Assembly: GCA_937974645.1 (NCBI GenBank)
Contig: CALJVH010000022.1
Coordinates: 1 to 42,133 of the forward strand
Direction of reading: 5' to 3'
DNA from: an uncultured archaeon
GTDB taxonomy: Archaea > Thermoproteota > Nitrososphaeria_A > Caldarchaeales > Wolframiiraptoraceae
DNA: 42,133 nucleotides
Shown here piece by piece: positions 1-42,133 of this stretch. Positions within the stretch are counted from its first letter, which is position 1; each line of letters starts with the position of its first letter. The translations under genes and the position numbers were made by a program. A model generated the notes under the pieces. That model was not told where the DNA came from. It searched no databases and saw only the letters and a list, made by a program, of their open reading frames with translations.

Positions 1-540
1 GACCGAAGCGGGATCAACCCTCCTGACGGTGCCCCAGTAATCCCTCCGCCTATGGGCGATGAGCTCATACGTCTTTCCGAGACTTAGGTCTGCCCCTATC
101 GCAGCTAGTGCTCCTATGATCCCCATGCCCCCGCCGTAGCAGATGAGCTTGGCACCAACATCCTCGGCGACCCTGAATCCATCTTCGAGCGGTATTAGCC
201 CGCGGACAGCCCTCCAATAGAAGTCTCTAAGCCTTTCATCGGGCTTGCCTTCCAGGAAAGCGATCCCGGTTTCAGCACCCTCATCGAATTCTGAGAGCTC
301 CTCGACGACGCTCCTCATCACACTCTCAACCCTCTCCAGCTCGATGCCCTCAACCTTGAAGGCGATCGCGGCATTACCCCGCGTCTTGTAGGGGCAGTTC
401 GGGTTAAGCCTCACGAGCCTAGGATACCCGACCAGCCTCGCGCCGAGGGCCTCGAGCCTCCTCATAGCTACCACCGCTACGTAGGTCGTGCAGCCAGCCT
501 TCCTCGAATCCGTGTCATCAAGCCCTATCCAGAAAGCCAT
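1..540 (-). CDS. tiaS: tRNA(Ile2) 2-agmatinylcytidine synthetase TiaS, N-terminal part (truncated by window edge)
   Basis: Reverse-strand translation from ATG at 540: MAFWIGLDDTDSRKAGCTTYVAVVAMRRLEALGARLVGYPRLVRLNPNCPYKTRGNAAIAFKVEG..., with the TiaS hallmark GLDDTDS..GCTTY. Missing from the ORF track because it runs off the left edge. Confidence 0.9.
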   Translation of the reverse strand, partial: MAFWIGLDDTDSRKAGCTTYVAVVAMRRLEALGARLVGYPRLVRLNPNCPYKTRGNAAIAFKVEGIELERVESVMRSVVEELSEFDEGAETGIAFLEGKPDERLRDFYWRAVRGLIPLEDGFRVAEDVGAKLICYGGGMGIIGALAAIGADLSLGKTYELIAHRRRDYWGTVRRVDPASV

Positions 541-568
541 CCAATGACCGAACAAGCGATCGGGTTCT

Positions 569-991
569 GAGCTATATAAGTCTTTCGTAAGACTTATATA
601 GCTCTTGGGAGCCTCGTCCTCCGGGCCCTTCCTGGGTTCATCGGGCCCTTCATTGCTCATCGGCGTCCCCAGTCGGGGTGAACCCGCCCCACCCTTTCAT
701 CGGCTCCCGCGCGGGGGCCATCGGGGTGGGGGAAGACCCCCCATCTAAAGGGAGGAGGAGGGTGGTTGGGATGTGTTTATCCCGTTGCCATGATCTTCAT
801 GGATTATCCTGGCCTTATGCTCTTGGAGATATGCTAGGAGCTCGTCTAGAAACGTCTGATGCATATAGAGGTCTAGGGGTGCTTGGAGGGGTGTGGCGCG
901 GAGCCGGCCTGACAAGCCGCATCCACCAACAAAAACAATGCAATCAGGAGGGATATAAGCGGGGAGGGGTCGGGTGAAAGTGGGGTTGCTT
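569..991 (+). repeat. Structured repeat copy A (short form), inverted relative to copy B
   Basis: Begins with hairpin GAGCTATATAAGTCTT-TCGT-AAGACTTATATAGCTC. Blocks such as CCACCCTTTCATCGGC, GGGGTGGGGGAA..CCCCCCATCTAAAGG, AGAGGTCTAGG.GTGCTTG and GTGAAAGTGGG.TTGCTT recur in the same order in the reverse complement of 5621-6404. Confidence 0.8.
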
Positions 992-1110
992 CCACATGGA
1001 ATGGAAAGAACAAAATATCAGTCGCCTTTGGGCTTGCCTTAAGAGCCATGGGAAAAGGGCATGAAAGTCTATATTCTATTATAGTTCAGTTTGTCAAAAG
1101 TGTTTTTAAT
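991..1110 (+). pseudogene. Degraded N-terminal fragment of cob(I)alamin adenosyltransferase (CobO/BtuR-like)
   Basis: Frame reads STWNGKNKISVAFGLALRAMGKGHESLYSIIVQFVKS, matching the CobO pattern GNGKGKTTAAFGLALRAxGHG..xVVQFxKG with a destroyed Walker A. The rest of the protein is missing. Confidence 0.6.
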
Positions 1111-1460
1111 TGCTGTGGATTCTACATCGTGGATAAACTTTCAAACTTTCGTTAAAAATTCTTTGAGAAGAATCGGCTCGCGGCGCACAAGCTGTCAAAC
1201 GAGATGATATAGCCCCCTACACCGTAAAGCTTTCAATTCGCCAAAAAGTTGTGGGGAGCAATGGATACGACATGGTTTATTGAATGAAGTTAACACGACT
1301 CTGAACCTCAAATCCAATCCTAAAGAAGGCTTTGGGCCTCGTCAAAACAAGTTTGCGCGCATGAAATTTATCTCAACTCGATGCTATGCACCTATTGGGC
1401 TCATAGAGATAGCCAACTCCATCACAGAAATGATGGAGTTGAATATTCATGCGGGAAAAA

Positions 1461-1470
1461 CACTTATAAA
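1461..1470 (+). promoter_or_regulatory. Candidate TATA box (CACTTATAAA) for the DedA-like gene
   Basis: TATA-like motif about 56 nt upstream of ATG 1526. It supports a start internal to the listed ORF (1280). Confidence 0.4.
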
Positions 1471-1525
1471 AGATACCCTGCCGAATGGAGATAGGCCATT
1501 GTGTAGCATCAGCAAAAAGCAAAAT

Positions 1526-2107
1526 ATGCTGGAAATACCTTGGGTTAAGTCTTCTTTAAAATCAGGGCTAGCCTTCCTTATGATCGGCATGATCTTAATC
1601 CTCGTTTTCAAAGTTTTCAATCTCGGGGAGGCTCAGCTGTTCTCGAATGCGAAAAACCTTGTCAGGGAGTATGGTTTCATCGGGGTTTTTCTCGCAACAA
1701 TTTTGGCCGGAACGGTTGTGCCTCTTGGAAGCCCGGCTCTCGTGATAGCTGCCTCTTTTTGGCTGAATCCTATACTGCTCTCTCTAACCGCCACCATGGG
1801 ATTCACGATCGGCATGACAATAAATTATTTCCTAGCTTATCGTCTTGGAAGACCTTATCTAGTGAAGAAAATTGGGGCTGAAAAGCTTGAAGCGGCAGTA
1901 GCCATCTGGAATCGCTGGGGCTGGGGAATTTATGTCTTGTTTGGACTTATTCCTGTACTGCCTGTAGAATTTCTCGCCTTAATATGTGGGCTTTTGAGGA
2001 CGCGGATCCAAACTTTTCTGGTTTTAAGTTTCATGCCTAGGTTTGTGGTTTTCACACTCCTAGCATTTTTCGGCGAAGCCTTGGGATGCTGGCTTGGGAT
2101 ACTCTGA
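1526..2107 (+). CDS. DedA/VTT-domain (SNARE-associated) membrane protein
   Basis: C-terminal ~190 aa of the 1280..2107 ORF: EYGFIGVFLATILAGTVVPLGSPALVIAASF...GWGIYVLFGLIPVLPVEFLALICGLLR is typical of the DedA family. Start moved to ATG 1526 because of the TATA box and because the N-terminal extension does not look like the family. Confidence 0.75.
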   Translation: MLEIPWVKSSLKSGLAFLMIGMILILVFKVFNLGEAQLFSNAKNLVREYGFIGVFLATILAGTVVPLGSPALVIAASFWLNPILLSLTATMGFTIGMTINYFLAYRLGRPYLVKKIGAEKLEAAVAIWNRWGWGIYVLFGLIPVLPVEFLALICGLLRTRIQTFLVLSFMPRFVVFTLLAFFGEALGCWLGIL

Positions 2108-2285
2108 TGGTTCCGAGCCGCATACGTCATTGAAGAATAGAAGAATATAAGTCATTGGGGGACGCCCTCAAGCTTCTTTTCGAGCTCACTCATGCAAAAG
2201 CTTGCATTTTTTCCACGGAGGGAAGTAATAGATTCCTTAAAGTAAGCTTAAGCCTCGAATTCTAGAAGGCTCCTGGGTACACAAC

Positions 2286-2293
2286 TTTATATA
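2286..2293 (+). promoter_or_regulatory. TATA box (TTTATATA), probable leaderless or short-leader promoter
   Basis: ACAACTTTATATACCGG lies about 25-32 nt before ATG 2318, the usual archaeal TATA-to-TSS spacing. Confidence 0.6.
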
Positions 2294-2317
2294 CCGGCTT
2301 CATTTGATAACGTCGTA

Positions 2318-2683
2318 ATGATTGATAAGGATCAAATCAGGAATAAGATTATTGAAGCTCTTAAGGAATCCTATGATCCAGAAATCCCTGTGAATGTTTA
2401 TGATCTCGGGCTCGTGTACGGCGTCGATGTTGACGATGAGGGTAACGTTGAGATAAGAATGACGCTAACCGCTGTTGGCTGCCCGATGGCCGGCTTAATA
2501 GTGTATAGGATAGAAGAGGAGGTTAGGGGCAAGGTGCCGGAGGCTAAGAGCGTCAGAGTTAGGCTTGTCTGGGAGCCGGCATGGAGTCCGGAGAGAATTA
2601 CTCCTGAGGGCAGGGAGGCCTTAAAGAAGCTTTATGGCTATGATGTTGTGGGGGAGTGGCTTAATATGTATCGGGCGAAATAA
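2318..2683 (+). CDS. MIP18/PaaD-like (DUF59) iron-sulfur assembly protein
   Basis: YDPEIPVNVYDLGLVYGVDVDDEGNVEIRMTLTAVGCPMAGLI: DUF59 core with conserved Cys. Confidence 0.9.
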   Translation: MIDKDQIRNKIIEALKESYDPEIPVNVYDLGLVYGVDVDDEGNVEIRMTLTAVGCPMAGLIVYRIEEEVRGKVPEAKSVRVRLVWEPAWSPERITPEGREALKKLYGYDVVGEWLNMYRAK

Positions 2684-2750
2684 TGTTATTTCCTTCCATA
2701 CATCCAGGGGATAGAATAAAGAGCAAGTTTATGCGCGTTTTATTGCGATT

Positions 2751-3521
2751 ATGCCGCCGATATTCTGCGTTGTCAGTCTCGGCAGGGGTCGGGGTAAGAC
2801 TAGACTTATTGAAAGGCTTGCATCCGAGCTTTCGAGAGCTGGTATAAAAGTTGCTACCATAAAGCACTCAGAGGGACATGTTGACCTTGTGGATAAAGAT
2901 TCCCACAAGCATCTAGAAGCGGGCGCGATCGAGGTCTCCATAGTCTCTTCCTCAGAACTAATCACCATCAGGCGTACTCAAGCCTCCCTAGATGATGCGG
3001 TGGACTCGCTTCGCCTCAAGGCCGACCTCATATTAGTCGAGGGATTTAAGGGCTCTCCTCATCCGAAGATCCTCTGTGCTGAAGACGAACGCGAGGCCGA
3101 AGAGGCGCTGAAGATCATATCGAATGTCAGGGCGATAATTCTCAAGTCGCCGGGGTCCACCGAGGAGATCGCCGGGATTCGGATTATGGGTTACGATGAG
3201 GCTCTAGAGCTTATTAAGAGGGGCGTGGTCGAGTATTGGGTTAAGCAGGTTCCCGGTCTTAATTGCGGTAAATGCAGATATGGATCATGCCAAGAGCTGG
3301 CTGAGGCGATAAGGCGTGGTGAGGCCTCGATCAGGGATTGTGTGGCGAGAAATACGTTCAAGGCCAAGATAACGGTAAATGGCGAGGAGATTCCTCTTGG
3401 GACATGGCCCCAGCATCTTCTCCGCGAGATCGTGAAAGCATTCGTATTATCGTTAAAGCTGAGTGAGGACACCCTCAAGAATGCTAGGAGGATAGTGATT
3501 GAGGTGGGGCTGGAGGACTGA
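2751..3521 (+). CDS. mobB: Molybdopterin-guanine dinucleotide biosynthesis MobB-like GTPase with C-terminal Fe-S (CGxCxxGxC) domain
   Basis: P-loop SLGRGRGKTRLIERLASELSRAGIKVATIKHSEGH; C-terminal GLNCGKCRYGSCQELAEAIRRGEASIRDC. Confidence 0.85.
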   Translation: MPPIFCVVSLGRGRGKTRLIERLASELSRAGIKVATIKHSEGHVDLVDKDSHKHLEAGAIEVSIVSSSELITIRRTQASLDDAVDSLRLKADLILVEGFKGSPHPKILCAEDEREAEEALKIISNVRAIILKSPGSTEEIAGIRIMGYDEALELIKRGVVEYWVKQVPGLNCGKCRYGSCQELAEAIRRGEASIRDCVARNTFKAKITVNGEEIPLGTWPQHLLREIVKAFVLSLKLSEDTLKNARRIVIEVGLED

Positions 3522-3536
3522 ATTCCCGGTGATGAC

Positions 3537-4313
3537 TTGATGGCAGCGATCCTTGAAGGATTACGATTTCAGCCCGGCTCAAGCCCCATCCATAGGCTTG
3601 ATCCGAGAGTTAAACTTCTGATTTCTTCGACCCTTCTTATAACAGCTCTCCTATACTATGAGGTGACGATCATAAGTATGGTGATCGCGGCCGAGGCTGC
3701 TCTCTCAGCAGTTAGCGGAACGCTCAAGAGATGGGTTAAGACGATTTACGGTGCTACGCCCTTAATACTGCTGGTGTTCGTGATGAACTACTTCGTCTTA
3801 TCGCTTCAGGCCGGAGTCTTCAATGATCCGAGCATTATTTACAGAAGCTTCACAGCATCCTATAGGCTGATCGGCTTCCTCGCATCATTCTCAATCTTCT
3901 TCTTAACAACAACGCCAGAGGAGCTTGGAATGACTTTTACGAAGCTAAGGGTACCATACATGTATTCCTTCGCCCTCATCTCCGCGATAAGGTTCACTCC
4001 AGTGCTGGCAGAGGAGCTTCAGGCAATAATGGACGCCCAGCGAGCTCGCGGACTCGAGCTGGATAAGGGAGGTCCGATAACTAGAATCAAGAAATACATT
4101 CCCGTGCTGGTCCCCCTGATAGTCAACGTGCTTAGGAGGAGCTACGAGCTCGCCGAGGCCATGGAGGTCAAGTGCTTCGGGGCATCGAAGAAGAGAACAT
4201 TCCTGAGGGAGCTGAGAATGAGGTCCGCAGACTATGCGGTTCTAGCAGCCACGGCCCTCTGCCTCGCGGCTTCAATCTATGCTCGGCTCTTCATCGCCCT
4301 TGCGGTTCCCTAG
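3537..4313 (+). CDS. Energy-coupling factor transporter transmembrane protein (EcfT/CbiQ family)
   Basis: SSPIHRLDPRVKLLISSTLLITALL N-terminus and ...ISAIRFTPVLAEELQAIMDAQRARGLEL (EcfT ARG coupling motif). Confidence 0.85.
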   Translation: MMAAILEGLRFQPGSSPIHRLDPRVKLLISSTLLITALLYYEVTIISMVIAAEAALSAVSGTLKRWVKTIYGATPLILLVFVMNYFVLSLQAGVFNDPSIIYRSFTASYRLIGFLASFSIFFLTTTPEELGMTFTKLRVPYMYSFALISAIRFTPVLAEELQAIMDAQRARGLELDKGGPITRIKKYIPVLVPLIVNVLRRSYELAEAMEVKCFGASKKRTFLRELRMRSADYAVLAATALCLAASIYARLFIALAVP

Positions 4314-4357
4314 CATCTGGAAGAATTCTCGAGAAAAGCTTAATGCCGGCTTAAGCA

Positions 4358-4876
4358 ATGGGGGTATGCGTGGGGATGAGCGGTCAAGTTGAGCTTCTAT
4401 CAGGCCTGATATTAGTAATCTTGGGGCTCGCAGTGGCCTTTCTCGGGAGGAAGCTCGCGAAGATCATCTTCTTCCTGATAGGCGGGATAGTCGGAGCATT
4501 TCTCGCATTACTGATATCTCCCATGTTCGTCTCGCCACCATACACCTATCTCGCCGCGATAGTCGGCTTCGTCGTGGTAGGCGTAATATTCCTCTTGCTC
4601 ATACGGTTCGGCGCCGGGATACTCGCCGGTCTCGCGACATTCATGCTTCTAAGGGATGTTATTGGGACACTCTTAGCAGTCATCCTCGCCCTGATAGCCC
4701 TGATAGTAGTAATCGTGCTCTTCAACAAGATCCTTTCGGTAATTACAGCATTCGTCGGCTCTTTGATATTCACGGTAGGATTACAGCAGGCTGGAGTACC
4801 CTTGCCAGTCATCCTGCAATTCGTTATCATAGCGGTCATAACAGTTCTGGGCTCAATAGTCCAGCTTAGGACCTAA
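4358..4876 (+). CDS. Multi-spanning membrane protein (DUF4203/TMEM198-like)
   Basis: Repeated hydrophobic helices with glycine-rich turns (LILVILGLAVAFLGRKLAKIIFFLIGGIVGAFLALLIS). Confidence 0.6.
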   Translation: MGVCVGMSGQVELLSGLILVILGLAVAFLGRKLAKIIFFLIGGIVGAFLALLISPMFVSPPYTYLAAIVGFVVVGVIFLLLIRFGAGILAGLATFMLLRDVIGTLLAVILALIALIVVIVLFNKILSVITAFVGSLIFTVGLQQAGVPLPVILQFVIIAVITVLGSIVQLRT

Positions 4877-5420
4877 CCATAGCAAGCCTATACGCCAGCT
4901 CAGCCGCCTCCACAGGGTCATCCGTGAAGCATGCCTTGACGATTTTACGGTGGTCTAGATATCCATTGTCAGAGAGTTCTTGGAGCTTGTCTGACGGATA
5001 ACCCGTCCCGGTCAAAATTATTAAAGGCTTTGCGTAGAGGTACGCGAGGAATGCCTCGATTATCGTCCCAGCGCCACCGCCCAAGATCACCATCGAGTTA
5101 CAGCTTCTCGCGAGCGTTATGCTCCTCATTTGATAAGTCATCCCGCTGAGAATCGGGATAACATTATAGGGGCTATATCTGGGATGGCCTTCACTTACGA
5201 ATTCATCTTCGAGCGGTATAATTCCAACGGTTAATCCGCCACTCTCAGCGAACTCTTTGCAAGCAATCTTCATCAATCCACCATCGCCGCCGCTCATCAA
5301 AATGACCTCATCTCTGTGTTTCAGGAGGGCTTTAGCGAATCTGCGCGCTTTTTCTGCTGCAGTTGATGGAGGATTGGGGTCGCTCGAAGCACCTATGGCG
5401 ACCAAGATCTTCCTGCTCAT
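4866..5420 (-). CDS. LOG/TIGR00725-like Rossmann-fold family protein
   Basis: VAIGASSDPNPPST..., VILMSGGDGGLMKIACKEF..GLTVGIIP..., ARSCNSMVILGGGAGTIIEAFLAYLYAKPLIIL. Confidence 0.8.
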   Translation of the reverse strand: MSRKILVAIGASSDPNPPSTAAEKARRFAKALLKHRDEVILMSGGDGGLMKIACKEFAESGGLTVGIIPLEDEFVSEGHPRYSPYNVIPILSGMTYQMRSITLARSCNSMVILGGGAGTIIEAFLAYLYAKPLIILTGTGYPSDKLQELSDNGYLDHRKIVKACFTDDPVEAAELAYRLAMVRS

Positions 5421-5620
5421 GCTGGCTTAGCGGGCTCTTGAGCGGGAAATAAAGATAAGGGGTTTAATGGCGTGTGAGATGGTTAATTCTGCGGGATAGA
5501 TCTCTCATCCACTTCATAGCTTACACATCATCGACATGCTCCTAGGCTACTGGATGCCCTCTCTCACCACGATGCATGAGCCCCAAAACCCCGTCCAAGC
5601 CCGCATCTATCCAGATCATA

Positions 5621-6404
5621 AAGCAACACCCACTTTCAGCCAACCCCTCCTCCCTCATATGCCTCTAGTTGTATTATTTTTGCTGATGGTTGCAGCTCTG
5701 TCTCCAGGCCGGCCGCATTCCGTGATCCATCAAGCATCCCTAGACCTCTACCTTCACCAGATGATTCTAGACGATTTCATCCGGAGGGTTATGGTGGAGA
5801 TGGGCCGCTCAGGCTGAAGCTATCGAAGGCGGACTGGAGATCGCTCGGAATGCCCGAGAGGGGCGTCTATAGGGCCTTGGTCAAGGGATACCGTTTCGCC
5901 GGAAGATATGACACCAGCTCAGGATGCCGAGCATGTATAAGAGCCTCTTCAACGAGGGGATCATGCTGAATAAGCCTGATGAGGGGGCTTATCATTGTAA
6001 AAAAGCGGCTTGAGTATAAATGGGCAGATTTCGCCGCGATAAACACATATATGATGTCGAAGAGTACGGGGTTGAGCCCGCGGTTGCTCGAGGAATTAAC
6101 AAGGAAGATAAAAGATAGGCCGAGCATCGTCATCAGCTATGGAAGAAGGATGAGGGCCGGGAGGTTGCGGAACGTCATGGCGCGGCAATCGAGGCTGATA
6201 GGCGCCCAGGCGAGCGCACCCCACCACCCTCCTCTCTCCTTTAGATGGGGGGATTTCCCCCACCCCAATGGCCCCCGCGATGCGGGGCGCCGATGAAGGG
6301 TGGAGCAAATTCACCCCGACCTGGGGGCTATGACGATGAAGGGCCATATGGCCCGGAGGAGACGCGACCCCAAGAGCTATAAGCCTGAGAAAGGCTTATA
6401 GCTC
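5621..6404 (-). repeat. Structured repeat copy B (long form), inverted relative to copy A, carrying decayed coding fragments
   Basis: Reverse complement matches copy A at both ends (hairpin plus about 190 bp, and about 170 bp at the other end). About 360 bp between them has no counterpart in A. Confidence 0.8.
5790..6180 (+). pseudogene. Frameshifted coding fragments of an unidentified family inside copy B
   Basis: Successive frames read GYGGDGPLRLKLSKADWRSLGMPERGVYRALVKGYRFAGRYD, MPSMYKSLFNEGIMLNKPDEGAYHCKKAA, and IYDVEEYGVEPAVARGINKEDKR. Related segments occur at 14200-14350 on the minus strand. Confidence 0.5.
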
Positions 6405-6409
6405 GGAAC

Positions 6410-6811
6410 CTAAACCTCCAGCTCCACTTTGATCTCCGGCTTAATTCCGGCTTTCTCGAAGATCAATCCGACAGGGCATATCTCCATGGTCAGCCTCAGC
6501 GTTGTCTCGACCTCCTCCCTGCTCGCCGCCGTCTTAACCTTCATGACGCCCTTAACACTCTCAATGGTCTTCTCGCCCTTCTCGGCCTCAAGCTCGACCT
6601 TAAGGCTCTCGTAGCTCAGCCCTCTCTTCCTGGCGACGATGGCAAATATAGTCCCAACACATCCAGCTAAGCTCATTAATGCGAGCTCGAGAGCCGTCGG
6701 CCCGAGATCCTCGCCGCCCTGCTCCCTCGGAAGATCCACGACCACGCTATGCGTCCTACCATTATCCACGACGCTCCTAAACCCCGATATCCAGGCGGAT
6801 GCAGCCTTCAT
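6410..6811 (-). CDS. OsmC family protein
   Basis: GPTALELALMSLAGCVGTIFAIVARKRGLSYESLKVELEAEK...EICPVGLIFEKAG. Confidence 0.9.
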   Translation of the reverse strand: MKAASAWISGFRSVVDNGRTHSVVVDLPREQGGEDLGPTALELALMSLAGCVGTIFAIVARKRGLSYESLKVELEAEKGEKTIESVKGVMKVKTAASREEVETTLRLTMEICPVGLIFEKAGIKPEIKVELEV

Positions 6812-6873
6812 GGAAAAGATAAGCTATGTTCAGCTATTAAATACTTTTCCCGGGGCGCTGATTGTTCCCGGTG

Positions 6874-7119
6874 ATGGGCGGTCGAAATAGGATTAGAGGC
6901 GTGCTCAGAGCCGGGCTAAGAGATGTTGATGAGCGGATAAGGGAAGTCGTGGAGCGGTATAAGCGCGGCGAGCTGGGCCGCGAAGACTACATCAGGCTAA
7001 GGTGCATGCTCGAGGCCGAGAAAAGGGACAGGTGTCGAAGAATCTTAAGAGGCTCTCCGGCCATGCTCACTCTCCGAAGAGAGGAACCCTCCCAAGATAG
7101 TTCATCAGAATTTTCATGA
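6874..7119 (+). CDS. Small charged hypothetical protein
   Basis: MGGRNRIRGVLRAGLRDVDERIREVVERYKRGELGREDYIRLRCMLEAEKRD: helical and charged. A TATA-like CTATTAAATA lies upstream at ~6834. Overlaps the 3' end of apgM convergently. Confidence 0.4.
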   Translation: MGGRNRIRGVLRAGLRDVDERIREVVERYKRGELGREDYIRLRCMLEAEKRDRCRRILRGSPAMLTLRREEPSQDSSSEFS

Positions 7120-8308
7120 GATCTGTTCCCCGGATTCTGCAGAGCGCTCCGCGAGCACAGGAGATTTCGTCGAATTTCTTGACGTCATCTCTCCGGACAT
7201 CTGGGCCCATGATCGCAAGCGGAACCGGGTCTCCCCTATGCTCCCCGACCTCGCTCGGCGTCGTGTGATCGCCGGTGATCGCTAGATAGTATCCCTCAGA
7301 CACCACTTTCTCGATGAGCGGCGCCAGCTCCCCTGAAATCCATTCGATCACCTCGGCCTTCTTGAGCGGGTTCTTGTCGTGGCTCACGTTGTCCGTGGCC
7401 TTCACGTGGAGGAAGACGAGATCATAGCTGTCTAGCGCATTTATCGCGGCCTCAACCTTCCCCCTAAGATTCGTGTTCACGGTTCCATTAGCCCCAGGTA
7501 CATGAATAAGCTCGAAGCCGACGGCTCTCGCGACTCCCTTATATAATCCTCCGCCGGCGATCGCCGCAGCCTTCACGTCCCAGATCCTCGTGATAGGCTC
7601 GATCATCGGAAGCGTTCCAGCTCCTCGGGGCAATAAGACATTCGCGGGCATAAGCCCCCTCCTGACCCGATTCCGATTCAGCGGATGCTCTGCTAAGATC
7701 CTGCCGGCCTTCTCGAGGAATTCTTGAAGCACCTTGGCGGTCCTCTCTGCCTCCGGACTATTGTCGAGGGGCCGGGGGATCGCGGGCCTCACCCCCGCCT
7801 TATGAGTATCAACGTCCGAGACGTGCCTAGAGAGACTCTCACCTCTGAGGACCAGCACTCCCCGATGCTCTGATGAGTGGTGAAAGATTGCCTGAACTCC
7901 GCTGACACTTTCGATCCTGATATCCTTAAGGGCCTCGGAGAGTTGTCTGGCCTCCTCGCTACTTATCCTCCCAGCCCTTCTATCGATTATGACGCCCTCT
8001 TCATTCACGGTTCCGAAGTTGCATCTGAAGGCCACATCGCCTGGTTGGAGGTCGACGCCGACCCCGAGCGCCTCGAAGGCCCCCCTACCGGGATAGCATG
8101 TGTAGGGATCATAGCCGAAGATCGCAAGATGCGCCGTATCGCTTCCAGGAGGCTGGCCAGGCGCTATTACATCCATTATCCCGCACTCGCCCTCAGAGGC
8201 TATCCGATTAAGGGTATCGGCCTTGGCCGCCTGTAGAGGCGTTAAGCCCCCAAGAGCCCTCGTCGGCCTATCCCCAAGACCATCGCAGACGATGAGAACC
8301 GCCTTCAT
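7067..8308 (-). CDS. apgM: 2,3-bisphosphoglycerate-independent phosphoglycerate mutase, archaeal type
   Basis: [68 protein letters not shown]; ...[15 protein letters not shown]..., [24 protein letters not shown]. Confidence 0.95.
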
Positions 8309-8397
8309 ATGCGCTAAAACTTAATTCGAGGATGCTTTAAAGATCAGTCTTTTCTTCGTCCTGAATACTGTAGCGTTAAAGATATCAGGAAGCTCTA

Positions 8398-8589
8398 TTG
8401 CGCGGATGCATGGCCTCTACATGTCCTAAGTGCAGCGGTGAGATGAGGAGCATCATTAAGAGCCTCTCGGCGAGGGTCGGCCCATTCTCCGTTAAAAGCC
8501 TCCTACCGACCGAACTCCAAGAATATAACTCAGTAGAGATTAAAATCTGTGCGGCCTGCGGATACGCTGAGCTTTATTGGCTCAAATAG
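8398..8589 (+). CDS. Small zinc-ribbon protein
   Basis: CPKCSGEM...IKICAACGYAELYW: two CxxC pairs. Confidence 0.7.
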   Translation: MRGCMASTCPKCSGEMRSIIKSLSARVGPFSVKSLLPTELQEYNSVEIKICAACGYAELYWLK

Positions 8590-9229
8590 AGGTCTGGGAA
8601 ACCTCAATTCTCTCAACTTTCTTTAATGCCTCCGCGACAAGCTCTTCGGCGGGTAAAGCTTTCTCGATATCCTCGACCTCCTCCAGCTTGGCCGCTGTCG
8701 CCTGCCTTCGGGGCACGAAGAGCGTGCAGCAATCCTCCTGAGGCTTTATCGAGACCTCGTACGTTCCTATCTCCTTCGCCAGTGCGACAATCTCCTCCTT
8801 ATCCAACCCTATGAGCGGTCTTAGGATCGGCATCTTGACGGCGGCATCTATAGCCCTGAGGTTCTGGAGGGTTTGAGAGGAGACTTGGCCCAAGCTCTCG
8901 CCCGTGACTAGGAACACGGCCCGCTCCCACCGAGCTATCCTCTCAGCGATCCTGAGCATGAATCTCCTATACAGGATCACAAGATATCTAGGATCAATTC
9001 TAGCCCTCAGGTATGATTGGATTTCTGCAAGCGGAGCGAGGTATAGGATGCATGAGGGTCCATATCTCGAGAGTATTCTGACCAGCTGGATCGTCTTATA
9101 GACGCTGGATCTCGAGACGAGGGGGAAGCTGTGAAAGTGGAGGTAGGCGAGCTCCACGCCCCTCCTAAGCATGAGATACGAGGAGACGGGTGAATCTATC
9201 CCACCCGAGATCAGGGAGATGGCCCTCAT
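8582..9229 (-). CDS. ThiI-like PP-loop (AANH) sulfurtransferase lacking the THUMP domain
   Basis: MRAISLISGGIDSPVSSYLMLRRGVELAYLHFHSFP (SGGIDSP PP-loop), VTGESLGQVSSQTLQNLRAID, PQEDCCTLFVPRRQATAA. Start taken at the Met before RAISLISGG. Confidence 0.85.
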   Translation of the reverse strand: MRAISLISGGIDSPVSSYLMLRRGVELAYLHFHSFPLVSRSSVYKTIQLVRILSRYGPSCILYLAPLAEIQSYLRARIDPRYLVILYRRFMLRIAERIARWERAVFLVTGESLGQVSSQTLQNLRAIDAAVKMPILRPLIGLDKEEIVALAKEIGTYEVSIKPQEDCCTLFVPRRQATAAKLEEVEDIEKALPAEELVAEALKKVERIEVSQTSI

Positions 9230-9413
9230 AAACTTCCCATAGAACATAACTCGAGCCAACTGTTTAACTTAAACATGTTCCTCTCAAATCATTACCTGTC
9301 GACTCTCCGGCTTGCGAGCATCCTTGAGAGGATGAAACCATAGATAAGTGAGTCTACTAATTGCACTCTTCAAATAATAAATTTTCTCATCCTATACCCG
9401 GACCACCAGCTAG

Positions 9414-10568
9414 CTAGCGCCTACGATATTTTCCGGCTATCTCCTTCACGCATTCGATCACATACTCGATTTCATTTTCCTTGGTCCATCTTCCTATGCT
9501 GAGTCTTAGGCCGCTTTTGGCCTGTCGCTCATTCAATCCTATGGCGAGGAGTACGTGGCTCGGCTCAATCTTGCCGCTCGAGCACGCGGAGCCCGTCGAA
9601 GCCGCTATCCCCCGCTCATTCAGCTCGATTATCAGCGTCTCACCATCAATGAACTCGAGCCAGAAGCTTGCGATCGTCGGCAGCCTCCTCTCTGGATGCC
9701 CGGTTAGGTGAACTCCATCTACCTCGAGCATCCCTTCAATTAGCTTCCTGCAAAGCTTTCTCAGTCTCTCAGCTTCCTCTCTCATGGATTCCTTGGCGAT
9801 CTCACATGCCTTCGCGAATCCCACCGCCCCAGGAATATTCACCGTGCTCGATCTAAGGCCATACTCGTGCCCGCCGCCGTGGAGCAGCGGCTCGAGCCTG
9901 ACTCCATCCCTGACGTATAACCCGCCGATCCCCTTCGGCCCATAGATCTTATGCGCGCTTACCGTCAATAAATCGACCAACATCTCATTGACATTCACTG
10001 GAAGCTTTCCCAGGCTCTGGGCCGCATCGACGTGAAAGTATATCCCGTGTCCTTTGCAAATCTGCCCGATCTCTCTTATCGGCTCTATTGTTGCAATTTC
10101 GTTATTGGCGTGCATTATCGAAACGAGTATAGTGTCCTTTCTAATCGCCCTCTCCACATCATCTGGATCTACGAGGCCATACTTGTTTACGGGGAGATAC
10201 GTCACCTCAAAGCCACTATGCTCGAGCCATCTGCACGGCTCTATAACGCTTAAATGCTCTATCTTAGATGTGATGATATGCCTGCCCTTCTCCTTATTTG
10301 CAAAGGCGATGCCCTTTATTGCAAGGTTATTGCTCTCGGTAGCGCTACTCGTGAATATCAGCTCCATGGGATTAGCGCCAATAAACGCGGCTATTACCTC
10401 CCTGGCCCTCTCAAGCGCCTCCCTGGCCTCCATGCCCCATAAATGAGGGCTCATTGTATTCCCAAATTTCTCGCTAAAATATGGCATCATGGACTTGAAA
10501 ACTCTGGAATCCACGGGTGTAGTGGAAGCATAATCCATGTATACACGGCATGCCGAGATCATATTCAA
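9414..10568 (-). CDS. iscS: Cysteine desulfurase (IscS/NifS family)
   Basis: VYMDYASTTPVDSRV, FTSSATESNNLAIKGIA, DLLTVSAHKIYGPKGIGGLYVR (PLP lysine), AASTGSACSSG (active Cys). Confidence 0.93.
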   Translation of the reverse strand: MNMISACRVYMDYASTTPVDSRVFKSMMPYFSEKFGNTMSPHLWGMEAREALERAREVIAAFIGANPMELIFTSSATESNNLAIKGIAFANKEKGRHIITSKIEHLSVIEPCRWLEHSGFEVTYLPVNKYGLVDPDDVERAIRKDTILVSIMHANNEIATIEPIREIGQICKGHGIYFHVDAAQSLGKLPVNVNEMLVDLLTVSAHKIYGPKGIGGLYVRDGVRLEPLLHGGGHEYGLRSSTVNIPGAVGFAKACEIAKESMREEAERLRKLCRKLIEGMLEVDGVHLTGHPERRLPTIASFWLEFIDGETLIIELNERGIAASTGSACSSGKIEPSHVLLAIGLNERQAKSGLRLSIGRWTKENEIEYVIECVKEIAGKYRRR

Positions 10569-10745
10569 ATTCTAAAATCAGTTATTAAGCCCTCTCAATA
10601 TATGCTCTCCCATCCAATTTTGAAGAAGTTTTTGAGGCATTTGAACTAGGAGGATTTTTCTTAGGCATAATGTTCTCTAACGCAGCATTACTAATTCGCG
10701 CAGTAACCTTATATGAAAGTTTTCGGGACCACGGCTTCAAAATAG

Positions 10746-12149
10746 ATGCGATTCGGCATGAAACTGGGTTGGGGCAGGAGAGCCGCTTTTAAGGTTGTCG
10801 GCATCGCTAGGAGCGCTGATTTGCCTCCACGGCCCGGAATTCGGAGCTTAAAGCTCCTCCTAGTCTTAGAGATGGCCTTCGCGGGTATATACTTAGCCCT
10901 AACCAGAAACCTTCTCATAATTTACCTAACCTCGATAGGGTTTGGTGTCGGCGTTATCTCGGTCATAATGGTGATCGCGACTGCTATATCGTCAGTAGTT
11001 TCCATGACCTTGTGGAGATTTCCGGGCTTCCTGACCCGGCGGGTTAAGCCTAAGCTCCTGTTGTTCCACGCGCTTGAGCGGATCTTCTGGATGCCGATGA
11101 TCTTTGTGAGGAATATGCTGAGCATAGCGGTCTTCTACGCCGTGATAAGCACCTCCTCAACCTTCATAAGCTCTTTCATTAACCTGCTAATTTACTCTTC
11201 CTTCGATGAGGCTGGCGTGAGGGACGTTACTGCGAAGCGGACTATCGCGGGCAACTTGATGAGCATAATCGGCTCCGCGGCGGCAATAATCGTGCTCGCG
11301 GCGCTGCCACCCGACCTCAAGTTCACTACGACATTTCTCATCGGCCCCCTTATAGGCCTCCTCTCAACACTTATGCTCGTCCTGGCGGATATGAGCAATC
11401 TCGAGGGCGTGGAGGTGCCGCGGAAAATAGGAAGGCCGGAGCAGATGTTTACCATATCGTCATTCCTGCTCGCGATGTTGACATCCAGCAGCCTGCTCGG
11501 GATAGTGTGGACTCCCTATTTAATGAATGTCCTGAGAGCCCCAGACTACCTCGCGGCGGCGATGAACTTCGCATCAACAACCTTCGGAATACTTGGCTCA
11601 GCCTTCTGGGCAAGGAAGTCCCTTAAAAGCTTCAGACTCGCCCTTGGAAGCCTGATTCTAGTCCCGATGGCGGCCTTCCTCACTCCAGTGCCCGCGGCCC
11701 ATCTTGGAATATCGGCATTCGGCACTTTCATGTTTACCGGAGCGAACTTTCTTGGTAACTTTCTCTTCGCTAAATACTTAAGGGAGTTTGGGGCGGTCAA
11801 GTCGAGTATAATGCTATCGACCTTAACAAACCTTTCACAACTTCTAGCAACGCCTTTTGGTATGCTTTTTGGCCAGAACTACCTCCTCCTATTCGCCTCG
11901 GTTATCGCTGTTAGGCTCCTCTCCGTCGCCCTAGCATTTCTCACCGTGCCGGAGGTCGCGGCCGTGCCCGAAGAGGCTGCGAGGACGTATTCGCAGCTCC
12001 TCTACACGAATAGTCTCATGGGCTACACGTACATCTTGGAGACGAGCAAGGAAATGATAGCCCTCATGCTTAGACTACTCGCTCTCGCCTCGGTCTTCGC
12101 ACTTCTCTACATACTTTATAGACTCGTATTCTTTCTTGCCGGGCTCTAA
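10746..12149 (+). CDS. Major facilitator superfamily-like multi-spanning transporter
   Basis: About 12 hydrophobic segments across 467 aa, MFS-like organisation. Confidence 0.65.
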   Translation: MRFGMKLGWGRRAAFKVVGIARSADLPPRPGIRSLKLLLVLEMAFAGIYLALTRNLLIIYLTSIGFGVGVISVIMVIATAISSVVSMTLWRFPGFLTRRVKPKLLLFHALERIFWMPMIFVRNMLSIAVFYAVISTSSTFISSFINLLIYSSFDEAGVRDVTAKRTIAGNLMSIIGSAAAIIVLAALPPDLKFTTTFLIGPLIGLLSTLMLVLADMSNLEGVEVPRKIGRPEQMFTISSFLLAMLTSSSLLGIVWTPYLMNVLRAPDYLAAAMNFASTTFGILGSAFWARKSLKSFRLALGSLILVPMAAFLTPVPAAHLGISAFGTFMFTGANFLGNFLFAKYLREFGAVKSSIMLSTLTNLSQLLATPFGMLFGQNYLLLFASVIAVRLLSVALAFLTVPEVAAVPEEAARTYSQLLYTNSLMGYTYILETSKEMIALMLRLLALASVFALLYILYRLVFFLAGL

Positions 12150-12189
12150 GGGTTTGACAGCGGTAAGCTAAATAGATGCCAGCCTCGCA

Positions 12190-12837
12190 GTGTTTGGGAT
12201 GAACAGCTTAGGCGACGAAATGCTTAAGGAGTTCTTATCCCAACTCGCTTCGGAGCTCATCACTCTAATCCCAAAGCTCATTTTGGCGATAATAGTGATG
12301 ATAATCGCTTTCTTGGTGGTCAAGTTCATGGGCAATGTAATCAAGAAGCTGCTCGCCCTCGCGAACCTCGATGAGGCAATAGTGCGGCATCTCGGGATAA
12401 GGTTTCCGATATCCCTTAACTCGTTAATTCTCTGGATCTTCTATATTGGGGTCTTCTTAGCAACCATCTATGGGCTGATGCATATATTCCTGGGACCGCC
12501 ATATCTGGAGCTGGCCAACTCCGTACTCATCTACGGCGCGAGGGTGATAAGCGTTATAGTACTGGCCCTCCTCCTCTTCACAGCCTTCTCCGCCATAATA
12601 GAGAAGATAAAGGTTGAAAGCCGGTTAAAGGGATACTTACTTTTCGTAATGATTCTTCTCATAACAGCCATGCTGATAGACATAACCGCCCTAAGCGAGC
12701 CCGTCAAGCAAGCCCTTTACACGGGCCTAGCTGCGGGGATAGGAGCCTCTCTCATAATATTCTCCATCTGGTTCTTCTTTGGTGATTTTGTGGAAAAGTT
12801 CCTCGAGAAACCAAGCAGGAGGAAGCAATCAGGATGA
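12190..12837 (+). CDS. Membrane protein with TM-helix repeat (mechanosensitive-channel-like)
   Basis: LIPKLILAIIVMIIAFLVVKFMGNVIKKLLALANLDEAIVRHLG resembles the conserved TM-helix of MscS-related proteins. Confidence 0.55.
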   Translation: MFGMNSLGDEMLKEFLSQLASELITLIPKLILAIIVMIIAFLVVKFMGNVIKKLLALANLDEAIVRHLGIRFPISLNSLILWIFYIGVFLATIYGLMHIFLGPPYLELANSVLIYGARVISVIVLALLLFTAFSAIIEKIKVESRLKGYLLFVMILLITAMLIDITALSEPVKQALYTGLAAGIGASLIIFSIWFFFGDFVEKFLEKPSRRKQSG

Positions 12838-12929
12838 TTGAAAGGCTATAATTAAGCCCCTATACTTCTTGAGGGGAGCAGGGGGAAGACTCAATAAATA
12901 GCCCCGCATATATCATTTTTGGAGGTAAC

Positions 12930-13955
12930 GTGCCGCGTCGAAGTAGCCGGGAGATCGAGAATGGCTCGGGGATGATGGCTGAGGAAAGGAGGAGGGTCTA
13001 TCTCCGGATTGAGGATCTCCCCTCGGTCGGGGCGGCTACGGCCCAGAAGCTTAGGGAGATAGGATTCTCGACTATAGAGTCCCTGGCAACGGCCACCATC
13101 GCCGAACTGGCAGCCGCTGGGATAGGCGAGAAGAGGGCTGCGGAGATAATTGCAGCAGCCAGGGAGGCGATAGAAGTAAGCTGGGTGACAGCTAAGCAGC
13201 TAGCTGAGTTAAAGAGGAACATCGGGAGAATAACGACTGGAAGCAGGGCGCTCGATAACCTGATCGGCGGGGGTGTTGAGACCCAATCGATAACCGAGTT
13301 CTTTGGAGAGTTTGGAAGCGGTAAGTCTCAGCTCTGCCACCAGCTGGCAGTCAATGTCCAGCTTCCACCTGAGAGGGGAGGTTTAGGCGGCGGCGCCCTC
13401 TACATAGACACTGAGAACACTTTCAGAATTGAGCGTATAGCCCAAATGGCAAAGCATGTTGGGCTTGATCCTGATGAGGCTTGTGAGCGGATAGTATACG
13501 CGGAAGCTTATAACAGTGATCATCAGATTCTCTTACTCGAGAAGGCTGATAAGGTGATTAAGGAAAATAATGTCAGGCTAATAATCATAGACTCGCTCAC
13601 AGCGCATTTCAGGAGTGAGTATGTTGGGAGGCAGAGCCTTCCTGAGAGACAGCAGAAGCTCAACAAACATATGCATAAGCTCCTCAGGCTGGCTAGAGCT
13701 TTCAATGCCGCGGCGGTTGTCACAAACCAAGTCATGGCTAGACCTGACGAGTTCTTCAGCGCGATGGCCGTGCTCCCGGTAGGAGGGCACATCGTCGGCC
13801 ATACGAGCCACACGAGAATCTATCTGAGAAAGGCCGCCGGTAAGAATGTTAGGATAGCGAGGCTCGTGGCAAGCCCATACCTTCCGGAGGGAGAGGCATT
13901 ACTCAGGATAACGGAAAATGGTATCGAAGACATTGGGGATGAGCAGGAGGCTTAG
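12930..13955 (+). CDS. radA: DNA repair and recombination protein RadA
   Basis: HhH N-terminus ([24 protein letters not shown]), Walker [62 protein letters not shown]. Confidence 0.97.
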
Positions 13956-14001
13956 GCCGGGGACATCGCGAGTGGATTGAGTATGTTCTCGCCTGGAATA
14001 A

Positions 14002-14350
14002 TCCCGTTCCGATATACTCAACTATTTCGACCATGGCCGCGATGAGACGGAGAGAGTGATCTGCTTGCAGCACATCGGGCCATTATTCGACGTGTTGGGA
14101 GTATGTAGTGATGATCCGAATGGAGGGAAAAGGGGCTTCTCATAAGGCTTATACTCCGGGTGGAGTATGCCGTTTTCTATCCACAATCCGACCGTTATCT
14201 CCTGACAATCACTCATCTCTCCATTGAATAGGCTTTCGTACATGTTTAGCATCTGAACCTTAGCCCGGCTGTGTTTCCAGGAATTTCCAGATGAATTTTG
14301 GTAGCTTTAGCCTGAGCGAGCCTTGGCCGCGGTCCTCGCAGACGAGCCCA
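14002..14350. pseudogene. Mixed decayed coding fragments downstream of radA
   Basis: Minus strand: LQEYRAGLVCEDRGQGSLRLKLPKFIWKFLETQPG* then MLNMYESLFNGEMSDCQEITVGLWIENGILHPEYKPYEKP. Plus strand 14002-14145: SRSDILNYFDHGRDETERVICLQHIGPLFDVLGVCSDDPNGGKRGFS*. Confidence 0.5.
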
Positions 14351-14445
14351 GCCCTGTATTCTTGAAGAAGAGGGGAGAGTTATATATCTCGATGATGAGT
14401 TATTCTCGCGCTAACGCAAACAAGGTATGGATGGTGAGGGGCCGA

Positions 14446-14850
14446 ATGAGCCAGCCGAGCAGCAAGATCTTGAGAAACTTCTTCACCCTGCTCTTCTCCG
14501 GTAAGCTTAGTAAGGCTGAAGAAGCTCTGGGCAAGCTGGAGAAAAGGCTCGGCAATAATAGCTACTATAAAGCGCTCTATGGAGTGTACTATGCCTACAT
14601 CACTGATGATCGTGATTCATTCCTATTCCAGCTCTGGAAAAGATACTTGAATGGCGAGGATAAGGCGAAGTTGAAAGAATTATTCACAGGTCTTCTCAAA
14701 GAGGCGTATGATCCTCCTAAGGATTTCATCCAAGCATGGGTAGACTTGATTGACATGATGAATTCCCTCCCAGTACCGCATAAGCTGGCGAGGGAATATG
14801 AGGCTGGAAAAGTGGAAGGCGGAGAAGAAGGAGAATTAAAGTCTGAGTAA
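14446..14850 (+). CDS. Conserved-looking hypothetical protein
   Basis: MSQPSSKILRNFFTLLFSGKLSKAEEALGKLEKRLGNNSYYKALYGVYYAYITDDRDSFLFQLWKRY. ATG 14446 is preceded by GTGAGGGG (SD-like). A TATA box (TTATATATC, ~14380) lies inside the longer ORF-track version, which argues against start 14323. Confidence 0.6.
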   Translation: MSQPSSKILRNFFTLLFSGKLSKAEEALGKLEKRLGNNSYYKALYGVYYAYITDDRDSFLFQLWKRYLNGEDKAKLKELFTGLLKEAYDPPKDFIQAWVDLIDMMNSLPVPHKLAREYEAGKVEGGEEGELKSE

Positions 14851-14857
14851 AGTATAG

Positions 14858-16858
14858 CTACTCTAGTCTGAAGTGCTTAATGATTTTCTCGGCGATCGCC
14901 TCGGGAGTAAAACCAAAGTCTCTCATTAAATCTTTGTAGGGCGCCGATTTCCCGAATTTCTCGATGCTTATCACGAGGCCATCGTCACCAACATGCTTGT
15001 ACCAGCAGAGCCCGACTCCAGCCTCTATCGCGACCCTCCGCTTGATGGACTTAGGAATAACCTTCCTCTTATAGTCCTCGTCCTGAAGCTCGAATACCTC
15101 GAATGATGCCATGTTAACGACCCTAGCCTTAAGCCCCTGCTTCCCGAGGACCTTCGTCGCTTCAAGGGCTAAATGTACTTCAGAGCCTGAGGCGATTATT
15201 AGTAGATCAGGCTCATCATCAGCGTCTACCAGAATATATGCCCCCCTCTTGATGCTCTCAGCTGGCGGGTATATGCTCCTATCTAAAGTAGGAACGCCTT
15301 GTCTCGTGAGTATTATGGCGGTGGGTCCATCATTCCGGCTTATCGCCATATCCCATGCAACCGCAACCTCGTTAGAATCGCATGGCCTTATAACCCACAT
15401 ATTCGGTATGAGCCTTAGAGATGACAACTGCTCTACAGGCTGGTGCGTAGGTCCATCCTCGCCTATCCACACCGAGTCGTGGGTGAATACATAGATTACC
15501 TGGAGTCCGGCCATCGCCGCCATCCGGATGGCGGGTCTCATGTAATCTGAAAAGACGAGGAATGTTCCACCATAGGGTATGAGTCCACCATGATAAGCTA
15601 TGCCATTCATTATAACTCCCATCGCATGCTCTCTGACACCATAATGTATGAACCTCCCGAGAAGATTATCTGCCTGGAAGCTTCCATAATCATGGAGGTA
15701 GGTGCCCGTGGATTCGGCGAGATCTGCTGACCCTCCAATCATGAGAGGTAGATGCTTAGCGAGCGCGTTAACCACTTTATTACTCGCCTGCCTAGTAGCA
15801 AGGGCCTCATCCTTGCTGAAGATTGGGAGATGCTTCTTGTATTGAGCTCCCCAATCCCTGTTAAATGCTCTGAGTAAGAGGTCGGCGAGCTCCGGATAAT
15901 TCTCCTTATATCTCTCAAACACTCTCCTCCACTCGGCCTCCTTTTTCTCGCCATCCTCGATCTTTTCTCTCCTATACTCCCAAACCTCCTCCGGGATATA
16001 GAATTCCTCCAAAGGCCATCCAATCTTCTTTTTAACCTCAATTACTACCTCTTTCCCCAGCGGAGAGCCATGCGCCTTACAATTATCCTGCATCGGTGTT
16101 CCATAGGCTAGATGCGTTCTCACAGCTATGAAGGAGGGTCTCGAGGTTTCCTCCTTCGCCCTCTTTAATGCTTTTTCCAGCTCGACGAGATCGTAGCCAT
16201 CTTCAACGTTCTGAACATGCCACCCGAACGCCTCGAACCTCTCCAGCACATTCTCGGACCATGCGAGCGACGTCGGCCCATCTATCGAAACCCTGTTATT
16301 GTCCCAGACGACTATTAGCTTGTGAAGCTTCAGGTGGCCGGCGAGCGCTCCAACCTCGCTCGATACACCTTCCATGAGGTCGCCATCGCTACATAGGACG
16401 TAAGTGTAATGATCGATGACGTTGAAACCTTTCCTATTGAAGTAGCTTGAGAGATATTTCTCGGCGATCGCCATGCCGACCGCGTTCCCGAATCCCTGCC
16501 CCAGAGGCCCAGTAGTGGTCTCGACACCCGGCGTCAGCCAGCTCTCCGGATGACCCGGCGTCCTGCTATTGAGCTGCCTGAAGTTCTTGAGATCATCAAG
16601 CGTTATGTCATATCCGTTCACGAAGAGCGTGGCATAAAGCATCGCGCTCGCATGACCTGCCGAGAGGACAAACCTATCCCTGTCGATCCATTTCGGGTTC
16701 TTTGGGTTAAACTTCAGAAAGCGGTCAAAAATCAGATAGGAAATGTGTGCCGCCCCCAGAGGCATGCCGGGGTGGCCCGACCTCGCCCGTTCAACCTGGT
16801 CAAGGCTTAGGAATCTGATGGTGTTTATTACGAGCGCATCTATGGATTTCCCGCTCAT
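14858..16858 (-). CDS. tkt: Transketolase, full length (single polypeptide)
   Basis: SGHPGMPLGAAHISYLIFDRFLKFNPKNPKW, TPGHPESWLTPGVETTTGPLGQGFGNAVGMAIAEK, GDGDLMEG-like CSDGDLMEGVSSE, C-terminal IYVFTHDSVWIGEDGPTHQPVEQLSSLR. Confidence 0.97.
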   Translation of the reverse strand: MSGKSIDALVINTIRFLSLDQVERARSGHPGMPLGAAHISYLIFDRFLKFNPKNPKWIDRDRFVLSAGHASAMLYATLFVNGYDITLDDLKNFRQLNSRTPGHPESWLTPGVETTTGPLGQGFGNAVGMAIAEKYLSSYFNRKGFNVIDHYTYVLCSDGDLMEGVSSEVGALAGHLKLHKLIVVWDNNRVSIDGPTSLAWSENVLERFEAFGWHVQNVEDGYDLVELEKALKRAKEETSRPSFIAVRTHLAYGTPMQDNCKAHGSPLGKEVVIEVKKKIGWPLEEFYIPEEVWEYRREKIEDGEKKEAEWRRVFERYKENYPELADLLLRAFNRDWGAQYKKHLPIFSKDEALATRQASNKVVNALAKHLPLMIGGSADLAESTGTYLHDYGSFQADNLLGRFIHYGVREHAMGVIMNGIAYHGGLIPYGGTFLVFSDYMRPAIRMAAMAGLQVIYVFTHDSVWIGEDGPTHQPVEQLSSLRLIPNMWVIRPCDSNEVAVAWDMAISRNDGPTAIILTRQGVPTLDRSIYPPAESIKRGAYILVDADDEPDLLIIASGSEVHLALEATKVLGKQGLKARVVNMASFEVFELQDEDYKRKVIPKSIKRRVAIEAGVGLCWYKHVGDDGLVISIEKFGKSAPYKDLMRDFGFTPEAIAEKIIKHFRLE

Positions 16859-16935
16859 CTCGTGTGGTTTATTGGAGATATCCTAATTAATATAATTGAA
16901 CAGTCCACATCCAACCTGTTATTTGAACTCTCTCG

Positions 16936-17211
16936 TCAAAGTATGTTGGAGACGACTATTAGGCTGATGAGCCACATTGCCGCATAGGCTGTTGCCCCGC
17001 TTAGGTAAAGTTTTCTACCAAGCTTTATTCTCTGTTCCGGGGAAGACGTCACCCTGAGAATTATCGCCGAGATAACGTATGCGGCGATTGCGGCCGCTAC
17101 TCCGAGGAATATAGTTGGCTCATATAGCTTCAAGATCGCGGTTAGGGAGCCCATCACCATGCCCCCGAAGAACCTAGCCCAGTAAAGCTTGTCCTCAAGC
17201 CTCAACTCCAA
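16936..17211 (-). CDS. Small three-helix membrane protein (possibly archaeal EMC6-like)
   Basis: LEDKLYWARFFGGMVMGSLTAILKLYEPTIFLGVAAAIAAYVISAIIL...; EMC6 similarity is a weak visual guess. Confidence 0.5.
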   Translation of the reverse strand: MELRLEDKLYWARFFGGMVMGSLTAILKLYEPTIFLGVAAAIAAYVISAIILRVTSSPEQRIKLGRKLYLSGATAYAAMWLISLIVVSNIL

Positions 17212-17308
17212 CCCACCATCCTCAAAATGCTAAGCCCTATTAACATTTGCGCGGAAATACTTGTTAATATAAAAGTATCTTCATTACGAATAAGATTAGT
17301 ACGAGCTG

Positions 17309-19246
17309 GTGAGCGTATTGGAGCCCGCATCCTATCTAGAGTTCAAGCGAGCCATTAAGGAGATCTCAAACCTGATAATCGGAGCTAGGATTCTCAAACT
17401 TTATCACATGAAGGATGGATCAATAGTCCTCAGGCTTAGGTCAGATAGCTTCTCCGGAGAGCTCAGAATAATACCCGGCATGTTCTTCTATTTAGTGGAG
17501 GGAGGTTATGAGAAGCCCACGGAGATATCGCAGATAGGCAAGATCATGAGAAAGATTGTTGAAAACATGAGAATAGTCGGAGCCGGCCTGATTGAGGGCG
17601 AGAGGATACTAGTCTTGAAGCTGGAGGGCAGGCAGCGGCTGAAACTCGTTTGCGAATTCCTCCCCAAGGGGACAATCCTAATTTTGGATGAGGCTGACAA
17701 AATACTTGCATGCCTTCACAAGCTCGAGATGCGGGATAGGCGATTAGCTCCCGGAGAGCAGTACAAATTTCCACCGCGCGGGCCAGCTCCATCGATTGAG
17801 ACGATAGAGGATATTTTGGGAAAGAAGCGTGCTCTTAAGAAGAAAGTAGTGTCGATTCTCGCATCAGAGGCAGGGCTTGGGGGAAGATACGCGGAGGAAG
17901 TCCTCTACCTAGCTGGAGTGGATCTCTCAATGAAAATTGAGGAGTTGAGCACCGATGATCATGCTAGGATTCTGGAAGCGGTACGAAGTGTCTTTGAGAT
18001 GATTGAAAACGGTCAGCCGGTCATCGCATCCTCTAATGATGGCGACATCCAGCCACTACCGTACCCGATGAAAATCTACGAGCTTAAAGGATGGAGGTTC
18101 GAGAGTGCTGAAAGCTTGAATGAAGCCTTTAGAGTAGCGTATGAACGCTATTTAGCAGGTCTAATTGAGCAGGAGATGAGAAGGAATGTAGAAGAGAAGC
18201 TGAGGGATCTCAGGAAGAAGAGTGATGAGCGGCGACTTAAGGCTGAGCAATTATCCATTCGCGCATCAAATCTTAGGAAGGTTGCTGAGAAGCTCTTTCA
18301 GCTCTCAGCTCAGATCGAACTGATGAAGGGGAGGCCGGGAGAGCATGAGCTCATGGATATGAGGATGATCGTCGATGATAAGGGCGGGAAGCTGGTTGTC
18401 TCGTACGATGGCGTCGAGGTTGAGTTGAGGCTTGAGGAGCCGATTACGAGGCAGGCTTCAAGCCTCTTTGATGAGGCAAAGAAGGTGATGAGCGCCGCGG
18501 AGAAGTTGAGGGCGGAGGCCGAGGAACTTGAGAAGCGCATTGAGAGGTTCAAGGGAGCAATCCAGAGATCTCTGGAAGAGGCATCCCTCAAGGTCTCGGC
18601 TAGAATTAAGCCGAGTAAGAGTAGATGGTATGAGAAGTATAGGTGGTTTATCACCTCGGAGGGGTTCCTCGTGGTTGCTGGCAAAGATGTTTCGAGCAAC
18701 ACGGCCCTCTTGAAGAAGCATCTAGAGCCGGATGACCTCGTCTTCCACGCGGAGGTAAGAGGCGCCGCGGTGGTGATCCTGAAAAATGGGAAGAATGCGG
18801 GGGAGGCATCGAAAAATGAGGCTGCGCAATTCGCGGCAACCTACAGTAAAGCTTGGAAGGAGGGTTTAAGAACGATAACAGTATATTATGTTGATCCCGG
18901 CCAAATCTCCTTCGAGCCTCCTCCCGGCCACTACATCCCAAAAGGCGGCTTCATAGTTAAGGGTGAAAGGCATTACTTGCAAGTAAAGCTAGAACTAGTC
19001 GTAGGAATAACTAGCGGCCTCGAGCTAATCTATGGCCCACCAACAGCAATAGCCGGAAAAGCCAGGTCGCATGTAAAGCTGAAGCCTGGAAATAGGCAGG
19101 CGGAGGAGCTCGCGGATACGATTCTTATGATTCTAAAGCGAGCTTTCGCGGACATCGAACTAGACCCGAAAGCAATGAGAGATCTGCGAGAGCAAATAAA
19201 GGAGATAATACCGTATGGTAGAGGTGATATTGCCAAGGATAGCTGA
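17309..19246 (+). CDS. rqcH: RqcH/NEMF-family (NFACT) ribosome quality-control protein
   Basis: GTG start; NFACT-N (LKLYHMKDGSIVLRLRSDSFSGELRIIPGMFFYL), coiled coil, KSRWYEKYRWFITSEGFLVVAGKDVSSNTALLKKHLEPDDLVFHAEVRGAAVVILKNG. Confidence 0.93.
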   Translation: MSVLEPASYLEFKRAIKEISNLIIGARILKLYHMKDGSIVLRLRSDSFSGELRIIPGMFFYLVEGGYEKPTEISQIGKIMRKIVENMRIVGAGLIEGERILVLKLEGRQRLKLVCEFLPKGTILILDEADKILACLHKLEMRDRRLAPGEQYKFPPRGPAPSIETIEDILGKKRALKKKVVSILASEAGLGGRYAEEVLYLAGVDLSMKIEELSTDDHARILEAVRSVFEMIENGQPVIASSNDGDIQPLPYPMKIYELKGWRFESAESLNEAFRVAYERYLAGLIEQEMRRNVEEKLRDLRKKSDERRLKAEQLSIRASNLRKVAEKLFQLSAQIELMKGRPGEHELMDMRMIVDDKGGKLVVSYDGVEVELRLEEPITRQASSLFDEAKKVMSAAEKLRAEAEELEKRIERFKGAIQRSLEEASLKVSARIKPSKSRWYEKYRWFITSEGFLVVAGKDVSSNTALLKKHLEPDDLVFHAEVRGAAVVILKNGKNAGEASKNEAAQFAATYSKAWKEGLRTITVYYVDPGQISFEPPPGHYIPKGGFIVKGERHYLQVKLELVVGITSGLELIYGPPTAIAGKARSHVKLKPGNRQAEELADTILMILKRAFADIELDPKAMRDLREQIKEIIPYGRGDIAKDS

Positions 19247-19504
19247 AGGATACGGGCCCTCCGCAGCTCTCGCTGGGATTTTCAAAAAGGCTTAATTTTC
19301 AAGAATGAATTATAATCTTTTCAAGAATCTCAGCCTATTCTCTGTAGCGAAATATTGGCAGCCCCAAAATAAGTTAGGCCTCCCCGAAAAACTTGTTGAA
19401 AAAGGCCTAATAATAGATTTGTGGTAAGAGCGCCTTTGCGCCTTAGGTAACCTTAAACATTTAAGGGCGTCCGTTGAATCATTATACCGGCAGTGAGGTA
19501 GGGC

Positions 19505-20083
19505 TTGAGGATCACCGATGAAGTGCTTGTCCGCGAGGTTATGTCGAGTCCCGTGATCGAGTGCAGGATGAATGATAGCGCGCAGGAGATAGCTGAGAAG
19601 ATGGTTAAGTATAAGGTTGGGGCTATAATCGTCACATCCGATGACGGCTCCCCGCTCGGGATAATAACTAAGACGGACTTAGTTGAGAAGGTCATCGCTA
19701 GAAACGCAAAGCCCAGTGAGGTGAAAGCGAGGGATATAATGTCCACCCCTCTTCATACGATTGATCCAGATGCGAAGATCGAGGAAGCTGTTAGGAAGAT
19801 GAATAAGCTAGGGGTTAGCAGGCTGGCGGTGGCTTACAAGAACAAGCTTGCGGGAATAGTCAGCTTAAAGGACATTCTGCAGGTAACACCAGAGATCCTC
19901 GAGATAGTGAAGGAGAACATGAAGATAATGGGTCTCCGCCTCCTCGGAAGAAGTGGTGAGGGCTATCTTGAGGGATATTGCGACAGCTGCGGAGAATGGT
20001 CGGACATGCTGCTCAACGTCGAGGGCCAGTATCTCTGCGAGGATTGCAGGCTCGATCTCTTGAGAAGGGGGAGAGAGGAATAA
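19505..20083 (+). CDS. CBS-pair protein with C-terminal zinc ribbon
   Basis: TTG start; two CBS motifs (VREVMSSPVIECRMNDSAQEIAEKM; KARDIMSTPLHTIDPDAKIEEAVRKM) and CDSCGEWSDML...YLCEDCRLDL. Confidence 0.85.
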   Translation: MRITDEVLVREVMSSPVIECRMNDSAQEIAEKMVKYKVGAIIVTSDDGSPLGIITKTDLVEKVIARNAKPSEVKARDIMSTPLHTIDPDAKIEEAVRKMNKLGVSRLAVAYKNKLAGIVSLKDILQVTPEILEIVKENMKIMGLRLLGRSGEGYLEGYCDSCGEWSDMLLNVEGQYLCEDCRLDLLRRGREE

Positions 20084-20121
20084 TTAATGTATTTGAAATG
20101 GGGCGGGCCTCCTGAGACTTA

Positions 20122-20835
20122 ATGATCAAGCTTATCTCACTTGACGCATGGAATACCCTACTCAGGCTCGACCGAGTAACAAAATCCATTGCTAGTAGAC
20201 TCGGCGAACAAGTTGGTCTAGATGGAGAATCGGTATTTAGGATTATGATAAACGTCTATAATGATCTCAAGCCAAAATGGGCTTCGGGACTGATCGACGA
20301 CTCGATGATTGTTGAGATAGCTCAGCGGGCGCTCGCGGAGAGACTTCATTCCTCATGGGATTTTGTTGTGAAGGCGGTAGTAGAGGTTTTCAATTCGATC
20401 GACCCCTGCGAGCTAATATACCCCGATACATGGGATGTCTTGGAAGATCTATCGAGAGAATTCAGGCTGGCGGTGGTCAGTAATGTCTTCTACTGGCCTG
20501 GAGGCTTAACGAGAAGAGTCATTGAGGGGGCTGGGCTCTCACGATTTCTTGAGGCTCAGCTATATGCCGATGAGACTGGGATTGCTAAGCCTGATAGAAG
20601 GATATTCATGAAGTTGTGTGGGATGTTGGGGATTTCGAGCGGGGAGGCGGTACATGTCGGAGACGAGCTTATGGAGGATGTTGGTGGAGCGATTTCATCC
20701 GGGATGAAGGCGGCCCTCATTAAGAGGGATGCCATGAAGCCCTTGATAATCAGGGAGTTGGACCTCGCAATAATACCCAGGCTCTCAGACCTGCGCCATG
20801 TATTAATGGAGTTCCAGCGATATACTGAAACGTAA
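20122..20835 (+). CDS. HAD-superfamily hydrolase
   Basis: LISLDAWNTLLRL (atypical D-x-W-x-T motif I), VVSNVF, AKPDRRIFMKLCGMLG, VHVGDELMEDVGGAISSGM. Confidence 0.8.
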   Translation: MIKLISLDAWNTLLRLDRVTKSIASRLGEQVGLDGESVFRIMINVYNDLKPKWASGLIDDSMIVEIAQRALAERLHSSWDFVVKAVVEVFNSIDPCELIYPDTWDVLEDLSREFRLAVVSNVFYWPGGLTRRVIEGAGLSRFLEAQLYADETGIAKPDRRIFMKLCGMLGISSGEAVHVGDELMEDVGGAISSGMKAALIKRDAMKPLIIRELDLAIIPRLSDLRHVLMEFQRYTET

Positions 20836-20859
20836 AAAAGATAGTGGGCTGCCTCCTTA

Positions 20860-21336
20860 TTGGTTGTAAGTGTGGGCGTCGGAGAACATAGAAATTATAG
20901 ATTCGTCGCGGATGCCATGCTTAAGAATCTTGTCTCGTGGTTAAGAATACTTGGATACGACACGATCTATTGGAGTGGTGATGACAAGGAGGTTCTCAGC
21001 GTAGCCGAGGTTGAGAATAGGATAATACTTACCATGGATAGGGGGCTTGCCGCCACGGCCGCGAGAAAGGGGTTTAAGGTGCTCTTATTTTATGAGAACG
21101 ACGTCTCCAGTATCCTCGCTAGAATGTCTCATGAACTCGGCTTAAGCCTAAGCTTCGATCCAAAATTCACCAGATGCCCTATCTGCAATCATCCACTCAA
21201 TTTAGAGCGCAGGTCCGATAGAGAGGAATGGATGTGCCCTGGATGCGGTAAAAAATACTGGAAGGGCTCGCACTGGAGGAACATAAACCGGACACTCGAG
21301 GAAGCCAGAAAAAGGCTTACTAACACATCAAGATAA
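20860..21336 (+). CDS. Mut7-C RNase-domain protein (DUF82) with zinc ribbon
   Basis: FVADAMLKNLVSWLRILGYDTIYWSGDD...RIILTMDRGLAATAARKGFKVLLF..., CPICNHPL..CPGCGKKYWKGSHW. Confidence 0.88.
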   Translation: MVVSVGVGEHRNYRFVADAMLKNLVSWLRILGYDTIYWSGDDKEVLSVAEVENRIILTMDRGLAATAARKGFKVLLFYENDVSSILARMSHELGLSLSFDPKFTRCPICNHPLNLERRSDREEWMCPGCGKKYWKGSHWRNINRTLEEARKRLTNTSR

Positions 21337-21384
21337 CAGTACTCGCGGAATCTTAAATATGCATGATGAGACTTATTTCTTAGC

Positions 21385-21999
21385 ATGGAGAGGCTTAGCC
21401 TGAGTGAGGGCGCTTATCTCGTCAGGCTCGCGAGGAAGACGATCGAGGTTTATCTCTCTGGAAAGATGCCGGCTCCGCCGGAGGATGCTCCCGAAAGGCT
21501 TAGGAGAGAGCAAGGCGCCTTCGTGACCCTCTACACTCATCCTGAGAGGGATTTAAGGGGATGCATAGGCATCCCATTACCCGAGTACCCGTTAATAGAG
21601 GCAACCATGAGGGCTGCGATAGCATCTGCGACCGAGGATCCCAGGTTCCCGCCGGTCTCCCTCAAGGAAATGTCGAACATAATCGTTGAGGTTAGCGTTT
21701 TGACTCCGCCTGAGGAGATAAAATTCTCAGATCCGAAGGAGCTTCCCAGCATGATAAGGATCGGAGAAGATGGCCTGGTAATTGAGGCAGGAGTCTACGG
21801 CGGTCTCCTTCTACCGCAGGTCCCAGTTGAATATGACTGGTCTCCTGAAGAATATTTAATGCATCTTTGCATTAAAGCCGGTCTTCCATCTACCTACTGG
21901 CTTACCGGGAAGATGAGACTTTACAAGTTCTCTGCGCAGATTTTCGAAGAGGACTCTCCCCGGGGCAAAATAATCGAGAAGAAGTTGGAGAAGCATTAG
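21385..21999 (+). CDS. AMMECR1-domain protein
   Basis: GAFVTLYTHPERDLRGCIGIPLPEYPLIEATMRAAIASATEDPRFPPVSLKEMSNIIVEVSVLTPPEEI. Confidence 0.93.
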   Translation: MERLSLSEGAYLVRLARKTIEVYLSGKMPAPPEDAPERLRREQGAFVTLYTHPERDLRGCIGIPLPEYPLIEATMRAAIASATEDPRFPPVSLKEMSNIIVEVSVLTPPEEIKFSDPKELPSMIRIGEDGLVIEAGVYGGLLLPQVPVEYDWSPEEYLMHLCIKAGLPSTYWLTGKMRLYKFSAQIFEEDSPRGKIIEKKLEKH

Positions 22000-22020
22000 T
22001 CGTCCGGGAGAGCCGCGTGG

Positions 22021-23175
22021 ATGCCGCCTCATAAGATACACTTTGGGGTATGCGGTATAGGCTATGGGCACGCGGCGAGATCCTCGATCATAATTCGCGA
22101 GCTTGAGAGACTTGGCTTCACGATAACAGTTTCCTCATATGGTGATGGGTTAAAGTATCTGAAATCAATCGGGGTAGATGCGCTGCCGGCGCCGCCGGTA
22201 TCGTATGGGATACTGCCCGAGGGGAAGGTTAGCATCAAGATGACTATTTACCGGAACATGCTGTTACCCGTTAGATTCTTAGGGCAAGTATCATGCGAGC
22301 TCGGATATGCTGAGGACGCGGATCTAGTTTTATCTGACTCGAGGGCATCAACTACCTTAGCCGGGAAGATTCTTGGGAAGCCCACGCTCACGATCCTCAA
22401 CCAGTTCAACATAAGGGTGGAGTACCCGCGTTATCCTAGGCTTATAAAGCTTGTAGAGGCTGCATGCCAGGCGCCCGGCAATATCTGGGCTCTCAGCGAT
22501 CAGATACTGATAGCAGATTACCCTCCACCATATACGATCTCGAGACGCAACTTGATTATCCCAGACAACCTCCTAGGTAAGACGAGCTTCATAGGGCCAG
22601 TAATCGAGAGACTAGAGACGAATCCGCGGAAAGAAGAAATTTGCGAAAAGTATGGATTGAATCCCGATGGCGGCCCGATAGTCTTTTACCATGCTAGCGG
22701 CCCGAGCCATGAGCGGAGAATTCTGACACACCTCATCCTGCCGATTCTAGATAAGCTCGCGGAGGGTTATCAGATCATAGCAACTCTCGGCGGAGATGAG
22801 CCAAAGCACATGGCTGAGCACATTAGAATTTATCGGTGGATCGAGAATCCGATGGAGATATTCGCGGTTTCAGATCTAGTTATTTGTAGGGCTGGTCAGA
22901 CGACCCTAGCTAAGGCGCTTGCTTCAGGGAAGCCCGTAATAATGATTCCGATACCCGCGCATGCGGAGCAACATGGCAATGCGCTATCTGTGGTTGAGGC
23001 TGGCGCCGGCATAATCTTAGAACAACATCAACTCTCCTTCGAAGCTCTTAAATCCGCCATAAAGGAGATTTTATCGGCAGAGAGTTTCCGCAAGAGGGCT
23101 GAGACTTATCAGAAGCTTCATGCGAAGTTAAATCCAATGGAGCAGATCTGCTCTAGGGCGCTGAAGCTGGCTTAA
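22021..23175 (+). CDS. Glycosyltransferase (GT28/MurG-like C-terminal domain)
   Basis: FGVCGIGYGHAARSSIIIRELERLGF; VIVEAGAG-like CRAGQTTLAKALASGKPVIMIPIPAHAEQHGNALSVVEAGAG. Confidence 0.8.
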   Translation: MPPHKIHFGVCGIGYGHAARSSIIIRELERLGFTITVSSYGDGLKYLKSIGVDALPAPPVSYGILPEGKVSIKMTIYRNMLLPVRFLGQVSCELGYAEDADLVLSDSRASTTLAGKILGKPTLTILNQFNIRVEYPRYPRLIKLVEAACQAPGNIWALSDQILIADYPPPYTISRRNLIIPDNLLGKTSFIGPVIERLETNPRKEEICEKYGLNPDGGPIVFYHASGPSHERRILTHLILPILDKLAEGYQIIATLGGDEPKHMAEHIRIYRWIENPMEIFAVSDLVICRAGQTTLAKALASGKPVIMIPIPAHAEQHGNALSVVEAGAGIILEQHQLSFEALKSAIKEILSAESFRKRAETYQKLHAKLNPMEQICSRALKLA

Positions 23176-23241
23176 TTAAGAAGACCACGGAGAAAACGTT
23201 TATCTCATGGGCGTCTTCTTATTCTACAAGGAAGGTGGTAG

Positions 23242-23736
23242 ATGAGTAATAGGCCTAAAATTTCTTCCTCCGTAACTCCTGAAATGATCACAGGGATCGT
23301 CAGCGTAATCTTTGACCACGGGGGTAGAGCAGATATAGCCCGGATCGCAATTAATCTTCAGAGCGATGTTGACGACCTCCTTCCAGTAATTGATGTTGCA
23401 GAGGCCTTGGGCCTCGTGAAAGTGGAAAATGGAGACATAGCCCTCACCAATCTCGGTAAAGAATTCATTAAGGCTAGATCGGATCAGAAGAAGCTCATCC
23501 TAAGAGATGCATTGAAGCAGGTTGAACCCTTCGCAACAATATTCAAGCTTGTAGAAGAGAAGGAGGAATTTACGGCTGAAGATCTCTTCGAGGAGATCTC
23601 AAGGATAAGCGGATTAAGTGAGGAATACAGGAATCCGGAAGAGATTCATCACATGCTCTTAGAGTGGCTGCTTTATACAGAACTAGTCGAATATAATGGT
23701 GAGGATAAGACGTTCAAGGTTAAGAAGGCTAGCTGA
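23242..23736 (+). CDS. Stand-alone AAA-associated C-terminal (AAA_assoc_C-like) domain protein
   Basis: Whole protein resembles the C-terminal appendage of nitrate/sulfonate-type ABC ATPases (IVSVIFDHGGRADIARIAINLQSDVDDLLPVIDVAEALGLVKVENGDIALTNLGKEF). Confidence 0.75.
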   Translation: MSNRPKISSSVTPEMITGIVSVIFDHGGRADIARIAINLQSDVDDLLPVIDVAEALGLVKVENGDIALTNLGKEFIKARSDQKKLILRDALKQVEPFATIFKLVEEKEEFTAEDLFEEISRISGLSEEYRNPEEIHHMLLEWLLYTELVEYNGEDKTFKVKKAS

Positions 23737-24508
23737 GAAGCGTGTAAACCTCATCGACGTATTTGTAGAACTCTGGGCTCCTCCTCAGCCTCGGTCTTTC
23801 GAGATTAACTTCCACAATCCCGGCGATCTTAGCAGGCCTCTTGGTCAGGACTATTATTCTGTCGCATAGCTCTACGAGCTCCTCTACATCATGGCTTACC
23901 ATGGCAACGGAGCTCGGCGGCATGCTTTGATTCAGCCAGAGTGATTCCACCTCCCTTCTCAGAGATATTGCTGTTAAGGGGTCTAGGTTGCTGAACGGCT
24001 CATCCATTAGAAGGAGGTCTGGCTGTGAGACTAGGGCACGGGCTAAGGCGACCCTAGCCTTCATCCCGCCGCTCAGCTCCGCGGGGTAGGCCGACTCGAA
24101 GCCTGTCAGGCCGACCATGTCTAGGAATACCTTCGCCCTCTCGATCCTATCATTCTCGCTGAGATCCTTCTCGTGAATCAACGCGAGCACGACGTTTTCC
24201 AGAACCGTGTACCAGGGGAAGAGGGCTGGGCTCTGAAACATTATCGCGATCCTGGGCGTGGGCTTCTTCAGGGACAAGCCCCTGAAGAGAACCTCTCCCT
24301 TTTCGGGCTTTATGAGGCCCGCCATTATCCTGATTAGGGTGCTCTTGCCGCATCCGCTCGGCCCAGCTATCCCGACGAACTCCGCGTACTTAATGTCCAG
24401 CGAGAGGCCGTCGAAAACCTTGACGTTCTCGCCTTTCCTCAGCCTATATCCGAAGACTATGTCCCTGAGCTCCAGTATCGCTTCACGGATGCCGGGGCCG
24501 TTCATCAC
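23729..24508 (-). CDS. ABC transporter ATP-binding protein (nitrate/sulfonate/taurine type)
   Basis: GIAGPSGCGKSTLIRIMAGL, LSGGMKARVALARALVSQPDLLLMDEPFSNLDPLTA. Confidence 0.92.
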   Translation of the reverse strand: MMNGPGIREAILELRDIVFGYRLRKGENVKVFDGLSLDIKYAEFVGIAGPSGCGKSTLIRIMAGLIKPEKGEVLFRGLSLKKPTPRIAIMFQSPALFPWYTVLENVVLALIHEKDLSENDRIERAKVFLDMVGLTGFESAYPAELSGGMKARVALARALVSQPDLLLMDEPFSNLDPLTAISLRREVESLWLNQSMPPSSVAMVSHDVEELVELCDRIIVLTKRPAKIAGIVEVNLERPRLRRSPEFYKYVDEVYTLLS

Positions 24509-26076
24509 GCAACACCAACAATCCTAACGGCCCTCTCATAGAGCCTCCTCCATAAGAGCCTATTCAGGATGGTTATGAAGCTCGCCATCCAGATCGTGGA
24601 AGCGACTAGTAGGGAAAGGTCGCCTCTCTCCACGGCCATGCTAAGCATTCTCCCTATACCGGGGCTCCCAAGATCCCAAGTAAATTCCCCTAGAATCGCG
24701 CGCTCCGCCACGACAAGGGTGTTCCATCCGCCGCCGAAAGTCACGAGGCATCCCATGATGAGCGAGGGGAGCATTCTGGGGAGATAGAGGTGCCTGAGCT
24801 TCTGCAGCCTAGTCATCCCGAAGGCGCTACAAACTTCTTCCTCATCATACGGTATGCTTCTCAGGCCGTCCAGCAGGAAGAAGAGGAGATACCACTGCGT
24901 TCCGAGGAGTATCATCAGGAATGCGCCAAGTTCGAGCGGGAGCCCCCGATCCATAATGGCCTTCGCTATCAGCGGAAGGAGCAAAGTCGCGGGGAAAGAG
25001 GCTATGATCTGGAATAACGGTATCAGGATCTTTTCGAGCATCCTCTTTTCGTAGATAAGGATCGCGATGGGCATTGTCCAGAGAAGGCCAAAGGCGACGG
25101 CGGCGGAGACGCGGGCAAGCGAGAATCCTATCATCATGAGAGGATTCACTACCCCGAGCCTTTGAAAGCCCTCAATGATGTCTTGAGCCCATGTTAGCGT
25201 AACTTCCGTTAAGACTCTTCCGGAGATGCTGTGCAGGAAGAGCGCAGCAACTGCGGCCAGCGCGGCAATTAATAGGGCTTTCGCAATCTTAGATGGAATC
25301 ACTATCTTAAGCGAGCTAATTCTGGGGCTTAGGCTGAAGGATATGCGCCTCACCACCCGGGACAGCCAGCTGGAGATCTTCTCAATCCAGACTCTCGGCA
25401 TCTCGGCCGCTCTCTCCTCAAACTTGTATCTCTCGCTCAGTCTCATGACCGGGACGAAGGCGATCAGGTTTGTGAAGATCACGGCAACCACGACAGCGGC
25501 TAAGCTCATCGCGAACTCTGCAACCCTCCCTGCCAATATGTAATTTGTCGAAAGGGTCCCTATACCGAAGAGACTCCACTCAGCCTCCCCTATCGTGATT
25601 ATCTCGCAGGCAACTAGGAAGTATAGTCCATTAGCCCAGGATGGTGGAAGATTGCTGGCTATGCCGGGGAAGGCTGCTGGGATATAGAGGCTGGTGATCC
25701 TCCTCCACCTGCCCAGACTTAGGGTATTGGAAGCCTCCAAAAGCTCTAGGGGTATTAGTCTCACGCCCTTATAGACTCCGAAGGCTATGTTCCATGCCTG
25801 GCTTGTGAAGATCAGGAAGATCGCGGCCAGCTCCGGCCCGACAATCGGGTGAATAATGACGAATGCGTACAGGGCTATCGGGAAGAAGCTGAGGATCGGG
25901 ATCGACTGGAGTATATCGAGCGCGGGGATTATGATCTTCTCCGCTATCCTGTTAACAGCGGCAGATATCCCTACGCAGAGTGAGAAAATTATGGATATGA
26001 TTAGAGCTATAGTCATCCTAGCCCAAGACATCCCAACGGCTGCTAGAATCGTACTCAGCTCTTCTAGAATGGCCAA
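24505..26076 (-). CDS. ABC transporter permease, two fused binding-protein-dependent TM domains
   Basis: 523 aa with two EAA-type regions (LLEASNTLSLGRWRRITSLYIPAAFPGI; EEEVCSAFGMTRLQKLRHLYLPRMLPSLI). Its 3' end overlaps the start of the ATPase gene by 4 nt. Confidence 0.88.
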   Translation of the reverse strand: MAILEELSTILAAVGMSWARMTIALIISIIFSLCVGISAAVNRIAEKIIIPALDILQSIPILSFFPIALYAFVIIHPIVGPELAAIFLIFTSQAWNIAFGVYKGVRLIPLELLEASNTLSLGRWRRITSLYIPAAFPGIASNLPPSWANGLYFLVACEIITIGEAEWSLFGIGTLSTNYILAGRVAEFAMSLAAVVVAVIFTNLIAFVPVMRLSERYKFEERAAEMPRVWIEKISSWLSRVVRRISFSLSPRISSLKIVIPSKIAKALLIAALAAVAALFLHSISGRVLTEVTLTWAQDIIEGFQRLGVVNPLMMIGFSLARVSAAVAFGLLWTMPIAILIYEKRMLEKILIPLFQIIASFPATLLLPLIAKAIMDRGLPLELGAFLMILLGTQWYLLFFLLDGLRSIPYDEEEVCSAFGMTRLQKLRHLYLPRMLPSLIMGCLVTFGGGWNTLVVAERAILGEFTWDLGSPGIGRMLSMAVERGDLSLLVASTIWMASFITILNRLLWRRLYERAVRIVGVA

Positions 26077-26128
26077 GCCCTCATCAAAATCCTTACAAAC
26101 TTGGAGCTTCTAAAAATGGATTTCCAAG

Positions 26129-26530
26129 CTAAAGGTGCCGCTTAATCACATCTTCTATCACGGGCTTGGGCCTGACGCCAACGATTATCTCGAGAGGCCT
26201 GCCCTCCTTGAACAGAATAAGCGTGGGTACACTCATTATTCCGAACCTCATGGCGAGCTCCCGATTCCTATCAACATCCACCTTCGCCACGATGAGTCTC
26301 CTCGCATACTCTCTCGCGATCTCATCTAGAATCGGCGCCATCATCTGGCAAGGCCCGCACCATGCAGCCCAGAAATCCACTAAAACAAGATCATGCGATT
26401 TGATGAACTCGTCGAACTCCTCTTCACTCAGGTGGATTGGCTTCGAGTATTCTGCCGGTCTTTTAGCCTCGCTCATCATCCTCTTTATCTTTTCATACTT
26501 GATTCTCTCAAGCTCCCGGTCTTCTGGCAT
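26129..26530 (-). CDS. trxA: Thioredoxin
   Basis: VLVDFWAAWCGPCQMMAPILDEIAREY; MSVPTLILFKEGRPLEIIVGVRPK. Confidence 0.95.
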   Translation of the reverse strand: MPEDRELERIKYEKIKRMMSEAKRPAEYSKPIHLSEEEFDEFIKSHDLVLVDFWAAWCGPCQMMAPILDEIAREYARRLIVAKVDVDRNRELAMRFGIMSVPTLILFKEGRPLEIIVGVRPKPVIEDVIKRHL

Positions 26531-26598
26531 CGAGACCTGAAAATCATAGCCATTTAATAAACATGGGTTGCGTCGAAAGGTTCATTTAATGGGCCTCG

Positions 26599-28281
26599 TT
26601 GGCGTGGAGTGAAATGCCGGCTCTCACCATAAGGAAGCAGCGGTTCTTTGGCCTTATCGGAAGAGAGCTGAGCGACAAGGAGCTCTCAAACCTTCTCCAC
26701 GACCTCGGCCTCGACGTGGAGGAGATTGGTGAGGACTACTTCCGGGCTGAGTATAATCCGAATAGACCGGACTTATCGAGCCCCGTGGGAGTAGCGAGAG
26801 CAGCTAAAGGGCTCTTGGGAATATTGGTCGGCGCTCCGCGATATGAGCTTAGGCCCGCCAGAACGTATATCGAGGTTGATCCTAGGCTGAGAGACGTGAG
26901 GCCCTACGTGGCCGCAGCGATCGTCAGAGGCCTAAAACTCGGAGTCGAGGAGTTCGAGGAGCTAATAGCGATGCAGGAGGATCTCCACTGGATCCTCGGA
27001 AGGGATAGGACAAAGGTCGCGATAGGGCTCCATGACTACTCGGCCGTTAAGCCGCCATTCAGGTACATCGCCGCGAGAGGCGACGAGTACAAGTTCATAC
27101 CCTTGGGCGGTTACTCGCCGATGACGCTTGATGAGATACTTGAGAAGCATGAGAAGGGAGTACGGTACGCCCACATTCTGAGAGGGAAGCCGTTCTACCC
27201 CCTGATAGTGGACTCCCTTAACCGCGTCCTATCGTTTCCGCCGATAATAAACTCGAGGCTGACCGAGCTTAGCGGGAAGACCACGGGCGTCTTCATAGAT
27301 GTCACGGGAACAGATTTCAACGCCGTGATTCACGCGATAAACATCTTGACGACGGCGATGGCGGATATGGGCGGGGTCGTTGAGCGCGTCAAGGTCAAGT
27401 ATCAGGATCGGGTCATCTCAACGCCCATCTACAAGCAGAGAAAGTGGAGGATAAGGAGAAGCAGCGCGAGCGAGACCCTTGGCCTCGAGCTGAGAAGCAT
27501 TGATATCGTCAGGGCTTTGCGGAGGATGGGGCATGATGCTAGGGCTCGGGGGGAGGTGATAGAAGTAACCCCACCGCCATATAGGCCCGATATAATGCAT
27601 GAGGTCGACTTGATAGAGGATGTGGCAATGGGCATAGGGTATAGTAACCTCGAGCCAACCCAGCCGCAAGTATTAACCTATGGAAGCCTTCAACCGGACA
27701 CGATTTTAGAAGATCTCGTTAGGGAGATTATGGTCGGGCTGGGCTTCACGGAGGTCATGAACTTCACGTTGACCAATGTCGAGAACGAGTACGTAAAGAT
27801 GTGCATACATCCTCATCAGCATATCAAACTTAAGAACCCGGTCTCGCAGGAATACTCGATTCTCAGAACGTGGGTTCTTCCCAGCCTCATGAAGACTCTC
27901 GCGCTAAACGTCAAAACCCTATATCCGCAGAGGATCTTCGAGATAGGTGATGTCGTTTATCCGGATCCATCTAAGCCGGAGAAGGCGATTCGGAGGCTCA
28001 GGCTGGCCGCCGCCTCATCCCACTCCGAAGCATCCTACTCTGAGATGAAATCAATTATCGAGGAGGTCTTGAAGAACCTCGGTGTGGACGGATGTGATCT
28101 AACACCTCTGGACTCTATGCCGTTCATAGAAGGCAGGGCGGCCCAGCTAATGTGGGGTGGTAACGCGCTGGGGTTCTTTGGAGAGATTCACCCCGAGGTC
28201 TTGACGAACTGGAAGCTGAGCATGCCCACGGCGGCCATGGAGCTGGATCTAAGCCTGCTAGCCGAGATGACTCGCCGGTGA
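26599..28281 (+). CDS. pheT: Phenylalanyl-tRNA synthetase beta subunit (archaeal)
   Basis: YNPNRPDLSSPVGVARAAKGLLGI, PFYPLIVDSLNRVLSFPPIINSRLTELSGKTTGVFIDVTGTD, DLIEDVAMGIGYSNLEP. TTG start at 26599, or ATG at 26614. Confidence 0.95.
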   Translation: MAWSEMPALTIRKQRFFGLIGRELSDKELSNLLHDLGLDVEEIGEDYFRAEYNPNRPDLSSPVGVARAAKGLLGILVGAPRYELRPARTYIEVDPRLRDVRPYVAAAIVRGLKLGVEEFEELIAMQEDLHWILGRDRTKVAIGLHDYSAVKPPFRYIAARGDEYKFIPLGGYSPMTLDEILEKHEKGVRYAHILRGKPFYPLIVDSLNRVLSFPPIINSRLTELSGKTTGVFIDVTGTDFNAVIHAINILTTAMADMGGVVERVKVKYQDRVISTPIYKQRKWRIRRSSASETLGLELRSIDIVRALRRMGHDARARGEVIEVTPPPYRPDIMHEVDLIEDVAMGIGYSNLEPTQPQVLTYGSLQPDTILEDLVREIMVGLGFTEVMNFTLTNVENEYVKMCIHPHQHIKLKNPVSQEYSILRTWVLPSLMKTLALNVKTLYPQRIFEIGDVVYPDPSKPEKAIRRLRLAAASSHSEASYSEMKSIIEEVLKNLGVDGCDLTPLDSMPFIEGRAAQLMWGGNALGFFGEIHPEVLTNWKLSMPTAAMELDLSLLAEMTRR

Positions 28282-28287
28282 AAACAC

Positions 28288-29367
28288 ATGCATTACGTGA
28301 TCGTAGATGGAGGAATCCTCGCATTAGAGAAAGGATTAGACCATCTGAAAGAGATTGATGCGATAATCTTTGATTGTGATGGAACGCTTGTAGATGTTTC
28401 ATCTTCCTTCCCGCTTGTTGGAAAAATCATAACGGCAATCTATCTCGACAAGTTCTTCGGGATAGAGTGCAAGATCGGGAATGAGTACGATGAGGTCTTC
28501 CAGCTCCTGAAAATGCTTGGAGGATTTAACAACGTCAGAAGCATAGTCTTGCTAATACTTCAAGCGATATTCGTGGAGCTGGGTTGCCCTGATCCAAGAA
28601 GAAAAACTATTGAGCCAATACCAATAGACTTGGATTACTATGAGGGATTTATTTCGTGGGGTAAAAGTAGCCCGAAGCCCATTGAGAACGCTCTTAGATG
28701 GCTAACCTCCAGCGCGATTAGGCTACTTGGAAGATACGTGAAACCAAATTACCTCGAGGCATTGTTGAATAAGCGAGCCAATTCTCTGCAGGAGCTGAGG
28801 AGGTTTAGGGAATTAATCGGACCAATGTTCCCGTATGGCTCGGGGACCATGACCACGCTATTTAGCGAGTTATATGTCGGATCGGATGGGATAAGGAGGA
28901 AGTATGGAGTAAATCCAAGATTCTATGATGGTCCTGGGCTACTAGAGAATGAAAAGCTGATAGTCGAGCCTGAAGCGCTGGAAGAGCTCAGAAACCTTGC
29001 ACCGAAGGGCCTCGCGATATTATCAGGTAAGGGACGATGGGAAGCTGAAAAGATCTTGGGCCCGATTCTTCATTACTTCAATTTAGAGACGAGCCTCTTC
29101 ACGGGTGATACTGGAAGGGATATGGATAAGCCTAATCCCACAGGTCTATTAGAATGCTGCAGGAAGCTCAGAGCAGAGCACGTTCTTTATGTTGGTGATG
29201 GCGGGGAGGATTACTTCTTAGTCATGAAAGCGAGGGAGAGGGGGATTAAGGCATGCCTAGCAGCGGTACTGACAAACAAGTACTCATATACATTCTTCAC
29301 GAAATACTCAGCCAATGTAATCCTCGAGAACGTGAACTTTCTTCCCAAATTATTTAAGCGGCCCTGA
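28288..29367 (+). CDS. HAD-superfamily phosphatase
   Basis: AIIFDCDGTLVDVSSSFPL; LAILSGKGRWEAEKILG; DMDKPNPTGLLECC...VLYVGDGGEDYFLVMKARERG. Confidence 0.82.
   Translation: MHYVIVDGGILALEKGLDHLKEIDAIIFDCDGTLVDVSSSFPLVGKIITAIYLDKFFGIECKIGNEYDEVFQLLKMLGGFNNVRSIVLLILQAIFVELGCPDPRRKTIEPIPIDLDYYEGFISWGKSSPKPIENALRWLTSSAIRLLGRYVKPNYLEALLNKRANSLQELRRFRELIGPMFPYGSGTMTTLFSELYVGSDGIRRKYGVNPRFYDGPGLLENEKLIVEPEALEELRNLAPKGLAILSGKGRWEAEKILGPILHYFNLETSLFTGDTGRDMDKPNPTGLLECCRKLRAEHVLYVGDGGEDYFLVMKARERGIKACLAAVLTNKYSYTFFTKYSANVILENVNFLPKLFKRP
29350..29358 (+). promoter_or_regulatory. Candidate TATA box for the H/ACA-like RNA
   Basis: TTATTTAAG about 25-30 nt upstream of the predicted RNA 5' end (29381). It lies within the last codons of the upstream gene. 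Confidence 0.4.
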
Positions 29368-29380
29368 CCATCTTATAAGC

Positions 29381-29462
29381 GCCCCACCGCTGCGTTTGGC
29401 TCCTTGGAGAGGGGTGCCGAGCCCTAGCCATGATGAGGAGTTGTCGGCGGTGGGGCACAACC
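29381..29462 (+). ncRNA. Candidate archaeal H/ACA guide RNA
   Basis: GCCCCACCGCTG/CGGCGGTGGGGC basal stem, then ACA plus 3 nt. Internal pocket CGUUUGG / UUGU, upper stem CUCC/GGAG, K-turn-like UUG-GA ... AUGAUGA. Spacing from upper stem to ACA is 14-16 nt. Confidence 0.6.
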
Positions 29463-29464
29463 GC

Positions 29465-30283
29465 TTACCCCATGAGCAGGAGTATCGCCACGACGATGAG
29501 GGCTAAAGAGAATATTCTTCTCAAAGTAAGTGATTTGGCCCTACGAGCAGCGGATGCGCCGAGCTGCGTTCCAGCAATTATCCCGGGCGCGAGCGCAAGT
29601 AGCTCTAGTAGCTTAATGTGACCTAAAATCAGGTGGCCTATGGCTCCCGACAGGGCGGTGAGCGTGATCATAAGCATCGAAGTTGCGATGGCTACATGCA
29701 TGGGCACCCCGAGATGGTATAGCACCGGGATCTTCACCGTGCCACCGCCCACTCCGAAGAAGCCGGAAACAACTCCGGCCAGAAAGCTCGCGGGAAGAAG
29801 CTTCAGCAAGTCCACCGAATAAGTGAAAACTTCACCGCGCGAGTCTCTGAAAGACCTCTTCCAAGCAGTTATCCCATCACTTCTTTTGAAGACCTCTTCA
29901 CCGCCCGGCGAGCGTTTCATCAAAATGACCGAGAGCGCCAGAGCGACAAGGAAGATGGAGAATAAAGCCTTCAAAGGGCCGGGCGTGATGAAGCCCGTCA
30001 GAACTGCTCCAAGAAATGATCCCGGCATTGTTGCCATCTCAGCGACCAGCGCGAGCCCCCAGTCGAGCCTACCCTGCCGGTGGTAAGCAAATGCGGATGT
30101 CGCTCCCGTGAAAACTGTGGCGGCTATGCTCGTTCCAATAGCATTATGAGCATCAAATCTCGCCAAGAATATGAGGGCCGGAACCATGATAACACCTCCG
30201 CCAAGACCGAGCATAGCACCAAAAAACCCTGCAAATAACCCCGCGAGAATAATCGAGAGCAGGTAGATGAGAGCCTCAAACAA
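29465..30283 (-). CDS. TauE/SafE (sulfite exporter-like) membrane protein
   Basis: GLFAGFFGAMLGLGGGVIMVPALI ... FLAGVVSGFFGVGGGTVKIPVLYHLGVPMHVAIATS: duplicated GGG motif. Confidence 0.9.
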   Translation of the reverse strand: MFEALIYLLSIILAGLFAGFFGAMLGLGGGVIMVPALIFLARFDAHNAIGTSIAATVFTGATSAFAYHRQGRLDWGLALVAEMATMPGSFLGAVLTGFITPGPLKALFSIFLVALALSVILMKRSPGGEEVFKRSDGITAWKRSFRDSRGEVFTYSVDLLKLLPASFLAGVVSGFFGVGGGTVKIPVLYHLGVPMHVAIATSMLMITLTALSGAIGHLILGHIKLLELLALAPGIIAGTQLGASAARRAKSLTLRRIFSLALIVVAILLLMG

Positions 30284-30316
30284 CGCGCTTAATCTCGCTG
30301 GGGCCGATCTAAAGAC

Positions 30317-31408
30317 TTATCGCGTAATCTCCTGAGACTTAACAAATTCATGCAGTCTCCTTGCATGGGGGTCCTTCTCGAAGTGCTCTCGAATCGGATT
30401 TAGGAGCTGGTTTAATGCCTCCGCGACTCCCTCCTTGAGGTCCGCGGGGTGAAGCTTGCCCTCGACGTAATCTCTCTCAAGCTCCTCGTAAGAGTAGTAT
30501 ATAATTGGGCCGCCGTACTTGCCGGGTCTATCTATGCGAAGCCTCTCGAACTTCCTGAAAATGATGTATTTAGCGTATTCTAGGATCGGGTTACTCTCGG
30601 CAGTTCTCGGCGGGCAATAGGCTCTCCTAATCTTGCTCCTTATGGCCTCTTCATCATCATGAGCAAATATGCTGGTCTCGGGCAGGCTCTTGCTCATCTT
30701 CGACGCTATTTGGAGATTCATCCGCGGATCATCCTCGAATCCCTTAAGCTCTGATGGGCCCTGGAGCCCCATAAGCATGTGGTGATGAATGGCGACGGGC
30801 TTCTTGAACCCTAGCTTTGGAGCAAGCTCCCTTGCGAGAATATTCGCCCTCCTCTGATCGAGGCCCAGCTGGCATATGTCGATGCCCATGTAGAATATAT
30901 CGGAGACCTGCATCGCCGGATAGATTATCTGAGCAGCTTCTTCAAGCTCTCCCGCAACCCTCCCCATTATCGGGAGGGCCCTCAGCATCCGCTTTATCGT
31001 GACGCTCTTAGCCACCTTTATCACGAGCTTCCAGTAGTCGGGATCCGCCGCCAAGTCGCTCGCCCAGACAACCTCGACCTTGCTCAAGTCGACTCCGGCA
31101 GCCTTCCAGACCTCGAGAAGATACTCTCCTACCCTCTTTATCTTCTCGAGATCGCCCCCCATTTTGTTGTTTATCATCGCGTGCCAGTCTGCTAGAAGAA
31201 GCTTGAACTTGCATCCAGCCTCAAGCAGATCTTGGAGTTTTATAGGCCTAAGCAGGGCAAGGGGGAGATGGGCTAAGCCGCTGGGCTCAAAGCCGTCATA
31301 CGCTACCGGGTGCTCGTTGGTCTCGAGTAGCTCCCTAAGCTCCTCCGGCGTGATGACTTCTTCGGTCGGCGGCCGCATTATAAGCTCCATCCTTGTCTCC
31401 AGATCCAT
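30317..31408 (-). CDS. tyrS: Tyrosyl-tRNA synthetase
   Basis: AYDGFEPSGLAHLPLALLRPIKLQDLLEAG, LLADWHAMINNKMGGDLEKI, QVSDIFYMGIDICQLGLDQRRANILARE, KMSKSLPETSIF. Confidence 0.95.
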   Translation of the reverse strand: MDLETRMELIMRPPTEEVITPEELRELLETNEHPVAYDGFEPSGLAHLPLALLRPIKLQDLLEAGCKFKLLLADWHAMINNKMGGDLEKIKRVGEYLLEVWKAAGVDLSKVEVVWASDLAADPDYWKLVIKVAKSVTIKRMLRALPIMGRVAGELEEAAQIIYPAMQVSDIFYMGIDICQLGLDQRRANILARELAPKLGFKKPVAIHHHMLMGLQGPSELKGFEDDPRMNLQIASKMSKSLPETSIFAHDDEEAIRSKIRRAYCPPRTAESNPILEYAKYIIFRKFERLRIDRPGKYGGPIIYYSYEELERDYVEGKLHPADLKEGVAEALNQLLNPIREHFEKDPHARRLHEFVKSQEITR

Positions 31409-31742
31409 TTTAGCCCCAGTAACCCGACTGAAAGCCCGGAGAAAAATATGTTTTCCGAGGCTTCGGCGAATAACCGCTAGCCCGGCTCCGGGGTCGTTGA
31501 GCGCTGGTTATGGCCAAAAGCCGAGCATTCCGGAGAAAAAGCCTCTCTCGACCAGTTTTCGGCTAAAATAGCCGCGTTCGAAAGTTTTTTCACGAATCTT
31601 CGCCAATGCTTATCTTCCCATGCTGGGGATTTTCGATTTATGACTGCTAGTTTTTCTCATGCTATGATAAGCTCGGCTGAAGGATTACCTCAACCCTTAA
31701 ATCACTCAAGCGCGAAAGAAGGTAATTGGGGAGTATAGAAAA

Positions 31743-34430
31743 TTGAATGATAACTCGAGAAAATTAGAGTTTCCGGTGAGGAAGGTCATCAAGCGGGATG
31801 GCAGGATGGTCGACTTCGATCCCACGAGGATACGCGAGGCCATAAGGAAAGCGATGGTGCATGTCAATCGCTATGACGAGAAGAGCCTGAACAGAGTCGT
31901 CGAATATGTTTTAAAGATGATCGCGGAGAAATATGGCGCCGAGAAAATACCGCACGTAGAGGAGATTCAGGATATAGTTGAGCTGAGCCTCGTGAAATTC
32001 GACCTCTACGAGGTTGCGAAGGCGTATATCCTCTACCGGAAGGAGAGGGAGAGAATTAGGGAGGAGAAGAAGAGGATACTCGAGAAGGATCACGTCGATG
32101 AGATTGATAAGGTTTTCAGCCTTAACGCGCTCCGCCTGATGGCGAGCAGATATCTCTTGAGGGATGAGGGCGGCAAGTTGAGGGAGACTCCTAAGCAGAT
32201 GTTCCAGAGGGTTGCCGCCCTGATAACAATCTCGGACATCCTCCATGATCCTCGGATCTTCGATAAAGACTTCGGCCAGAAGGAGCATCCGTACGAAGAG
32301 TTCGACCCCGCGGAGTACGAGGGGAGGATCGGCCTCGGCAGAAAACACGATGGATCATTCGAGATAACTTGGAATAGGTGGCACTTGGAGCGGATGAAGT
32401 ATCTCTACAATGAGCTGAACCGGGAGAGAGCGATGAAGGTTTCTTGGAGTGAGTTCCTGCGAATGCTCGAAGCAGGTGAGTTCGATGGCTACTACGAGAA
32501 CTTCCTTCAATACTACCAGCTAATGGTCAGCAAGAGGTTTATGCCGAATAGCCCAACCCTCTTCAACGCGGGCACGAGGCTTGGTCAGCTCAGCGCATGC
32601 TTCGTCCTGCACATAGATGATAACTTGGAATCGATAATGGATGCCGCGAAACATGCAGCCCTCATATTCAAGTCAGGCGGAGGCGTGGGGATAAACTACT
32701 CCAGGCTTAGGCCCGAGGGCGACATAGTGTTCTCCACTTTCGGCGTCGCCTCAGGGCCAGTCTCATTCATGAGGATAATAGACACTGTCACGGACGTGGT
32801 TAAGCAGGGGGGAAAGAGGCGCGGAGCGAACATGGGGATCCTCGAGATATGGCACTCGGACATCGAGTCATTCATAAAGGCGAAGGAGAGAGAGGGTTTT
32901 CTCGAGAACTTCAACATCTCCGTGCTAATCACACCAGACTTCTGGGAGCACTATGAGCGAGGCAAGCCCTATCCCCTGAGGAATCCGAGAGATGGTAAGA
33001 TCTGGAGAACCATAGAACCCGCAAGGCTGCTCAGAACAGTCGCCGAGATGGCTTGGAAGACCGGTGACCCTGGAGTCCTATTCCAGGACAACATGAACAG
33101 GCACAATATATTCCTAGAAAAACTTGGGCAAATAAGGTCAACGAACCCCTGTGGTGAGCAGCCCCTTTATCCTTTCGAGTCCTGCAATCTCGGGAGCATA
33201 AACGTGTATGCATTCGTTAGGCATGGTGAGTCGGGCTCGTACTTTGATTGGGATGGGCTTGCAGAGACCGTTAAGCTCGCTGTCAAGTTCTTGGACAACG
33301 TGATCGACGTGAACAAGTATCCGCTGAAGCAGATAGAATATAGGACGAAGAGGTCCAGGAGGATAGGCCTCGGTGTCATGGGCGTCGCCGATGCGCTATT
33401 CGCCCTTAGGATACCGTACAACAGCGAGGAGGGCTTCCGATTCATGAGTAGGCTCGCAGAGTTCATTGCTTACCACGCATACCTCGCGAGCGTGGAGCTT
33501 GCCAAGGAGCGCGGCCCATTCCCACTTTACTGGGACTCAGCATACCCGAGGGAGGAGCTCCCGATCGCGGGATTCTATCATCCGGATGAGTGGACGCTAA
33601 ACTGGAACAAGCTCATCGAGGAGATAAAGAAGAATGGAATCAGGAATAGCCACGTGACAACCGTTGCGCCTACTGGGAGCATCTCGATGCTCGTTGACGT
33701 CTCATCCGGGCTTGAGCCCCAATTCGCCCTAGTATATGAGAAGCGGGTGACGGTTGGAACATTTTACTACATAGATATCGAGTTCGAGAGACAATTGAAG
33801 GAGCGCGGGCTGCTGAACGACGCGATATTAAGGAAGGTTGCGGAGAATGGCGGATCTGTTCAGGGACTGGAGGAGATACCTGAAGACATGAGAAGGATCT
33901 TCTTAGTTGCCTACGATATACCGTGGTGGGACCACGTTAGGGCGCAATACGAGTTCCAGAAGTGGGTTGATGCATCTGTCAGCAAGACGATAAACATGCC
34001 GGCATGGGTCACGGTTGACGATGTGCTGAAGGCGTACCTCTTCGCCTACAGGCTCGGATTGAAGGGAGTAACGATTTACAGGGATACATCGAAGTCGGCG
34101 CAAGTCCTCGTCACGCCCACACAGAGGCTATCCAGATATATCGCCTTAACGCCTAACAAGACTCTGGAGCTTATGAAATCTCTCGGGATCGAGCCTCCCG
34201 CGATCGGCGTCCACGAAGTTGAGGATGTTGAGCGGAAGAAGAGGATACTTCAAGTGGCATACACAGGTGAAGAGCATGCCGAGATAGAGGTGGAGAAAGC
34301 CAGCGGCGGTAAATCGGTTAGAAAGGAGCCTTATGAGAGGTGCCCGGAATGCGGCAGCCAGAACCTCGTCTATCAAGAGGGCTGCGTCAGGTGCATGGAT
34401 TGCGGATGGACTAGCTGCCTAGTCACTTAG
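31743..34430 (+). CDS. nrdJ: Adenosylcobalamin-dependent (class II) ribonucleotide reductase with N-terminal ATP cone
   Basis: ATP cone VIKRDGRMVDFDPTRIREAI; FMPNSPTLFNAGTRLGQLSACFVLHI; STNPCGEQPLYPFESCNLGSIN; C-terminal CPECGSQNLVYQEGCVRCMDCGWTSC. Confidence 0.96.
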   Translation: MNDNSRKLEFPVRKVIKRDGRMVDFDPTRIREAIRKAMVHVNRYDEKSLNRVVEYVLKMIAEKYGAEKIPHVEEIQDIVELSLVKFDLYEVAKAYILYRKERERIREEKKRILEKDHVDEIDKVFSLNALRLMASRYLLRDEGGKLRETPKQMFQRVAALITISDILHDPRIFDKDFGQKEHPYEEFDPAEYEGRIGLGRKHDGSFEITWNRWHLERMKYLYNELNRERAMKVSWSEFLRMLEAGEFDGYYENFLQYYQLMVSKRFMPNSPTLFNAGTRLGQLSACFVLHIDDNLESIMDAAKHAALIFKSGGGVGINYSRLRPEGDIVFSTFGVASGPVSFMRIIDTVTDVVKQGGKRRGANMGILEIWHSDIESFIKAKEREGFLENFNISVLITPDFWEHYERGKPYPLRNPRDGKIWRTIEPARLLRTVAEMAWKTGDPGVLFQDNMNRHNIFLEKLGQIRSTNPCGEQPLYPFESCNLGSINVYAFVRHGESGSYFDWDGLAETVKLAVKFLDNVIDVNKYPLKQIEYRTKRSRRIGLGVMGVADALFALRIPYNSEEGFRFMSRLAEFIAYHAYLASVELAKERGPFPLYWDSAYPREELPIAGFYHPDEWTLNWNKLIEEIKKNGIRNSHVTTVAPTGSISMLVDVSSGLEPQFALVYEKRVTVGTFYYIDIEFERQLKERGLLNDAILRKVAENGGSVQGLEEIPEDMRRIFLVAYDIPWWDHVRAQYEFQKWVDASVSKTINMPAWVTVDDVLKAYLFAYRLGLKGVTIYRDTSKSAQVLVTPTQRLSRYIALTPNKTLELMKSLGIEPPAIGVHEVEDVERKKRILQVAYTGEEHAEIEVEKASGGKSVRKEPYERCPECGSQNLVYQEGCVRCMDCGWTSCLVT

Positions 34431-34494
34431 AATTTGAACTAAACCTCGCAATCGCTAATAAGTAGGGGCGGATTAATTGAATTAGGAAGAGCTC

Positions 34495-35586
34495 ATGAGC
34501 CAACAGATCTACGCATCTGATAGGATAAAGCAGGCGGTGCTGGAGCGTTTTAAGAAGCTTGGAGAGAGCGTTGTATCGGACTTGGAGAAGGGGGCCTTTC
34601 CCAAAATTGAGGTTCCGGCGAGAACTACGTCAAACATAGTGTATGATGAGAGGCTGAGGCAGTATGTGCTCGGAGGTAAGAAGATGGAAAGAACTGCGAG
34701 AAATGTTAGGCATCTTAGACCCTTCGCTCAGCTTCTCTGGATAGCGACATTCGCGAAGCAGCTCATTCAGCGTGGGAAAACATCAACGCTCAGGGACACT
34801 TATTACGTCGCGATAGGCGAGGGGATAGACTTCGAGGATCAGGCTGAGAGCGATGAGCTGATAATGCAGCTCGAGTCAATTCTAGACTTCCCAAGGGAAG
34901 ACTTCAATATATTCCCGGAGGAGAGGGCATCCATATACGGGGATCTCGTGATAGAGTACACGGTGCCGGGCTTCAGAGGAAGGAGGATAGATCTCTCAGC
35001 GCATCCAGACGGCTTCGCCATAGGGCCCGCCCTAACAACTGCCGAGCTCGTTAAGTGCAGGGCCGAGCAGGTCTTCGTGATAGAGAAGGGCGCGGTCTTC
35101 GCGAGGTTCGTCGAGGAGGGAGCGGACAAGAAATACAAAGCGATACTTATACACACGGCTGGACAGTCCCCGAGAAACTGCAGGAAGCTGATTAGGCGGC
35201 TGCACGATGAGCTAAACCTACCGATATACGTCTTCACGGATGCGGATCCGTGGGGAGTTCACATCGCGAGCGTTCTGATACATGGCTCGGCCCTCAGCGC
35301 CCACATAAAGGAGATAAACGTGCCGGATGCAGCTTGGGCAGGGGTCTGGCCCAGCGACATAAGAAGATACAAGCTACCATCCATGAAGCTCTCCGACCGC
35401 GACGTCAAAAGAATACAAGAACTGGAGGATGATCCAAGATATCAGAAGGATCCGTGGAGGAGGGAGATCAAAGAGTTCTGGAAGATAAAGAGGAAAGCAG
35501 AACTCGAGGCCTTCAGCAGATACGGTCTCGAATTCATAGTAGAGGAGTTCCTACCGGAAAGACTCGCGGAGCTCCAAAGGCGCTAG
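34495..35586 (+). CDS. top6A: DNA topoisomerase VI subunit A
   Basis: STLRDTYYVAIGEGIDFEDQAESDELI (catalytic Tyr region), VFVIEKGAVFARF, PIYVFTDADPWGVHI (Toprim). Confidence 0.96.
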   Translation: MSQQIYASDRIKQAVLERFKKLGESVVSDLEKGAFPKIEVPARTTSNIVYDERLRQYVLGGKKMERTARNVRHLRPFAQLLWIATFAKQLIQRGKTSTLRDTYYVAIGEGIDFEDQAESDELIMQLESILDFPREDFNIFPEERASIYGDLVIEYTVPGFRGRRIDLSAHPDGFAIGPALTTAELVKCRAEQVFVIEKGAVFARFVEEGADKKYKAILIHTAGQSPRNCRKLIRRLHDELNLPIYVFTDADPWGVHIASVLIHGSALSAHIKEINVPDAAWAGVWPSDIRRYKLPSMKLSDRDVKRIQELEDDPRYQKDPWRREIKEFWKIKRKAELEAFSRYGLEFIVEEFLPERLAELQRR

Positions 35587-35626
35587 AACGGCATAAGGGA
35601 ATAAAATTGAATCGGGTGCTGCGGGA

Positions 35627-36475
35627 TTACCTGACGAAGCCCATTGTGAGCCCTCTGATTAGGTATTTCTGGATCGCGGCCGCTAGCGTTATCACCGGTA
35701 TCGAGATTATTACTCCGGCAGCGGCCAGCGGCCCCCAGAGGATTCCATACTGGTTGGAGAAGTAGGCCGCGAAGACCGTTAACGGCATGGCAGCTTCTCC
35801 GGGGGCTAATAGCAATGGTATCAGGAACTCCGCCCAGCTGAATAAGAATGCAAATATCGCCGCGGTCGCCAGCCCTCCCGAGGCCTGCGGCAGGACAATC
35901 TTATAGAATACCTGCCACTCGCTACATCCATCCAGCATTGCAGCCTCCTCAGTCTCCTTCGGGACGCTCTTAAGAGCGCCTATCATAAACCATGTGGTTA
36001 TGGGGAAGGTCACTAGGGGATAGACAAGTATGAGCCCTCCCAGCGTATTATAGAGGCCTAGTGTCCTCGTTAAGACTACAAGCGGATAAAGTATCGCGAC
36101 CGCTGGTATCATTCTCAGGCTTAGAATCCAGTTAGCGAACATCGATCCGCCCGCGCGATACCTTAGTATAGCGTAAGCAGTCATTGCGCCAAGAATGCTT
36201 GTGATAAGTGATGTGCAGATCGACACTATCAAGCTGTTCATTAGGTAGCGGCCTATTGGCGGGAAATGCCCCCTAACACCATATATCCCTCCAGTGATAA
36301 GGACTTCATAGTAGTTCTTGAAAGTCGGTTCTTTAGGTATAAGTTCTGGTGTTGCCCACTCGCCTATTGGCTTAAATGAGGTCGCGATCATCCATAGGAA
36401 TGGTGTCAAATACGCGATGCATACTAGCCAGCAAGCCAAGCTGATTACGAGCGTGAGTATGTGAGTTTTTTTCAC
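35627..36475 (-). CDS. Carbohydrate ABC transporter permease (MalG-like)
   Basis: LTPFLWMIATSFKPIGEWATPELIPKEPTFKNY; EEAAMLDGCSEWQVFYKIVLPQASGGL (EAA loop). Confidence 0.92.
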   Translation of the reverse strand: MKKTHILTLVISLACWLVCIAYLTPFLWMIATSFKPIGEWATPELIPKEPTFKNYYEVLITGGIYGVRGHFPPIGRYLMNSLIVSICTSLITSILGAMTAYAILRYRAGGSMFANWILSLRMIPAVAILYPLVVLTRTLGLYNTLGGLILVYPLVTFPITTWFMIGALKSVPKETEEAAMLDGCSEWQVFYKIVLPQASGGLATAAIFAFLFSWAEFLIPLLLAPGEAAMPLTVFAAYFSNQYGILWGPLAAAGVIISIPVITLAAAIQKYLIRGLTMGFVR

Positions 36476-36479
36476 TCTC

Positions 36480-37373
36480 TCACCCCCAAATTATTCTTTC
36501 GACCTTAAAGAGTCTCATTAGTGTCATGAGGACTAAGGTGATTGCCATCGCTAGCAGGATCACAGAGAGAAGCGCGGCATAGCCGATGTTTGCCTTGGCG
36601 GCGGTCAGTGTGAATCCGACTTTGTAGATGTAGAATGGCAAAGTCGTCGTGATGTTTCCGGGCCCGCCGAAGGTTAGCATGTAGATTATATCGAAGATTC
36701 TCAAGGAGTCTATTAACCGCAGCAAGGCTATCACCATTATGACTGTTTTAGCCATCGGAAGTGTTATGTGTCTCAGCACGCTCCAGCCGCTTGCCCCATC
36801 AAGAGAAGCGGCCTCACGTATGTCGGATGGAACGCTCTCTATTCCGCTGGCGACAGCGAGCATGACAAAAGGCGTCCATTGCCATATGTCAAGAATTGCC
36901 AGAACAAAGATCACTTTGAATGGATCGCCAAGGGGCGCGCTGAGCCAGGGTTGCGGAGGTAGCCCAATTGACTGGAGAAAGGCGTTCAGCGGCCCGTAGG
37001 TGAAGAAAATCATCTTCCAGTTCAAGCCGACTATTACGGCTGGTATGCTCATGGGAATAAGCATCAGCGATCTTATGAGAATCTTCCCCTGAAGATATCT
37101 TGACGTGAATATTATTGCCAGCAGTATCCCGAGTCCCACTGCTACTGGGACGGTAATCGTTGTTAAGAGAAACATTATCCCAATCGCGTACCACGCCTCA
37201 GGATCATTCGCAAACGTCACGAAGTTATCAAGACCTGTGAATTTCGGAGCGAAATCGATTAAGGGATTAAAGCTCTGAAACATCATCATGTAGAGATAAA
37301 TTGTCGGATAGATTGTTAATAGGAGTAGGAGAGTTAGCGCAGGCAAGATCAGAGCGAGCACGCCACGCCTCAT
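36480..37373 (-). CDS. Carbohydrate ABC transporter permease (MalF-like)
   Basis: LIYPTIYLYMMMFQSFNP-type N-terminus; REAASLDGASGWSVLRHITLPMAKTVIMV (EAA loop). Confidence 0.92.
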   Translation of the reverse strand: MRRGVLALILPALTLLLLLTIYPTIYLYMMMFQSFNPLIDFAPKFTGLDNFVTFANDPEAWYAIGIMFLLTTITVPVAVGLGILLAIIFTSRYLQGKILIRSLMLIPMSIPAVIVGLNWKMIFFTYGPLNAFLQSIGLPPQPWLSAPLGDPFKVIFVLAILDIWQWTPFVMLAVASGIESVPSDIREAASLDGASGWSVLRHITLPMAKTVIMVIALLRLIDSLRIFDIIYMLTFGGPGNITTTLPFYIYKVGFTLTAAKANIGYAALLSVILLAMAITLVLMTLMRLFKVERIIWG

Positions 37374-37456
37374 TTCCTAACACTAGCGATTTTAGTGGAT
37401 TACTCTCCATTTAAAGATTTAATCAAACATATAATGCACGTGGAAAACTTTATTAA

Positions 37457-37465
37457 CTATATAAG
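37457..37465 (+). promoter_or_regulatory. TATA box (CTATATAAG) for the substrate-binding protein gene
   Basis: Lies about 20-27 nt before ATG 37484, which implies a leaderless or very short-leader transcript. Confidence 0.55.
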
Positions 37466-37483
37466 ATCCTTTTTTATTGAGAC

Positions 37484-38989
37484 ATGTCCGGTAAAGATGA
37501 GTTCCATACGCCTTTTAATGAGAAAATAACAAGAAGAGAAGCGCTATCTAGGACGGCGAAAATAGCTATTGCAGCTGGAGTAGCCGCCGTGGCGGCTGGT
37601 GTTGGCGGTTACCTGGGCTGGCAGTACTTAGCGAAGCCTAAGGCGAAGATTCGTGTCGTCGCGATCGCGCACGCGGCTCCTGGCATGAAGGCGGTCGCGG
37701 AGGAGGACTTCATGAAGGCTTATCCGAATATTGAGGTCGAGACATTGCTATTCGATTGGGAGACTGGTAGGGATAGGCAGCTTCACGAGTTTGCAACGCG
37801 CGCAGGAGAGTATGATGTCGTCATGTGGGACTGCATATATACGGGCGCATTCGCGCCCCACTGCTATACTATCGATGAGCTGAGAGCAAAGTATCCGGAT
37901 GCCGAGATATTCAGGGAATACCACGACTTCCTCCCAACCGTTGACAGGAGGTATATGCAATGGGAAGGTAAGAGGATAGGCTACGTGATCTGCGCAAATG
38001 TTATGGCGATGTTCTATCGGAAAGATCTCTGGGAGGATCCAAGGATCAAGGATATGTATAGAAAGTGGATAGATAAGAATTTGGCGGATCTGCAGGCTAA
38101 GGCCCCTGAGATAGGTCTTGACCCCAAGAGGATCCCAACAGAGCTCAAGGTTCCAACAATCTTGGAAGACGTCTATGCTATTGGAAGGTTCTTCACCAAG
38201 AAGTTTAACCCCGACTCCCCAGTCGAGGCTGGGAACACCATAATGGCCATGAGAACTCATACAATCCACTGGGAGTATGCATGGCTCTTCGCCCAGTGGC
38301 GGAACTCGCCCGAGGGCAAGGCGAGGTGCGGTGATCTCAAGGAGCCGTGGGGAGGCCTGTTCACGGCGGATGGCAGGATAGCATTTGACCCCGACATCAC
38401 GGATATGGGTGTTAAGGTGCTGAAGATGTTCAGGGAGTTCTGCGAATACGTTCCGAACCCGATGCAGACTGAGTGGTCAGAGTGTATGGAGCTGCTTGGC
38501 AGAGGGCATGCGGCGATGTGGGCCGGATCATGGGCATCAACATTCATAGACTTCATCGAGAAGGCCCCAGAGGAGTATCCTGAGACAGCTGGGAAGATCT
38601 GGGTAGCTCCAACTCCAGGCATCCCGATCGACGGGACCTGGCAGGTGGGTGTTAACCGGTACTCGAAGAATCCAAAGGAGGCATGGCTCTACTGCCAGTA
38701 TCTCGTGCTCCGCGACTCTGCGATAAAGCAGTGGAGGGTTTCATCATCGTTCCCGGGCCGTCGCTCGGTGATAGAGGAGCTCGCACCAGAGTATCCGGGC
38801 ATATTCAAGGAGGTCTTCCTAGACTCTCTGCTCAGGGCTGACTTCAGGAACTATGTTCCGGAGAACCCGATGCTCGAGGACTCGATAGCCAAGTGGGTCA
38901 CAGAGTACGTTGCCGGCAGGATCGATGCGGAGACCGCAATACGAGAAATGACGAAGGAGTGGAAGAGCATTCTAAGGCTCACCTACTAG
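37484..38989 (+). CDS. Extracellular solute-binding protein (sugar ABC transporter)
   Basis: N-terminal TRREALSRTAKIAIAAGVAAVAAGVGG signal (twin-Arg-like), then AEEDFMKAYPNIEVETLLFDWETGRDRQLHEFATRAGEYDVVMWD; divergent from the two permease genes. Confidence 0.9.
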   Translation: MSGKDEFHTPFNEKITRREALSRTAKIAIAAGVAAVAAGVGGYLGWQYLAKPKAKIRVVAIAHAAPGMKAVAEEDFMKAYPNIEVETLLFDWETGRDRQLHEFATRAGEYDVVMWDCIYTGAFAPHCYTIDELRAKYPDAEIFREYHDFLPTVDRRYMQWEGKRIGYVICANVMAMFYRKDLWEDPRIKDMYRKWIDKNLADLQAKAPEIGLDPKRIPTELKVPTILEDVYAIGRFFTKKFNPDSPVEAGNTIMAMRTHTIHWEYAWLFAQWRNSPEGKARCGDLKEPWGGLFTADGRIAFDPDITDMGVKVLKMFREFCEYVPNPMQTEWSECMELLGRGHAAMWAGSWASTFIDFIEKAPEEYPETAGKIWVAPTPGIPIDGTWQVGVNRYSKNPKEAWLYCQYLVLRDSAIKQWRVSSSFPGRRSVIEELAPEYPGIFKEVFLDSLLRADFRNYVPENPMLEDSIAKWVTEYVAGRIDAETAIREMTKEWKSILRLTY

Positions 38990-39004
38990 CCCCACCTCCC
39001 CTCC

Positions 39005-39010
39005 TTTTTT
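39005..39010 (+). terminator. Oligo-T terminator after the binding-protein gene
   Basis: CCCCTCCTTTTTTACC pyrimidine/T run just past stop 38989. Confidence 0.4.
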
Positions 39011-39073
39011 ACCTCCCATCTCTTCCCCACTTTTTCTGAGAAAGGCTTAAGCTAAATATTCCTCGGTGGATCT

Positions 39074-39880
39074 TTGCAGTTGGCATTGAAGTTTATTCCC
39101 GGGCGGCCCGCCCTACTAGCTGAGAAGCCCGTCAGATCCTTGATAGTCACTGATGTCCACTTTGGTTTTGAGGCCGAGCTCGCGGGTAAGGGGCTCAGGG
39201 TTCCCAGCCAAGCTTGGAGGCTCGAGAGAAGCCTCATCGAGCTCTGCGAGGAGATGGGCGCTGAGAAGCTGATATTCTTGGGGGATTTGAAGCACATGAT
39301 CCCATTATCTTCTTGGATCGAGTGGAGGGAGATGCCCGGGGCCATTCGAAGGATACGCGAGCTCGGCGTAGAGATGATGCTCATCCCCGGGAATCACGAT
39401 GGCGACGTGGACAAGATTCTGGGAAGCCTGATCTCATATCAGCCCTCTAGGGGGGTGCTCATCGATGGGAGGATGAGGATATATCTTCTCCACGGGCATG
39501 CTTGGCCCGATGAACGGGTTCTCGAGGCAGACATCATAGTGATGGGCCACCTCCATCCAGTCGTGAGCCTAAGGACGGATATCGGGTCGATCATAAGCAG
39601 GAAGGCGTGGCTCTATGCTCACGGAGATAAGAAAAATCTTGCCGAGAAGCTCGGGATAAGCTCTAGGAGGAGGGGCAGGATAGATTTAATAGTGATGCCG
39701 GCCTTTAACCCGATCGTATCCGGCCTATCCGTGAATAGTCTCCAGCCCCGGGAGAATCTCTGGCCGCTCGTGAGGAGCGGTGCATTCGATCTAGATCAAG
39801 CCGAGGCGATAACGCTCGACGGAGAACGTCTCGGATATATAGGATACCTGAGGCGACTTCTCTTAGAGCAGGAGGCTTGA
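39074..39880 (+). CDS. Metallophosphoesterase (archaeal SbcD-related family)
   Basis: LIVTDVHFGFEAELAGKGLRVPSQ, LIFLGDLKH, LIPGNHDGD, YLLHGHAWP, VMGHLHPV. Confidence 0.92.
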   Translation: MQLALKFIPGRPALLAEKPVRSLIVTDVHFGFEAELAGKGLRVPSQAWRLERSLIELCEEMGAEKLIFLGDLKHMIPLSSWIEWREMPGAIRRIRELGVEMMLIPGNHDGDVDKILGSLISYQPSRGVLIDGRMRIYLLHGHAWPDERVLEADIIVMGHLHPVVSLRTDIGSIISRKAWLYAHGDKKNLAEKLGISSRRRGRIDLIVMPAFNPIVSGLSVNSLQPRENLWPLVRSGAFDLDQAEAITLDGERLGYIGYLRRLLLEQEA

Positions 39881-40206
39881 CGAGTATCCTGGTGGAGGCC
39901 GAAAATGCGGTGAGAGCTGGTAGGGTGAAGCTACACGTCTTCAAGCCGAGTGGGAGAAGGCGATGGGTGGTGGTTGGAAAGCATGGGGAATACCTAGTTC
40001 TCCCCGAAGCCGGCTATTGCTCCTGCCCCGACTTCTTCTTCCGAGTCATGAGCGGAGAGAAACCAACATGCTACCACCTAGTAGCCGTAAAGCTCGCGAT
40101 CGAGAGAAACCAATTCAAGACAGTGGAGAAATATGATGCTGAACACGACCAGCTAATGGAATGCTGGCTCAAAGGTGAAGCCCTCCCGAAGAAGGACGAT
40201 AGCTGA
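39877..40206 (+). CDS. SWIM zinc-finger protein
   Basis: CSCPDFFFRVMSGEKPTCYHLVAVKLA (CxC..CxH). Overlaps the phosphoesterase stop by 4 nt. Confidence 0.82.
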   Translation: MTSILVEAENAVRAGRVKLHVFKPSGRRRWVVVGKHGEYLVLPEAGYCSCPDFFFRVMSGEKPTCYHLVAVKLAIERNQFKTVEKYDAEHDQLMECWLKGEALPKKDDS

Positions 40207-40266
40207 AAATATTCTTCAACCGTATTCTCAAGCATTTTTCCCAATGGAGAATGCCCGGAAATTTGT

Positions 40267-40309
40267 ACGCGGGGCCCCTTTCGCATCCCGGAGAGTGCAC
40301 CCCAGGCGG
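40267..40309 (-). other. 3' arm of 16S pre-rRNA processing stem
   Basis: ACGCGGGGCCCC (40267-40278) and GTGCACCCCAGGCGG (40295-40309) are perfect complements of 42033-42044 and 42000-42014. Confidence 0.8.
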
Positions 40310-40329
40310 GGGAGTACGAAATTGGCGGT

Positions 40330-41997
<1,668 letters not shown>

Positions 41998-41999
41998 CG

Positions 42000-42044
42000 C
42001 CGCCTGGGGTGCACTTTCTCTAGGGTCTTGCGGGGGCCCCGCGT
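42000..42044 (-). other. 5' arm of 16S pre-rRNA processing stem
   Basis: Complementary to 40295-40309 and 40267-40278. Confidence 0.8.
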
Positions 42045-42133
42045 AAGACCTAAGCGTCATCGTGTGCTTAGGTCCCCATCTTGTGACTGACGGAGGAGGC
42101 CGCCTATACATCGGCGGGCCGGGTAGCGGCCCA

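Follow-up and report, generated by a model that had tools for sequence, protein, structure and literature searches.

What does the 97-bp gap between two convergent genes of a Wolframiiraptoraceae contig encode? The window, i.e. the whole stretch of 42,133 nt that was analysed (contig CALJVH010000022.1), belongs to a Wolframiiraptor-like genome of the Caldarchaeales (former Aigarchaeota), whose nearest named relatives, judged by pheT, are W. allenii, W. gerlachensis and W. sinensis. The gap is bounded by the stop of a HAD-hydrolase gene at 29367 and by that of a TauE permease gene on the minus strand at 29465. A first-pass annotation had placed in it a candidate H/ACA guide RNA, a class for which no published representative from the Caldarchaeales was found in the literature.

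Direct reading of the window sequence bore out the coordinates and base pairs that had been proposed. The candidate RNA (29381–29462, plus strand) fills the gap and is built on a 12-bp basal stem with one G-U pair, formed by GCCCCACCGCTG (29381–29392) and CGGCGGTGGGGC (29445–29456) and followed by the expected ACA box at 29457–29459. The predicted pocket, CGTTTGG (29393–29399) facing TTGT (29441–29444), can likewise be read in the sequence, as can the K-turn-like TTGGA opposite CATGATGA, the GA of which is conserved among relatives. The upper stem had been described as CTCC/GGAG; these pairs are present, but the length was underestimated, since the stem runs further. Its full extent comprises CUCCUUG/UGAGGAG, two tandem sheared G.A pairs and a closing G29399.U29441 pair, which together make a 'GA stem' of 10 bp, as counted by hand. 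From this closing pair to the ACA box there are 15 nt (16 nt if the pair is left out, and 14 nt in the Pelearchaeum member), in keeping with the spacing of 14–16 nt that had been claimed and with the rule for the distance between the upper-stem closing pair and ANA, which was taken from PMC4652768. Counted from the same pair, the 3′ guide of the window RNA is 6 nt long and the lower stem 9 bp. The hairpin has a minimum free energy of −47.3 kcal/mol as compared with a mean of −34.2 for shuffled sequences (z = −3.88), and one of 200 shuffles was as stable. The features of the locus are collected in Table 1.

Table 1. Features of the H/ACA sRNA locus and its neighbours, in window coordinates
Feature	Position	Strand	Evidence or remark
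pheT, ancestral upstream neighbour	26599..28281	+	Pfam tRNA_synthFbeta, B5; adjoins the RNA on its 5′ side in relatives
HAD-like hydrolase	28288..29367	+	inserted downstream of pheT and upstream of the RNA in some Wolframiiraptor
TATA box TTATTTAAG	29350..29358	+	−31 to −23 from the hairpin
H/ACA sRNA gene (very probable): single hairpin, ACA and 3 nt	29381..29462	+	fold, conservation, covariation, covariance-model matches
Lower stem, 5′ strand (partner 29445–29456)	29381..29392	+	99.3% of cells paired; both-side changes in 7/11 pairs
5′ guide arm CGUUUGG (possible upper-stem closing pair G29399.U29441)	29393..29399	+	CCUUAAG in most relatives
Upper stem, 5′ strand CUCCUUG	29400..29406	+	both-side changes in 6/7 pairs; 93.6% paired
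K-turn GA, 5′ strand	29407..29408	+	GA in 27/29 members
Apical (C-) stem and loop	29409..29428	+	varies among members; pairing weak in the model
K-turn, 3′ strand: 3-nt bulge CAU followed by GA (within AUGAUGA)	29429..29433	+	UGA in 25/29, UGG in 4/29
Upper stem, 3′ strand UGAGGAG	29434..29440	+	covariation
3′ guide arm UUGU(CGG); U29441 closes the upper stem	29441..29444	+	GUCGG can pair with 23S CUGAC (1916–1920)
Lower stem, 3′ strand	29445..29456	+	covariation
ACA box	29457..29459	+	ANA (ACA, AUA or AAA) in 28/29 members
TauE/SafE permease, convergent neighbour	29465..30283	-	profile match
Tyrosyl-tRNA synthetase (tyrS), ancestral downstream neighbour	30317..31408	-	

When 61 related genomes were searched at the DNA level, the element turned up in eight besides that of the window; four share its genus, and the remaining four represent a different genus within the family. 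Positions 29381–29459 are conserved across the genera, and in five of the eight genomes the match stops exactly at the ACA. A first covariance model (R1) found single copies in 34 of the 398 genomes of a phylum sample, and a second (R2) exactly one copy each in 31 of the order's 44 genomes, made up of 21 of 22 in the family of the window, seven of eight in family f4, both genomes of f3 and one of f2. The usual location is the pheT/tyrS junction: in the loci that were read, pheT is followed by the RNA on the same strand and then by tyrS; the RNA again lies between the two in a member of family f11 (locus L080), and in the f3 and f2 members it lies beside tyrS. Further covariance-model matches in families f6 and f25 (genomes G099, G250, G255, G334 and G350), located off this junction where checked, were not counted as proven orthologues and may be other H/ACA RNAs. 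Searches of Rfam, both at the gathering score and at E ≤ 10, returned no relevant family, the only hit being an irrelevant sub-threshold C/D match. As regards the immediate neighbours in the window, the genes for the HAD hydrolase and the TauE permease are present as insertions in some Wolframiiraptor genomes; in other members pheT, the RNA and tyrS follow one another directly.

The fold is maintained by compensatory change. In an alignment of 29 members (A5), both-side changes were found in 15 of the 21 modelled pairs, and the fraction of cells paired was 99.3% for the lower and 93.6% for the upper stem. The covariation score was 0.432; shuffles gave 0.179 and slid structures no more than 0.129. 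The first value leans towards the model because the alignment was fitted to it. The GA of the K-turn is present on the 5′ strand in 27 members, and on the 3′ strand 25 have UGA after the 3-nt bulge. ANA directly follows the lower stem in all members except that at L080 (1501–1579, minus strand), in which GCG takes its place and the 5′ arm reads GAGAGAG; this copy may have decayed or may end differently.

The TATA-like element that had been noted some 25–30 nt upstream is TTATTTAAG, at −31 to −23, and its AT-rich position is conserved across 24 genomes: when as many family members are aligned on the start of the hairpin, the A+T fraction reaches 0.92–1.00 at −29 to −26, which is where an archaeal TATA box would be expected. 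A gene for CBF5 scored above the cut-off in all eight genomes tested, including that of the window.

The class assignment, made in the first-pass annotation from the K-turn, the ACA box and a promoter of its own, thus came through nearly every sequence test available, and the element is almost certainly, on these comparative grounds, an archaeal box H/ACA guide RNA. Within this known class it represents a new family, unlisted in Rfam. A bidirectional terminator or repeat-like hairpin devoid of any RNA function, as might be supposed for a strong GC-rich hairpin between convergent genes, is extremely improbable. The element is single copy and not repeated; its conserved pocket, ANA and TATA are strand specific, matches of the covariance model to the minus strand scoring far lower; and it stays at the pheT/tyrS junction even where its flanks differ in gene content and orientation. 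The relatives, which were inspected for a bare terminator hairpin, the outcome named beforehand as fatal to the proposal, instead keep the ACA and the pocket. A C/D RNA was also dropped, for the C-like AUGAUGA is present but a terminal C/D pair is not.

The anatomy of the hairpin closely resembles that of the H/ACA sRNAs of Pyrococcus abyssi and P. furiosus, which have a 10-bp GA stem, a 9-bp lower stem, 14–15 nt to the ANA, a K-turn and an ANA at the 3′ end (PMC4652768). Productive Pyrococcus guides have '10/6/9' and '10/5/9' folds (Toffano-Nioche et al., PMC4652768); the window RNA is of the former type and the Pelearchaeum member of the latter. Unlike the 9-bp lower stem of these folds, that of the present family can reach 11–12 bp. 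The two sets also differ in taxa and genomic place, and share no sequence similarity, in so far as there was no Rfam match. Sso1, the guide for Ψ35 of Sulfolobus tRNA-Tyr (PMC4652768), is similarly a single '10/5/9' hairpin from a thermophilic archaeon; however, its target arms do not fit, and the identification as a tRNA-Tyr Ψ35 guide was abandoned.

Which nucleotide, then, might the family modify? Scans of 16S and 23S rRNA lineage by lineage with a strict 2-nt spacer revealed no shared site, and ranking rRNA windows on the 5′ arm by itself did not settle the matter. A site in helix 69 of 23S rRNA occurred, by contrast, in each of the 11 lineages under comparison and ranked second in 23S in the lineage scans. 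Here, the 3′ arms GUCGG, GUUAG, GUUGG and GUUCG fit CUGAC (E. coli 1916–1920), some with a mismatch or wobbles, and the 5′ arms CCUUAAG, CCUUGAG and CCUUAGG fit CUUAAGG (1924–1930), differing from one another only by exchanges of A-U for G.U. When spacers of 2–5 nt were admitted, helix 69 was the best site in 16S and 23S together, scoring 22.1 versus 18.4 for the next; three of 400 column shuffles reached this value and the reverse-complement 23S control scored 21.2. As the spacer-scan score was obtained with arms picked once the helix 69 match had been seen, it is by itself only suggestive. In most relatives both arms are kept, with four target nucleotides left unpaired instead of two.

The decisive support comes from the arms of relatives that were read after the match had been noticed. 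In G042, a member of f2, GAGUCAG and UACCUUAA pair without any wobble with CUGACUC and UUAAGGUA, giving 7+8 bp around U1923–C1924 and exactly two unpaired nucleotides. The Caldarchaeum-type members form 7+7 bp (G024 and G027) or, with a 6-bp second arm, 7+6 bp (G037) at the same site. In all four genomes, U1923 was the only canonical site with at least 3+3 bp in 16S and 23S, as scanned on reference rRNAs of other genomes; under the same procedure, the best site of the off-junction f6 match in G350 was U1921, with 5+6 bp. The sequence of helices 69–71 is identical in every 23S rRNA read, introns set aside. The family target is therefore probably U1923, the 3′ base of helix 69 in E. coli numbering, the predicted pairing being canonical only in some of the relatives. 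Among the tRNAs of G024 no good-scoring target site was found; the same scan overlooked the helix 69 site too, owing to a 23S intron that interrupts it in that genome and to the use of a wrong register.

Helix 69 is a recognised archaeal pseudouridine site (PMC7991803), and in haloarchaea its pseudouridines 1915 and 1917 are made with Cbf5 and an sRNA (PMC2584109). The Haloferax guide Hvo2, directed at 23S Ψ1956 and Ψ1958 (E. coli 1915 and 1917), resembles the present family in being an H/ACA guide for helix 69, and in one published model of it, too, an additional target nucleotide has to stay unpaired (PMC2584109, PMC4652768). Its targets are, however, the loop uridines 1915 and 1917 and not a stem base at 1921 or 1923. 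A closer counterpart may be found in the guides Pa40.3, Pf7.3 and Af4.3, whose targets are L2016 of P. abyssi 23S, L1970 of A. fulgidus and L2015 of M. jannaschii (PMC4652768). P. abyssi has Ψ at positions 2585, 2588 and 2603 (PMC6138745). These appear to fit E. coli 2493, 2496 and 2511, the two numberings differing by 92. Helix 69 and the peptidyl-transferase loop are 588–589 nt apart in the genomes examined and 588 nt apart in E. coli numbering. The offset and the matching distance place L2016 at E. coli 1923–1924, of which only 1923 is a U, and suggest that L2016 equals U1923, by an arithmetic equivalence of our own and not one drawn from a paper. Pa40.3, Pf7.3 and Af4.3 thus probably share the target nucleotide, a likeness by target position alone and via this numbering.

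The copy in the window itself raises a separate problem. The target form predicted for it in the first-pass annotation, 5′-ACAA-U-N-CCAAACG-3′ (ACAAUNCCAAACG), does not occur in 16S or 23S rRNA, and for the genus of the window, as for most relatives, the scans of 16S and 23S yielded no site that obeys the strict 2-nt spacer rule. Genome-wide, ACAAUNCCAAAYG gave one isolated match in one of six Wolframiiraptor genomes, and GACAUNCAAAYG, the register in which the closing G.U pair is formed, gave none; matches to the pattern AACUNUUAAGG lay outside predicted tRNA genes, in unrelated places, and were set aside. All Wolframiiraptor copies seen (seven genomes) have the 5′ arm CGUUUGG, which fits UUAAGG poorly, together with the 3′ arm GUCGG, which still fits CUGAC. 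That U1923 is the target of the window's own copy is accordingly possible but doubtful, and its guidance may be weakened, retargeted or lost. A change of CCUUAAG to CGUUUGG that turned the RNA of this genus away from U1923, towards another RNA or towards 23S 1933–1940 (GCCAAAUG), is a somewhat unlikely alternative. The fixation of CGUUUGG argues for constraint, and hence for retargeting or a modified interaction, and in the 23S of G001, G003 and G004 this arm is complementary to GCCAAAUG, a short distance 3′ of the old site. Against this, 16S and 23S offer no canonical two-arm site, and the two strict target forms have no genomic site common to several genomes.

A different alternative arises from the introns of the 23S gene. 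They are inserted exactly after C1924 in G024 and G031 (loci L113 and L114) and near 1927 in G003, G004, G014, G017, G029 and G099 (L029, L031, L033, L110, L112 and L107); G001, G008, G009 and G011 have no 23S intron at helix 69/71. As the introns interrupt the predicted target, modification in the genomes concerned would have to follow splicing. This placement is an observation and not evidence for a special role. It might nevertheless be imagined that the RNA has kept the H/ACA fold without guiding any longer, and, by pairing with helix 69/71, chaperones or times the splicing of the introns, given that introns fall exactly in the predicted target in several genomes and that many members have a 4-nt rather than a 2-nt target spacer. 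This is very unlikely: the introns vary between genomes and the RNA does not, while the members with canonical geometry and the retention of ANA would both have to be accidental. It is conceivable, if rather improbable, that the guide–target pair is in evolutionary transition, with canonical U1923 pairing in some lineages, a looped-out 4-nt spacer in most, retargeting or loss in Wolframiiraptor, and introns in the target that would permit modification only after splicing.

Taken as one statement, a conserved single-hairpin H/ACA sRNA with a TATA promoter of its own and U1923 as family target appears highly probable, even if L080 is a syntenic member without ANA and the 4-nt-spacer match to helix 69 exceeds its controls only modestly. 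Such an RNA would be transcribed from its own promoter and, as in other members of the class, L7Ae would bind the K-turn. The hairpin and ACA box would recruit Cbf5, Nop10 and Gar1, each strand of the pocket would base-pair on one side of the target uridine, and Cbf5 would isomerise this uridine to pseudouridine. Pseudouridines of helix 69 matter in all domains of life. The family adds a well-supported, unlisted H/ACA RNA to the Caldarchaeales, which is useful for annotation, and provides a specific, testable site in an inter-subunit bridge. The change of the guide arms against a constant rRNA target raises the question of how strict the spacer rule is, and the rRNA introns inside the target that of whether modification waits for splicing.

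Two further sets of observations concern helix 69 and the rRNA genes. G250 (L079) and G099 (L082) carry, off the pheT/tyrS junction, H/ACA-like hairpins of another family whose 5′ arm AGAGAG could pair with the 3′ strand of helix 69 in 23S rRNA; they are possibly a separate or relocated guide for this helix. The 16S and 23S genes lie on different contigs both in the genome of the window (C22 and C12 of G000) and in G001 and may be unlinked, the assembly being fragmented and the own-genome 23S match incomplete. In the window, the 16S gene (40330–41997, minus strand) spans 1668 nt as compared with a model of 1478 positions and probably holds an insertion or intron of about 190 nt; the 16S gene of G001 is 1976 nt long.
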